Shown here: positions 1-64,000 of the stretch, piece after piece
How positions within the stretch are numbered: the stretch's first letter is position 1
How the letters are laid out: each line of letters opens with the position of its first letter
Assembly (NCBI GenBank): GCA_021234155.1
Contig: JAJEKV010000097.1
Span: 3,660,074 to 3,724,073, forward strand
Length of the DNA stretch: 64,000 nt
Reading direction: 5' to 3'
Source: Isoetes taiwanensis
Lineage: Eukaryota > Streptophyta > Lycopodiopsida > Isoetales > Isoetaceae
The notes under the pieces: generated by a model
What the model was told of the DNA's origin: nothing
The model's database searches: none
The model's input: the letters and a program-made list of their open reading frames with translations, nothing else
Program-made: the position numbers and the translations under genes

Positions 1-540
1 GAAACCCTTAAACCTAGCGAGGAGCCTATGTGGGTAACCAAACCTAATTCTTCCTTTGTTAGATCCACGAACCTTCGGGCATTCGGTTAAGCGCGGAGGA
101 AGTCAAATCCAACTCCCAAGATCTGCCCGTGTAGCCTTGGCTCGTCAGTTATTCTCCTTCGACCCATCCCCAGCCCGTGAACGATATGGGCCAGGATCAA
201 GAGGAGTGAACCAGGGGATCAGGTATTTAGTGGGATTTAATAGCCTAAACCGTATTCAACCATCGAACCAATAGGTTTTGCCTATTAAAATTACCCTTAG
301 CCAAAGCGGTCCCCAGTTGACCCTAACTAAAGAACCTAACTCTATGATATAGATTAATTCTTATTCTCTTTAGTTCTATGATGATGTGATGGGCCGGATG
401 AATTCTGTGGACTCATTGTATTGGGAAGGGGAGAGACTTAAAAGCTTAGTAGTTGATGCTCTAACTAGCCTCCTTAGCACCGCTGTTAGATTAGGCTTTG
501 TGTACAAGAACCACACTGGTTTGTGGGGTGAAGGGAGGCG
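1..540 (+). repeat. 5' LTR (partial) of a Ty3/gypsy chromovirus
   Basis: This stretch matches 20997-21537 nearly base for base in outline, in the same orientation, with scattered substitutions and many 1-4 bp indels. Shared landmarks include GCCTATTAAA, CTCTATGATATAGATTAATT and GATGATGTGATGGGCC. The second copy lies just after a polypurine tract, so it is the 3' LTR and this is the 5' LTR. The window opens about 200 bp inside it. The heavy divergence between the two copies says the element is old, unlike the copia element at 46410-52058. The true 3' end of the 5' LTR is not clear, because homology to the other copy stops near 540. Confidence 0.8.
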
Positions 541-1430
541 AGGCGGCTCAAAAAGAGGTTAGTGTTCTGACTCTTGACCCAATCCCTCACGGTGTGTAAA
601 GTCTGCAGGGATCAATGTAGACTAGGTCACAATGGCTTGCCAGCACTGAGTGTGGGTAAGGCATGCTTTCGACACCGTGAGTGGTGTTTCACTTTCAGGT
701 GGATTAAGTGGGATAAAGGCGGTGGCCCTCTAGTCACCTTGGTCAGCATGGAGATCTACGGTGGGGTGATCCCTACCCTACTGGGGAGATGCAACCCGGG
801 GAATAGCCCCTTTGGCAAGCTATGCATCCCGGGTGGGCTACAGTCAGGTCCCAACACTCTTCAACCTACTGCGCAAGTGTGCCGCGGGGGAGGATGGAGT
901 GGACAACCCTAGGCCATGTTCTCATGCGGACAAATCCATTGTCATGATTACAATGCAATGAACTCCTAGAGACCCAAGCTTGTCAGGTCCTTCCCTGGAG
1001 TGCGAGGCCTTGGGTAGGAATCCCACTTGTATGCGTGCTTTGCTTTGTCTATCTGCGAGATGTTGATGTGCCACCACCCTTTCAAGGTGGATATGTGATA
1101 ATTATGTGTCTTGCATGTATCATTTAAGCTTCATGACTAGGGGAGACCACTGAGGGAGGCGGGTAAAAGCGGCCCCTTCACTCTTCCCCACTTTGGGACT
1201 TCGTTCGAACCGCGATGATATGTGGAGGGCCTGTGTCGGCTGGAGCTGGTATGGGGGGATGAACTCTGTTTGTATCTGAATTGGGTTGCAGAGTATCACG
1301 GTAAAGGGCGTCCGCGGTATTCTCGAGCCATGTTCTTGGAGACCAGAAACAAAAACAGCGGCCATGCTCCCGATGAGCCACTAGCAGATGGGATCCTCAG
1401 AGCCTGAAAATGGGGAAATGTTTTCTCATT
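541..1430. other. Continuation of gypsy 5' LTR or untranslated leader, no gene seen
   Basis: No recognisable coding sequence. This stretch has no partner after the 3' LTR copy, which stops matching at about 21540. It may be LTR sequence missing from the truncated 3' copy, or an insertion. The sequence is relatively G-rich, with short ORFs on both strands that resemble no family I know. Confidence 0.4.
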
Positions 1431-1499
1431 TTTGTGGTATATACTAAGCTAATAACAGTTAAAGTGAATTAGGAGAACACAAAAGACTAAAATTAGTGA

Positions 1500-1960
1500 G
1501 CAAAACCTTCAAAAGTAGGATGGTCTCACCGCGGCAGCCGAGGAGCAATAATGAAAAGTTCATTTTTTGAGTTGGAACTTAGCATTAATGAACATTGAAC
1601 AAAAACACCTTGAAAGTGATGAATTTTAGAAAAGTAACATAGTAATTCAATTTGAAGCTAGAAACTAGCTAAATTGGTATGTTACATTCTAAAACATATG
1701 CTTAGAAAAGTATAAAATTTAGCATCAAAATCACCATGTCTCACACTTCACGCCAGACCAAAAATGAAACTTTCATTATTGATGCAGGCGAGCGTATCGA
1801 GACCATGAGGTTAGAAAGGTCTAAATTGAGCCATGTAATAGGTTAATAAGTGTCTTGCCTCACCCAAAAGAGTAGTTTGAAATTTGACCTAAAATTGCCC
1901 ATCTATAAAATACACCTGATTTACTCCCCTTCCAATTTCTAATGTTCTTCCTTAGAAAAA
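1500..1960 (+). promoter_or_regulatory. LTR U3-like block with TATA box (first copy)
   Basis: Two GTCTCAC-start modules, near 1526 and 1738, each run into an AAAATGAAA(A/C)TTCATT core. They are followed by TATAAAATA at 1904-1912. The same arrangement (two GTCTCAC / AAAATGAAA modules then a TATA box) recurs at 3379-3840. This looks like the promoter half of a gypsy LTR, probably from a related element mixed into this one. Its function is inferred from layout only. Confidence 0.45.
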
Positions 1961-1979
1961 TCGGCCCCCACGCTGGGTG

Positions 1980-3240
1980 ATTTTTGGGCACGCCGGATCC
2001 CAGTTGGCCAGTATCCAAACATGGCGAGACGAAAACAAACCTGCTAGAGTTCTTCGAGGTGAAACAACTCCCCGCTCTCAAAGAGATGCTTCTCGAGAGA
2101 AGCCTCGCTTTTCAAAAGACAAGAGCAACTTTGCATCAAGCAGGCAACAGAAGCCAGATGAGCACAGAAGGCAACCCCACCAACCCGAGGGAGGGAGATG
2201 AGACCGTAGTGGAGGAGGGCGACACACCAACGAGACGTAAGTCCTAGACAATGAGGAAGCCAGACGTGATGCAACAGGTTTTTGAAGAAATGGAGGAGGA
2301 AAAAAGAAGAAGAAGGAGGAACAAGATCGGTGACCGGAGCAAAGAAGAACAGAGGGAGCAGGAAGAGGAGGAGAGCAGGCCCGGCTTAAAGAACGCCAGG
2401 TGAAGAAGGAAGAGAAAGAGAAGAAAAGGAAGAGGGACTAAGAGGGAAGCCAAAAAGGAAGAGGAGCCGAGAGTGAAGCCAAAGCGGCCGGAAAGTGAAG
2501 AAGGGAAGAGGGAGGCCAAAGAAAACTCAAGAAGGCCCCACGCTCCAAGGTCATCATCAAGAGGCGGCCCATGGGAACCAACCCCCCACCCTCCCGGATG
2601 ACTTCGGAGGATGAGACTTTAATCCCTTCAACAAAGAGAGGCTGGATCTTGAAGGACCTACGCCAACGGCGGGCGGTGATACCTGACCGGAAAGCAGCCC
2701 GGTACGCCAGTAGGCCCCCACCATACCCGTGGGGACGGCAAAGCGCCGCCGACGAGAGGCGACGTGATAGAGCCCGCAAGGTCTATCGAAGAAACTAAAA
2801 AGGAGCACAACGCCTTCATGGCAGTGGGAGGCGTATAAACACATACTACCAAAGAAAACAGTAAGAACTATGAAGGTGTGGACATCAGGCGTAAGAACCA
2901 GACTCTAAAGCCACCACCACAGGAAGCCCCGGCCTCCTAGACCACCAGCAAAAGAGAACCGCCCAAAAAGGAGAGCGAGAGGAAAGCCCCGAGACGATCC
3001 ATTTTTTCGGTAACTTCCGGGTTCTTGATCCCCGATGCACCGTTAGCACGACTAGTCGAAGATGAGGGTGATCGGATGAGATGTTCTTTGGCGCTTTGCA
3101 AGGCAACAAAACAAAAAAATAGTGCAGCATTTTACGAAAAATTGACGGCCTGCCACAGTCCATGCAAAAGAGGTGACACTAATGAGGCGGGACATGCATC
3201 TTGCCGGCCATCAAGGAGAGCAGCGGCTGGTAAATTTTGT
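1980..3240 (+). pseudogene. Decayed gag-like segment of a gypsy element
   Basis: Reading frames broken by stops and frameshifts encode a short leucine-rich segment (around 2002-2130, with FFEVKQLPALKEM) followed by a long, strongly charged Glu/Lys/Arg-rich stretch (about 2250-2560). The first part resembles the N-terminal gag region of plant Ty3/gypsy elements, and the basic-acidic stretch would be low-complexity linker. There is no zinc knuckle and no continuous ORF. It sits between two TATA-bearing LTR-like blocks, so it may be the internal region of a second, partly deleted element rather than the gag of the main one. Confidence 0.35.
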
Positions 3241-3339
3241 ACAAGATGGAAAATTTTGTTAATATAAAGTTTTTGACAAAGTAACATGTTAATAATCTTG
3301 CTTAATTGAGTTGAATTCCGAGTTCCAGCTTTTGTTTTA

Positions 3340-3945
3340 GTTAAAACCCGACATTTTGGCTTTTAAAATTGAGAGGATGTCTCACCACGTCGCCGCCCGA
3401 TGAAAAATGAAAAGTTCATTTTGGTCTCAAGCAAACGTGAGACCATACCCCAAAAAGTGCCCAAAACAGCTCCAAATCCAAATAAGGGGTCAATTCCGCC
3501 TAACCTTCGATGAGTCCAAAGAATTAGACCCGTATATCACCAAATTGGACAAGTTTAACCCATTTAGAGTCAATGTCTCACTAATGCCGCCCGAGGAGCA
3601 AAAATGAAACTTTCATTATTGGTCTCAGGCGTATGAGACCTCTCAAACAAATTCTCCACCATGCCATATCCCAAATGACCTCCGGTTTGTTGCAATAGGT
3701 TCATTAGCTAATCTTAGCATGCTTAAACCCCCAAAGTAGTCTTCAAATCCTCATTTGGACCTCCTAATAGGTCAGAATTGCCCAACCCCAATAAAATTCC
3801 AAGTCATCCAAAATTAGGGTTTTCCTTGTCTATAAATAGGCCCCATTTCCCACTTGACACCCTACAAGTGCCTTTTCGACCCTCTAGGCGATTTCCCAGC
3901 TCCCATAGGGCTCTGCATCTGTTTGCTAGTCACACCTTCCCCAGG
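3340..3945 (+). promoter_or_regulatory. LTR U3/R-like block with TATA box upstream of gag
   Basis: GTCTCAC modules near 3379 and 3571 are separated by about 192 bp. They are followed by a clear TATAAATAGG at 3831-3840, and the first gag ATG lies at 3948. This is the expected order for a retrotransposon promoter and leader. No standard tRNA-Met primer site (TGGTATCAGAGC) is visible before the ATG; the sequence there is CTGGCGACCCCGGCGATGG-like instead. Confidence 0.5.
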
Positions 3946-3947
3946 CA

Positions 3948-6900
3948 ATGGCAGCTGGCGACCCCGGCGATGGTACAATGCCGGTGCACATGCGTACCGA
4001 GACCAACGACATCTTCCAAACTTTTCGAGAAAGAGATTGATGTCCAAAAACAACCTTTACGCAAGCGCCCGGCATATAAACCGAGTTTTGAATGAGTTCC
4101 AAGCTAGGGTAGGTCAGGTCCCTAGTCGCGGCTTCCCCTTGCACGGGCTATTTTGTTCCCCGCCCATCCCTACAAGCAGCCTTGGTGATGTCCCGAACAT
4201 TGCCAAGTATTTGACCAACAAGGCCGCGAGAGGTTGCCAGATTACATGGTCCTCGACCAGTTGGCGACAGACCAAGTACTTTTCCCACCCGCCTTGGCCA
4301 TATTCCCTTTCCCATGAAAACCCAATGGGGGAAAACTCTGTTCCCTCCCATGGAGGTGGACCCCATAGCATCCTCAGCGGGACCGGATGCTTTTTGCGGT
4401 GGGCGAAGGGAGGAAGAAACCGGGAGAGAAGGAAGAATGTAGGAGGCAGAACTGCAGGGAGGAGTATACCGGGCTCCTAATCTTAAAAGAACGGCGGTAA
4501 GCGGAAGGGCTTACACAACTTCTCGAAAGCGGCCGCCAGACCGTGAGTCACTCACTAGGGCTAGGCATCCTGAAGCTAGCCCCCATCATCGTTGCGGTGA
4601 GGAGTACTACTCCTCAGGATATCCAGCCCTCTAGAATGCAGGGAGAGGGAGTTCTGCTTGACAATTAGTTTGCACCAAATGGCGGCGGCAAAGAATCGAA
4701 CAGGCGACTTCATCATCAGGGGAGTCTCCGGACTTCCCGCTTCAAGTGAGAAGCCGCATTAATCTATACAGGGAGTCGACTTGGGACATCCGTGCCTACA
4801 AAGAACATAAGGCAAAATAATGGAAGTTTCGAGAATCGCCATCCAAGAATCGGATGGGGATCCGCGGATAAGACCACGAGCATCTTGATCTTTGAGCTCC
4901 ACCACCACCACCTGCAAGAGGAGCAGGAATCGACGTCGGGCAGTTTCATCGACAATTAGAGACTACCAAGAAATCACTGGGTAGAGGTCGATGAATGCGG
5001 CTGGGAAGGCATAGAGCGGGAGGCCAAGCGGTGGAGAGTCATCGGCACACAATGACAAAGTGTCGTTGAGGTACTACCTCCCCTGGCTATTTGGATGGTA
5101 GAGAATAGCGTAATACAATCGCCAAATTCAAATCCGGGCAAAGAAGGAGTGTTTATGCTCATTACACTTCTCTCGGCTTTGGCATGCAAGCTCGAATAAA
5201 CTGCAAATGTCAACTATGATGTCTTAGTAAAGGCGATGGCACTTGACATCTTCGACCGCTGCCGTGCCCTACCGGAGAGCGGGGAAGATTGGCGATGAAT
5301 AGTGGCCTACCCTCCGACCCGCAGAGTAGAGGAATTGGTGACAAAGCCTTTGGGCGGGGCGTCAGCGAATGTCATGTCATAGGAACTGGGGCCTTCGGTG
5401 GGAACGGCCCAAGTTAAGAAATTTCTTGAGGATAACCGATCCTACCTAATGCCGATTTCAAGAATAGTTAAACTCTTGATCGGGAGGACTTGTATCTAAA
5501 AATATTATATAATAAAACATTTTGTTGTCAATATTAAACTACTTTGTTGACTGTATTTGGTTCAAAAATTATATCTAAGCAAATACATGAATACAATAAA
5601 GTAAATGAATCTAACCGTAAAGGCCATGGTCAATCGTGTATGCTGATAGAGAACAAAGAAACGTTCAAACAAAGCAGGGAGGCCCAACAAAGACTGAAGA
5701 GACCCCTGACCGGCAACCCATCCCAAGGAACCTATTAGAAGGGCATTTAGTCCCAAGACCCCGAAGAGGAGATGTCGCGAATGAGAACCGAACGGACGGA
5801 TAAAGGCTCTACCGGCGGCACAAGCATCATCCCAGACCTAACGACACCTCAAAAGTGGGGAAGGATAAGAAGAGGAGTAAGAGAAGGAGGTCCCCTAGTA
5901 CGTAGTTTTCTCCTCCTCGTACAGCTCCCGGACTCGGAAGTCCGAGAAAGAGGCCGAGCAAGTGCCGACCGTAGAGATGGCGCATGTAAGGACGCTTAAG
6001 GCATTGACTACCGTAAAATGGTAGACTTCGGCATTGGGCAAATATATGGAAGGCCGGAAGCTTGAGCAGTTCGACGCGAACAAAGTCAGGCTTTTAAGCA
6101 GAGGCATGGCTTTCAAGAGATGAGCTAGCACGCGGCAACGCTTACGGAATGAAAAGACAAGGACAAAGGCGGGGTGGCAACGTGCCCAACTTGGAAGGGA
6201 ACGCCGCTCGACTGGAAGGGTTATGCCAAGGCCCATGGGCTTAAGTAGAGATGGGTGCAGATTCAAGAAGTTTTCTAAAGCCTTCAGCCCATTACGTTCC
6301 ACGGGAACACAAGTCAACATGATGCAGCAATTTTGGCTGTGACGGCAAAAGAAGTTACAAAACAAAGTCGTGGCACACAGGGAGTTCATGAGACTAAGGC
6401 TGTATGTGCCGAAAATTGAGTGAAAAGCACGGTGGAGCTACATTGAAGGGCCCGAGCGAAGAGATCCCAAATTGTAAAGGCAATAGACCCCAAGGCGGTG
6501 GTATCCGAGGAAGGTAATCCAAAGCAATCAGCTTACCCGGATGAGGGCCTCAAATACAAGCGTAAAACAAATTGCACTACTAGGATAGAGGCAAAGCAAC
6601 GGGAGTTATAGCCCTAGGGCAGCAGCCCAAAGTCGAGCAAAATCCCCATATAGTAGCAACCGGGAGACATCGGGAAAGGAAGCGGGGTGTCCTTCAAGGA
6701 CAAGCGAGGAAAAGTCAAACTACAAGCAAAGTAGCATGCGATCCTTCTTAAGCAATACCCTCCAAAGAAAAGCAGGCGTGTATGGAGAAGCGGCTTTTCG
6801 ATGCTTTCAGCAAAGCCGCGAAGCTGCGAAATTGCCCTTTAGTCATGAGCTCGGGCCGCTAAGGGCGGAGTTGGAGTGGATGGGACACTCCGTCGGCGAA

Positions 6901-7700
6901 GCCTAATGACGCCAGGCAGCGATTATATATTGAGGGTGAGTGCCACATCTTTCTTGCTATAGATCTGAGCGGGCAGAAAAATCAGTATAGAGTAATTCCA
7001 CAATAGGGAAGGCCAAAACCAAGTCCTTCATAGTCCTAATAGATTAGAAGTAGCCACAACTTCGCTTCCCAAGGATAGTCGACATGTTGAAGTTGAAACC
7101 CTTAAAGTCCAAACCAAGGCCCGTAATCTTGGCGGCGGGTATAATAAGACAAGCGGCGGGGGAAGAGGATTAATTTTGACATTGACTTGCCGGGAATTAA
7201 TATCCGTGGGAGCGAAGTAATGGGCATCGGCAAGTACGACGATAATAGGAATGGAGTACCTTGGACCCAAGTAGGGCCATCATTGACTGTGGAAGCGGAA
7301 GGTGGCCTCCCTCCGCCCGGCCCGGCAAAGTTATTGAGATCCGCGAGGTAAAGAAGTTGCTCCCATCATGCGGTGTATGTCTATTAAGAAGCCGCTCAAG
7401 TCAATCAAGAAGCGGCTTGGATAGCATACATCTTCAAACTTGAGATTGAAAGAACCCAGCCTGGAGGAAAGCAAGGAAGACAAAGTGCTCAGCAAGTTGC
7501 CCAAGCAAATAGCCAACTTGATCCGCGGAGTTCCACCGATCTCTTCTAGATGAGATCGAGCAACTTCCTCCTTACAAAGGGAGTCGAAAGTGCAAGATAG
7601 CACTTTCGAACCCGGGAACCAAGCCGACGAGCAAGGCTCCGTGATAGAATGACGATGCAGGAAACTGGCTGAGCTAAAGAAACAATTGCAAGAATTGCTT
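3948..7700 (+). pseudogene. Ty3/gypsy gag-protease region, heavily decayed
   Basis: An ATG at 3948 opens a frame that reads MAAGDPGDGTMPVH and stops after about 31 codons. Further gag-like pieces are scattered downstream in all three frames, for example around 4985-5300, where a Trp/Leu-rich capsid-like stretch appears. The polyprotein should run gag, aspartic protease, then reverse transcriptase, and the recognisable RT block begins right after this interval. I could not confirm the zinc knuckle or the protease active site. Many frames are broken by small indels rather than by single stops, which fits long neutral decay. Confidence 0.5.
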
Positions 7701-8287
7701 TCGACTAGCTTCATTAGACCTAGCTCTCACCATTTTGGGGCACCCATCCTCTTTGTCAAGAAGAAGGATGGCACCTTGAGGATATGCATAGATTACTGAA
7801 CAATTGAACAAACACACCATCAAGAACAAATGCGCACTCTAGGACGACTTGATGGATCAGCTCCAAGGGGCAAAGGTCTTCTCAAAGATGGGACCTAAGG
7901 TCGGGTTACCACCCCGGATCAGGATAAAGGAAGAAGACGCCCACAAAACGGCCTTGGGACCTCTATGGGCATTACGAGTTCCGCAAGAATGCCATTTTGG
8001 GCTATCAAATGCCCCAAAGAATGTTCATGAGACTCATGAGCGACATCTTCGAGGAGTTCTTGGACGCTTTTCGTGATAGTGTTCTTTGGCGACATTCTGG
8101 TGTATAGCGCGATCTATTGAAGCACATGCAACACACGAAGAAAGGTGCTCGAGAAGTTGAAGAGGCATCGGTTGTATACCAGAGTTGTCGGTGCCACTTC
8201 GCCTTGAGAGAAGGTGGAATACCCTGGGTCATGTATGATTTCAGCGGAAGAATCTCGGCCGGATCCCGCCAAGATTGAAGCAAAGAT
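7700..8287 (+). pseudogene. Ty3/gypsy reverse transcriptase, 5' part
   Basis: Translation across frames gives the standard chromovirus RT order. [16 protein letters not shown] lies near 7735-7785, a DLMDQLQGAKVFSK-type block near 7848-7890, and GLSNAPKNVHE near 8000-8030. The catalytic box near 8079-8108 reads VFFGDILVYS. Families of this type carry two aspartates here; the codon at 8088-8090 is GGC (Gly), so one catalytic Asp is lost. The reading continues through a palm/connection segment (LEKLKRHRLYT, then DPAKIEAKIQ) and is cut at 8291 by the DNA transposon. It resumes at 17510. Confidence 0.85.
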
Positions 8288-8291
8288 CCAA
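8288..8291. repeat. 4 bp target-site duplication CCAA, left copy
   Basis: CCAA immediately precedes the GGGTAAAAGC terminus, and the same CCAA follows the mirror-image terminus at 17506-17509. Removing the element and one CCAA re-joins the gypsy RT reading at an Ile-Gln / Trp-Pro-Ala-Pro junction, which supports the boundary. Confidence 0.85.
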
Positions 8292-8609
8292 GGGTAAAAG
8301 CATGAAAGGTGTATCGCGTACGTCAATCTTGAATTGAAGGATCAATTTGTGCTTTTTTGGGGTACATTTTAGATGTACATCAAGATACTATGGTTTGTCA
8401 TTTTGTGTCGTATGCAATGATTGCAAGATCATCCCCTGCAGTGCCCTCAAATTCTTGGTTAACCACCAACCACCCGAACCAATTCAATGGATCCGTCCCT
8501 CCCTTTTCTGAAATTCCCCCTTTCACGGGGGCTAACACCGAAGCGAATTCGAAGCAAACACATGCCAATTGAATCTACAAAAGAAATACAAATCAATTTC
8601 AATCTGTTC

Positions 8610-11600
8610 ATGGAGGGTGAGAATTCCAATGGAAGTGATGGTTCTAAGCGCAAGTATGCCGACATTGGCGGTGTTATGCCACAAAACAAATAAAAGGCGT
8701 GTTGGCCAATTCGGTGGATTGCATCCTGGCTCTTGGCAAACACTTCGCCCAGATCAAAGATTAGTTTTTGTGCTCGTTTGTTGCAAGATGACGAGCTTTT
8801 CTTTTTTCAACCTGTAATTGGAAATCCTTCCGTTATTGTTATGAAATCAATGATCGAAAAACTTGAAAGATGGGCTTCAAGAAGTAAAATACGCTAATAG
8901 CAAAGATAAATTGGTCACAAAACATTCTTGTTATCAATGATTGTTGGAAAAAAGGAGATATAAACAAGAATGTTTCTTCAAAATTGCTAAAAGATACGTA
9001 CCAAGAAATTTATCCAAAGTGCAGCAAGAAGAAGGAAGATAATGTCATTAAATGGAGCAAATGTATGGGCTTTGGCGGGAAGGATGCCAAGATCAAATAG
9101 AATCGATAATTCAATCAAATGTCGTTCGTGAATTTTGGCTTGATAATACCAAAAAAGTTTCACCAAAGGTTAGAGATGTCATGAAGAGAGAACACAAGCA
9201 ATACAATACCTTGATATCTCACGGGTTTGCTCTTGTAATTGAATCAATTCAGTTTGGAGATATGTTTTCTTCCAAAATTCTTTCATGACTTTCTTCTATA
9301 CATTCTAGTTACGTTCGAAAAGACACATTTAATGAATACACATGGTTTTCATGAAATGTATTGCATTTTACATTGTTTACATTTTTACATTGTTTACATA
9401 GTAGCGTAAATTCTTCCCGGTGATGTGCTATTAGGTACTTTTTTAGATGTACATCCATTAACACTTACATGTCCATGCAAACATTTTACATGCACTTGAA
9501 TATCAAAATTACATCATTTTACATTTTAGTGTACTTTCGGTGCAATGAAGCCAAACAAATCATACATATGTACATTAGTTGTACTAATATTGTAACATTA
9601 ATGTGATGTACTAATATTGGAACATTAATTAGATGTATATTAGATGTAAATTGGATGTACATTGGATGTCTGATAAGAATCGATGGAGCTGGTTATTAGA
9701 TGTACTTGATGTACATTAGATGTACAAAGAATGTATCAATGGAACTATGGATGGACATTTTATGTACATAGAACATACATTAAATGTACAATAATATAGT
9801 TCAATACTCTTTTGGCATCGGTTCGTTTACATCATTTTGCTAACATGGTCTTTAATGCTTTTGTTATTGTAGTCGAGCTTTATCAATGGTTTGTATATCG
9901 GAATCCCGATACCAAAATTCACCTTCGACGGTTCGGTATCCGAAACCTATTGCATAAGGAAATTGAAGGAAAAGAAACACATGTTGTTGTGTCAAACATG
10001 AGCAAGCGAGATCGTACAAAAAAAAGCCTTCAATGACATGAGGAGATCCCCACATATTAATTGCACTTCTTTTGCTGCGTGTCTGTGCATCCCAAAGAAA
10101 ACAATGGAGTATGTCAAGCAAACAAGAAGACTTTTTTGATAATGTTAGTATCTTGTGGAGGTCAACAGTTTTAAAGAAATATGTGACGGATGAATGGCAT
10201 AAACTAAAAATGCATCAAAGGTGAATGTGATGAATGTGGAGTGAAGAAATTAGACATCCGTCCAAGCGAGGAAGATGGAATTCAGAATGGGAATTTGGCA
10301 AGTATTTGCATATGTCAATGAACCATCCAAAAAGGTACATCGAAGGCTTAGATTAGTTGATCGAATGACAAAGCATCTGTTTTTGTTAAAGAACATGAAA
10401 AATCAGCTTGCTAAGTTCTACGATCATAACTTTCGGCCTGCTTGGCGGGAGCAAACAATTTAAAAAGATGTGTTGAGAAACTCCTGATAATAGTGTGTTG
10501 TCTCGTTGTTGACTTTTTCAAACTACACACATTGAAACCAGGACAGTGCAATCCCCAGCATTGGAATCTGATCAAATTAGTATTTTGGTCCATATTTCAA
10601 TGATGAAAATAGAAGGTAAGCTTAAAAAAGCAAAGTGCATTTCTATGTTTCAGATGACGGGAAGCATGACACTCATTTTGTGCGACATGGTTTTAAATTA
10701 CATTTGGGGTGGCTTAAGAATAATGGAGGTGGACATAAACCTTCATTATGTGTGGTCGGATGGTTGTGCATCTCAATTCAAATCTGCACGGGCATGGTAT
10801 GGAATCTGTAGATACCATGTTGAAAATATAAAATTAAAGTGATATGGAATTTCTTTGGATCTGCCATGGGAAAGGCACACATGATGGCGGTGGGTATATA
10901 TAGCAAAGTTGTGGCTTGAGAGCGGCAGAGAAAACAAATGGCATGCCGGTGTGAGTCTGTAAACAACATGCGGTTTTAAGGGCCAAGGAATCCGGATTGT
11001 GAAAGGGTGTTTTGGGAGGTTGGAAAAACAGATGTGAACAAAGAAGCATTCAATTGCAAGACTTTACGGTACTTTCAGCGGATACATTATGTGTCAACTA
11101 TAAACCCAAATAGATCCAACAAAGTTGCTATGCCTTCGTGCTTTTGTGATGCTTGCATGAACTTCAATTGGTTGAATTGTGAGAACATTAAACATTGTGG
11201 AGAATGGTCTCTAAAAGTTTGGAGCCACAGATCATATTGCCTCTGTGTTGAAGCTGAAAATGATGTGGATGTTTTGTATCAGGAGAGGGCGAGGCTGGTT
11301 TAGATGACACTTGTGGCTGCATTTGAGATGTATTTGTGTCTTTTTCACACCGGACAATGTGGAAGGTGTTTCATACTATGTTCTCATGTGCACCAGGGAA
11401 AAGCATGCATTGAAGAAGATTCAATTGATGACTATAGAAATGAATACTCTGGCGGCACTAGTGTCATTGAAGGACAATATTATGAACTAATCCCGGTACG
11501 CCACAATAAGTATAAAAAGCGCTTCCTACTAAGAATGTTTTGGTACTGCCGAGAATCTGTGATTGGGGTTCGATCCCATTCAAGAAAGTAAAACACAAAA

Positions 11601-11690
11601 ATTTGAAGGGGCAAAAGCCGCGACATTTCACTTGCGGATGAAGTCCATGAGACATTGTTATCACAACTTTCGGCAATTGTAGATGACATG
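8610..11690 (+). pseudogene. Transposase-like gene, decayed
   Basis: Coding pieces run in order on the plus strand with frameshifts. An ATG at 8610 opens MEGENSNGSDGSKRKY. A 9052-9288 ORF contains REFWLDNTKKVSPKVRD. After a TGTACAT-rich spacer comes a 9812-10036 ORF. Near 10745-10820 the text reads HYVWSDGCASQFKSARAWYG, followed near 10849-10890 by WNFFGS and GKGTHDGGG. A cysteine-rich end follows (11140-11190, with CFCDACMNFNW). I recognise the pair SDG..Q(F/Y)K and W(N/H)FF...HGKG..DG from large DDE-type transposase-like proteins of eukaryotes, but I cannot name the Pfam family with certainty. The Asp of SDG and the Asp of HDG are candidate catalytic residues. Frame breaks (for example around 10650-10720) mean this copy is inactive. 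Confidence 0.6.
9340..9800. repeat. TGTACAT-rich spacer 1 in the DNA transposon
   Basis: Dense, irregular recurrences of the palindromic hexamer TGTACA within ATGTACAT or GATGTACATTA contexts. The block lies between the N-terminal and central coding parts of the transposase-like gene, so it may be an intron that was invaded or expanded. Similar clusters occur at 11760-11850 and 15600-15990, and single copies lie just inside both termini. Confidence 0.75.
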
Positions 11691-11759
11691 GACTAAGTCG
11701 ATTTTGTAGTACTTTCCGAAATATTGTAATACTAAATGTTCATATAAAAGATAAGAACT

Positions 11760-11850
11760 GAAGAACTGGACTACTTGAAGTGCATTATGTACATCAATGT
11801 ACATAAGATGTACAACACATGTACATCTTATGTACATCATTATACATTCC
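11760..11850. repeat. TGTACAT-rich spacer 2 in the DNA transposon
   Basis: Short cluster of ATGTACAT, TGTACA and ATGTACATCTTATGTACAT between the 3' end of the plus-strand transposase-like gene and the 3' end of the convergent minus-strand gene. Confidence 0.7.
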
Positions 11851-12689
11851 AAAAAAATTTGTTAAGTGTAAGTTGATTAGAATTGAACATAAGAAAGTTG
11901 AATTGCATAAACATTAAAAAATAGTTTTGTCATGGCAAAGATAAGAAATGGACAGGTTTTCATGTACAAATGGTTGATATATTTACATTGTGGACATAAA
12001 TACAACACACAGAAAATGAGCATGGCCATAATTCATGACCAAAGCTTCAAAATGTCATTAGGAGCCTGATATCTTATGACTATTGCATCATGTCTTCCAG
12101 CCCTTAAAGAGGTGAAGAGATATCCTCTAAAGCGGTCCATGCGGTTTTCTATAGCCGCGTGCCAGCGGCAAACCTTCCATCCTACATGGCACGCATCTTC
12201 GGGACACGTGCCTTCCCCAAGGGTTGTGCAACAAGTGATTTCTTTGCCAATATACATTTCATGGTTGCTTTCGTTCCTCATAATTTTCAATATGCTCAAC
12301 CTTTTCCCAAAGGTCAAAACAACGATAGAGGCGATGTCGGTCCCCAACCCTATGTACTTGCGGCTTGTGTTGGTTTGTATTACCTACGGGTGCAATGAGA
12401 ACTCTATCTCTTAGTTTCTTAATAGTCTTTTTGTGTTTTAGTCCATTCATCTACAAAGCAAATGAAGATCACTTAATTATGTATACACACTCATAATTGT
12501 ACCAATAAGAAAGGCAATAAAAGCAATACTCAAGTGCAATGAACAAAAACTTTGATACATATATTCATAACATTTGAATTTGTACATCGAGTCAAAGTCA
12601 CGTACCAACAATGGGCGGTCGAGAGGCCAATAACATGATGGCGGTTCCTCCATTCCTTTACTCATTATATTGACTAAATTTAGGCAGCG

Positions 12690-13385
12690 TGAGCACCCAA
12701 GTTCTTTGCCATAGTTTGCCCGGCAAAATCTGTTCCACACCTTTCCGATATGCTATCTCCTGCATTAGTCATTGGATGCTCTTTCACATAAACTATACCA
12801 TCTTCAGCCATTTTGAATCCATTAAGCCATGGAATGAGCTCCATGACAAGCAATCATGTCACCGGCTAATATCGGTGTCCAAGAGAAAGGACATATGTAG
12901 CTTTCTATAGGATTCAAAGTGGATTTGTATCTTTCGTCGTCGATCAATCTGTATGTCCATAGTACTCCCGGGTACTCTTTCCATACCACCGACTAATGGT
13001 TTCACAAACAACCCCTTTTGAGGTTGATATGGTGTTTGTGTGGCGAGAGTCCAACATCACGCTCACGTACGTAAACAAACTTCAACTTTATGGAAAAAGC
13101 ATCACAAATATGTTCCACAATTGGGTGAAGATTTTTAGAAGTGAGTGAAGACCCGGATGGCAACATCAAACCCTTCTCTTACAAATGCTAACAGTGATGC
13201 TAACCACGGCTGCTTGATAAAAAACACGCTTTCCTATATTAAATTGAAGCTCATCTTTACGGATCATTTGGTATCTTGAGTTAATATTTTCATTCTTGTG
13301 CACACTCTTGCCCAACCACGGAATTTAAGTCAAAGATAATGAGCTTTCTCCCTGAATTAGATGATTCACTGTCGGCAAGAAAACA
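12690..13385 (-). pseudogene. FCP1/NIF-type HAD phosphatase domain within the minus-strand gene
   Basis: Reading leftward across three frames: KLIIFDLNSVV (13357-13325, the nucleophile strand of HAD enzymes), VFFIKQPWLASLLAFVREGF (about 13225-13165), SKNLHPIVEHICDAFSI (about 13140-13090), then SVVWKEYPGV (about 12990) and YRLIDDERYKSTLNPIESY (about 12950-12895). This matches the fold order of FCP1 homology (NLI-interacting factor) domains: nucleophile Asp, central helices, then the 'LIDD(S)P.K...NP.N.I' acidic motif and a 'YV..HP' tail (near 12790). FCP1-type enzymes need a DxDx(T/V) loop; here the first Asp is followed by Leu-Asn, as in many plant FCP1-like paralogues, so catalysis is doubtful even in an intact parent. 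Confidence 0.65.
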
Positions 13386-13799
13386 TTTGAGATTCACAAT
13401 TTATAATTACATTTCAGATCACACAATTGAGAAAACACATTGATAATTACACAATTGTTATTTTTTGCAGTGTAAGTGAGACAAATAAATTAATTTTTTC
13501 ATCACTTATTGAGTACAAAAGAAGCTTCGGACATGGCTCATACAAAGCTGTAATTTACAAACAAGTCAAAGAGACTATCTACCACATTGTAGGAACAAGC
13601 TGCTTGTATATTCATCTCGCCTTCTACAATTAATGCCTCCATTAGATGATCCCTCAGGTGACTTGGCATAGGCATCGATGAACCAAGCGGGTGTCATCAT
13701 GCATGGTGCACAAAAATATTAGAGGACTATACCAACAAATAACTAAGAGGAAAATAACATGTTCTACTTACAAAAATGGAGCTTGGTACATTGCATCAA

Positions 13800-14490
13800 C
13801 CACGGCATCTATGAATTTGTGCATGTAAGCCACAATGTACATGCAAGGGTTCTTTGGTACTAGTTTACGGCATTTTAGGGCCGAGAACACGGGGAGCATC
13901 AAAGTTCTTCCTACCATGGCTTAAGCCGGTTGGATCCGAGCATCATGTTATTGATCACAAGCTTATGAAACCCGCAAAATTGCAATGTGAGAATAAATCA
14001 AGCATAAGAAATTGCAATATGAGAATAATCAAATCATAAAAACAAAACGCGAAACTCATACTTATACGGACCAATTTAGCATCCAGGTACATAGCCTTTG
14101 GCCGGAGAGAGAGGATGCGTATACTTGGGCTAGCTATAGATGGAAAAGAGCTTTTCACTGGACCAGCAAGCACAAGTATTGCCAATGCCACATTTGGGCC
14201 TTGCAGAATTGGAACAAATATGTATTGGCATCTTGCAATCAAAATGCCATCCAGCCCTTCCTTTATGTTAGTGTTCTGTGCATCTGCCCTCCCCTTTCTT
14301 GAGGGAATTCACAAAATTCTGGAAGGTGTCCGGTCGAACCATAAAAAACTTGTGTTTCCAATCAGATGGAAGACCGCTACAAAGGTACCTGCACACAAAT
14401 CCAGAATACATATTAATACATAAGATGAGTGACTTAGGGAATGAAATAACATAAATATGTTGAAATGCTAGCCTACCTCCCATAGACATC
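13800..14490 (-). pseudogene. Ulp1-like (C48) protease domain within the minus-strand gene
   Basis: Exons read DVYG|RYLCSGLPSDWKHKFF, then CQYIFVPILQGPNVALAIL, then KAMYLDAKLV, then NPCMYIVAYMHKFIDAV. The order matches Ulp1/SENP-type SUMO proteases: an N-terminal helix region, an 'F(I/V)P(I/V)..HW.L' strand carrying the catalytic His, a 'DS' strand carrying the Asp, and a 'CG.(Y/F)(V/I)..Y' helix carrying the Cys. The Cys-MY motif is recognisable, but the His-Trp pair reads Asn-Val, so the enzyme should be inactive as it stands. The assignment rests on motif order rather than on strong identity. Confidence 0.5.
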
Positions 14491-15599
14491 TACCATCTTA
14501 GAGGTCAAGTCCGACTTCGGTGAGAACTCATCAACATCAATTTGAAAGATAGAGGGTGCAGGCTTAGGAGGACAGTCCCTATAAGGAGTGAATGGAACCA
14601 ACCTTTTCAGTCGGTTCACTAAACTGTACAAGGAAACAACAGCATTAGCAAAAGAATATATCTATTGTAATCAATTGTATATTACTCACCTTGTAAATTC
14701 ATCACCTGCTTCAGCATCTTCTGTGGACTGCTGCACCTTATTTGTTATCACATCAATATTTGCTTGTAGCTCCTCTTCCTCTTCCGGTTCCGACTCAGCA
14801 GGATCAGGATCAGCTTCCTTCACGGCCTGTGATCGTGTCCTATGTACAAAAAAATGTGGTTAATTATCATAAATCTGAGATGTTTAACAAAATTAGTTCA
14901 TCTTGGACATACCTCTTTCTTGGTGGTGGTGGCACTTTTTTGCCTGGAGATTTTCTTTTCGGAGGACATTTTTTTTGTTCTTTGGAGATTTTGCCTGTTT
15001 TTTTCCTCTTGGAGTTACATCACCAGCATTCTTTTGCCTCCTCTTTGGAGTGGACTCAACTACCAACTCAACTTCCTCTTCCCTGGTATCTCCTGGGATA
15101 AAATCTGGATCTGTGTCCTTTGTAGCTTCATAGCAACGGTCCGAAGCGGCACCCCGCGGATGATCTTTGAGACGAAGGTTTGAATCTTTCTTAGGAGCTT
15201 CTCCAATTACTAATTTAGCACTTGGTGATGAAAGTGTTTTACATTTCGCGATCATTGAAGGCTCTGCACCTGCAACTGCTTTAGCTTTCTCAAGTGCCAT
15301 CCTCTCTATTTCCTCAACTTCACTTGGCCATGTTCGAGGAGGCACTATTGCAGATGGTTCTATTACTGGCACTGTAAATGTCATTGGTGAATCTGGAGCT
15401 GGAAGGTTGAGGGTCTACGATTCCATTGCGCTTATGCTCAATAAAATCTATAAAGAGAGTCGTCTGAGATGGCTCAAGAACATCAGCCATTAAAGCTGCT
15501 TCTAGGATAGGAACAGCCTCATCTGCAAACAAACAAATGATCTAAATTTCAATAGACATAAAAGAACATGAAAACAGAACTTAAACAATGAGAAATATC

Positions 15600-15990
15600 T
15601 GGTACATTCTGCTTCAACATGTACATTTCATGTACATAAAATGTACCAAATGTACGTAACTACATTTAACTGTAGCCAAATGTACATGTACATGTTCCTC
15701 AATGTACATAGATGTACCTCAATGCACCCAGATGTACCCAGATGTACCCAGGTAACCAGTTAGGGAATGTAGATCTATATGCACATACTTATGAATCCAT
15801 CTACAGATGCACTCTACAAATAAATGCATGTACATCTATTTGCAGATGTAGACTCCATTAGATACATGTACACCTGATACAACTGCAGTCCATGCTCAAA
15901 AATAAAAGCATCAATAAACAAGCAAATATATGCCTATGTACCTCACATTCTGAGATGTACACTAAAAGTTATACATGTACAAGGAATAGC
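15600..15990. repeat. TGTACAT-rich spacer 3 in the DNA transposon
   Basis: Repeated ATGTACAT, ATGTACCCAG and GATGTAC motifs in a non-coding stretch between two coding blocks of the minus-strand gene, probably an intron. Same motif as the other two spacers. Confidence 0.75.
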
Positions 15991-17505
15991 AATGCCTTCG
16001 AAAGCCATACATGTAGAACTATGTAGATTACAATAACAAATATGAATTAAGAGAAATATAAGTTTAAATTAGTTGAGAAGCAATGCATACCTTTCACTGC
16101 GAGGGAAACCAAGCTTTGAATTCGAATGCCCTCATCCCGGATGCAACCTTTTATGCAATTACGTCTTTCATGGACCAGATAACACAAAAGCGAGAAGAGG
16201 CAATAAGCATCTGCGCATGGAGCTATAGCAACAAACCGGTTTTGCCAAAGCCTTGGCCACAGCAGTACATGAACCAATGTGATGAACTGCTCTATAGAAG
16301 TAGCTCCTCTGAGGGTAGGGCCTGGTCTTGAGAACAATAGGTCCTGCTCTCCCCATGAAATCCAAAATGCGTGAATGCCTTTCTTGGAACCAATTCAATG
16401 CAATTAAGTTTTTCCTTTGCTTGTTCAATTGAGATTTCATGCCTTTCAATTTCTTTAGTTGCTTCACGCAAACCAATTTCTAGCTTAGAAGAGTCTTGCT
16501 CTTTCTCATGTCTATTCATAACCAAGTCTTCCAACTTGTACTTCAACACTCAAGATAACTTGATTTCCGGCATTTTCAAATTCGGATCTCATCTATTTTT
16601 ACGGATCTTCATAGCATATCGTTCTACCCTTAATCCGGTGATGACCTTCAATGCATCCCTCCTTTTTCTTCCGGTGCTTCTACTTCATTCAATAGGTTAG
16701 TTTTCTCCTCCAACCCATGCTTAAGTAAGCTTTACTTTTATTGTGTCAACATCTGATCTAGAATAACCGGGGGCTCTAATATTACTTTGCAAAAAAGATG
16801 TCTGTTTGATATTTGAGGATTTACATTTGTAGGGACCTCTATAATTTCTGAAGTTTTTGGCAAGATCTTTGGCGGTCCTAGCCCGCCCATCAATCAACAA
16901 GCCGTCCCTTCAAGTGAAGAGCAAATGCTCGGCAAAATAGGTAGAAATATAATGTTTGTAACTGTTTCTTGCCATAAACCAATTCATAATATTTAAAAAT
17001 CATCTTTCCATGGATTCTCCTTCCTTGAATCCTCGTCTATTTTTTAGACTTCACCCCATACCTCGTTCATAACCATCTCTAGGTTGGGTATGTGGGCCTC
17101 TGCATGTTTATCACGGAGGTCTTTGGCTTGGATCACATCAGAACCCAAACGTAAACTCCTTGGAGGTAAGATTCCACTGCCGGAAGCACTGACTTCTTGC
17201 TTGGGCTGTGGTGATGAGCAAGCACTGATTTGGGGGCGTTTTGGGGCCATAGCTAGATGAAGAATTCGTGATCGGAATTCAAGCAGAGAAGGCAGGGGTG
17301 GGATAGTGAACAAGAGGCAAACCAAGAAAGAATTTGGTAAAAATTTCAAAATCCGATAATTGTGCGGTTTTAGTGGTGGATAGCCATTAATCATGGCGGT
17401 TACTAGCGGGTCATGATGACCGGTTATGCCAAAAATGTGCATTCGGTACATATGTATATGTACAAAAAGGGCTACATTTATAGACACCCTTTCATGCTTT
17501 TACCC

Positions 17506-17509
17506 CCAA
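17506..17509. repeat. 4 bp target-site duplication CCAA, right copy
   Basis: Directly follows the GCTTTTACCC terminus and matches 8288-8291. Confidence 0.85.
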
Positions 17510-18075
17510 TGGCCAGCACCAAAGAACGTCCACGAGGTCAAAAGTTTCCTCGGCCTAGCAGGGTATTACGAGGAAGTTTGTGAAGAACTTAGCAAAGATA
17601 GCAACCCGATGCCGACTTGGCTTGAAGGCGGAAAAGGTGAAAAATTGGGCAGACCATTGGCTCAAAGAAAGCCCAAGAAGGCTTTGAATTGTTGAAGGAA
17701 AGCCTTAACAAGCTGCCCGATCTTGACCACCGCAAACCCGGAGAAGGACAAATTAGTGGCGGCAGGGCGCATAAGTAAAGATAGCCACAGGTGCGGTGCT
17801 CATGCAAGAAGAAGCGGGTAATAGCGTATGACTCAGGAAGATGAGCGGCCTTGAAAGCAGCGTTGGACCGCCGCGATCAAGAATTGCTTGGGTTGCGAGG
17901 CGTTAAAAATTGGAGGCACTACCTCTTAGGAAGGAAGTTCGGTTGGACCGCGGATCATCGAGAGCCTCAATATGTATTCCGCGCAACCACACCTTAACTT
18001 TGAAGCGTGAAGAGGTGGATAGAGTTTCTCGAAGAGTATGACTTTGATATTATAGTCTACAAGCCGGAAGATTAA
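17510..18075 (+). pseudogene. Ty3/gypsy reverse transcriptase 3' part and RNase H
   Basis: The reading interrupted at 8291 resumes with WPAPKNVHEVKSFLGLAGYY (about 17510-17570), the junction between RT and RNase H in chromoviruses. Downstream pieces in shifting frames give VLMQEE (about 17800), an IAYDS-like block (about 17825) and NWRHYLLGRKFGWTADH (about 17905-17960). These are the usual order of the plant gypsy RNase H region. The arrangement proves that the 9.2 kb DNA transposon landed inside this element. Confidence 0.8.
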
Positions 18076-19077
18076 TGTGGTAGCGGTGCACTTTCAAGGC
18101 ATCCGCCCGACAACTAGAGTGCATTGCAATGCAATTTCCCGGCTCTCCGGCAATTTTAGGAAGATGATTGAAGAAAGCGTTGCCAGCGGATGTGGACTTC
18201 AAAGAAGTATGGGCAAGCTTGTGCAAGGCGAGAAACGAATAAGGAGAGGGAAACCTTCAAAAATTTTAAGAAGGAAGGTAACCTTATACGTACCATAAGA
18301 ACAAGTTGTCGTGCACGAATCATCCGGGTAAGAGAAGTTGATCCTCCACGACACCTACAGCCCAATAATAAACATGCCACGCAGATTAATGAAGACATAC
18401 TTCAAAGTCGTCGCCTTCTACTATTGGCCGGAAATGAAGAAGCGGTGTTCGCCCATCAAGGAATGTCGGCTATGTCGACAAATGAAGAAGCGAAACGACT
18501 TAATTCCAGGTGCATTGGAACCATTATGGCCCGATTATAGCACGCTAAGTGGGAGATTCGTCGACATGGACTTCATAGCGGGGGCTTCCAAGAGCATGTA
18601 AGAGGGAAGGATGCCTTGATGGTGGTCGTGGACAAGTTGTCGAAGATGGCCCATTTTGTGCCTTACGGGACCACGGACACACTATGGATACGGCAAAAGC
18701 TCTTCACCAAAAAAATCTTGGCTCCATGGCATGCCAAGGGAAATTATCTCCGACCCAGAATCCGAAGTTCATCAGTGCCTTTTGGCGGGACCTTTTATCA
18801 TCCCGGACGGATGGGCAAGCGGGCATACCAGCGAAATATTGGAGGATATGCTAAGAAACTATATGCGGAACAAGCAAGGTATGTGGGAGGAATTTATTCA
18901 CTTGGTAGAGTTTGCATACAATAGCACCAAGCAGGAATCATCCCAAATGTCGCCGTTCATGATCAACTACGGCTACCAATGCCTAACTCCAGACACTTTG
19001 CACAACCCTGTGTCAAAAGTAGAAGTTTCGCAGCAAATGTTGGGCGACATGCAACAACTCGTAGAAGAAGTTCGAGG

Positions 19078-19085
19078 GTATCTTC
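19078..19085. repeat. 8 bp target-site duplication GTATCTTC, left copy
   Basis: Matches 19401-19408 exactly and abuts the CAGTGATGACTTTA terminus of the MITE. Confidence 0.9.
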
Positions 19086-19400
19086 CAGTGATGACTTTAA
19101 GGTGTGATATATCGTAAAAATGCTATATTTCACAAATTTTATAAATCTCAATTCGATTGTTTAGTAGGATGCGTTAGCTCAAAAGATTTATAAAATCGCC
19201 AAAAGTTGATAATATTGCATCCTAATTATACTATATTTGCCAAATTAAAGGACATTATATAGTGGGAGATCTTACTTTTTGGTAAGACATCTTAACTCTA
19301 TTCTATTCGTTCCAATAAAAGAAGTTAGAAAAATAGAAAATAATCACCATCATTTCTATGGTTTAGAAATGAGCGAGAGAGGATGATAAAGTCATCATTG
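19086..19400. mobile_element. hAT-type MITE nested in the gypsy integrase
   Basis: The left end is CAGTGATGACTTTA and the right end is its inverse with one change (CAATGATGACTTTA). Perfect 8 bp duplications (GTATCTTC) flank it. A CA(A/G)TG start and an 8 bp duplication are the hallmarks of the hAT superfamily. The 315 bp interior is AT-rich and has no coding capacity. Its removal re-joins the integrase reading. It depends on transposase supplied elsewhere; no hAT transposase is seen in this window. Confidence 0.9.
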
Positions 19401-19408
19401 GTATCTTC
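19401..19408. repeat. 8 bp target-site duplication GTATCTTC, right copy
   Basis: Directly follows the right end of the MITE and matches 19078-19085. Confidence 0.9.
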
Positions 19409-19746
19409 TACTTGACAAGAAGTCGACAAAAGAGCATCGTAGACAAACATCGGACGGTCGAGAGTTCCAAGTTGGAGATGATGTATGGCTCAAGATCAAG
19501 GTAAAGCGGTGAAGCTCCGCGCCGGAAATTGTAAGAAGCTTGCTCCAAGATGGGCCCTTGAATAATCCAAAGAGTGGGTAACCAATCCTACAAGCTAAAA
19601 TTGCCGACACACTTAAGATCCACAAAAGTCTTCCACGTGAGTTTCTTTGAAAAGCACACTCCCAATCGAGATGAAGTCACGGACACTCCGGCGATGTTGG
19701 AAATGAAATGAAGAAGCGAGATAGAAATAGTTCCAGAACTAATTCT

Positions 19747-19870
19747 TGATAAAAGCGTTCAAGAAAACAAGGAGATCGGAGTTTCTCAATACTTGGTCAA
19801 GTGGAAACACTTGCCGGTGGAAAATCGCGACATGGGTACTTAAAAGAGATGCGATAAAAGCGGTACCCAT
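19747..19870 (+). pseudogene. Chromodomain at the integrase C-terminus
   Basis: Reads ILDKSVQENKEIGVSQYLVK then WKHLPVENR in one frame, followed after a frameshift by a TW-like segment. This is the chromodomain signature of plant chromoviruses, which steers integration by binding modified histones. It is the best evidence that the element is a chromovirus rather than an Athila/Tat-type gypsy element. Confidence 0.8.
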
Positions 19871-20782
19871 AGTTTTATGGAGCAATGGGGCGACAAGGTC
19901 ATCTCCAGAAGAAATCCCGGCTCGAGGCATGTCGATTTGTGTAGATTTATAGCTTGCATAGTTAAGTATAATCGCATGCAACCTATGAGGTATGGGTTGC
20001 ATCGCGTTGTTCGAATGATGAGATCACTATGGTGATCTCTAGAGCGTCAGTGTAATGTCAATGTAGGCATGACCAGCGGTTCCGGCAGAAAGTCTACTTT
20101 CTCTACGAAGTAAGAGCGACCTCGAAGATAAGAGGTCATTCAGGAATGCATTGATAGGGAAAGCACCTCTAGCCAATGCCTACGGGGGAGGACACCATCC
20201 TTCAAGCTCCATATCTGAAAGGACTCTATCCTCCCATTTGGGCAACTAAAGGTGTAGGCATGAGCACCATATAGGCATTATAGGGTGCTGTCTCCCGACC
20301 CGCGATGGAAGAAGCATCCTCTTCCTTCTCGAGGATTAGCCATGCATTCATGTAGATAGTTGGGGTGGTTCCCTTATAACCAAATTTATAAATAATTAAA
20401 AATGGTACTAGCATAGTGTTGACTGCTGCGGGCAATAGAGCTCCGGAGGGCTAGGAGGTCGAAACTCACGAAGACTTACAACACAAATTTTGTTGTAATG
20501 TGTTGCAAGGAATGAAGAGTACCTCAGAGAATAATTGTATATATATTGATAAACTAAAACATTATGATAAGTAAAACTAATGGGTAATTGTTGTAATGAC
20601 ATACGAATTGATAAGTATTTGATTGAATAATAGTATAATAATGTTCTAAAAATATTACCTCAAGGTAATCATAATAAATATGTAACTATGATAATAGTAT
20701 ATATAACGTGTATGCATCAAGTTGATTGCGGAGGTTAAGAAGATCCCAAGGTGGGGAGACCCACGATGCTGCGGACAGCATC
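19871..20782. other. 3' untranslated region of the gypsy element
   Basis: No coding sequence is recognised between the chromodomain and the polypurine tract. A second PPT-like stretch (AAGGTGGGGAGA) lies near 20739, about 50 bp before the real one, and may be a local duplication. Confidence 0.5.
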
Positions 20783-20783
20783 A

Positions 20784-20800
20784 ATTTAAGGTGGGGAGAA
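20784..20800 (+). promoter_or_regulatory. Polypurine tract of the gypsy element
   Basis: TTTAAGGTGGGGAGAA lies immediately before TGTGATGTTC, where the 3' LTR begins. AAGGTGGGGAGAATGTGATG is the usual plus-strand priming site and LTR junction of plant chromoviruses. Confidence 0.85.
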
Positions 20801-21540
20801 TGTGATGTTCGATGCGATATCTCGGTCTCAAGGCGTATCTGCGTCTTGCACCATCAGCGTACCGCCATTTCAAACAATGTGTATGCGTAGCGTGTAACCA
20901 AGCAAGAAGCCCTAGGGGCAACTTGCAAGGGTGCTTACACTTAGCAATGTGCACACCTTAAACCTTTAACCCGACAAAGGCAGACCAAGGGTCATGGAAA
21001 CCCTAAACCTAGCGAGCCTATGTAAGGTAACCAAACCCTAATTCTTTCCTTTTAGTCCCACGAACCTTCCGAGCTCGATTTAAGCCCGGAGGAGTCAAAT
21101 GCAACTCCTAGATCTGCCCTTCCCCTAACTCGTCGAATTCTCCTTTCGGTAGCATCCCCAAGCGAGCAGCGATATGGGCCGGATCAAGAGGAGTGAACCC
21201 GAGGGGATCCCGGGTATTTAGTCGATTTAATAGCCTAAACCATATTCCAGCCATCGAACCAATAGGTTTAGCCTATTAAATTACCCTTAGTAGCCAAGCG
21301 GATCCCAGTTGACCTAACTAAAAGAACCTAACTCTATGATATAGATTAATTATTATTCTTTAGTTCTATGATGATGTGATGGGCCGTTGAATTACGTGGA
21401 CTCATTGTATTGGGAAGGGGTAGAGACTTAAAAACTTAGTAGTTGATGCTCTAGCTAGCCTCCTTAGCACCTTGTAGATTAGGCACATTGTGTACAAGAA
21501 CCACACACAGGTTGTGGGTGAAGGGACGGACCATAATTGG
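20801..21540 (+). repeat. 3' LTR of the gypsy element, 3'-truncated
   Basis: Starts TGTGATGTTCGATGCG right after the polypurine tract. The part from 20997 onward matches the 5' LTR at 1-540. Homology stops near 21537, where the sequence changes from GTGAAGGGACGG to unrelated DNA. So either the LTR ends here or, more likely given the longer TATA-bearing stretch at the 5' end, it has been cut by deletion or a later rearrangement. Confidence 0.8.
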
Positions 21541-22650
21541 TTACGAGGGAAGCGAACGGTTTGACCTTGTCATGTTTGAATGGCCCTATCTTTCTTCCAC
21601 GGACTTCAAATTGACATGTGGTTTTTGTTTTTATTTTCCTTATCTAGTTTAGAAAAATATCATGGTAATCAAAAATTTGAAAAAAATCATTTTTGTCGAG
21701 ACCAGTTTGACTTTATGTAAACATGAAGCTTTTGGTACTTGACCCCCAGGTTTGCTAGAGCATAACTTACAAAATTGAGGTATATATAATTTTAGCTATT
21801 TTTCTAATGGACCACGAATGCCATATATAAACTTCTAGGAAGGGGTTCAAATAGATCTTGTACCATTGATTTTTATATGAATTTAAAGGTGAACACTTCA
21901 AATGGACCATTTACGGTCCATCATCCCACCACTATAGTGTTAAAAGCTGGTTCTTCCCGAAATTTTTGGAAATGTTAGGGAGGCTGGTTGATAAAATGTC
22001 TATGAAGGATATTATATTATGGAATACCATGCTGCATGGAGATGGCATAGAGAACTTCGAGACTTTTGGTAAAATGCATGTTGAACCACAAGGAACTAGG
22101 TTTAAGAATCTGATGGGATGGTTTACAACCAAATGTACCAAATGGTGCGATGTATATTTCTCCTCTTTCGGCATGTAGCCATGCTACTTTTGTTGATACT
22201 TGATTTCATTATTTCTTGGTGAAAATGATGTAATGTATATTTCTCCTCTATTTGAATGTTAGCCATGCTACTTTTTGATGAACTATCATATCCCTTGTGG
22301 CTAAAAGGTATATCATGCATCTTGATGATGAAGAGTTGAAAAAACAATCTTATAAACTCGCTCCCATTTAAAATCGGATGATGTGGTGAGGATGCATCTT
22401 TTTTTATGAAAATGTGGATCTTGCTTTTGTTAAATCTACCAAATGAATCAACGCTAATACTATATGAGTTGAGGCTAATGGGGGGCTTCTTCATTTATAG
22501 AAACTCAAAGCATATATCTACGGTGAATATTTATTTCCACTATCATACATAAACACAACTATTTCGGGTAACTAATATTATTTTCTTTTATGCATTTCAA
22601 AACCTTTTTATAAAATGTTTTTTCGGTCCACCGTTTTCAATCATAAGCGG
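21541..22650. other. Intergenic, decayed; short tandem duplication
   Basis: No gene recognised. Two related blocks about 83 bp apart (from 22151 and 22234) share TGTATATTTCTCCTCT and TAGCCATGCTACTTTT, a small degenerate tandem duplication. Confidence 0.5.
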
Positions 22651-22659
22651 GAGATCTAG

Positions 22660-23310
22660 AAGTCCGTTTCAGCCCGAAATGCATTTGCGTTGGAAAGCCA
22701 TCTCGAGTTCTTTCTATCGGTATGTGATTTGCATATGTTTCACTGATTATTTTACATCAGAAACACATATTTTCGGGCTGCAAATTGGGGCCCCAAAACC
22801 ACTGAAGTCTTCTTTGGTCTTTGCCTACACACTTTTGATCATATCACGGAGATCAAAGGACTCCGTTTTTGCTGAAATTTATTGCGTTGGAAAGTCATCT
22901 CAGATTTCTTCCTATTGGTATGTAATTTGTATATGTTTTCTATAATTTCTCCTCTGCAAAAACTCGAACTTTCTGGCTACTAAATCGAGGGCATAAAAAA
23001 AACCAAAAAGTGTTAGGTGGTATTGTCCACATATTTTCTATCGTATCTATCGGATTTTAACTCCGTTTCAGCTGAAATTTGTCACGTTGGAAAAGCTCCC
23101 TCAGTGATCTTTCTGAAGGTATATGACTTGCATGTGTTTGAATGGTGTTTCCATAGCAAAACACAGATTTACAACCTGCACCACCACTTTGTGGTTCATA
23201 TTACATTTTTGTTCATATCTCTTTCTGTGACTTTCGGTTTTCTCATGAAATTTATATCTTTGGAAAGCTCTCTCAGAGTTCTTTTAAAGATATTTTATGT
23301 TTTACTAATG
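22660..23310. repeat. Degenerate ~200 bp tandem array, about 3-4 units
   Basis: Units starting at about 22662, 22861, 23061 and 23241 each carry (C/G)TCCGTTT..GCTGAAATTT, then CGTTGGAAAG, then a CTCAGA.TTCTTTC-type block and a GGTATRTGATTTGCAT-like block. Spacing is about 199, 200 and 180 bp. The units are well diverged from one another, so the array is old. No coding sense is seen. Confidence 0.7.
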
Positions 23311-25049
23311 TTTAGACAGGATGTCAGAGCAAAAACAACAGATTTTCAGTGCTGGCTTTAGGGTTTCCATTGTTGGATTTTTCAGCGGTATATACTTTTC
23401 TTCATATTTATTGATCTGCCATTTCTTGTTTTGGGAGCAATGCATATCATTGGAATTCTTGTTACGTGATGATTATAAAGACATGTGGTTTTGTACACAT
23501 TAAACCCAAGATCTGAGAGGGAGAAAACAACAAGTTTTGCAACCCGATTTTAAAGGCGGGATTCGAGGAAGGTGTGATACCATCCAATCACCTTGGCTTA
23601 AAGCATTTACATCTTTGAAGCCTTGCGGTGGCGTCTGTAAGGGGGAAAAACCACATTTCGGACAAGCGTCACGTAAGGTGTGAGAGGTTGCACTAGAGGT
23701 TAAGCGATTTATGCACTTGAACACTTTTGAGCCGGTGTCATGCAGCAAGGTGAAAAGAGCTTGCCTGCTTCTTGCACTTGGAAGCACGCACATACGACCG
23801 TGGAAGCTTTCAAAATGGCGTAAAGAGGTTGTGCATCATCAAAGTGCTTGGAGGCTTTTCGGACAAGCGTTTGTAAAAGTGTGGCGAGGAGGATTTGCCT
23901 TAGAGGCTGCGCTTGATTTATGCACTTAAGTCTACAATTAAACTTTTGAAGAGCTAGTCACAATTGAAGCCCTTCAAAAGTAGGATCGGGGACCACAAGA
24001 GTGGCCTCATCTGCAATGAACCCTATCTTTGGACTCACAAACTGCGGCGGAGCATAGCTCCATGCCTAAGATCGGAAGATCGCGGGGCTGAGGGCATTGT
24101 TGCTAAACAAGGCAAAGGCCTCATCACGGGCAGCTCATGAGCAATTACAGCAGTGCATCGTGAATTGACAAAGCAGCAACAATTTCAGCGGGGAGCTAAG
24201 CTCAGGAGCTTGGGAAGGAGAGACCACTATACACTTGCATGGCAGTCCCACTTGGAGTGCGCAAAGGCGTCGGCCGAGGGCCATCTACTCTCACCCCCCA
24301 AGCCGCTCCATGCCACCCCGCCCCAAGCGTAGGCCCGCGGCCTATGCCCGTCGGCAACCAAACAACTCTGTTGTCTTGGGGCGAGGATTGACCCAACAAT
24401 CCGAGCTCAAAAGAGCTGAGGCGGAGATAAGCCAAATGTGGTGATGCATTGGCACAGCCGAAGCGGGGAGGACCTCCCTGCTCGTTAACCCGGCTCAAAT
24501 GTTGATTCTTGCCGAGCGACATTCCCCATGCCCGGTAAACATTATTAAGGCAGCGCCATGGCGTTCAACACCGGAACCGCCTGGTGGTCCCGCGTTCCGC
24601 AATCTGAGATCGCAGAGTAAAAGCCATCTGCGCGCCCGGGGTAAGCTGACTAAAAGGAAGCCCCGCCTGTATGTTGGCCCAGACCTGACCCGGGCCAACA
24701 AAGAAGACGCGCCGAACGCGAGTTAGCCAAAGTTAAAAGCATTCAGCGGGGGAGGGAAGGCTGGCGTAGGGCGATTGGGGGCAAGATGCAAATTTTTCAA
24801 GGCCGCCCGAATCTTTCTGAATCTTGCTAACCCTCCGGCGACCTACGGCGAGCCACTACTTAGCTTTACTTTCTGACTCCATACTGCTCAAGTTGCCTCA
24901 CCTTACATTGCTTTCGCACATCTCGGGTTGCTTAAGTTGCCTCACGCCACATTTGCTCCCACATCTCGGTGCTTCCGCCCACGCCACCCCCTACATTTGT
25001 ATGCTTGAATCCCCCTGCGCCTGCCAACAAATAGGAATTGTGCCTCGCA
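23311..25049. other. Decayed repetitive DNA upstream of LINE ORF2
   Basis: Contains two loosely related blocks (about 23640-23730 and 23850-23930) that share CGGACAAGCGT and GATTTATGCACTT. From about 24200 the composition becomes GC-richer, with short arginine/proline-rich frames on the plus strand (24235-24444, 24499-24726). These may be remains of a LINE ORF1, but no zinc knuckle or known domain is visible. Confidence 0.35.
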
Positions 25050-28000
25050 TGGTCTCCTGGAATTGTCGGGGCTTCCCATAGCGAAGGGGAGATAGTCTCA
25101 ACTTCGGTTACCCCTTGAGACATGGATCTCATCTTCCTCATGGAAACATGGGAGCATCACGGACCCGAGGGATGCAGAGCTTGCGGGGATACCCGGCTAC
25201 TCAATCTTCAATGATTGCCGCGGAAAGCGGGGGCATGGGGGTTGCTGCTACTACCGAACAACCTTAGCGCAGTCAATCTCCTTGTTCCAAACCAGGACAA
25301 AGTACAGCGGTATTTTTGTGGAGTGCGTGTGCAAAAGCTGCGATGCTTGACCCCTCTTTGTGGCGACTGCCGCTTTCCACATCGCAAAGCAACTTCTAAC
25401 ACACCCGCTTTCGGATGTGGATAGGCTGGACCCCCTATGTCAATCTATATGATGACATCTGGCTGGCATAGCGGTTAGGTAGTGTCATACTCCTTGGAGA
25501 CTTTAATGCCTTGAACCGGGGTAGAACAACCCATGAGATTTGATCCCTTGTTGATGATATATTGCGGTTCGTCTGCCGAAGGGAGCTTGTACCGGACATC
25601 AGGATGACAATCAGGTCCGCGGCGCTATAGTCGTCATTGCTTTTGCTCTGCGGTATCTTTGACCTAGTAATGCAATGGGATAGTACGGTGGCCTTCCACC
25701 ACTTAAAGAGCACTTGTAGAAGGGGAAAACCGGGGGCAGATCTAGTGTGGTGGACTATGTGTTGGTGCACGAGCCGCGATATGCATGTCATCAAAAGCAC
25801 TTTTCAGGTGGGAACAACTAATCGGGGATGAAGAGATCAACTTCGGACCACTTACCACTTTACTTGAAGTTGGCTTGGCGGGTTGTTGCAAACCCGGGTG
25901 CAACAACTCCTCACATGCCTCAGTTGCGATTGGATTATGAACATGCGGGGGCTTATGCCCGGATGCTTATAGATGACACAGCGAAATTTTGCAATATCCT
26001 ACACTAGAGCAATAGGCCCGAGGGCGGTACGGTGATGTGCTTAGGGCTAGCTTTGGAGAGGTGCTGGGATAAGCCGCCCGCGACAGGACCTCCAAGATCA
26101 CAACCTTCCCGTAATCAATGGTTTGATCTCGAGTGCAAGGAACACAAAAGCTGGCTCCACCAAGTCCACAGACCACAACGCTGCATACATGCGGTCGGAC
26201 AATACGCATCTTCCTTAAAGCTAAAGAAAGCCGGGTACATTGCGGCACATCAAAGGGAAATGTTTTACCTCACAGAGCGTCACCCCAAGGACCTTGGCGA
26301 AGGGTTCTTAGAAAGCGGTACAACCCGCGGGGAATATCACTCCCGGCGGTGGAGGCAATACTTTATGACTACGACCCTCGGGGTGCACATGCGGCATTAC
26401 CCTTGCAAGAAGGCCCGGTGTTGGAAATCGCAATTCGGACGTGGAACAAGGCTTACAACGTCTTGCCAATGGGAAAGCCTCGAACTTGGATGGTATCTTT
26501 GCGAAATTGCTTAAGTGGGCGGGGCCGTCCATAATACAGTCTTGTATATTGTTCAACAAGGCATTACGGAAGGCTTCATTGCTTGTGGACCAATAGCGAG
26601 TTGTTCCCATCTATAAGGCGGTGACCCTGGCCAGCCAATTACGAACAATCATGGTCGCCGGTGTTTGCAAAGCTGCTGGCTTTGATTCTCGGCGGCGGTT
26701 GGCGAAGGTGGGACGAGCGGCGAAGAGTCGCGGGCTCTCACGCAGGCGATTCGGACCGACACTCAACCATTGACCACGGTTTCCGTTCTGCGAACTCACG
26801 ATTGAAGGCGGCCAGGAACCCGCCCGTCGGGATCTATATTGTTGCTTTTGTGGATTTTCGCGAAGCGTTTGACAACGTGCCTCGGGAAAAACTATGGGCA
26901 AAGGCGCAACAGTAGGGGTTCTTTGTAGATTTCGCGAGAATCGATTATTGTACAGAGCTATATGAAGATGCTCGGGTTAGGTTCGCGGCGAACAAACCCA
27001 ACCATTTGATAGTAGTATCGGGGTTGGTCGGGGGATGCCCTCTCTCCCCAACATTGTTTGGGCTTTACATTGATCAATTGGGGCGGCTTGCGATAATGGG
27101 GAAGCGATGGAGCTCACCTTCTCTATCGGATCATCGGGGCCGTTAATATATCTCGATGATGTGGACCTCTAGCTTACATACCAGCGGACAATGCAGCGAC
27201 ATCTTCGATGCCACGGACACGTACGCCCAGCGGCGATATCGCGTCAACGCGACCAAGACTAAGGTGGTTTTCATATCATCTTCGTCGGCGGGTTCCCTCG
27301 CCGATTACCAAGGCGCGAATGTGGAAGTTGCATCCACATACAAGTATTTGGGGTGGAGTTTCCTTCTACTATGCCTTTGGGACACATCCATGCAGCTCAG
27401 TGATGGCGGTTGGAAGGCACTATATGCAATGCAAAACAATAGTCATAGTAGGCGGAGTTGTATGATTGGGCCCATCGATCCACACTGTTCAAGGTCTTAG
27501 TAGAAACTGTCCTTTTATACGGGGTGGAAGTATGGGGCCCGGTAGTATCACTTGCTACTTGGAATGACTTGGAGCAGGTCGAGAAAACCTTCTTAGTACG
27601 AGCACTAGGGGGTGAAGTCCACAGTCCCATATCAAATTCTCTTTGAGGAGGCGAGTTCTTGCCTCTTGGGAGGGCGGTCCTTGATCGCCACATTGTCTAT
27701 TTTTGAAGGTGGTCAATATGGGCGATGCCCATCTCCTAAACTAAAAAGCTTATATCATGGCAATGGGGCCCACAGGCCTCAAGGCACAAGGAGGGAAAAG
27801 GGAAGCTCAATGGTTGGCTAGATGGAATGTGCGGGGAGAACGAGTGCATACATATGCAAGCAGGGGATCGTCATACCTTGAGGCAATATCTTGGCGCTTG
27901 CTTTCTGGCAAGCTTTGGGATGCCAATGCCCTTGAACATGTCAAGGCGACACACTATCGGTAGCGCCACATAAATCCCACATTGGAGCGAGGCCAATGCT

Positions 28001-28440
28001 ACTACTGCGTACCCACTTGCCCATGAAAGCGCGGACTCAATGCCTCCATTTAGCGGGGGGCACATCATCTTCAGTTGAGGCGGGCTTGGTGAGCCGCGCC
28101 GGACAGGGCCGGGCCTGTCCAATCTTTGCCAAATGGGAGTCATTGAGGATGAATCTCATACCCTTCAAAGTTGCCCGACATATGATCAAATTCGGACGCT
28201 ATCTTTGAGTTGGTCGGGGCACTGCCAGCCATTACATGTGACATTGAGCCTGACGGCATCGTCACGGGTCTTGGGATTATACAGGAGGAGGTTATGGACA
28301 TGCGAGATCAGCTATGTCCTCCGGGCACAACTTGACATGTGTATATACATTGATGTATACTTATGCGGTTTGGTGACATTCTTATTCGCCCGCAGTTTTC
28401 CCTCGAAAACCCTTGAGGGGGGTTTTAACTTGGGACGGTA
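25050..28440 (+). pseudogene. LINE ORF2: AP-like endonuclease and reverse transcriptase
   Basis: The frame opens near MVSWNCRGFP (25050-25079), the N-terminus of the apurinic-like endonuclease of LINEs. LDLIFLMETWEHHG, ILLGDFNAL (about 25488) and SDHLPLYLKLAW (about 25840) complete the endonuclease. The RT shows NYRTIMVAGV (about 26637), YIVAFVDFREAFDNVPREKL (26838-26897), GCPLSPTLFGLYIDQLGRL (about 27036) and YLDDVDL (about 27150), where the family has YADD. A thumb-like segment with KTKVVFISSS and YKYLGW follows, then YDWAHRSTLFKVLVETVLLY (27460) and a DESHTLQSCPTYDQIR tail (about 28146). Stops and frameshifts throughout make it dead. The clade is unsure; the RT resembles non-L1 types with 'FVDF.KAFD.VPR'. 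Confidence 0.85.
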
Positions 28441-28535
28441 ATAAAGTTTTCTTTAGCTCATAATGGAGTCCCATAGGCGATTGACCTCGATTGGACGATA
28501 AAAATCATTCTCATTCTCATTCTCATTCTCTATTC
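28441..28535 (+). repeat. LINE 3' end with simple-repeat tail
   Basis: After the ORF2 remnant comes a short 3' UTR with AATAAAG, followed by four ATTCTC repeats (about 28508-28533). Several non-L1 LINE clades end in such short tandem repeats instead of poly(A). A matching target duplication was not found. Confidence 0.5.
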
Positions 28536-29480
28536 TAATGTGAAAAATCAATATATAGAGTTCATTGATATGGAAAATCAAATCCGATTAAGTTTGCCAA
28601 GCTTAGCCCTCTCGAAATTCCAATGAAGTCTTTAGATATTTTAATCAAACCAATCTTTTATATTACACTTAAATACTAACTTCATATTAGTGACGGGAAA
28701 AGAACACTAGAAGGTCTTCAACTCCCAAAACTCACGTATTGTTGAAATGTATTTAGCAAATTATAACGAATTGTTACCTATATTTCTACATCCTTTTAAT
28801 TTTTAACTTGTTTCTAATGCTATCATTGTTGTGAATATATGAATTGGATCTGAAAATTCTGGTGGATTTTGGAGGACATGCTAAAATAACAATCAATGAA
28901 GTAATTAACTCACTTGGCACTTGGTAGTGTGACAAAACAATATAGTTCTGCATAAAGTAGTGATGAGAAACACTTGGATATGACATTGAAAGAAAAGTAT
29001 TACATGGACAAGCAAAAGGAGAAAAACTAAGCACCAATTTCATTTTGCTATGCATTGAATTGGTTAGAATCATATAGCATTCAATGCTTGCTTAGGTGTC
29101 TCCATTCTTCTTTGTTCTTTTCCTTTTACTCTTTGTATTCTTTTTCATCATTACGCTGGAATCAACAATATCTTGAGCAAATTGCAGTATTTTGTAGTAA
29201 GTACGTCAGTGAAGCATCTAAATGACTGTAAACACTATATTCACGATCATGCTCCAACAATATATATCTGCAACCTCCAAGGAACTTATAGCACGTTCGT
29301 GTTACACCAATTCATTCCTATCAAACTTCTAATCCCAGGTATCCTTATATGCCATCTCGGCAACATGTTTCACTCTTCTGCATATGTGAATATAAAATCC
29401 ACCTTCTTCTTGTTATAAGTTCAATCTTTTTTTTTTTTTTTTTTGGGAGGGCATTGGTTATTTAGCTTTTTGAGCATAGG
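28536..29480. other. Intergenic, AT-rich, no gene seen
   Basis: No recognisable coding sequence. A 19-20 base T run lies near 29427-29444. Confidence 0.5.
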
Positions 29481-29483
29481 TAT

Positions 29484-29506
29484 GTAACGCCGCATCTTGG
29501 CGTTAC
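29484..29506. other. Small perfect hairpin
   Basis: GTAACGCC, a 7 base loop, then GGCGTTAC. No U-tract typical of a terminator follows. Function unknown. Confidence 0.5.
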
Positions 29507-29531
29507 TTCCATCTTCTTGGTCCCCCTGCAG

Positions 29532-29874
29532 GATCCAAATTCTCCCTGCGATATTGAGTTGCCGAAGTTAATCTACGAGTTTGAACTCGAGCGCCAGCAT
29601 TTATTTGCTGAACTCGATGGTCTGCTCCTCTATAAAATATTTTTATATTGCTTTTCGATTTTCCTCAGGTAATTTTTCTTTGCAATTCTCATTAGCTCAT
29701 TTTGGCGCCTCAGCTCATATGATTCTCATTTTGGCGTCTCAACTAGGTCGGATCTTGAAAATCTCAGCAGACACCATCGTCAAGAAGTTTTATATTGTTT
29801 TATATCTTCTCTTTTTTCTTAGCTGACTCTTAAAATGTAGACTCTGGAGTTCTTCTTGGAGCTGGTCTTGGAAG
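29532..29874 (+). other. Possible two small exons of an unidentified host gene
   Basis: A stretch from 29532 reads DPNSPCDIELPKLIYEFELE and further, after a good acceptor (CCCCCTGCAG). It could join a second piece at 29841-29874 (after AAATGTAG, before GTAACA) reading SGVLLGAGLG. The donor at 29620 (GTCTGC) is weak and I recognise no family. Kept only because the codons are unusually protein-like for this region. Confidence 0.2.
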
Positions 29875-29940
29875 GTAACATTTGAAGCTTTGTATCGGTT
29901 CAAAATCAGTGTTTTTGTCATTCTTATTTGGATAATGTTT

Positions 29941-29957
29941 TGGCAGAAGTTGGAGTT
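29941..29957. repeat. 17 bp target-site duplication, left copy
   Basis: TGGCAGAAGTTGGAGTT, identical to 32307-32323, directly before the T run that marks the poly(A) tail of the inverted LINE insertion. Confidence 0.9.
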
Positions 29958-30243
29958 TTTTTTTTTTTTTTTTTTTTTTGAAGGACGTCAGACTTTATTA
30001 ATAACACTCCAACATAATACATAATACAATGTAGAGACAGGAATAAAAAACTCAGCGGACAATCAGATCCAACTGAGCAGGGCCACCGTCTAAGCATGAC
30101 AATATAATGGAGTTCACACTATTTTCATCTCCTAGAAAGAGAAGAATAATATATAATCATATTTTTAGAAAAGTTCCTTTAACCAGGTCGAACTTCCACA
30201 TCCATAGAATCATTAACAGCAACTTGATCTACCCCCTGGTGTC

Positions 30244-32095
30244 TCAATGCCATTGAATCAGGGGACATCCACTTTGTAACAATCGTGAGTAGATATTGGA
30301 GCTCTGAAGAGTGAACCCGCCAGTTGAGGAGCCGAGAGCTATTTTTTGCGGCGTGCAAGTTTCTTCAGTGGAGTGGACCATCCTTCTTCCAATAATTCTT
30401 GCTCTGGCGATGTCCACGAAGAGCGAGTGTTGTTCCTCATTAAGAGGGTCTCTTGATAGATTGAGATGGAGATGCAATAGAAGAAGGCGATAGTGCGAAA
30501 TATAGCTAAAGAAGGAGGCACGGTGGGCTGGTATCTTGGCCAGATTAACTAGTGCGAGGCAGATGAGAAAGAAGATGATATAACCACGACATTCAAGTGA
30601 AGTGGATGCTATATGACATGGGATAGGAGGCGATTGAGGGAGGTAGAGACAAAAAATATGCACGGACACGTAAGTAGCGAAAGCTTCAACATTAGGAAAC
30701 ATCTTGGCAAGCTCGAGTCCATTAAGGGGCGTGGTTTGTTTTTGAAAAAAAGTGGGCCACTTTTGACCACTAGTGACTGAGGAATAGAGACACAAGTAGG
30801 AAGAGATAACACAAATTCGAGAACCATTAACAATAGAATGGACAAGATGCATACCCAATCCATTGGCAATGGCAATCATAAAATCAGACACTTGCAGTTC
30901 TAGTGGAAAATCCTCTAAGGCAAGCCAACAAGGCATGCGCAATGCACCAGACTTACTTGGCAAAAATCCAAGAGAATAAACCTGATATAGAAGATAATGT
31001 CCCCAAAGAGGATCGACACCACTAGTATTGAGGAATAGAGACACAAGTAGGAAGAGATAACACAAATTCGAGAACCATTAACAATAGAATGGGCAAGATG
31101 CATACCCAATCCATTGGCAATAGCAATCATAAAATCAGACACTTGCAGTTCTAGTGGAAAATCCTCTAAGGCAAGCCAACAAGGCATGCGCAATGCACCA
31201 GACTTACTTGGCAAAAATCCAAGAGAATAAACCTGATATAGAAGATAATGTCCCCACAAAGGATCAACACCATGCTCCACAAGCCTGTCAACTGCAAGAG
31301 AAGAGTCAAACATAACCAGGAAGAAATTATTATCTTTATCCAAAACCTTTAGAGACGCATAATGAGGGAGACCCAGTCTCTGAAGGTGATGTTTTAACCA
31401 GAATCCAACTCTCTTGAGATCCCAAAACTGTCCAGTGAAATGGCAAACAACTGCATGAGACACAAGGTTCTAAACACACTGCAAATGAGCATTATGATCA
31501 ATTTCGCCAACCGGTAGACCAGCCTGTGTAAAAGCATTTGAACACTGCTGTGCCTCATAGAATACACCCTCAGGAGGCAATTGAACATCCATACAGTCAT
31601 CTTGTGCTTGTAACTCATTTAGATATGAGCTCAATTCTTTCTTATTATTCTGTAACATAATATTCAATGCGTGAGAAACGGCAGTGCACCGCGGATGTCA
31701 AATCCGCGTTTGATCCAATCACTAAATCGTGTAGAAGGTGCTCTAGCCACAGCATCGGAAGAACCCCACGGAGCAGAAGGAGCAGATACACACCCAGCAA
31801 AAGTAGACACAAGGGGAGGCCGTAAGCACCAAGTAGAAGTATTTACACGTGGGTCTCTACTTGAGAAGTAGACAAAGGTCTGCGATTTAGATAGAGGGGA
31901 AAGTGTTGCAAGCCCTGTACTCATATTAACAAGAGAAGGGTCAAAAGCAAGAGGATTGAGGCGAGAATTATCAGGTAAATTAGGAGGGGCAAAGAAGAAT
32001 TCATATCATGCGCAAAAGAAGAAGCAGAAGCACCACTTACCACTTTCTTGGCTGACGAACGTGTTCCGGAAGCTGGCAAACTAGGGTTTGCCATG
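30244..32095 (-). pseudogene. LINE ORF1-like gene with DUF4283-type domain
   Basis: Starts at 32095 with MANPSLPASGTRSSAKKVVS and is broken by frameshifts until 31463. From there a clean frame reads HFTGQFWDLKRVGFWLKHHL, FFLVMFDSSLAVDRLVEHG, VDPLWGHYLL, KSGALRMPCWLALEDFPLEL and LAHSIVNGSRICVIS. This is the DUF4283-type N-terminal domain of plant LINE ORF1 (gag-like) proteins, which bind RNA. The segment from VDPLWG to YLCLYSS occurs twice because of a 251 bp tandem duplication. The part after it decays. No CCHC knuckle is left. Confidence 0.75.
30768..31278. repeat. 251 bp near-identical tandem duplication
   Basis: 30778-31028 and 31029-31279 are nearly identical; I see only a few differences, for example GGACAAG/GGGCAAG and AATGGC/AATAGC. 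CCACTAGT occurs at the start of each unit (30768 and 31018), so replication slippage or unequal exchange at this microhomology is likely. It duplicates part of the ORF1 domain. Confidence 0.9.
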
Positions 32096-32306
32096 GTAGC
32101 CGAAATCTGTAAACTCCAATTCCGGCCCAGATAGACACAACAAAACTGTATGAATCATAAACCAATGGAAAGCTCACATCTTTAGCTTTCCAACGCACTA
32201 AAGAACACCCGAATCTGACACTCGAGCCATAAGTTATGAAGAAAACTGCGTCGAGACCCTACATGGCGGCCATCACAGCGCCACTTTTTGTGGGTGGTGT
32301 TGTTTC

Positions 32307-32323
32307 TGGCAGAAGTTGGAGTT
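32307..32323. repeat. 17 bp target-site duplication, right copy
   Basis: TGGCAGAAGTTGGAGTT, identical to 29941-29957. Confidence 0.9.
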
Positions 32324-33949
32324 GTTGCCGTTGCCATAGCTTGGCATCCAGTGTGACATCGTTTTTGCAAGGTATATTTTGCGATGGCTTTTAATAACTT
32401 GAACACTATATTGTATAAATTCTTCAAAGATGTAGTGTAACATAAGGGGAATGGTACAAGTGGTTGAGAACAAATAAGTACTCAAAGACGTAACTGATTA
32501 TGCCTTTAGATTTCGTCGGTAGTGTTGCAAAAACTTCAAGAGATGTTCTAACCACTTGAGTCTCATAAACTTGAGAATACGGTTTATAATTGAATTCGAG
32601 ACACATGATTAATCAAGGCATATGATTTGAGTTATGTCAAAGATTAATCTACCCCAAATGTTTGCTAAGTGTTCACATGTTGTCTTGGGGCTCTCTTAAA
32701 CAAGGACTTAATTTTTTTTTATTCTTTGCATTTTTTTTTTTGTTTTTATTTTTTTCTTAGAGTCCATTCTTTTTTTGCATATAAGTTTGTAAAAGCGAAA
32801 GAAACCGATATTTCACACATTGTGGACATGATTTGAGAATCATTAGGATGTCTTCATTGCTTCATGTTTAGTTATTGTGACCCTTACTCTTCTTTGTCCG
32901 GGGTCCAACTTTAACCACTTCCATAATGGACTTTGTCTTTGAAGAGTGCGCGAGCAACATTTGCAAGCTGGAGTAAATGGCATCCAATATCTATTTGTCC
33001 GCGATTCGAATGTTAAAAAGCTCCAAAACCTTTGTAATCTTTAAGGCATGTGCATCATGATCATTATTTTGCCAAGCAATAGACCTCCTGGCGATGCCAC
33101 GAGTACAAATTTTATTATGGTATAATAATGCAACATAATGTCACGGCTTCGACTTCCATTTGAAAGGGAGTCAATGACAAGCTGCCAGTCTTGCTCCACT
33201 TCATCATGATTAAGTTTCATTTGTGCTCATCAATTATGCACGTCATAAAAACTTGACCCTACGGCGTCCTTCAAAAAAAAAAAAAAACTTCTACCAAGCA
33301 TGCCATGAATGTTGACCTTATCCAAAGCGATCGTGTCAATGCGACCAATTATATTACATAATTATTATGCATACAAATTGTGTTCCATTTAGTAGTTGAT
33401 TCACATGTTCAAGCATCATAGGCAAGCTATGGATGTTGATGTCATGCAAACTGTTCCACAGACTGTTACCCACAAGTGATAGCAGCATCAACATAATAAA
33501 TGATAAGCAATGTGTTGTGCTAACATCCCCACGAGGATATATCCGCGTTATGAGCTATGATGGAAATGTGTGTTTCTTCACATAACTATATCTTTTTTTG
33601 GTGGCAAATTGTTACATGTTCTAAACTATGGCTTGCAGCTTGTGCAAATTTGCGTAAAGCAGGACTGGTCAAAAGTAGCTATTTGGTGGTGCTGAAGAAT
33701 TCTATGAAATTGTAGACTGTGCTAAGAAGTACTCATATAATTCTCTTGATTAGTAATATAGTAAAGAAAGCAACAGTTATTTAGGAAGCTTAGGACAAAT
33801 TAGAGTTGGACTATAGTGTGTTGCATGAAATTCTTAGTTGAGCATGTGACCAAGATAAGCAAGTGTTTCTACAGGAGTTCTAAAAATAATAAATCTGTTA
33901 TTTCACGTTTTGTGTAAAAAATGATTCAGTCTACGGCTTCTGCAATGTT
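32324..33949. other. Intergenic, AT-rich, no gene seen
   Basis: Homopolymer-rich (T runs near 32709-32756, A run near 33276-33288). No coding family recognised on either strand. Confidence 0.5.
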
Positions 33950-33979
33950 GGAAGAGATCTGAATGCTAAGATCTCTTCC
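33950..33979. other. Perfect 11 bp hairpin
   Basis: GGAAGAGATCT, an 8 base loop, then AGATCTCTTCC. It lies about 160 bp before the larger inverted repeat at 34138. Confidence 0.6.
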
Positions 33980-34137
33980 ATCCAAACTCAATATTGCTTA
34001 CTGGAGACCTACAACAAATGAAAGGTAACTCAGAGAATAAAGGCTTAAAGCTCTTGCCGGGCCACTTAAAAACAAACGTGGAGAGGGCTGATGAGTACAA
34101 GAGTTTGTATTGTTTATTGTCTTTGGGTTCTCGCATG

Positions 34138-34581
34138 ACCAACACATAACTACCATTGACATTAATAAATATAACCATTGGATCCAACACATTTAAATTA
34201 AAATCCCCCTTAAACCCCCTTTGGTTTGGGTGCATATTCACCGCGGGTGACTCAGGACATCGAGAGTCGTCGGATTGGCATATTAAGCCCCATATTCCTT
34301 AATCTAGACCGTACGTAAAGTTCCTCATTTGTGGGGTATGCAAGTACAACATTTGCTATACTGTATAACAAGATTCGCAAAATACTATAAGATTTCAACC
34401 GGAATACTATATGGTGTTGATTTCGTACGTGCAAAATACAATTATGAGGGCTCTCGCTGCCCTACGTCACCCCCCGTGTGAATATGCACCCAAACCAAAG
34501 GGGGTTTAAGGGGGATTTTAATTTAAATGTGTTGGATCCAATGGTTATATTTATTAATGTCAATGGTAGTTATGTGTTGGT
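34138..34581. repeat. Inverted repeat with ~115 bp arms (foldback/MITE-like)
   Basis: The left arm (34138-34251) and right arm (34466-34581) are reverse complements. They are identical over about the outer 104 bases and slightly diverged at the inner end (CACCGCGGGTGAC against CACACGGGGGGTGAC). The loop is about 214 bp. Such perfect arms mean the structure is recent or kept alike by gene conversion. No target duplication is visible, so it may be a foldback element or a local inverted duplication. Transcripts would form a long hairpin and could feed small-RNA production. Confidence 0.85.
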
Positions 34582-34959
34582 TATTATACTAAAAAATTTT
34601 TTGGCCCTTGGACCATAAAAAAAACAGACGTGAGAATATAACAGACATGTAGCAATATGTGTTATGTAATATACAGCATTAAGAGAAAAAAGGAAATATA
34701 GTAAAATGAAATATGAGTAACAAACAAACATACAATACATTGTTAATATTTTAGAACATAGGAGCAATAAAATAAGAGAGTGTTGATACAAAAAGACAAG
34801 TAAACACAGCTAAACATCATAGTAAAAAACATTTGTAATGATGTTGTACTCCATGTTTAAAACATTTTACTCATATGTTTATATTTAATAACTAAAAATA
34901 GCAAATGAATCGAACATATTGACGGTGCATGAGCAACAACAATCGGGCCACTAAAAAAA

Positions 34960-35500
34960 CGTGGTGTGCAATGTCAAATGTTCAATCTGGAACTGAAATA
35001 CTGGATATGAACAAACCATAACCAATATTGAATCTGGTATACTGGATATGACATGGTGACGTTCATGTTCATGTCCAAAGTACCAAACAGTTTGCACAAT
35101 AATCTTTGCAGCAGACAAAAGCAGCTGAAGATGCTTTATGTCCCTCTCCCAGCTATATCCAGTATATGGCATGCCTGCAATTACCATATCAAGTTTCATG
35201 CCTTCTGGTAGAGGTGGGTGAAGGAAGCTCAGGACAATTTTGTTTTTTCCATTGCTCCTCTTCATCAATCCACTCTGGAAAGAAGTCAGACCATGTGAGA
35301 CTATCATATGCAGTTCTAATTTTAAAACCTGTAGGCCTCATTCCAATGAACTTTTCCCACTCTTTGAAGTCCGGTTGTAAGCCAAGAAATCCAATTCAAG
35401 TTTCATGTCTGTTTTCTCTAGCAAATGACTTAACGGTTCTCGATTGTTTCGGCCGGTCTAGTATCTTTTCATCACTACAATCACTATTTCTATCCCCGTA
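34960..35500 (-). pseudogene. Possible GT8 (GUX/PGSIP-like) glycosyltransferase fragment
   Basis: Leftward reading gives FKEWEKFIGMRPTGFKIR, then YDSLTWSDFFPEWIDEEEQW, then NCPELPSP in one frame. After a one-base shift it continues as LPEGMKLDMVIAGMPY and WERDIKHLQLLLSAAKIIV. The order 'FPEWIDEEE...CPE.P.P...D.V.A..P...RD...LQ...' recalls plant glucuronyltransferase-like (GUX) proteins of the Golgi, which decorate xylan. Stops flank it and the catalytic DxD region is not seen, so it is a relic or a misjudged exon set. The assignment is from memory of motif order only. Confidence 0.35.
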
Positions 35501-35519
35501 TTGAAAAGAAAAAGGAATG

Positions 35520-38500
35520 CACTTGAATCAATACACTAAGCCAGCCCATAACCTATTTTAATGACATAAACACATTTTAAAACTTAACATACCTTTGTTT
35601 CACCTCCGCTCACCAATTTTACCTGACAAACCGAAACTGGAGAGACCAATACCACTGGTAAGAATAAGGATAGTGACTGTAGGAGATATATTTATATCCA
35701 AGGCAGCAATTGTCAAACAAATTGATGGTGAAATGTCTTTGCACCTACTATGGTGATTTCGACTCGAGAAGATATTAAGCTATCTGCGAATGGTCTTTGC
35801 AATGGATGAGACCAAAGACGGATGCCAAAAGAGGGAAAATGGAAACCTGGATTGCAACCCATTAAAGCATGTCGGTTTTAAATATACGGAGGGGAACAAG
35901 AAGTGGATTATGAGAGGTGGCAAAAGTCTAACATACCAGATGCTTGTCCGTTAAGTTGAACTTTTAGAGCATCAACTGGAAAAAGCAATTTGTTGGAAAT
36001 GATAGAATATTAATGTACAATCCTTGAACTACCCAGATATTAAGAGGGTGCTCTAAAAAAAAATCTATTTAAGACATCTACCAAACTCCAAAACACCAAA
36101 AGCATAAACCTTTCTAAAATCGACGGAAAGTAGCAAAACCTAAGATAGGTTGGAAGCCAAGAAAAGAAGTGTGTAATGCCCCGGTTTCCACACGAAATGA
36201 GCATATGTCATAGCCCATACAAATTTTCGGACATCCCTTTCCACGAATTTTCTGCATCAAGATTGCTTTATCGGTTTCCAAAGCGAGATATGACATACCA
36301 TGATTTGTTATCGAAATTGCAATAGCAAGATACTTCTTGGGGCGGTTCGAAAACGTATAGAAAGAATATAACTTGACTGTTTTATTTGAGCACAACGTCT
36401 TGATCAAAGTCTCCAACTAAAAACATTGGCACCGCCAAAATAGTCACAAATGCAATTACAAGGAGGATCATAAATAACAGCCTCGAGAGAGAAGTGCCAC
36501 CAAACTATCCGCCTTTTTCCACCCATTTCCTTGATGGAGCCTTCTATCGGAGGCAGAGCCATCATGCACAAATCCGAAACCCTGACCAAGCAAGAATCGA
36601 CTTTCAAGCTTTGAAAACAATACCTCTCTTGAGTAAGCAAAATGTTTTTGCTTCCATCCTAGCATAAGGAAATGGCGACTAGCCAATTAAGCTTCGAGAA
36701 TAGCGGATTATTAAACAACCTCGAAAACCCAAGGTGTCTATCAACCAACTTCCGCGGCTTTTGAAAAGCTATGGCAATGAAAGCCTTCAATGGCATCACT
36801 GGACACCCATTATCTTCGAGAGGTTAAACCCTAGTCCTCGGTGGAAGGATCGCGATACATAAACCGCATGGTTTCTGTCCAATGTATGAAAGGCACAAAA
36901 CTTGATTCCTTGGAGATCATCACCCATAGACAAACAAGGATTTCTCCCCATAAAAATAATCGTTGCTTTCGTTCTTTGACCCTAAAATCCTTTCTTCCAC
37001 TTCCACAAACCCTAAAGTAAAGGGTCTCGATACTTGCATGATACTTGCATGTATTTTTGGGAGTAAAAGAGATAAAGTTATTTGTGAAGGAATAAATATG
37101 CAATGCAAAACCATTGTAAAACCATAGATAATATGCCATTAAAATATTCATGCACTCTAGATATACTGATTAGTATGCCTCGTGTAATACGCCCATGAAA
37201 TCATATGAAAACCATGCCAAAAAACGTATAAAATCACAAAAAAAATCCCCTGTTATAATGCTACATATTGAAGCATCTGTGAATTTAAATATGGCAATTA
37301 CCACTTTGATCATGTATGTGGCAATGTTCTCACAGTTTATAGCGATTTTGTTGTATTTTAAAGGGAATTGTGAACCAAAATATAGTTGTATAGTCGACAA
37401 TGTATAATGAGTGTATATTTTATTTTATCTTGCTGTGATATTTATCACAATGTCAAGATGTGAATAGGAATTGTGCTTCAGAATGGTCTTTTGAAACTAT
37501 AGGGGTTTTCCTTGGCAAAAAGGAGATAGCCTCATCAAGTCAAATGCAATTATATGGATTGGGAGCCTAGGCACAATCTATCTATTGTTTAAATTCGGAT
37601 TTTTCGGTTTGGTAGGAAACTTTTTGGAACTTTTGCTAAGGCTATTTTCTTAAGATTCTGAAGGTTTTTAGTTCCCGGATAAATTTCTCGATTCCCTAGG
37701 AATCGAAAACAAAATTCCTTATGGTTTATGGTTTGGTTCATGCATGTCCGGATCCGACATCTATTCGGGAAGATCGTCATTCATATTCTCGGATTATCCG
37801 TGGAGAATTTGTCCTTGGCTATCTGATTGCATTCGAATTTCATGATACCCTAGTTTTGTCATGTGGGAACCCTTCTAGGCTATCCTTATCTGATTTCCGA
37901 TTGCGGGCTTATCTGATTCCTGGCTTTCTTGCTTCTTCTATTTTGGCCTTCGGGAGCCTTTGACTGATCCTTAATCAAATATGTCGACCCTTGCCTTCTT
38001 CCAGATATGATCTTCTTCGAGCTTGATGCCTTTAAGAAGGCCACATGAGCGGGATAACAAGCATGGGATAGTGCAACATGATAAATCGTGTAGGGCAGTT
38101 GCATGCATGGGTTAGGATAGCCATGATTCAGAAATGGAGATATGATTTATTTAATTACCTGTATATGCTTGCTGGGTGTTTCTTATTATTACATTTCTTG
38201 CATATAGGCGATGCCTAGGAGAGTGATTGTTCTTCGGCATGGTATTGATTGTGAGTAAGACATCACATCAGGCTTAGAACGATGAGGCAAGAACAATATA
38301 TTTTACTCTGTAATATTTGGGTTGCTGTATGGGTTTGGACATATAAAATTAGCTTTCTCTTATTGTTGCTTCCGATTATACAAATGTTTTCTTATCATTC
38401 TGGCTCCACACGGTTTCCCTTATTCAAATTTCGATCTCATCATCCCAGCTTCACACAAGAGGTTTAATATTTTTTCAAGAGGTCCACCGTGTGAAGAATT

Positions 38501-38529
38501 ATAAGGTGCACTGTGAAATCCTTTCCAGC
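35520..38529. other. Intergenic, no gene recognised
   Basis: Minus-strand frames at 36114-36416 and 36404-36686 read smoothly but match no family I know. They could be exons of the same decayed gene as 34960-35500. Plus-strand frames at 37195-37407 and 37721-37963 also look uninformative. Confidence 0.4.
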
Positions 38530-38533
38530 TTAT
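38530..38533. repeat. 4 bp target-site duplication TTAT, left copy
   Basis: TTAT precedes GGGTAAAAGC; the same TTAT follows the other end at 38854-38857. Confidence 0.85.
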
Positions 38534-38853
38534 GGGTAAAAGCATGCTAAGGTGTACCACTTTTGGAACCTGCAAAAGTACATACACTAGGTACTTTAGA
38601 ACTGGGTACTTTCTCATTTTTCTTTTCATTAGAACTAGTACAAAAGTTCAAAATAAAAGCCAAGGACATGTTAAATTCAAAGTTAAGATAAATATAATGC
38701 TATCGAAGGCCAAAATATATATAAAAGCTCTAAAATGTACCTTTTATTGACATATTGCATAGGTACCCAGTACCTAGTCCTGGGTACCTTTTTAGGTACT
38801 TTTTTGGTCACTAAATAATACTTTTTAAGGGACATCCTAACATGCTTTTACCC
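38534..38853. mobile_element. 320 bp MITE related to the 9.2 kb transposon
   Basis: Ends are GGGTAAAAGCATGCTAAGG and, inverted at the right, GGGTAAAAGCATGTTAGGA, flanked by TTAT on both sides. The first 13 bases (GGGTAAAAGCATG) equal the ends of the element at 8292-17505, and both have a 4 bp duplication. The interior has GGTAC-rich ends and no coding capacity. It is therefore a non-autonomous deletion derivative or cousin mobilised by the same kind of transposase. Confidence 0.9.
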
Positions 38854-38857
38854 TTAT
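38854..38857. repeat. 4 bp target-site duplication TTAT, right copy
   Basis: Directly follows GCTTTTACCC at 38853. Confidence 0.85.
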
Positions 38858-39984
38858 AATGGTTTATCTAGGGCATCATGCAATGTAGTAATATCTTTGC
38901 ACAAACGTCCTTGGCCGAGCTGTTGTCTTATGCACAATAACATGAGCATAAGGCAGATGATGTTGAGCATAAGGCAGATGATGTTTTAATCTTCCAATCT
39001 CTGATGGCAACAATGGCATATTGCCAAGCCATGTATTATTTCTTTTCTATATTCTTTTTAATATGCTACTACTGCTACTGGATAATCTTTATCTTTGCTC
39101 TTGCTGCATTTAGAAGCAATTAAGTTGAAGAGGAATGTGGTTTCATTTTATTGATGCAATGGTTCGATGGGATCTAGGATGTGGCCAACACATTTGACAT
39201 GCCAAGGATTGCCTCCTTTCTGCTCCAACTTATATTGCAAAGCTACGTTCCCCTTGATGCACATGGTAAATAATAACTGCAAATCTACTTCTCTTCTAGC
39301 TATTTTAGATTTCTGTTATTTCTATGTTTTATGCTCTGTTTAAAACTAGCTGTATGGCTCTGATCACAATTCAATTTCTTGATGCATCTGCCTTCACTGA
39401 CGATGAAAGGGCGGAAAGTTGATAATAGCTTTCTTTGGCTTTAGTACAAACTCCTTACGGGCAACAAATGAACTTTTTAAAAAATGGGTGTTGTTACTTT
39501 TTGTTGTGAAGTGTTTGAACTCTGTCAAATGCCTAGAGCTCTTGGTTATACATTTGAATGCTAAAAATGCTTTGTATCGGACATGTCATGATGGAGTACA
39601 AAACACTAGCGGTTGCAAATTCGTTCATTTTTGAGCTACAGTTATTCAACTATATGGAATTTGTTCAAACTCGACTTATAGTGGCACTACTTTGATTTAT
39701 TATGTCTTCCCAGGTGGCATGCCTATATCACATGATCGAATGCGGTTCTTTGGAAAGTAAAGCCGATGATGGTATGCTACAAGCGCATCAATCTGAGGCA
39801 TTTAAGATTTTCCACCCGTCGTACTTATACACTTGCAAGAACACTATGTTTTTAGTTTGTTTTGGCTAAAAAATATTGAAATTGTATATTTTCTTCAACA
39901 ATGAGCTTTTATACTTCATGGAGGAGGATCCTCAATGATGCTTAGTGACATTTGGCCTTTTATCTAACCCGGTGTGAGACCGGT
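38858..39984. other. Intergenic, no gene seen
   Basis: Holds a small direct repeat (GAGCATAAGGCAGATGATGTT twice, about 38943-38986). No coding family recognised. Confidence 0.5.
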
Positions 39985-40315
39985 GATCTAACTTAGAACC
40001 TTGCGGTTCACATTCTAGAGGAGATAAGACATTTGCTTATGTCGCAAATTAGCTGATGGTAAATAGTGCATGGTTAGCTCTCATTTCTTCAACAACAACC
40101 TCTGTTCACATTCTAGCAGAGGTAGATAGTTGCTTATATGGTATATTAGCTGAACTTGGGCTCTCATGTTCTTCAACCACCATGTCGGTGGCATTTTTAG
40201 AAGAGGTAGACATTAGTTTATGTTGCAAGTTGGCCGAACTTAGATTGAATTTACAGGTAATTGTGAATGTTAATTCAACCATCACGTTGGTGGCATCGTA
40301 AAGGAGGTACTAAAT
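39985..40315. repeat. Degenerate ~90-100 bp tandem repeat
   Basis: Related blocks share TTCACATTCTAG(A/C)GGAGGTA-like and TTGCTTAT...TTAGCTGAACTT-like cores near 40006, 40104, 40190 and 40285. The units are strongly diverged. Confidence 0.5.
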
Positions 40316-40552
40316 TTTATAATGGGCTTATTTAAAAGATGGACTGATATCCATATTCCAGTGCAAGACTAAGGGTTTCTAGCCAGAATTTGAACTATAT
40401 AAATGGATGTTACAAGCAAGAGTGATTTTTGTTTTTTTATTAACAATTCTTATTGCTGTCATAATGAGTGTTCTTCTACACAGTATGAAGCATCTCTATG
40501 TCCTTTGTAAATCATACACATATGAAATATATAAGTGTATCTATATTCTCAT

Positions 40553-40673
40553 GTGTACAATGACTTCATGAAATAAGACAAATAAGATGTACATATCAGA
40601 TGTAATATAAACTGTTTATATTACATCTGATACGTACACCTTATTTGTCTTATTTCATAAAGTCATTGTGCAC
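40553..40673. repeat. Palindromic element with 60 bp arms
   Basis: The arms 40553-40612 and 40614-40673 are nearly perfect reverse complements around a single central base. Landmarks are GTGTACAATGAC at the left and GTCATTGTGCAC at the right, with AATATAAAC/GTTTATATT at the centre. There is almost no loop, so this is either a MITE reduced to two joined ends or a cruciform-prone palindrome. Weaker complementarity extends about 20 bp further out on each side. Confidence 0.9.
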
Positions 40674-43600
40674 AGTATAGATGCATAAAAACGTGTGTAA
40701 AAATGGACCTTTGTAGTGCATTTCTTGCCATGTAGCATACTACAAACATGAAGTAAGCTACATCTCTGCTTTATGGACTTGCATATCAACCTCTAGAATT
40801 TCATTTTATTTTACAAGGTCTCTATGCATTTTTTTATTTTACATAGCCATAAGATAGTAGGCAATTTATTGCACAAAAGCACGCGGCTTTTCTCGAGTAA
40901 CTATGTCATTGTTTTTAGATTCAAGTGTTCAAACTTTTAGAGTCATTCCCCATATATATTTGTCACAAATAACATCATAAATAATGGTCTCATCTTTACT
41001 ACCAACATAGACTTTGGTAGCTCTCTTTTGGAAGCCTTTGTCATCTTCCCCTCCAAGTTCTATGTTCTTTGTTCCACCAGGTATTCTAAATTAACTTAAC
41101 TACTATAGCTCCAAAATTTCTTTTATGTGGAAGCCTTTGTCCAAATTTCGTGTTTATTCCACCACATCGGGCGTACTTGATTTTCCCTTTAGGTGGAAAC
41201 CTTTTTGGGGTTGGTTTTTCCAAGGTTGTGAGGTTTCCAAGATGAAAGAACTTTTGATTATCCAAAATCAAGCAAGCAAAGAAAGAAGAGCAAGAAAAGA
41301 AATATTTGCAAGTCTTGAGCTTCTTCGCCCCTAGGACTTTTTTATTTAGTGGTGTTTTGTTCTTTCTACAAGATCATGTTTGCATTGGTTGAAGTTTTCA
41401 AGTTGTATGATGAACCTTACAAAATAAAGCTGCATCAGAAAGCCAATTCTTGGATTTTATTGAGATTCCAGGGTTTTGGTATCATCACGTTTGGTGCATC
41501 AACATTTGCTACTTACATGTTTTTTTATTACTGGCGAGTAGATTTTCTTGATGTAGATCCATAGTTTTGAAACTCTTTTATATGGAACTTTGAATAACGG
41601 CGTAAGCATGTCCTCTATATGTCTTTCTGGATTTACATAACATTTCTCAGTATACGAGTGACTAAAGAAATTCTATATATGCAGTGACTAAAGAAATTCT
41701 ATATATGCCTACACCCTTGTGTATGTTGGGTAGTTCTTTGTTGTTTAATTTGGTTTTTGCAAGACCTCAAACCCTCCTCCCCTTCCCCCACCCAATTCCT
41801 CCAGTTCTTTTTAAAAAATAACTAATATTGCAACTATGTATGCAACTCCATGGTTGCCTGCAGTAGAACCATATGCATGCCTGGCAATGTCGCGCACCCG
41901 TTACTAGTTTATGAATAATTCGTAATGGTTGTGGACTTTTATGAACATTTATCATTTCTAAATTAAGGTACAAACTCAAGCAATTGTTACGCGTACAAAC
42001 AATGGGGTCTATATTCTCATATTCTAATTAGGTAGCTGCATTTTGTGGTACAAGTGCAATGTATCAATATTGTTAATTTGGAATTTTCCAGTCTGGAGGA
42101 AAACATTTTTGGATTTACTTTTAGGTGATTTCTCTAAGGTTTTGGGGCCTTTGGCCGCTGGGAAAAAAAACCGATATTCCAAAAATTGGAAGGCACGATT
42201 TCAATTTTGATTTCAATTTTGCCCTTTCCAATCTTCAGCACATCGATTCTGCCCCTTTCAATTTTTGCATGCATTTGCCACGATTTCGCCAAGGTTTATG
42301 TGCAGCATGGTGGGATGCCATAGTTGTGCTCTGAGATTGCTCTCTATTTTTCGCCATAACCTAATCGGGCAAAGTCGTGGAGTTTGTAACCTCTTCTTTT
42401 GGTGGCTCTAAGTTCTGTCGACTTACATAAGTATGACATTTTGAGTTTATTATATTTGTGTTTTAATTTATTGTCTTATGATTCTGAGGTTTTGATTCAT
42501 GTATAAGTTTTCCTGCATTTGGCGAGAAACGGCATGCGACATTGGTATCGGATTTGATGCAGTTTGCCTGGTTTAGAAGGAAGGAGGAGACCGTTTTCTG
42601 CTTGATGCTTCTAACTTCCAAGGTATTCATACAAGATTTATTCAATGAAGGCATTTATTTTTTGTTTGTAGGGTCAGAATATGCTTTGAATCTATATCTT
42701 TTGCTTGGCGGTCTTTGTGAATGGACATCTCTCTGGAATTAATTTACTGTAGGGTTTTTCAATATGTATGTTGTAGCTGTGTTTTTCAAATCAGTTTTTG
42801 TTTCAAGTTTTCAGGATATAACCTCTATAATTACTTTTATTTTGGTGCACTATTTTAAGCTCCAAAGAACTTTTCATTATTGTTTCGTTGCACAGGGGCC
42901 ATTGCATACGCGTAATAAACAGGAGGTTGAAATTACTGTTAGATTATGCTTATTTTAAATCATGTAATTGTCCCCGACAATGACGGAGCGGCACCGCTGA
43001 GCTCTCCCCTGTTTTCGCTACTAAGCTCTTCCCTCTTTGGCTATGGCGCCCCAAGTGTTTTGCAACTCCTGCTATGGCGATTGCAGAGCATTCAAGCTCT
43101 AGCAACCCGGCTTGTTGGACTATGAAATTATAAGCATGACGCTGCAGCGGCACATATACAGATTGGACTAAATGTGTTGATCTTTGCCCCAAAGCATGAA
43201 TGATCCTTTTTAGAGGCCATTGCCAATTCCGACGAGCTGGCTGCCACAACATGCTGTAAGTACATTTTGTTTCATTTGTTGTGAGTTCAGATTCATAAAA
43301 TTGGTAAGCCTTACATTGATTTGGCAGCAGTATAATATCATTCTCATTTTTGTACTTGAAAACCCTTTAGGCTTCCGGCAGAGTGTTCTCAATGGGATCT
43401 GGAAAAGTGGCCAAGAAAGCAAAATCAGTGTTGTATATAAAAAATCTGTTCCATTTTCATACCTCAACATCGCACGAAGACAGAGCTTCAAGATTCTTGC
43501 CGAGAGGGGCTTCTTTTGTCTCAATTCGTCTTCAAGCTTTTCAAGCAGATCCAGCGGCTTTGTATCCTATAACAAGGTTTTTGCCGTAAATCTGTCAGAC

Positions 43601-43721
43601 AATGCATAGCCCTAGATAGGTGCAAGCGTTCAAAGAAAAGACTGCGCCATAGCAAGGAAGCCATCTCCGGTCCGCCATAGCTATTTACAAACGTAATTTC
43701 AACCTCCAGTTTATTACATAA
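40674..43721. other. Intergenic, no gene recognised
   Basis: Scattered frames (for example 41125-41334 and 42542-42742 on plus, 42950-43252 on minus) match no family I know. A 26 bp direct repeat with GTGACTAAAGAAATTC lies at about 41656-41708. Confidence 0.45.
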
Positions 43722-43878
43722 GGTAATGCATGCCGGTCAAAATTCCGGCAATAATTTTTTTCGGCGGCGCCGCCAGACTCGGCAGCACACTCGCGGCTCC
43801 GCCGCTCGTGCACCGCCTCATCTAGCGGGGCCGCCTCAAAAAATTATAGCACGGAATTTCTTCCGGACGTGCATTACC
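43722..43878. mobile_element. 157 bp GC-rich MITE or hairpin
   Basis: The left end GGTAATGCATGCCGG faces the inverted right end GGTAATGCACGTCCGG; a second inverted pair (AAATTCCGG / CGGAATTT) follows inside. The interior is strikingly GC-rich (CGGCGGCGCCGCC) in an AT-rich neighbourhood. A target duplication is not certain. It may form a strong secondary structure. Confidence 0.7.
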
Positions 43879-45295
43879 TAGTACATAATTCATTGGACAA
43901 GGATTTTGGCCTCAAACTTCATGTGAACAAGGTAATCCCAGGTTAATATTTTCTTGGTCATTTATGCAACTTAGCCCTTCGTTTTCCTGCAAAAGAGCTT
44001 TCATTATTGTTTCCTGTGTTTTTTTCCCTGCGCATGCACTGTTGCATATTTCCATTTAGTTGGACAAGGACCTTGGCTTGGAAATTTTATTTCCTAATCC
44101 ATGCCCATGATAAGATCTTGATACATATTGTACATATTCAATGCTATGTCTGAATTCTAAGAACCTGCAACAGACATGTATTTGTGGATCGCAATTTAGT
44201 TTTAAGTATCATTATTACAGGTTCCTTTGAACCTTTATTATCTCGGGCTAAGAATCCAGATTTGATATACTTTAAATAACCAAAATATAGTGAGTTTGCT
44301 AGAAGATCTGTATATAGCCAGTACAATGAGTTTCTCTCTTTCTTTTTCTGCGAGCATCCTCAAGATCCTCTTCAAGGAAACATCATATATCAGGAAAACG
44401 CAGGAGAATTATTCATGCAACGCCAACTATAGCACCGACAACTTATGTTGATACAATATTGCTACCATACTGCATGGAAGGTGAGTAATTATGTTGTAGA
44501 TACAAACCTAGATGGCAAGTTCTGTGCTATTCATTCACTCTATCCAGGCAGGGGGTTAATGTCTCAAATGTTAAATTCTGTCGCAATAAGAATAGAATAG
44601 AATAAGAGCATAGAGACATGCAGGATTTGACATGCCATTTGTCTCCACAAAAAGAATTTATTTGTGCTACTTTATAATCGCCATGGTCAGGCTTGATGGT
44701 GGTTGTGCTCAAATGGCATGCAACAATCAAGATGAATTAGCAGCCATGGTCTGTGCTCAAAATGATATGCAGCAATTAGGCTGAACCAAGTTATCTGATA
44801 TCTGGCAGTGCAATCCTCCATAAAAGTTATTCAAATGACATGAAACAATTAGGATGAATAAATTATCTGATAACTGGCAGAGCATAAGAATTGGTCCATA
44901 AGAATTGGTCAAATTATTCGACTGCTACCTAATTGGTTGGGTCATTGAATGTCGGAGGTTTTATCTGGTTTCACAATCTGATCTGATAAGAGTACGACTT
45001 TCTTTGGGCTTCAATAGTTTCTAATCACAATGTCTTTGTTATTTGCAAGGAAAACCCCCATTTTTCCTGTAGTTTCATACATGCCAGCATCGCCTATGCA
45101 TTCAAAAAAAGACAATGAGCCATCCCCATTAGATTAGATAAGTGCTTCGGTTTCTGTCTTATTTCAGTTTGGTGTTCCATGTGGTGTTGTAGTTTGACAT
45201 GGTGTTTGATAGATTTTGCACACAATTTAGAATCACAACAAAGCACGACATGTGTTAGCAATGTCTGTGTATCTACAGAATCCTTAAAATCCTCT
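43879..45295. other. Intergenic, no gene seen
   Basis: No coding family recognised. Repeated short phrases (AAATGRCATGCARCAATTAGGATGAA and variants) occur near 44715, 44770 and 44835, a weak dispersed repeat. Confidence 0.45.
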
Positions 45296-45345
45296 CTATT
45301 CTATTCTATTCTATTCTATTCTATTCTATTCTATTCTATTCTATT
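45296..45345. repeat. (CTATT)10 microsatellite
   Basis: Ten perfect copies of CTATT. Confidence 0.95.
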
Positions 45346-46404
45346 CTCTTGCAAGAAAATATTTTGAAAATATTAAGTTTCTACTTGGACATCTTATTTT
45401 TTGCTACATTTGCACATGATAACTACTCCTCCTAGAATTTTATCAGCTTACTTCTGCCTGATTAATAATTGGCTGTATTTTGTAGTTGAATGTAAATGTT
45501 CATTGTATCTTAGATGTAATACTAGAGTTATATACAGGTATATACTAGGCTGTGCACAAATGGCATGCAACAATCAAAATTGCTAAAGCTCGGAGGTGCT
45601 ACTTTTTTACTTTTATGTTGGCTCATCCTACTGTATACACAACTCTATTTGGGTAGATCCATATGCCATGCTGTATCTTTATTAAAGACGAATTAAACAT
45701 ACAAAATCACGGCAACGTTGGGGAATCATAACGTTAACTTTCTTTCCATGTGTTATGTCTATGGTTTGCTATTGTATATTGTAGATCTTCTTTCAGGCCT
45801 GAACCCAAAACTCATATTATGATTTAACAAGTGTTAACTTTTATGCACTTGGGTGATCAACCTTGATGTTTCAATAAGATAAATCCAAAAGCAAAACCAT
45901 CAGTATCTACAAGATGTGTCTTTAAGGTAGAATATGTATAGTTTTCAAGCAGATTACATTGCAACTTACTTGCGGATTTTCTCCAAACTACTTTGTAGAG
46001 ATATTTCTATTGTAAATCTAATCCTCTTTGTTCGTTTAAAAAATGAATAAATGAAACTCTTTTGATCACTATTGCCTTTTCAATCAATACTACAGAATTT
46101 ACATATAACAAATGTAAAAAAAATGCATGCTAACATGCAAGTGACCAAAGAACAGCTTTGGAAACCAAATATGTCTCGAAGAAGACCATAACATTAGATC
46201 TTATGTCGCATGAAAATGGGACAACAAATTTGAGGCCTCAAGCAATGAATGCTTATTCGAACTGACAAAGAAGGAAGATTCTTAGTATGTAGGTGACAAT
46301 ACAAATTCAGTGCTCCATTGTTGCTCCAAATTTTTTTAAACAACCACCTCTTCAACTTGTTACTAAGCCCGGCAACGCCTTTCAAATTGTTACTAAGCCC
46401 GGCA
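45346..46404. other. Intergenic, no gene seen
   Basis: Just before the copia element a short tandem repeat (TTGTTACTAAGCCCGGCAACG twice, about 46357-46408) is present. The element's 5 bp duplication lies in the second unit. Confidence 0.5.
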
Positions 46405-46409
46405 ACGCT
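46405..46409. repeat. 5 bp target-site duplication ACGCT, left copy
   Basis: ACGCT directly precedes the TG start of the left LTR and equals 52059-52063. Confidence 0.95.
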
Positions 46410-47079
46410 TGAACGAGTTTGAGAGATATAAGAAACAGTCACTATTGTAATGTCTAGTAAGATTTAATACCAAATCAACTTACAACCTCAAGTCAATAAA
46501 ATTTTCAAGTTACAATCATGATTCAATAGGAAAGCCACATTATGGTCACTCATTTCCTAAGAATCAAACACCAAGTACCATAGGAAATGGAGTCAATAGT
46601 TTTTCAAAGGCAATTAAGCCATTAAACGTCCTTTAACCATGGTGCTTATATTGGATACTTATGATCGGGCATAAAATAAACTACTGTAGCAACATATAGC
46701 AAAGCATTCCGGCCCACGTTCCTCCTTGTTGCTCCCGATCTACCTATATACATCTTCTCACCCCCTTAATATAGCTTCCAACCATTCCTATCTGAAGAAT
46801 CGCCGGCAGTTTAGAGCCAGATAAGTCTTCTAAATTGAGCCATCTTCCTTTGCATATATCCCACAGGTCTGATCAAGTTTTCGAGCCTCCCGTTCAATTA
46901 TCCCACAGGCATATGTAAAATTTACGACCTTTGACCATTGCAATTTCGTAACATTATTTCTCTTTAAGATTTATAAGCATCTACCTTGTTCTCCATGTGA
47001 ACTTGCACACACTTGCTATACAATTTGTCTACTGAGTGCAACTCTGCTTTGCTCTGACTTACAAGCTGATAACCCTTCA
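46410..47079 (-). repeat. 3' LTR of the copia element
   Basis: In element orientation it begins TGAAGGGTTATC at 47079 and ends CTCGTTCA at 46410. A TATATAGG-like TATA box (about 46743-46750) and a nearby CTATATTAAG are candidate promoter signals. The first three bases TGA serve as the stop codon of pol. Confidence 0.95.
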
Positions 47080-47940
47080 CTCCTCCTTCAGATTGTAAGT
47101 CTGTAACCCTGTCTCAGCATAATGATTAAATGCGCACCATAGTATCGACCAAGCAATGTTCAAAATTTGTTTGAATTTTGTAAATTTGACTTCTGGTAGA
47201 GCCTTGGTAAAAATATCTGCTATTTGATCATTGGTGTCAACATACACCATTTGTATAACCTTTCTCTCAGCCAAATCCCTTATGAAGTGCATACTCAATT
47301 CAATATGTTTGGTTCTATCATGGTAAACAGGATTTTTGACAATTGCTATGCAGCTTTGACTATCAGTTCTAATCTCAGTAGGGCAGTCTTGAATGCAACC
47401 TAATTCATCTAATAGCCTTTTCAACCACACCAAGTCTTTGGCAGCTAGAGAAGATGCTGTATATTCAGCCTCAGCAGAACTCATAGCAACTACTGTTTGT
47501 TTTTTACACTTCCAGTTAATAGCTCCTCCTCCCAAAAATACAGCATATCCAGAAGTTGACCTTCTAGTGTGCAGGTCTCCTCCCCAGTCTGCATCACTGT
47601 AGCACAGCAAGGTTAGATCATTTGAATCAAAGCATATACCTTGTGTTTGAGTTCCTTTGAGATATTTGAGGACACGTTTGGCTGCTTTCCAGTGTTCTTT
47701 GGTGGCATCATGATTTCTCCTGCTTAATATATTAACTGCATAGGCTATATCAGGTCGTGTACTGTTAGCCAAGAATAATAAGCAACCGACCAAAGCCCTA
47801 TAAGGAAGTTTTTCCATATCATGATCCTCATTCATTGTTGTATCATGCACTTCAGTCAACCTATGTCCAGCTGTTATAGGAGTCTTAGTAGGCTTAGCCT
47901 CAAGCAACTTAAACCTTTTGAGCATGTTTGTTATATGCAT
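47077..47940 (-). pseudogene. Copia pol: RNase H domain (3' end of pol)
   Basis: A 287-codon open stretch begins MHITNMLKRFKL. It shows the copia connection (KLPYRALVGCLLFLANSTRP, DIAYAVNILSR) and then the RNase H core: LLCYSDADWGGD with its catalytic Asp, RRSTSGYAVFLGGGAINWK, AMSSAEAEYTA with its Glu, and RTDSQSCIAIVKNPVYHDRT with its Asp and His. RNase H removes the RNA strand during reverse transcription. It is in the same frame as the RT piece at 47944-48708, and a single TAG at 47944-47946 separates them. The stop codon is the TGA of the 3' LTR. Confidence 0.9.
47080..47091 (-). promoter_or_regulatory. Polypurine tract of the copia element
   Basis: On the minus strand CTGAAGGAGGAG abuts the 3' LTR, the normal primer for plus-strand DNA synthesis. 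It also codes for the last residues of pol. Confidence 0.85.
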
Positions 47941-47943
47941 ACT

Positions 47944-48834
47944 CTAATGCAACTTTATCCACTTTAGCTCCCTGTTTCTGATTATTCCAAGGAATTTTTT
48001 AAGCTCGCCTAAGTCAGACATTTGAAATCTGGACTTCAAAATGCCTTTGCATATATCCAAAATGTTTGTGGAGCTTGCAACCATGATACAATCATCTACA
48101 TAGAGAGCAATTATGCAATAATCATTATTTTGCTCAAATCTATAAAGATTTCCATCATTTTGTAACTTTGCAAATCCTTGCTCTTGCAAAAACTGATTTA
48201 TACATAAATACCATTCTCTTGGTGACTGTTTCAACCCATATACTGCTCTATTAAGCTTCCAAATCATGTCTTTACCTTGAGAGTATCCAGGAGCTTGTCT
48301 CATAAAGGCCTCCTCCTCTAGTGTAGCATTTAAAAAGGCTGTTTTTACATCCACATGATGTAGTTCCAAGTTTTTAGCATTGGCCATAGCTAGCAAGATT
48401 CTAATACTTGAGAGTTTCACTATAGGTGAATAGGTCTCATCATAATCCCTCCCTTTTTTCTGTGTATATCCTTGTGCTACTAATCTTGCTTTAAATTTCT
48501 TATTGCCATCAGGGTTTAATTTAATTTTATATAACCATTTGCTTCCAATTACATTCTGTTTCCCATCATATTTCACAAGCTCATAAGTATTGGTTTCTGC
48601 AAAAGACTTCAATTCATCATTCATGGCCTCAATCCACTTTTCCTTGTCATTGCTTTGTAGCACTTCCTCATAGCTTTGAGGGATAATCTCATCTTCTAAG
48701 ATGGACATAATCTGCTCATGCTCATATGTACCTCCTCTTCTACTTCTGCCTAATTCATCCCTGCCATATAACTTTCCTTTTTCTAACTTGGCTTCTTCTA
48801 TCAGTCTTTCAACCTGTGTTCTTCTCTTTTTCTT
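47944..48834 (-). pseudogene. Copia pol: reverse transcriptase domain
   Basis: Frame-continuous with the integrase part, and following an in-frame TAA at 48835. Landmarks are EKWIEAMNDELKSFAETNTY, VIGSKWLYKIKLNPDG, FKARLVAQGYTQKKG, YSPIVKLSSIRILLAMA, VDVKTAFLNATLEEEAFMRQ, LNRAVYGLKQSPREWY, the catalytic box IALYVDDCIMVA, and DLGELKKFLGI. The YVDD active site is intact. After FLGI the reading departs from the copia norm and meets a TAG at 47944-47946. Either one nonsense change or a pair of small indels happened here, since a neighbouring frame also reads sensibly for about 15 codons. Confidence 0.9.
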
Positions 48835-50330
48835 TTATGCTGGAATGTCAGTAGATTTTTGTTGCTGTTCTTCAGCTGGGATGTTTGGTATTTCTGGAAT
48901 CTCTGTTTCAAGTGAACTTGCACTAGAGTTAACTTGTTCATCATTGTCCATATCATCTATTTCAAACTGATTTTGTACTTCTGGTCTTGGTGTAATAATT
49001 TTGACTCCTTTCTTATACCTGTCTTTGTATAGGACGGATTCATTGAACAACACATCCCTGCTGACTATGACAGATTTGGTTTCAGGAATATATATCCTAT
49101 ATCCCTTTGATTCCTCATCATAACCTACTAGGAATCCTATTTTAGCTTTGTCATCCAACTTTTTCCTTAATTCAACTGGAACATGAGTGTATACCAAACA
49201 TCCAAAGGCTTTCAATCTGTCATAATTAATTTTTTTGTTAGGGTTCCATAGCAGATCTGGAATATTATCCTTAAGACTGGTAGATGGCAGCATGTTTTGA
49301 ATTAGAACTGCAGTTTGCAATGCCTCTTCCCAAAGTTTGTTAGGTAATCCACTACCCTTGATCATTGCTCTAACTGCATCCATTATAGTTCTATTCTTCC
49401 TTTCAGAAACTCCATTCTGTTGAGGAGAATATCTACATGTAAGCTGCCTTTTTATACCATGAGCTATACAAAATTGTTTGAACTGTTTGGCAAGATATTC
49501 ACCTCCCCTATCAGATCTGATACATTTCAATTTGAGACTTGTTTCCCTTTCCATTTCTGTCACATACTGCTTAAAGGCACTCAAGGCTTGAGATTTTCTT
49601 GTTAAGCAGTAAGTTTTACATTTTCTACTATAGTCATCCGTGAATGTGATGAAGTACCTTTTATTATTTCTACTTTGCACATTCAGGGGACCACATAAAT
49701 CAGAGTGTACTAATTCCAAAACTTGCTGAGCTCTAGATTTGCTTTTTGGAAATGGAAGCCTATTCAATTTGCCTAAAGCACATCCTTCACAAATATACTT
49801 ATGATCCTTGCTCTCATGGTAATCAATGTGGCCTAACTTCAATAGTGATTTTAACTTTTTGTAGTTTGTATGTGCCAATCTTCTATGCCAAAGATCCAGA
49901 GAATCTTCTCGTATTGCATTTATGCTATGGTGAACTGCATTATTCATTTCAAATAAGTTTCCAACTCTCTTGGCAATAAACTTCAATTCATCTTTCATAT
50001 ATACATTGCATTTATCTCCTTCAAAAACCACTCGAAACCCCAAATCACATAACTGACTGACTGAAATTAAGTTCTTTATTATTGCTGGTACACATAACAC
50101 ATCTTCTATATTCACAACATTTCCATTTAGATCTTCTAGCTGCAAGAGCCCTTTTCCTTTAACTTCTTGAAGTGCTCCATTTCCTACTTGGATTTTCCTG
50201 GAACTTGTAGTTGATACGTTCTTCAAAAATTCAGTAGATTGTACTACTGATCTTTCAGCTCCACTATCAACTACCAAATGATCAGATTTGTTAGTGACAA
50301 TACTTCCATTTATAACAGCAAATTCATTTA
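48835..50330 (-). pseudogene. Copia pol: protease and integrase domains
   Basis: The pol frame is open from just after the gag frameshift. VVDSGAERSVV (about 50275-50243) is the aspartic protease active site. GAG-pre-integrase follows as DSLDLWHRRLAHTNYKKLK with CEGCALGK, forming the HHCC zinc finger. The integrase core has ELVHSDLCGPL, RYFITFTDDYSRK, IRSDRGGEYLAKQF and SPQQNGVSERKN, giving the Asp-Asp-Glu triad intact. A C-terminal DKIGFLVGYDEESKGYRIY-type module follows. An acidic Gln/Glu-rich linker leads to a premature TAA at 48835-48837. Only this stop separates it from the RT. Confidence 0.92.
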
Positions 50331-51368
50331 TTACCTCATCCTCATCTTCTTCCTCAGCAGCCTTTTTGGAGTTGTTTCTTTTTCTTGAGTCACAAATGCT
50401 TTATCATACTCACGCCCTCTTCCTCTTCCAAATCTGCCTCTACTGGATTCACCTCTTCCCCTTTGCTTACCAAAATTCTTAGGAGTTGGACATTTTGATG
50501 CAGCACCCCTCCCTCCACATGTGTAGCAATTAAACTCCTTTTTTAATTTAGGACACTCATTTTTAAAATGTCCTGACTCATGACAATTGTAGCACACAAT
50601 CTTGTCTTTTCTTTTGACAACCAAAACTTCAGGTGCTTCTTCATTTTGCCTTAAAATTTTCTTTTGTTCCCACTCAGTCCTTAATGTAATCTCAGCTTCT
50701 TCCCTGGATCTGCAAGAATTTCTGATAAACAGTGCCAGGGTTTCATTTTCACCTATAGCTCTTGAGATTTGCAACACTTGACTTCTTTCTGAAATAACTA
50801 CTCCAGCACCATTCAGATCTACTATCAAATTATCAAATTTGTTGAAGAATTCTCCTACATCTTCATCTTCTCTCAATTTCAGTCCCCTTAGTTCATTTTC
50901 AAGCAAGTCTATTTCTGAAGAGGTTTTTTCTTCATAATGTTTCAACAAATATTTCCACATTTCTCTAGGCCCAAGAGATCTAAGCTTAAGGCGAATTGAT
51001 GGACTAACCTTGCAGGAAATGATCCCTTGTGCTTCTTTAGCCCTGGCTTGCAGGGACTTGCCTCCACTGGTTCCACCACCTGCAGCTCCTGCTGTCGACT
51101 TGCCTTCACTGGAACCACTAGTTCCACCACCTGCAGCTCCTGCAGTGGACTGAACTCCTGCACCAGATGCTGATCCTGTTGAATCTGCTCTAGTCAGAAT
51201 CACTGCTCCAGCACCCCCAGCACAGACTGTGCCATTTGGATCCACCAGATCCCAGAGGTCTTCTACCTCTAAAACATATTTGATGGCATCTTTCCAGACT
51301 TGGAATCCTGGGCCACCCTTGTAAACATCAATTGTGTTTAGCAGGCTTGCAGCAAATCTACTAGACAT
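50331..51368 (-). CDS. Copia gag (nucleocapsid) ORF
   Basis: I place the start at 51368 (MSSRFAASLLNTIDVYKG); the open frame extends into the LTR, but that part lies upstream of the primer site and cannot be the natural start. The UBN2/gag domain follows (FQVWKDAIKYVLEVEDLWDL, then SSEIDLLENELRGLKLREDE and VGEFFNKFDNLIVDLNGAG). A Gly/Ala/Ser-rich insert lies at about residues 60-105. One perfect zinc knuckle, CYNCHESGHFKNEC, lies near 50597-50556. A second, CYTCGGRGAASKC, lacks the His. The frame ends at 50331 because of a shift in an A-run (50363-50367). The leader is very short: the ATG is 8 bases after the primer site. Confidence 0.9.
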   Translation of the reverse strand: MSSRFAASLLNTIDVYKGGPGFQVWKDAIKYVLEVEDLWDLVDPNGTVCAGGAGAVILTRADSTGSASGAGVQSTAGAAGGGTSGSSEGKSTAGAAGGGTSGGKSLQARAKEAQGIISCKVSPSIRLKLRSLGPREMWKYLLKHYEEKTSSEIDLLENELRGLKLREDEDVGEFFNKFDNLIVDLNGAGVVISERSQVLQISRAIGENETLALFIRNSCRSREEAEITLRTEWEQKKILRQNEEAPEVLVVKRKDKIVCYNCHESGHFKNECPKLKKEFNCYTCGGRGAASKCPTPKNFGKQRGRGESSRGRFGRGRGREYDKAFVTQEKETTPKRLLRKKMRMR

Positions 51369-51375
51369 GTTTCTA

Positions 51376-51387
51376 GCTCTGATACCA
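51376..51387 (-). promoter_or_regulatory. Primer-binding site, initiator Met-tRNA type
   Basis: On the minus strand TGGTATCAGAGC lies one base inside the 5' LTR. It is complementary to the 3' end of plant initiator methionine tRNA, the common primer of plant copia elements. Confidence 0.95.
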
Positions 51388-51388
51388 C

Positions 51389-52058
51389 TGAACGAGTTTG
51401 AGAGATATAAGAAACAGTCACTATTGTAATGTCTAGTAAGATTTAATACCAAATCAACTTACAACCTCAAGTCAATAAATTTTTCAAGTTACAATCATGA
51501 TTCAATAGGAAAGCCACATTATGGTCACTCATTTCCTAAGAATCAAACACCAAGTACCATAGGAAATGGAGTCAATAGTTTTTCAAAGGCAATTAAGCCA
51601 TTAAACGTCCTTTAACCATGGTGCTTATATTGGATACTTATGATCGGGCATAAAATAAACTACTGTAGCAACATATAGCAAAGCATTCCGGCCCACGTTC
51701 CTCCTTGTTGCTCCCGATCTACCTATATACATCTTCTCACCCCCTTAATATAGCTTCCAACCATTCCTATCTGAAGAATCGCCGGCGGTTTAGAGCCAGA
51801 TAAGTCTTCTAAATTGAGCCATCTTCCTTTGCATATATCCCACAGGTCTGATCAAGTTTTCGAGCCTCCCGTTCAATTATCCCACAGGCATATGTAAAAT
51901 TTACGACCTTTGACCATTGCAATTTCGTAACATTATTTCTCTTTAAGATTTATAAGCATCTACCTTGTTCTCCATGTGAACTTGCACACACTTGCTATAC
52001 AATTTGTCTACTGAGTGCAACTCTGCTTTGCTCTGACTTACAAGCTGATAACCCTTCA
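51389..52058 (-). repeat. 5' LTR of the copia element
   Basis: Same 670 bp as 46410-47079 with two mismatches seen by eye. As the upstream LTR in element orientation it would drive transcription. Confidence 0.95.
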
Positions 52059-52063
52059 ACGCT
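52059..52063. repeat. 5 bp target-site duplication ACGCT, right copy
   Basis: Directly follows the CA end of the right LTR; equals 46405-46409. Confidence 0.95.
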
Positions 52064-54389
52064 GAGCACCATAACTAGTAGATTCTAATTAAACTTCCTG
52101 GCTAGAGGTCTTACCCTCTCCATGTTATTATTGCCACCAAATAATAACGCATGAATGTAGCTTCTATAATCATTGTAGGGTGCAATTTTCAAGCAACTTG
52201 CTAAGAAACATCCCTATTTTTTCTCAACATTGGAGACAATTGTGGACACATTTTCAAAATGGCACATGTTTTCTATAACTTTAGAAATTACATGTTTCAC
52301 ATCTAACTAGCCTAACATTCACATGTGAATGCTATGGTATTTTGATGTCCTAAATACCTTTATGTTAATACACAATGTTTGAAGCCATGTTTTGTATTAT
52401 CGGTACAAGATCTTAAGCTAAAAATCCCCATCTTATTCAAAAGGCTCTATGTGCATGAAATGCTAGAAATTTAATGCAAAAAGTACATGACATGCAAAAA
52501 ATACATCCACAAATGCCTAAACTATGACAACCGCTACACCAATGCCCTAAACCATATGGACTCCATTACATCCACCCATTATGTTCCATATCATGTTTAT
52601 TGTTATTCCTACCCATTTCGTGCCCCCATGACCAATGCCTTACCCCTAAACCTTCACGCTTGGCACGTCCGTATAGTGCCGCTTTTTTTCAAAGTTTATC
52701 ATGTTTCTTGGGCATTTGTTGACCTTCTGAATTTGTGCAGATCGTGAAGCCCTACACACCCTTCGTACCTCGGGAACTTGGAGATCCAAAGCCAAGGGCG
52801 ATAGTTCACGTGCATCGTAAGGATAATGAGTGTACGATTTGTTAGTTCTAACAATGACAATTCCTTATATGCCTTTTAATAGGTTATTTTATCATCTTAA
52901 TTAAGGAGTTTATCAATGCATTTCTAAAAAATACTATCCATCTGTCCTATCTTCTTTTGGAATGATATCTTATTATTGCAGGAAGCTATGCAGCAGTTGA
53001 TAATACCCGCTGGCATGTTGTCGTGTTAGAGTAAAAAAGGTTCCCCTTAAAGTATACATGTAGGGGAACTTGCGTTAGGCCAGAGTCATCACACACATTG
53101 GCGTTTGTGATGGGAAATGGTTCAAGACTTGAGCGTCGATCCCAGACGACGTAGTTGGTGATTATGAGCTTCTCGAATTTCTAATGAAGTATAAGATTGT
53201 TGTTGGTAGACCTGAGTCGCGCGGAACATGATATCAGAGCATGTCTACACATTCGTGTTTGCCACTATAGGCGTGATGGGAGGAGCTTCTATACATATCA
53301 GCCTCACAAGTGAGCTTCACATCGAGTCAACGGACCTTCCTAGAGTTGTTTGGGATAGGTTCTTCAGGATGTAGATCCATTGAAACTGACGAACATAATC
53401 TCTATTTGCAGCTTAAATATTTTGTATTTCTGTGTGACCAATATATTTGTGTAAGGTTTTATTTGAACTTCATATTATGTGTACACTTTCAAACCATATA
53501 TAAAGCATGTTCCCCTTCTATTTTCTTTGATGCAAAAAAAACCTAGGCTTGACACGTGGAAAAAAGCTGATGTACGCCCCGTTTCTTGCTCTTCAAGAAA
53601 TCTTATTGATCTTCCTATTTCTTGCCCTACAATCGGGAGTGAGGCGCGCCCTGCAAGGATGGCTCACAGTGGCCCTTGACCTTTTTGGCGTTGGGCTAGG
53701 CTAGTGCAAAATTTCAAAAAATTTGAGAAAACGCTTGCTTTGGTCGCCAGAACTAGGAAGAATGGCTATGGCAGCCATTCATTCATAGCCCTCTCTGTGT
53801 TATTTCCAGAAAACACAAGGGTCTTTTTCATTAACCCATTCGCTGGTTAAATTTGAAGTTATGGCAAACGTATTGCTCGTTTTCGGTAGCTATGTTAGAA
53901 TTCTGACTTTACATGATGGGTCTCCTCCTTGTGGGTCCGAAATGTCATTTTTAACTTAATTGTTTTAATCCTCCATCATCTCCTTTTAGAGGAACAGAGT
54001 AAATACTCCAAAGACAAATCTTCAGCGAATAGCCTTATTCTTTCTTTTTTCGCCACTTTATTCTATCTTTCTTGAATAGGGCGTGAGAGTAAGTGCCACT
54101 ACTAGCCTTTACCTCAAATTCCTTTGCTAAACGATGCGGTTTGACTAGTTGTTGCGGTTCTCTACTACGCCCTAATATCTCCTCGATTAGTTTTGGCTCG
54201 TCTAGATCTCAACCTAAATGCGGGTTGTGCTCTGCAGAAACTGCTTGGGGAAGCTCAAATTTACTCGATTTTTATTTTTCTGCAGAGAAGGCAGAGGCTA
54301 GAACCGCCTTCGAAAATCCGTGGTAAGTTTTTACCTTTGTTTCTCTTGGATATAGAACTTACCTTGCAGGCTGTATTTTGGGCAAATAA
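52064..54389. other. Intergenic, no gene recognised
   Basis: No coding family seen. A splice-donor-like GTAAGTTTTT at 54322 and a nearby TTTTCTGCAG acceptor at about 54284 hint at exons, but the reading matches nothing I know. Confidence 0.4.
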
Positions 54390-54611
54390 TTGGCCAATTT
54401 GGGGAGCCCAGAGGCACTTCGTTTGTTTGCCCTAAATAGTTACAAAAACAGAGTCGAAATCCCTAAATCTAGAGTTCCGGCCTGCACCAAGGCTTCTCAG
54501 CCCAAACCGGAAGAGTTTGTAAGACATTTTCAGGACAATGGTCCTGCTGCTGCGATTGCCATGCTTGGTGGGTTATCTCTGGGAGTTGGGAACATAGCCA
54601 TGCAATGCTAA
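54390..54611 (+). pseudogene. Possible ureide-permease-like exon fragment
   Basis: The frame reads PKPEEFVRHFQDNGPAAAIA then MLGGLSLGVGNIAMQC and stops. In plant ureide permeases (UPS, plasma-membrane carriers of allantoin and related compounds) a cytoplasmic loop ending 'F..QL.QDN.P.V.FAMAGG...S.GN...QYA' enters a transmembrane helix, and the match to that order is fair. The helix is cut by TAA where the family continues, and no neighbouring UPS exons are found, so this is a fragment. The family call is tentative. Confidence 0.35.
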
Positions 54612-56514
54612 GATCCTTCCTTCATGATTCAAACAGAACTGACATTTAGGCTCAGTTCTGCACCAATCCTTATAGCCAGTAAGAATCTATTGCATGAAAT
54701 TAGTGATATTAATTGGGTGTTCCTTTTGCATGCCTGTCAAATTATTCTTGGATTTTGTTTTCAAGTACAATTCAGTCTTTTCTTTGTAGCTATTTAGGCA
54801 ATTGAATTTTCCTTATGATAATGATGAATTTACTTACGGAAAAAAATGAAGCCAGGAAGATGTGAGGAAGATGTGCTTTGTTCATCACATTAATTCCTTC
54901 TTTTTGTTTCTCTATATGTCATTAATTATTTTTGGGTTGTTGCCTAAGGAAGGTTCCAAGCGTCATTGCAGTATACGCTGGAGAGCAGTCATGGTTCCAA
55001 GCGTCATTGCAGTATAAGCTGGAGAGCAGTCCATTGCTACATGATCAATATTGTAAGCATCTTATGACTATGTGATAAGTAAATGATTGAACATTCATTT
55101 CTAAGCTAAAGATGCACATACAACTCAAAATCATTCTTTTTTTCCTCATGACATTACATGAGGCATAGCTGGGACCTTAAATTATTGCAGGGTTGTCACA
55201 CATTAGCAAGGTGTAGATTCAAAAGTTTACAATGACAAGGCATTTTAGAGGCACGAGTACCTGCAAGGTATGTAAACTGTCTGTATTGTGATTAGGGCCA
55301 CATTAATGGCAGAGATTAGGGCCAAGAAGCACCCCGCTGCAGATATTCCACTGATTTATACAACGCATAGTCACATTAGTGTGAGCATAGGTTATTTAGT
55401 TGGTCTCTTGCAGGGCTATCTGACTCTTTATGTCCGTTCATATCACCACTCTATAAATGTGTCAACAGATTGCATATACATGTAATGTGCCAAAACAACC
55501 AATTAGCTGTTCAAATTTGGCATTATTTTTATTGTTCTGGTATGTTCTACATGCAGCCGTGCTCAATTAATTATATTGTGATTGAATATGTGGAACATAC
55601 ATGTCTATACCTGTCAGGTTGTGGTTGGAAACCTCGTGCACATACACAGCAACTGTACCCATGCTGATTTACTAAATGCATGAATACGAGAAATTTATCA
55701 CGAGGCATTTTCCTTGGCTGAATCACTTATGTCCCTGGATATGACCTTATAGAGGTCAACAAATAGCCTACATGCATATGCTGTAGTTCTTTTTTTGTGT
55801 TGCATTTGTTTTATGTCTATGCATAGATTGTGTTATGAAGAAGGAATTTCCTTCTTTTTGTTTCTCTATATGTCATTAATTATTTTTGGGTTGTTGCGTA
55901 AGGAAGGTTCCAAACATCATTGCAGTATAAGCTGGAGAGCAGTTCATTGCTACATGATCAATATTGTAAGCATCTTATGACTATGTGATAAGTAAATGAT
56001 TGAACATTCATTTCGTATGTGACAAAAGATGGAGATAACTGTTAACTACGAATTGCAACCTTAGGTGCCAAATATATATAAGTCTTAATTTGTAAATGCT
56101 TGATGCTGTTTTCACACACCAATTATAATATGGGGCTCGCATGAAACCAACAAACCGCCCGAATAGATAGGGGCAAAAGTATCTTTGGTGGGCCACAAAA
56201 GCATGTCGTCCGGGGCGCATGCTTTCAAAGACCCATGCCGTGCTTTTTTGGGTGATGGTGGGTCTTTGGTGGGTTCATTTTTTTGGTCCCTTGATTTGTT
56301 AAGAGGATTCTTTATGTCCAAGAATCATTCCACAATGCTTTCGATTTTCCATCAGTTAGCATCGATTTCATTAGATTGGAGTCGATTAGTGCCAATTGAC
56401 CCAAACTCCAAATTGGCATGTGAATCTCCAATTAGTTGCTCAATCCATCATATCTTTTCATAAAACTTATCCACCAAGGTAGGATTGTCATTTCGACCAT
56501 ATTCAGCCCTAAAA
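54612..56514. repeat. Direct repeat pair of ~170-210 bp in intergenic DNA
   Basis: 54889-55102 and 55842-56013 match closely (TTCCTTCTTTTTGTTTCTCT, then GGTTCCAA.C.TCATTGCAGT, then GATCAATATTGTAAGCATC, ending in TTGAACATTCATTTC). The first copy has an extra internal tandem duplication of about 40 bp (GGTTCCAAGCGTCATTGCAG twice). The intervening 740 bp holds no gene I recognise. Nothing else is seen in this interval. Confidence 0.75.
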
Positions 56515-57010
56515 GCCCCATCTAATTTTGCTTAAATTGGGCTGACTTAAGAGATTTCTCAATGCTTTACAAAAACCTTTGCAAGAATGGTTTTTCTTTA
56601 ATTTCTCACTCAATATCCCAAATTAGGTTCTGAAATTTTGCACATAGGATATGGGTGCATGGCCTATTATGAAAATCAAAAAGCCCCAAATGATTTAGCT
56701 TAATTTGGGCTGAATTAAAAATTCTTCAATGAACCAAACTGGCTGCAGAAATGGTTTTTCTCTAATTGCTCACACAATATCCCAAATTAGGTTCTCGAAA
56801 TTTTGCACGAGTAGGATATGGGTGCATGGCCGATTATGAAAATCTTGAAAAGCCCCATCCGATTTAGCTTAATTTGGGCTGAATTAAGAAATTTTTGTTA
56901 TGTTTTACCAAAATTGCCGCTGAAATGGGTTTTCTCTAATTGCTCACTCAATATCCCAAATTAGGCCTGGAATTTTGCATGTATGATCGAATTGCATGGC
57001 CTTATGAAAA
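56515..57010. repeat. Tandem array of three ~168 bp units
   Basis: Units start at 56515, 56683 and 56852 (GCCCCA), spacing 168 and 169 bp. Each has GATTTAGCTTAATTTGGGCT, then ATGGTTTTTCTCTAATTGCT, then CAATATCCCAAATTAGG and GGGTGCATGGCC. The units are clearly related but diverged. The length is in the range of many plant satellite monomers. Confidence 0.9.
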
Positions 57011-57584
57011 ACAAAAAAACAAAAGTCTTTGGAAGTGGCCGGAAATGCTTGATGTTGTTTGTGTCTTTATAATAAGCTTTATTTGATACCCACCAAAGAT
57101 AATTTTGCCCATAGGCTTCTCATTCATCTCGGCAGATTTTCTACAATGAGGGGCCGATGGGTAGCGCACACATGCGAACTACCCACCGAAAAATAAAGGG
57201 AAAATCCAATTATATCATTTGGACCCCAAAAAATACAATGCTAATAGATGAGTGGTCGATGTACTGCTTAGAAAGCTTATCAAGGGATTTAAAAACCAGC
57301 CCTTTCGGTTTTTAGGAAAAACCCTAGTGATAAGCCTTCCGGCAAGGGGCTTGGACAAACGTAAAGGCATAGAAATTGCTCCCAAAACCCCTCGCATGGA
57401 GAAGTCGAAACAGATGTCGCTCGCCAACCTGTACCTGCACATCACCAACACAACAAACGAGGCAACACAACATACCAGAGGATAGCATCACCCAGGGGGT
57501 GGAAAAAAGCATCACCCAAATGTTGGAAGAAAAACATGATAAACAATACAATAAACAAAGAAGGGGAGGGTGGGTTCAAAGAGA
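57011..57584. other. Intergenic, no gene recognised
   Basis: Open frames on both strands around 57215-57588 overlap in mirror fashion and match no family. Confidence 0.4.
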
Positions 57585-58140
57585 ATAAGGTACTGAGAGA
57601 AGAAGAGGAAGCGGCCATGAGGCGTTGATGCAGAACCGCGCCTAAAATAGCGAAACCCCAACCAGAAAGGGCATGCGCCACATGCATGCATGCAAGACAT
57701 GCATGCTCGCCCCATTATAGAATGTCGATCTGATGTCTCGGATCGATGCGATTCTAGAATGGGGCTCGCATGAAACCAACAAACCGTCCGAATACCAGAG
57801 AACTTCCTTATCAAACTAAAATCGAGGACGAAGGTCACAGGATGAAGGCTAAAGAAGGGCCGAGGCCGAGAAAGGACATGCCACAAAGATGACGTAAAAC
57901 GCCAAATGGGCCAAACCAAGCGGGGAAGAAGCCCCTCCCCGCACGGAAACAAATCAAAGAGAATAAAATATGCTGGCGAGAGAAGAGGAAGCGCCGATGA
58001 GACGTTGATGCGTAACCGCGCCTAAAATAGCGAAACCCCAACCAGAAAGGGCATGCGCCGCATGCATGCAGGCAAGACATGCATGCTCGCCCCATTCTAG
58101 AATGTCGATCCGATGTCTCGGATCGATGCGATTATAATAT
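57585..58140. repeat. ~380 bp tandem duplication, second unit partial
   Basis: CCGCGCCTAAAATAGCGAAA occurs at 57636 and 58016. Around it both copies share the stretch from AGAAGAGGAAGCG to CGGATCGATGCGATT, including a GCATGCATGCATGC run and the stem CGATCCGA/TCGGATCG. A shorter third piece (GGGGCTCGCATGAAACCAAC) recurs at 56132 and 57759, so part of this unit is also dispersed. Confidence 0.8.
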
Positions 58141-58429
58141 TTGCTCCGTTGGAAATGGCATTTGTTGGGATGGGAACGAATAGTTATTCTAGTCCCTTTT
58201 TTCTTCCTTCTTCGTAGGATATGTTTTGGGCTTACCATTTTTATGCATGTTGTACCTGGTTGTGTGACTATACTTTGTCTGTGGTTGTCATGATCAAAAT
58301 ATGCTGAGTTCCCAATAGGCAGTTGTCTTTAACAACTAGAAGTTTTCACGGGAAGCCTTAATCAAAGACCTGGAGAGCACTGAAATTTTAAAGATCTAAA
58401 CGAGTTTCAATGACTAAATCCAAAGTTCA

Positions 58430-58620
58430 ATTGCGAGGAAGCACTAGCCTTGACGTGCGGGCACTGAACACAATGAACACAAGGCAGGCAACGGTGCAGG
58501 TTCAAATTCTGCATGTTCTAGCATGTATAGACAAGTCATGCAGGCGCTGAACACAAGGGCAAAAAAAAAAAAAGAGTGTAGGTTCAAATCTTGCATGTTC
58601 TACCACATATAGATGAGTTG
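58430..58620. repeat. Short direct repeat with tRNA B-box-like motifs
   Basis: GGTTCAAATTCTGCATGTTCTA (58498) and GGTTCAAATCTTGCATGTTCTA (58592) recur about 94 bp apart with GCTGAACACAAGG between. GGTTCAAAT resembles the Pol III B box. There is no convincing A box or tRNA fold, so a SINE is only a possibility. Confidence 0.35.
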
Positions 58621-58623
58621 GTG

Positions 58624-58974
58624 AAGAGAAACGTTCGCGGCGGCCGCTAGGCCGCCGCGATAAGTTTCTTGTAAAGGTAAAGTTTGTTCCCTATCTATAT
58701 GTGGCTATTACACCTAAACATATATTGCCTTAAATGCATAGCACACGTTCGTGAGACAACCACGACTAACTCATATAAATGCCTTCAACGTCCATGACTA
58801 ATGCCCGTGATCGCCGGGCAACGTTTCTAGTATTTACTATAAAGTTATCTCTAATAGCAATAATATATGACTTCCATTGAGAATCCCCCTCTCCTAGATT
58901 TGCCCATTAACAGCTTCATCTTTATAATTACAAGAAATTTATCGGTGGCCAAGGCCGCCGCGAACATTTCTCTT
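58624..58974. mobile_element. 351 bp MITE with GC-rich ~50 bp inverted ends
   Basis: The left arm 58624-58674 starts AAGAGAAACGTTCGCGGCGG and the inverted right arm (58928-58974) starts AAGAGAAATGTTCGCGGCGG. Both arms run on to TTTCTTGTAA. The left arm contains a self-palindrome (GCGGCGGCCGCTAGGCCGCCGC). The interior is AT-rich and non-coding. No clear target duplication was found, so the superfamily is unknown. Confidence 0.8.
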
Positions 58975-60415
58975 TTTCCACACCATGTATCTAGAGAAGA
59001 AAATCACTAGAAAAGCAAATCAAGAGATAAACGAAACATGCATTAAAATGAAATGGATCAAAAAGAAGACCATGGATGGAGAAATCAAGGTGCAAAACAA
59101 AAGAAATGGACTATCTTTTACAAAGTGAACTTATGTAGAAGGTCAAGTTCATGATTACATCCCTTGGGCTTCTGCTCCAGGTTCACCACCAATACCACAT
59201 TCACATGTAGTATAGCTGGCAACATGCCAAATTTCTTAACATTTTTGCACGATCAAATGCCCTTTGGGTAAAACATATTTCAACCAAAATCCAAGCAATG
59301 CATCCTGGCACTTAGTCGAAAACTATTACCTTGCAATGAACTCAACAAGCTTCTCAAGCAATTCTGGAACTACTGTATTCAGCATGTGTGCAACCTCATG
59401 GAAAAATGACAATCAGAATATAAAACAAACATCTTCAACCCATATGTAAGTTATGTTGTCTATTTCAAGCTCTAGAATTATAGCAGTTCAAAAGGAAATC
59501 TAACAATAAATGGCATACAGCTATGGCAGTGTAGCAATCTCTGACATCTGTCTCTCCTCAATCATGCATTCTACAAAGATTATTAAATGAGATTATATAT
59601 TCTTATCATGCCTTCGTTACAATATTTCTGCTCTAATGCAGAGAGAACAACTTCTAAATGCAAACGAGGCAAAACGTATTTGTCCCACTATGCATAATAC
59701 CAAGAAACATAATTGGAGAAGTGTGAACAGGCCTAGTGCCAAAGATGCCTGTGATTATGGTTATGGTTGACACTAACAGAGTATGATCAATGGTCATGAT
59801 TTACGTCTTTTTGGGTTTCCTAGCCCTAAGTTGTGGCTTAACAATCACAACAAAAAAAAATTTTGAAAAAATAAAAGAACAACGTGGACATTAGGACTGA
59901 ATACTTACTTTCATAAACAAAGACAGTGCCCGTGGATGCCAAAAAAAAAAAGGAACTGTATGAAATTTGCTGATCACCTAGAGCTTTCTAGAAAGCTCTA
60001 TTAGCAATGGCAGTAGAAAGCTCTATTCGCAATGGCAGTCTGTAATCATCTGGCAATGTAGCTTCTAATCCAAGAAGACAGAATCTACGATTTTAGAAGG
60101 GAAAAGGTTCTTGATTTTAGAAAAAATAGTCTGAAGCAGAAGTAACTGGGGCACAAAATGGTAAGAACAAAAACATGAGAAAAATAGGAAGATTAAAAAA
60201 CCCTTGCCTTATTCGCCCACCAAATGTAGTCCTAGCCGCTCTTCAAGAGGCGGAAAACCTTGAAAACCTTGAGATTGCAAGAACCAGCAAAAAAACAAAC
60301 ATCTAACAGCTAGAAACAACTGAGGAGTGGTACGTTAATCCACTTATATATGCCTTCCACCATTGCCAGAACTGGCTATGGCAATAATCTTCACGCTCTC
60401 TTGCTGTGATTTCCA
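58975..60415. other. Intergenic, no gene recognised
   Basis: A small tandem repeat with AGAAAGCTCTATT(A/C)GCAATGG lies near 59990-60040. Otherwise nothing supported. Confidence 0.45.
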
Positions 60416-60709
60416 GTGCAGGGACACCTGATTAATCCCATGCTCCAGCTTGCAAAACGCTTTCTGTCCTTAGATGTTTCGATCATTTTTGTGACCGCCC
60501 AGGCTTTTAGGAAGAAATCCGGCAGTCGGTTGAGCAAGTGCTGCCAAATTTTACTCGAGGAAGGGGTTCATGGCTGTATAGTGCTTGATTTTTTCCTTGC
60601 CTGGGCCGTAGAAACGGGACAGGTATACCTTCTGCCGGAACATCTTCCTTTGCATATCTGCTATTTTATAGAAGCATTCCGGCTACTCCGAAATTCCGAC
60701 ATTCCATAG
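60416..60709 (+). pseudogene. UDP-glycosyltransferase (UGT) N-terminal relic
   Basis: The frame reads QGHLINPMLQLAKRFLSLDV then SIIFVTAQ, which matches the N-terminal 'QGHINPMLQLAKRL...G..VTFV' strand-loop-helix of family 1 plant UGTs. These transfer sugar from UDP-sugar to small molecules; the His of this motif is the catalytic base. Here a Leu codon is inserted between His and Ile. Later pieces (GCIVLDFFLAWAVE, then YLLPEHLPLHICYF) recall the 'C(I/V)VSD.F..W...VA' and 'PG.P.L...' parts, but the text between is missing and no PSPG box follows within 3 kb. It is a truncated, internally deleted relic. Confidence 0.6.
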
Positions 60710-61795
60710 TCTCTCGGCGGCTAGCAAGGGGGGCGATCTGAAGGTGCAAAGCTCGAACTGGGAGCTTATGCGGCGCCTACGGGACTCCTTGGCTTGCTGT
60801 CTGTCTGAGGATTCCCGCCATAGCCAAGCGGTGCAGTAAGAGCATCATTTTTTCTTTTTTGTTTGCTTGGAAAAAATTGTCCGGGAAAAACATGCGTTAA
60901 TGTTATAATGCATGGCTTGCTGCCACGTGGACGTCCCTATCGGACATAATAGATTATATATGTGTAGATAACTAAGTTGAAGTTCAAAAAATATTCAAGT
61001 TCCTATTATCTCATTCTTTGAATACTTACTATGTTTAGCAAGCCATCAATTATAAGAGAGAGCAGAATAATTCTATGTGCTACTTGAGTAGGATTTGTAC
61101 TCTGAATAGGCCTGATGGGATGGAATTGGCTTGACGCAGCAAGAGTTGTACAATCATATCTCTTGCTCCTGTCAACTTAATCAATTCCAAATTTTCAAAA
61201 AAAATTGGCAACTTACAAATAAAGAACAATTTCTGAACATCATAACATTTTTCTAACGATTTTTTTGACACAAAACATGCATTATCTTGTAGTGATGAAG
61301 CCTTCTTCCTCTAAGCCAAAGTAAATTAGAAAGAACATTATAATCGTCTTCCCCAAGTTGTCACTTTCTTAATAAACACGACAATGGATTTCATGTTCAT
61401 GTTCCCTTACAAGAACCTTTAGATCCTCAACTTGCAAGCTAAAAGCTCTTTCTCAGCTCATCAATCAAATTTCATCGAATACATGGCCTTCCAAAAGTAG
61501 GTTTATTCTTTATTTTCCCTCTTTTAATTTTTCTTCTTCCCTTCCTTGAGTTCTTTGGATTAGCAATTATGAGGTCTCATGTTTACATCTCTCTTGGGAC
61601 ATTCAGGGACCGTCATATAATTCTATTGGATGCTGCCATGTGGTATGTGCCTTCAATATAGATGCTGCCATGTTGTATGATGTCAAACATACTATCTATT
61701 TATCTATCCCAAACATGCTAAACTTGCTAAGTTGTGCTTATAATTATCTACTCCAATTTAATCGCTCATTCCTTATAATCGCTCATTCCTAGCCA
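60710..61795. other. Intergenic, no gene seen
   Basis: No coding family recognised on either strand. Confidence 0.5.
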
Positions 61796-61865
61796 TTGAT
61801 GCTGGAAATATTCTCTAGAATATTCCCTCCATTGATGCTAGAAATATTCTCTAGAATATTCCCTC
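61755..61865. repeat. Two short tandem duplications with HSE-like palindromes
   Basis: TATAATCGCTCATTCCT is doubled at about 61757-61790, and a 41 bp unit (CATTGATGCTGGAAATATTC, CTAGAATATTCCCTC) is doubled at about 61795-61865. Each unit holds AGAATATTCC and TTCTCTAGAA, similar to heat-shock-element half sites, but no gene start is evident. Confidence 0.5.
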
Positions 61866-61896
61866 CATCATCCTCGCCCGTCCACTGGAAAATAAG

Positions 61897-62283
61897 ATGG
61901 GGTCAAACCCCCCCTTTCCACGTCACACTATGATTTGGGACAATGGTCCCCAAGTCAATGATTTCGAAGAGATTGACTTCCCAATTACATCACTCAAATT
62001 TAAACAGATTACATTCAATTACAAAAAGAAAAGATACAACGTGGGAAAGCGGCTATTCATTAATATGAGGTCTGCTCATAATCGACCTGAATCTAAGTAC
62101 AACACCATGAAATATCTTGTACAAAACAACCACGCAATATTTCATGCCACATTGAAGAACAGGGATTTGAACCCCACCGAAATAAATCGGCACCAGGATG
62201 CTTCACTCACTTCAGAACAGAGCATTCTGATTTCCCATAATTCCACACCCTCATTCCTCCAAATGCCTGAACAGATGGAATGA
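61897..62283 (+). other. Open frame of 128 codons, unrecognised
   Basis: Begins MGSNPPFPRHTMIWDNGPQ. It resembles no family I know and has no visible domain. It may be chance or a repeat-derived frame. It is listed because it is the longest frame in this otherwise empty interval. Confidence 0.15.
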
Positions 62284-62342
62284 TTCTGCTCTAATATGTC
62301 TGTTGCTCCATGACCTTTCAAGGTCCAATGTGGCCATGATCA

Positions 62343-63453
<1,111 letters not shown>

Positions 63454-63949
63454 TCATATATCACCATCCCAGAAGTCAAATGGTGTCTTGTATGGGCTGG
63501 TGCTCTCATTGCAGAAAACAGCGGCATCAAACACACGTTCTTGTTTTATTTCCATGATCTTGGCATGGTCTTCTTGTGTCAGTTTAAAATCAAATATGTT
63601 CAAGTTCTCTGATAGTCTGCACTCATTGTAACTCTTCAGAACAACAATGTTTCCCCTTTCTAAATTCCACCTAAGTGAGACCTGTTTGCGTGACAGTTGT
63701 ACAAATCTCAATATTCTTTTCACAATATGTAACAAAGAGGATATAATATGTAAGTGAACATGATATTACCTGGGCAGAGGTCTTCCCATATTTCTTTGCA
63801 ATCTCCACAATGATTGGTTTATCTATATCATACTTGGTCCCAATCTTTTTTGTCATGCCACCTAATGGAGACCATGCTGCAACTTTTATGTTGACACTAT
63901 CACAATATTCCTTCAGGCGTCTTTGTTGCCAAGCAGGGTGCATCTCAAC
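63454..63949 (-). CDS. Aldo-keto reductase (AKR4-like), last two exons, partial
   Basis: Two exons are visible. 63949-63770 reads VEMHPAWQQRRLKEYCDSVN, VAAWSPLGG, then IAKKYGKTSAQ. 63681-63454 reads VSLRWNLERGNIVVLKSYNE, RLSENLNIFDFKLTQEDHAK, ending in FDFWDGDI and TGA. Borders are consensus (ACAG|GTTGAG; GCCCAG|GTAATA; AACAG|GTCTC) and both introns are phase 0. The family makes (alpha/beta)8-barrel, NADPH-dependent cytosolic reductases of aldehydes and ketones. The S.R....G....V.KS....R..EN pattern is the cofactor-binding C-terminal part. The ending FWDGDI resembles plant AKR4 enzymes (chalcone-reductase and methylecgonone-reductase-like). The catalytic Asp-Tyr-Lys-His exons lie beyond the window. 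No damage is seen, so the gene may be functional. Confidence 0.88.
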
Positions 63950-64000
63950 CTGTCCCAAAATAAAAAATTATATATCATAATGAAAATGTACACTTTAAGG

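Follow-up and report, generated by a model that had tools for sequence, protein, structure and literature searches.

A land plant DNA transposon in which a predicted DDD-type transposase gene converges on a gene with Ulp1-like and FCP1/NIF-type parts

The 64,000-nucleotide stretch analysed here (the window) contains a complete DNA transposon of about 9.2 kb at positions 8292–17505. The element is bounded by perfect 18-bp terminal inverted repeats (TIRs; 18 of 18 positions identical in the end comparison), GGGTAAAAGCATGAAAGG on the left (8292–8309, plus strand) and its counterpart on the right (17488–17505, minus strand), and both flanks carry a CCAA target-site duplication (8288–8291 and 17506–17509), read directly from the sequence. 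It interrupts a Ty3/gypsy reading frame, and virtual removal, in which the flanks are joined with a single CCAA, restores an open reverse transcriptase frame (...PDPAKIEAKIQ|WPAPKNVHEVKSFLGLAGYY...), just as the initial annotation had described. Full-length copies with the same ends are found in the host assembly, which bears out the proposal of a 9.2-kb transposon; four of them are about 88% identical to the window copy from end to end and carry both genes described below, the minus-strand one at the matching position. The 13-bp end occurs in 2160 + 2092 exact copies in the 1.66-Gb assembly, in excess of chance (85 and 97 for a reversed-pattern control). Perfect 4-bp target duplications flank 11 of the 12 distinct paired elements examined, the exception being L001; those seen include CCAA, ATCA, TGCC and CACC and are not AT-rich. 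The TIR is 22 bp long in copies L009, L011 and L012, compared with 18 bp in the window copy. The element is a multicopy transposon of the cut-and-paste type in a land plant, very probably the quillwort Isoetes taiwanensis. One further candidate, L010, has the same ends and an ATGG duplication, but its interior shows neither similarity to the family nor a transposase match, and it was excluded from the family counts.

Two genes converge within the element, a plus-strand transposase gene and a spliced minus-strand gene, in agreement with the first reading of the window; the same holds for the four other full-length copies. The homologous region of the transposase spans 9961–11519 (tblastn with P0003, E = 7.8e−18), and a profile built from 12 homologues matches 10296–11519 with a best-domain E-value of 1.3e−32. 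A frameshifted stretch at 8610–9290 (plus strand, end approximate), judged from reading frames and lying outside the homology profile, is probably the first coding part of this gene. Conserved aspartates are present in three motifs read in other copies (DFAENY, SDGC and HGKGxxDG), and a structural model of middling confidence (pLDDT 61.6) predicts an RNase H/integrase-like fold; the three aspartates are candidate catalytic residues of a DDD-type transposase. Pfam searches with the 12 homologues gave nothing convincing (three weak matches, the best with E = 0.014 in one member), a PDB sequence search with the transposase produced no match, and none of the 35 and 18 pattern matches in genome_contigs and viral_contigs, respectively, was confirmed as a transposase relative.

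The accessory gene on the minus strand was modelled as follows. Exon 1 (16091–17250, ATG at 17250) encodes the N-terminal part with a coiled-coil-like stretch, and exon 2 (14913–15522) a basic, proline-rich, low-complexity segment; both were delimited by eye from reading frames, exon 2 by its GT..AG boundaries. Exon 3 (14690–14839, start placed by eye) encodes an acidic linker, and copy comparison shows its GT donor in all 30 copies. Exons 4–6 make up the Ulp1-like part and were placed by copy comparison and homology of relatives: exon 4 (14477–14623) holds its start, exon 5 (14066–14388) the His end (CQYIFVPI..NVALAILVL) and exon 6 (13772–13971) the Cys end (NPCMYIVAYM). Exon 7 (13583–13697), a linker derived from copy comparison, and exon 8 (12600–13368), which encodes an FCP1/NIF-type HAD domain, have approximate ends, and reading frames point to a possible further exon at about 12449–12110. 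The predicted product thus consists of a coiled-coil-like and basic N-terminal half, a part derived from Ulp1 (family C48) and an FCP1/NIF-type HAD part. No relatives of this protein were present among 227 and 1946 candidates in the protein collection.

Frameshifts are numerous in the window copy. Over exons 4–8 and their introns, it differs from the majority of 38 copies by 37 indels, 28 of which fall in CAG/CTG neighbourhoods that cover only 24% of the positions. Due to this clustering, the frameshifts probably represent nanopore errors rather than decay, and pseudogene decay was rejected as their main cause. This points to site-specific nanopore assembly errors as a possible reason for mobile genes to appear dead.

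Detection of the NIF domain needed intact copies from the host assembly. No match to PF03031 was obtained with the window's own 20 frameshifted pieces or with its joined readings, whereas the intact copy L020 matched with E = 2.6e−13 (50.4 bits against a cut-off of 21.8, profile positions 1–157 of 160), and the joined majority reading of the gene scored 47.1 bits. Stop-free frames of 255–276 amino acids were present in 11 of the 30 NIF loci that were cut out. The canonical motif I of FCP1 is D-x-D, and HAD phosphatases require its second aspartate. The D-x-D of active FCP1/SCP phosphatases is absent here, motif I reading D-L-N in all 38 copies. The accessory gene resembles FCP1/SCP-type HAD phosphatases (PF03031) in having a recognizable NIF domain, but differs from them in motif I and in its setting, a mobile element in which this domain follows a Ulp1-derived part. 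The constraint ratio for the NIF part, with CAG/CTG-near positions excluded and sharing set at two copies, remains 0.47 but is no longer significant (p = 0.097). Structure prediction for the NIF part was too poor for use (pLDDT 38), and a PDB sequence search with it returned no match.

The Ulp1-like part could be recognized only via relatives, so that the combination of Ulp1-like and FCP1/NIF-type parts in one spliced gene, first proposed from the window, stands on a direct Pfam match in L020 for the latter and on homology to diverged loci for the former. None of the element's own readings (pieces, joined or majority) exceeded the PF02902 cut-off, but L051, L055 and L062, relatives tested as single frames, did. 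Single frames of L054 and L058 fell short as well; L058 exceeds the cut-off in a six-frame search (31.7 bits), although its longest single frame alone does not. The Ulp1-like part matches L058 with 92.4 bits and L051 with 75.9 bits, while 200 shuffles reached at most 26.2 bits, which excludes chance likeness and indicates homology to members of PF02902. A PDB sequence search gave no match. At the position of the Ulp1 histidine, all 32 readable copies have Asn, a reading made unsafe by nearby base-calling faults; the cysteine is present but is not followed by a Gly codon in any of 33 copies, again close to such faults and with an extra base at this point in L018. Judging from these codons, the Ulp1 active site appears altered in the family of the window element, or a systematic base-calling fault could have produced this picture. 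Exon 5 shows no constraint (1.15) when CAG/CTG-near positions are excluded and sharing is set at two copies; another estimate yielded 0.67 and 0.68 for exons 5 and 6, not below one shifted frame each (0.64 and 0.69).

Two diverged loci of the same genome likewise carry Ulp1 and NIF parts in convergent orientation to a transposase of this type, the matched parts being only about 26–35% identical. Since these loci repeat the pairing, the Ulp1–NIF gene is a long-standing companion of the transposase lineage, and its retention in diverged relatives suggests that it contributes to the element's survival. In the Ulp1 part of relatives L051, L054, L055 and L058, the His is retained together with the VPQQ block and Cys-Gly; because His and Cys are kept there, Ulp1 activity may persist in the wider lineage. 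NIF motif I of relatives reads DLQ (L060 and L062) or DFN (L056), and L054 scores 21.4 bits with PF03031, just under the cut-off. Terminal repeats were searched for at L054 and not found.

Judged by description, Sola is the likeliest superfamily, as the initial annotation had suggested in naming it first. The account of Sola in PMC10741241 gives 4-bp target duplications, a DDD-type transposase, TIRs of 11–1124 bp and a size of usually 2–9 kb, with some elements larger; the present element shares with Sola1/2/3 its TIRs, duplications, predicted DDD-type transposase and size. Sola2 elements are known to acquire a second gene, Fanzor1 (PMC3627910); compared by description only, the second gene of our element is instead Ulp1 + NIF. 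Assignment to another or unnamed DDE superfamily with 4-bp duplications retains an appreciable minority chance: the transposase homologues lack a convincing Pfam match, and the duplications are not AT-rich, unlike those of the Sola2 examples in PMC3627910, while the agreement with the Sola description in duplications, predicted transposase type, size and end length speaks against it.

We are highly confident in the identity of the element's parts, and we consider it reasonably probable that they form a transposon with a helper protein that binds through two domains. The transposase would cut and paste the element, and the accessory protein would assist transposition rather than travel as a passenger, a point on which we are fairly confident. 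Via its two domains, the helper would bind SUMO-conjugated and/or phosphorylated nuclear proteins (e.g. the Pol II tail), with catalysis weakened or lost in the family of the window element; here we lean only slightly towards binding over enzyme action. Such binding might work against silencing or direct the element to chromatin that is being transcribed; the analogy here is with KIU/VANC, the Ulp1-bearing proteins of MULEs. The broadest version of this scenario is speculative and we hold it as doubtful: across deep divergence, the standard second gene of a lycophyte transposon lineage would have remained one for a two-headed protein, SUMO-protease-like and CTD-phosphatase-like, and in one family or more the two heads would no longer act as enzymes but would read SUMO and phospho-tail marks, so as to locate transcribed chromatin or keep it open.

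The initial annotation suggested that the accessory gene could change SUMO or phosphorylation states, which as stated is unsupported given the DLN motif and the Asn at the Ulp1 His position. A working enzyme that strips host chromatin or transcription proteins of SUMO and/or phosphate and thereby allows escape from silencing is unlikely, even though four relatives retain the Ulp1 residues, L051, L055 and L062 pass PF02902, and PMC13317346 describes Ulp1-bearing MULEs with a VANC-type protein that counters methylation; the missing Gly after the Cys and the DLQ and DFN motifs of relatives add to the case against it. Still less probable is that the gene was captured from the host and travels as a passenger with no role in transposition. 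Plant transposons do capture host genes (PMC13317346), exon 5 is unconstrained, and excluding error-prone sites leaves only a weak NIF signal; against this, the convergent pairing recurs at high divergence and over a third of the NIF loci cut out keep long stop-free frames. Separate insertion of the Ulp1/FCP1 segment into the element can practically be dismissed, as the segment occupies the same place in the four other full-length copies, at about 88% identity throughout, and none of the five aligned lacks it; no evidence in favour of such an insertion was found. The initial annotation had named a consensus without the minus-strand gene as its refutation, and these copies gave no sign of one.

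For the anti-silencing role of the preferred helper protein, the Kaonashi/KIU Vandal MULEs may, by analogy, offer the best precedent: these are non-TIR plant DNA transposons with an accessory protein that has a Ulp1-derived domain (PMC13317346). Our element resembles them in being a plant DNA transposon whose accessory protein has a Ulp1-derived domain, but it has 18-bp TIRs and 4-bp duplications in place of non-TIR ends and longer duplications (7–12 bp in MULEs; PMC10741241) and thus falls outside the Ulp1-MULEs. It further differs in the added NIF/FCP1 part, the probable lycophyte host and the apparently altered Ulp1 active site. In the literature searched, we found no report pairing Ulp1 and FCP1 domains in a transposon or linking a Sola2 transposase with Ulp1. 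Ulp1 domains are already reported from plant MULEs; a second transposon type that has long kept a Ulp1-derived and FCP1-like pair provides an independent case in which to examine whether transposons act on SUMO and transcription marks to evade silencing. A related non-autonomous element of 320 bp with the same ends and a TTAT duplication lies outside the 9.2-kb copy, at 38534–38853 on the plus strand.

The DNA transposon with an accessory gene at window 8292-17505 is real and well observed. Both borders carry a perfect 18-bp inverted repeat with CCAA on each side, and once the flanks are joined with a single CCAA the gypsy reverse-transcriptase frame shows no break across the join; the inverted ends, duplications and rejoined frame described in the initial annotation were thus borne out. 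In the host assembly (1,658,258,908 bases in 1110 contigs) the 13-bp end occurs 2160 times in forward and 2092 times in reverse orientation, versus 85 and 97 for a reversed-pattern control. Among the first 100 places listed for this end, 27 pairs span 252-342 bp and four pairs span 8.9-9.3 kb. A perfect 4-bp duplication accompanies 11 of the 12 distinct paired elements examined, the sole miss being locus L001. The window itself holds one of the short elements, a 320-bp non-autonomous element (MITE) at 38534-38853 with the same kind of ends and a TTAT duplication. Four full-length copies (L009, L011, L012 and L043) align to the window copy end to end at 87.8-88.3% identity and have their own duplications, ATCA, TCAT, TGCC and TTCT.

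The element is a Sola-like plant transposon carrying a long-kept accessory gene with two combined domains, Ulp1-like and FCP1/NIF-type; our literature search found no paper reporting these two together in a transposon. At least eight exons of this gene are readable between 17250 and about 12600 on the minus strand. The FCP1/NIF part lies in exon 8 and has at least 153 matches in the host assembly, a lower bound from 150 scored out of 1977 first-look candidates. Stop-free frames of 255-276 aa are present in 11 of the 30 NIF loci cut out, the intact copy L020 matches PF03031 at E = 2.6e-13, and motif I reads DLN in 38/38 copies. The donor GT is kept after exons 3, 4, 5 and 6 (30/30, 30/30, 31/32 and 35/35 copies), and the acceptor AG before exons 4, 5, 6, 7 and 8 in only 17/30, 15/31, 23/32, 27/35 and 29/38. 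All of these acceptors are CAG, an error-prone triplet.

CAG/CTG triplets, each extended by two flanking bases per side, make up 24% of positions and hold 66% of the 155 hot positions among copies, and 15.7% of cells deviate at their core bases versus 2.6% more than two bases away. Across exons 4-8 and their introns, the window copy differs from the majority of the 38 copies by 37 indels, all frame-changing, of which 28 fall in CAG/CTG neighbourhoods; across all 38 copies the figure is 337/539. CAG and CTG are depleted more strongly over the window's first 40 kb (ratios of 0.44-0.74 per 8 kb) than over its last 24 kb (0.76-0.90). Cytosine deamination fits poorly as the cause; deletions, transversions and transitions of both kinds are all elevated at these triplets. 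We read the variation as base-calling error at putatively methylated CHG sites. The published Isoetes taiwanensis assembly (PMC8566536) was built from Oxford Nanopore data (v9.4.1, Guppy flip-flop), with racon and pilon used for polishing. The RuBisCO large-chain gene in the host assembly has the pea chains 4mkv and 4hhh as its nearest matches. Repeat frameshifts in this assembly should not be taken as decay unless checked.

The Ulp1-like part was not detected in Pfam searches of the element's own readings. In the host assembly PF02902 finds 52 matches, from which 15 loci were cut out and compared with the exons 4-7 reading. Ten of them matched it at E ≤0.007 (L051, L052, L053, L054, L055, L058, L059, L060, L061 and L062), and similarity to the NIF part of the element (E ≤9e-7) is present in five of these ten (L054, L059, L060, L061 and L062) plus L056. 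The exons 4-7 reading had no match at E 0.01 in L048, an ordinary-looking Ulp1 gene, or in L049, L050, L056 and L057. PF02902 is passed by single open frames of L051 (4.6e-9), L055 (2.4e-9) and L062 (4.1e-8); one single frame each of L058 and L054 fails it, and both loci score above the cut-off in a six-frame search (31.7 and 33.4 bits). Against L058 and L051 the element's reading scores 92.4 and 75.9 bits, versus a maximum of 26.2 in 200 shuffles; exons 4-6 thus descend from a Ulp1-type domain.

As judged from gene order in relatives, the pairing of Ulp1, NIF and transposase is old. L054 has Ulp1, NIF and then a same-family transposase on the opposite strand, and L056 has NIF, Ulp1 (PF02902, 32.9 bits) and then such a transposase on the opposite strand; the NIF part of the element shares 35% identity with that of L054 and 29% with that of L056. 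No transposase was found in the surrounding stretch examined for L058 and no terminal repeats were found for L054, so mobility of these loci is an inference.

Within the accessory gene, NIF variants shared by at least three copies show 0.46 of the expected changing-to-silent ratio (shifted frames, 0.93 and 1.31) and those seen once 1.03, for loci picked by protein likeness to NIF and hence possibly biased. Fisher p is 0.008 for shared versus single variants and 0.051 and 0.006 versus the shifted frames. Without positions near CAG/CTG, the NIF ratio for sharing by at least two copies is 0.47 (p 0.097). Exons 5 and 6 give 0.67 (shifted frames 1.15 and 0.64) and 0.68 (0.92 and 0.69), and since shifted frames fall as low as 0.64 and 0.69, both are uninformative on selection; the same filter yields 1.15 and 0.52 (n = 12 variants for exon 6).

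The relatives L051, L054, L055 and L058 retain the Ulp1 His, the VPQQ block and Cys-Gly. The element family reads Asn at the position aligned with the Ulp1 His in 32/32 copies and shows no Gly codon after the Cys in 33/33, with an extra base there in copy L018; base-calling faults in the vicinity make these readings uncertain. The second Asp of the NIF motif is also absent, and the relatives L056, L060 and L062 read DFN or DLQ; in HAD phosphatases loss of this Asp is damaging. Going by these residues, we favour binding over catalysis for the accessory protein of the element family, at modest odds.

Several other loci resemble the element in part. L010 has an 8.9-kb stretch (201-9136) with ends of the element type, an ATGG duplication and unrelated contents, in which no transposase was matched; it is perhaps a large non-autonomous element. 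L044, L045, L046 and L047 are partial or interrupted copies. Transposase was detected in the first three and was not seen in L047, whose copy breaks off into other sequence from 5649. A second transposase-profile match adjoins the element fragment in L046 (867-1597, minus strand), perhaps another related element, and reverse-transcriptase-like open frames adjoin copies L034 and L044. Weak minus-strand transposase-profile fragments at window 61215-61075 and 29412-29293 (domain E 0.0013 and 0.0057) may be relics of related elements or chance matches. Direct repeats at window 1-536 and 20997-21526, 83.6% identical, may be LTRs of the gypsy element hit by the transposon, and 670-bp direct repeats at 46410-47079 and 51389-52058, 99.7% identical, could mark the two termini of a young LTR retrotransposon.
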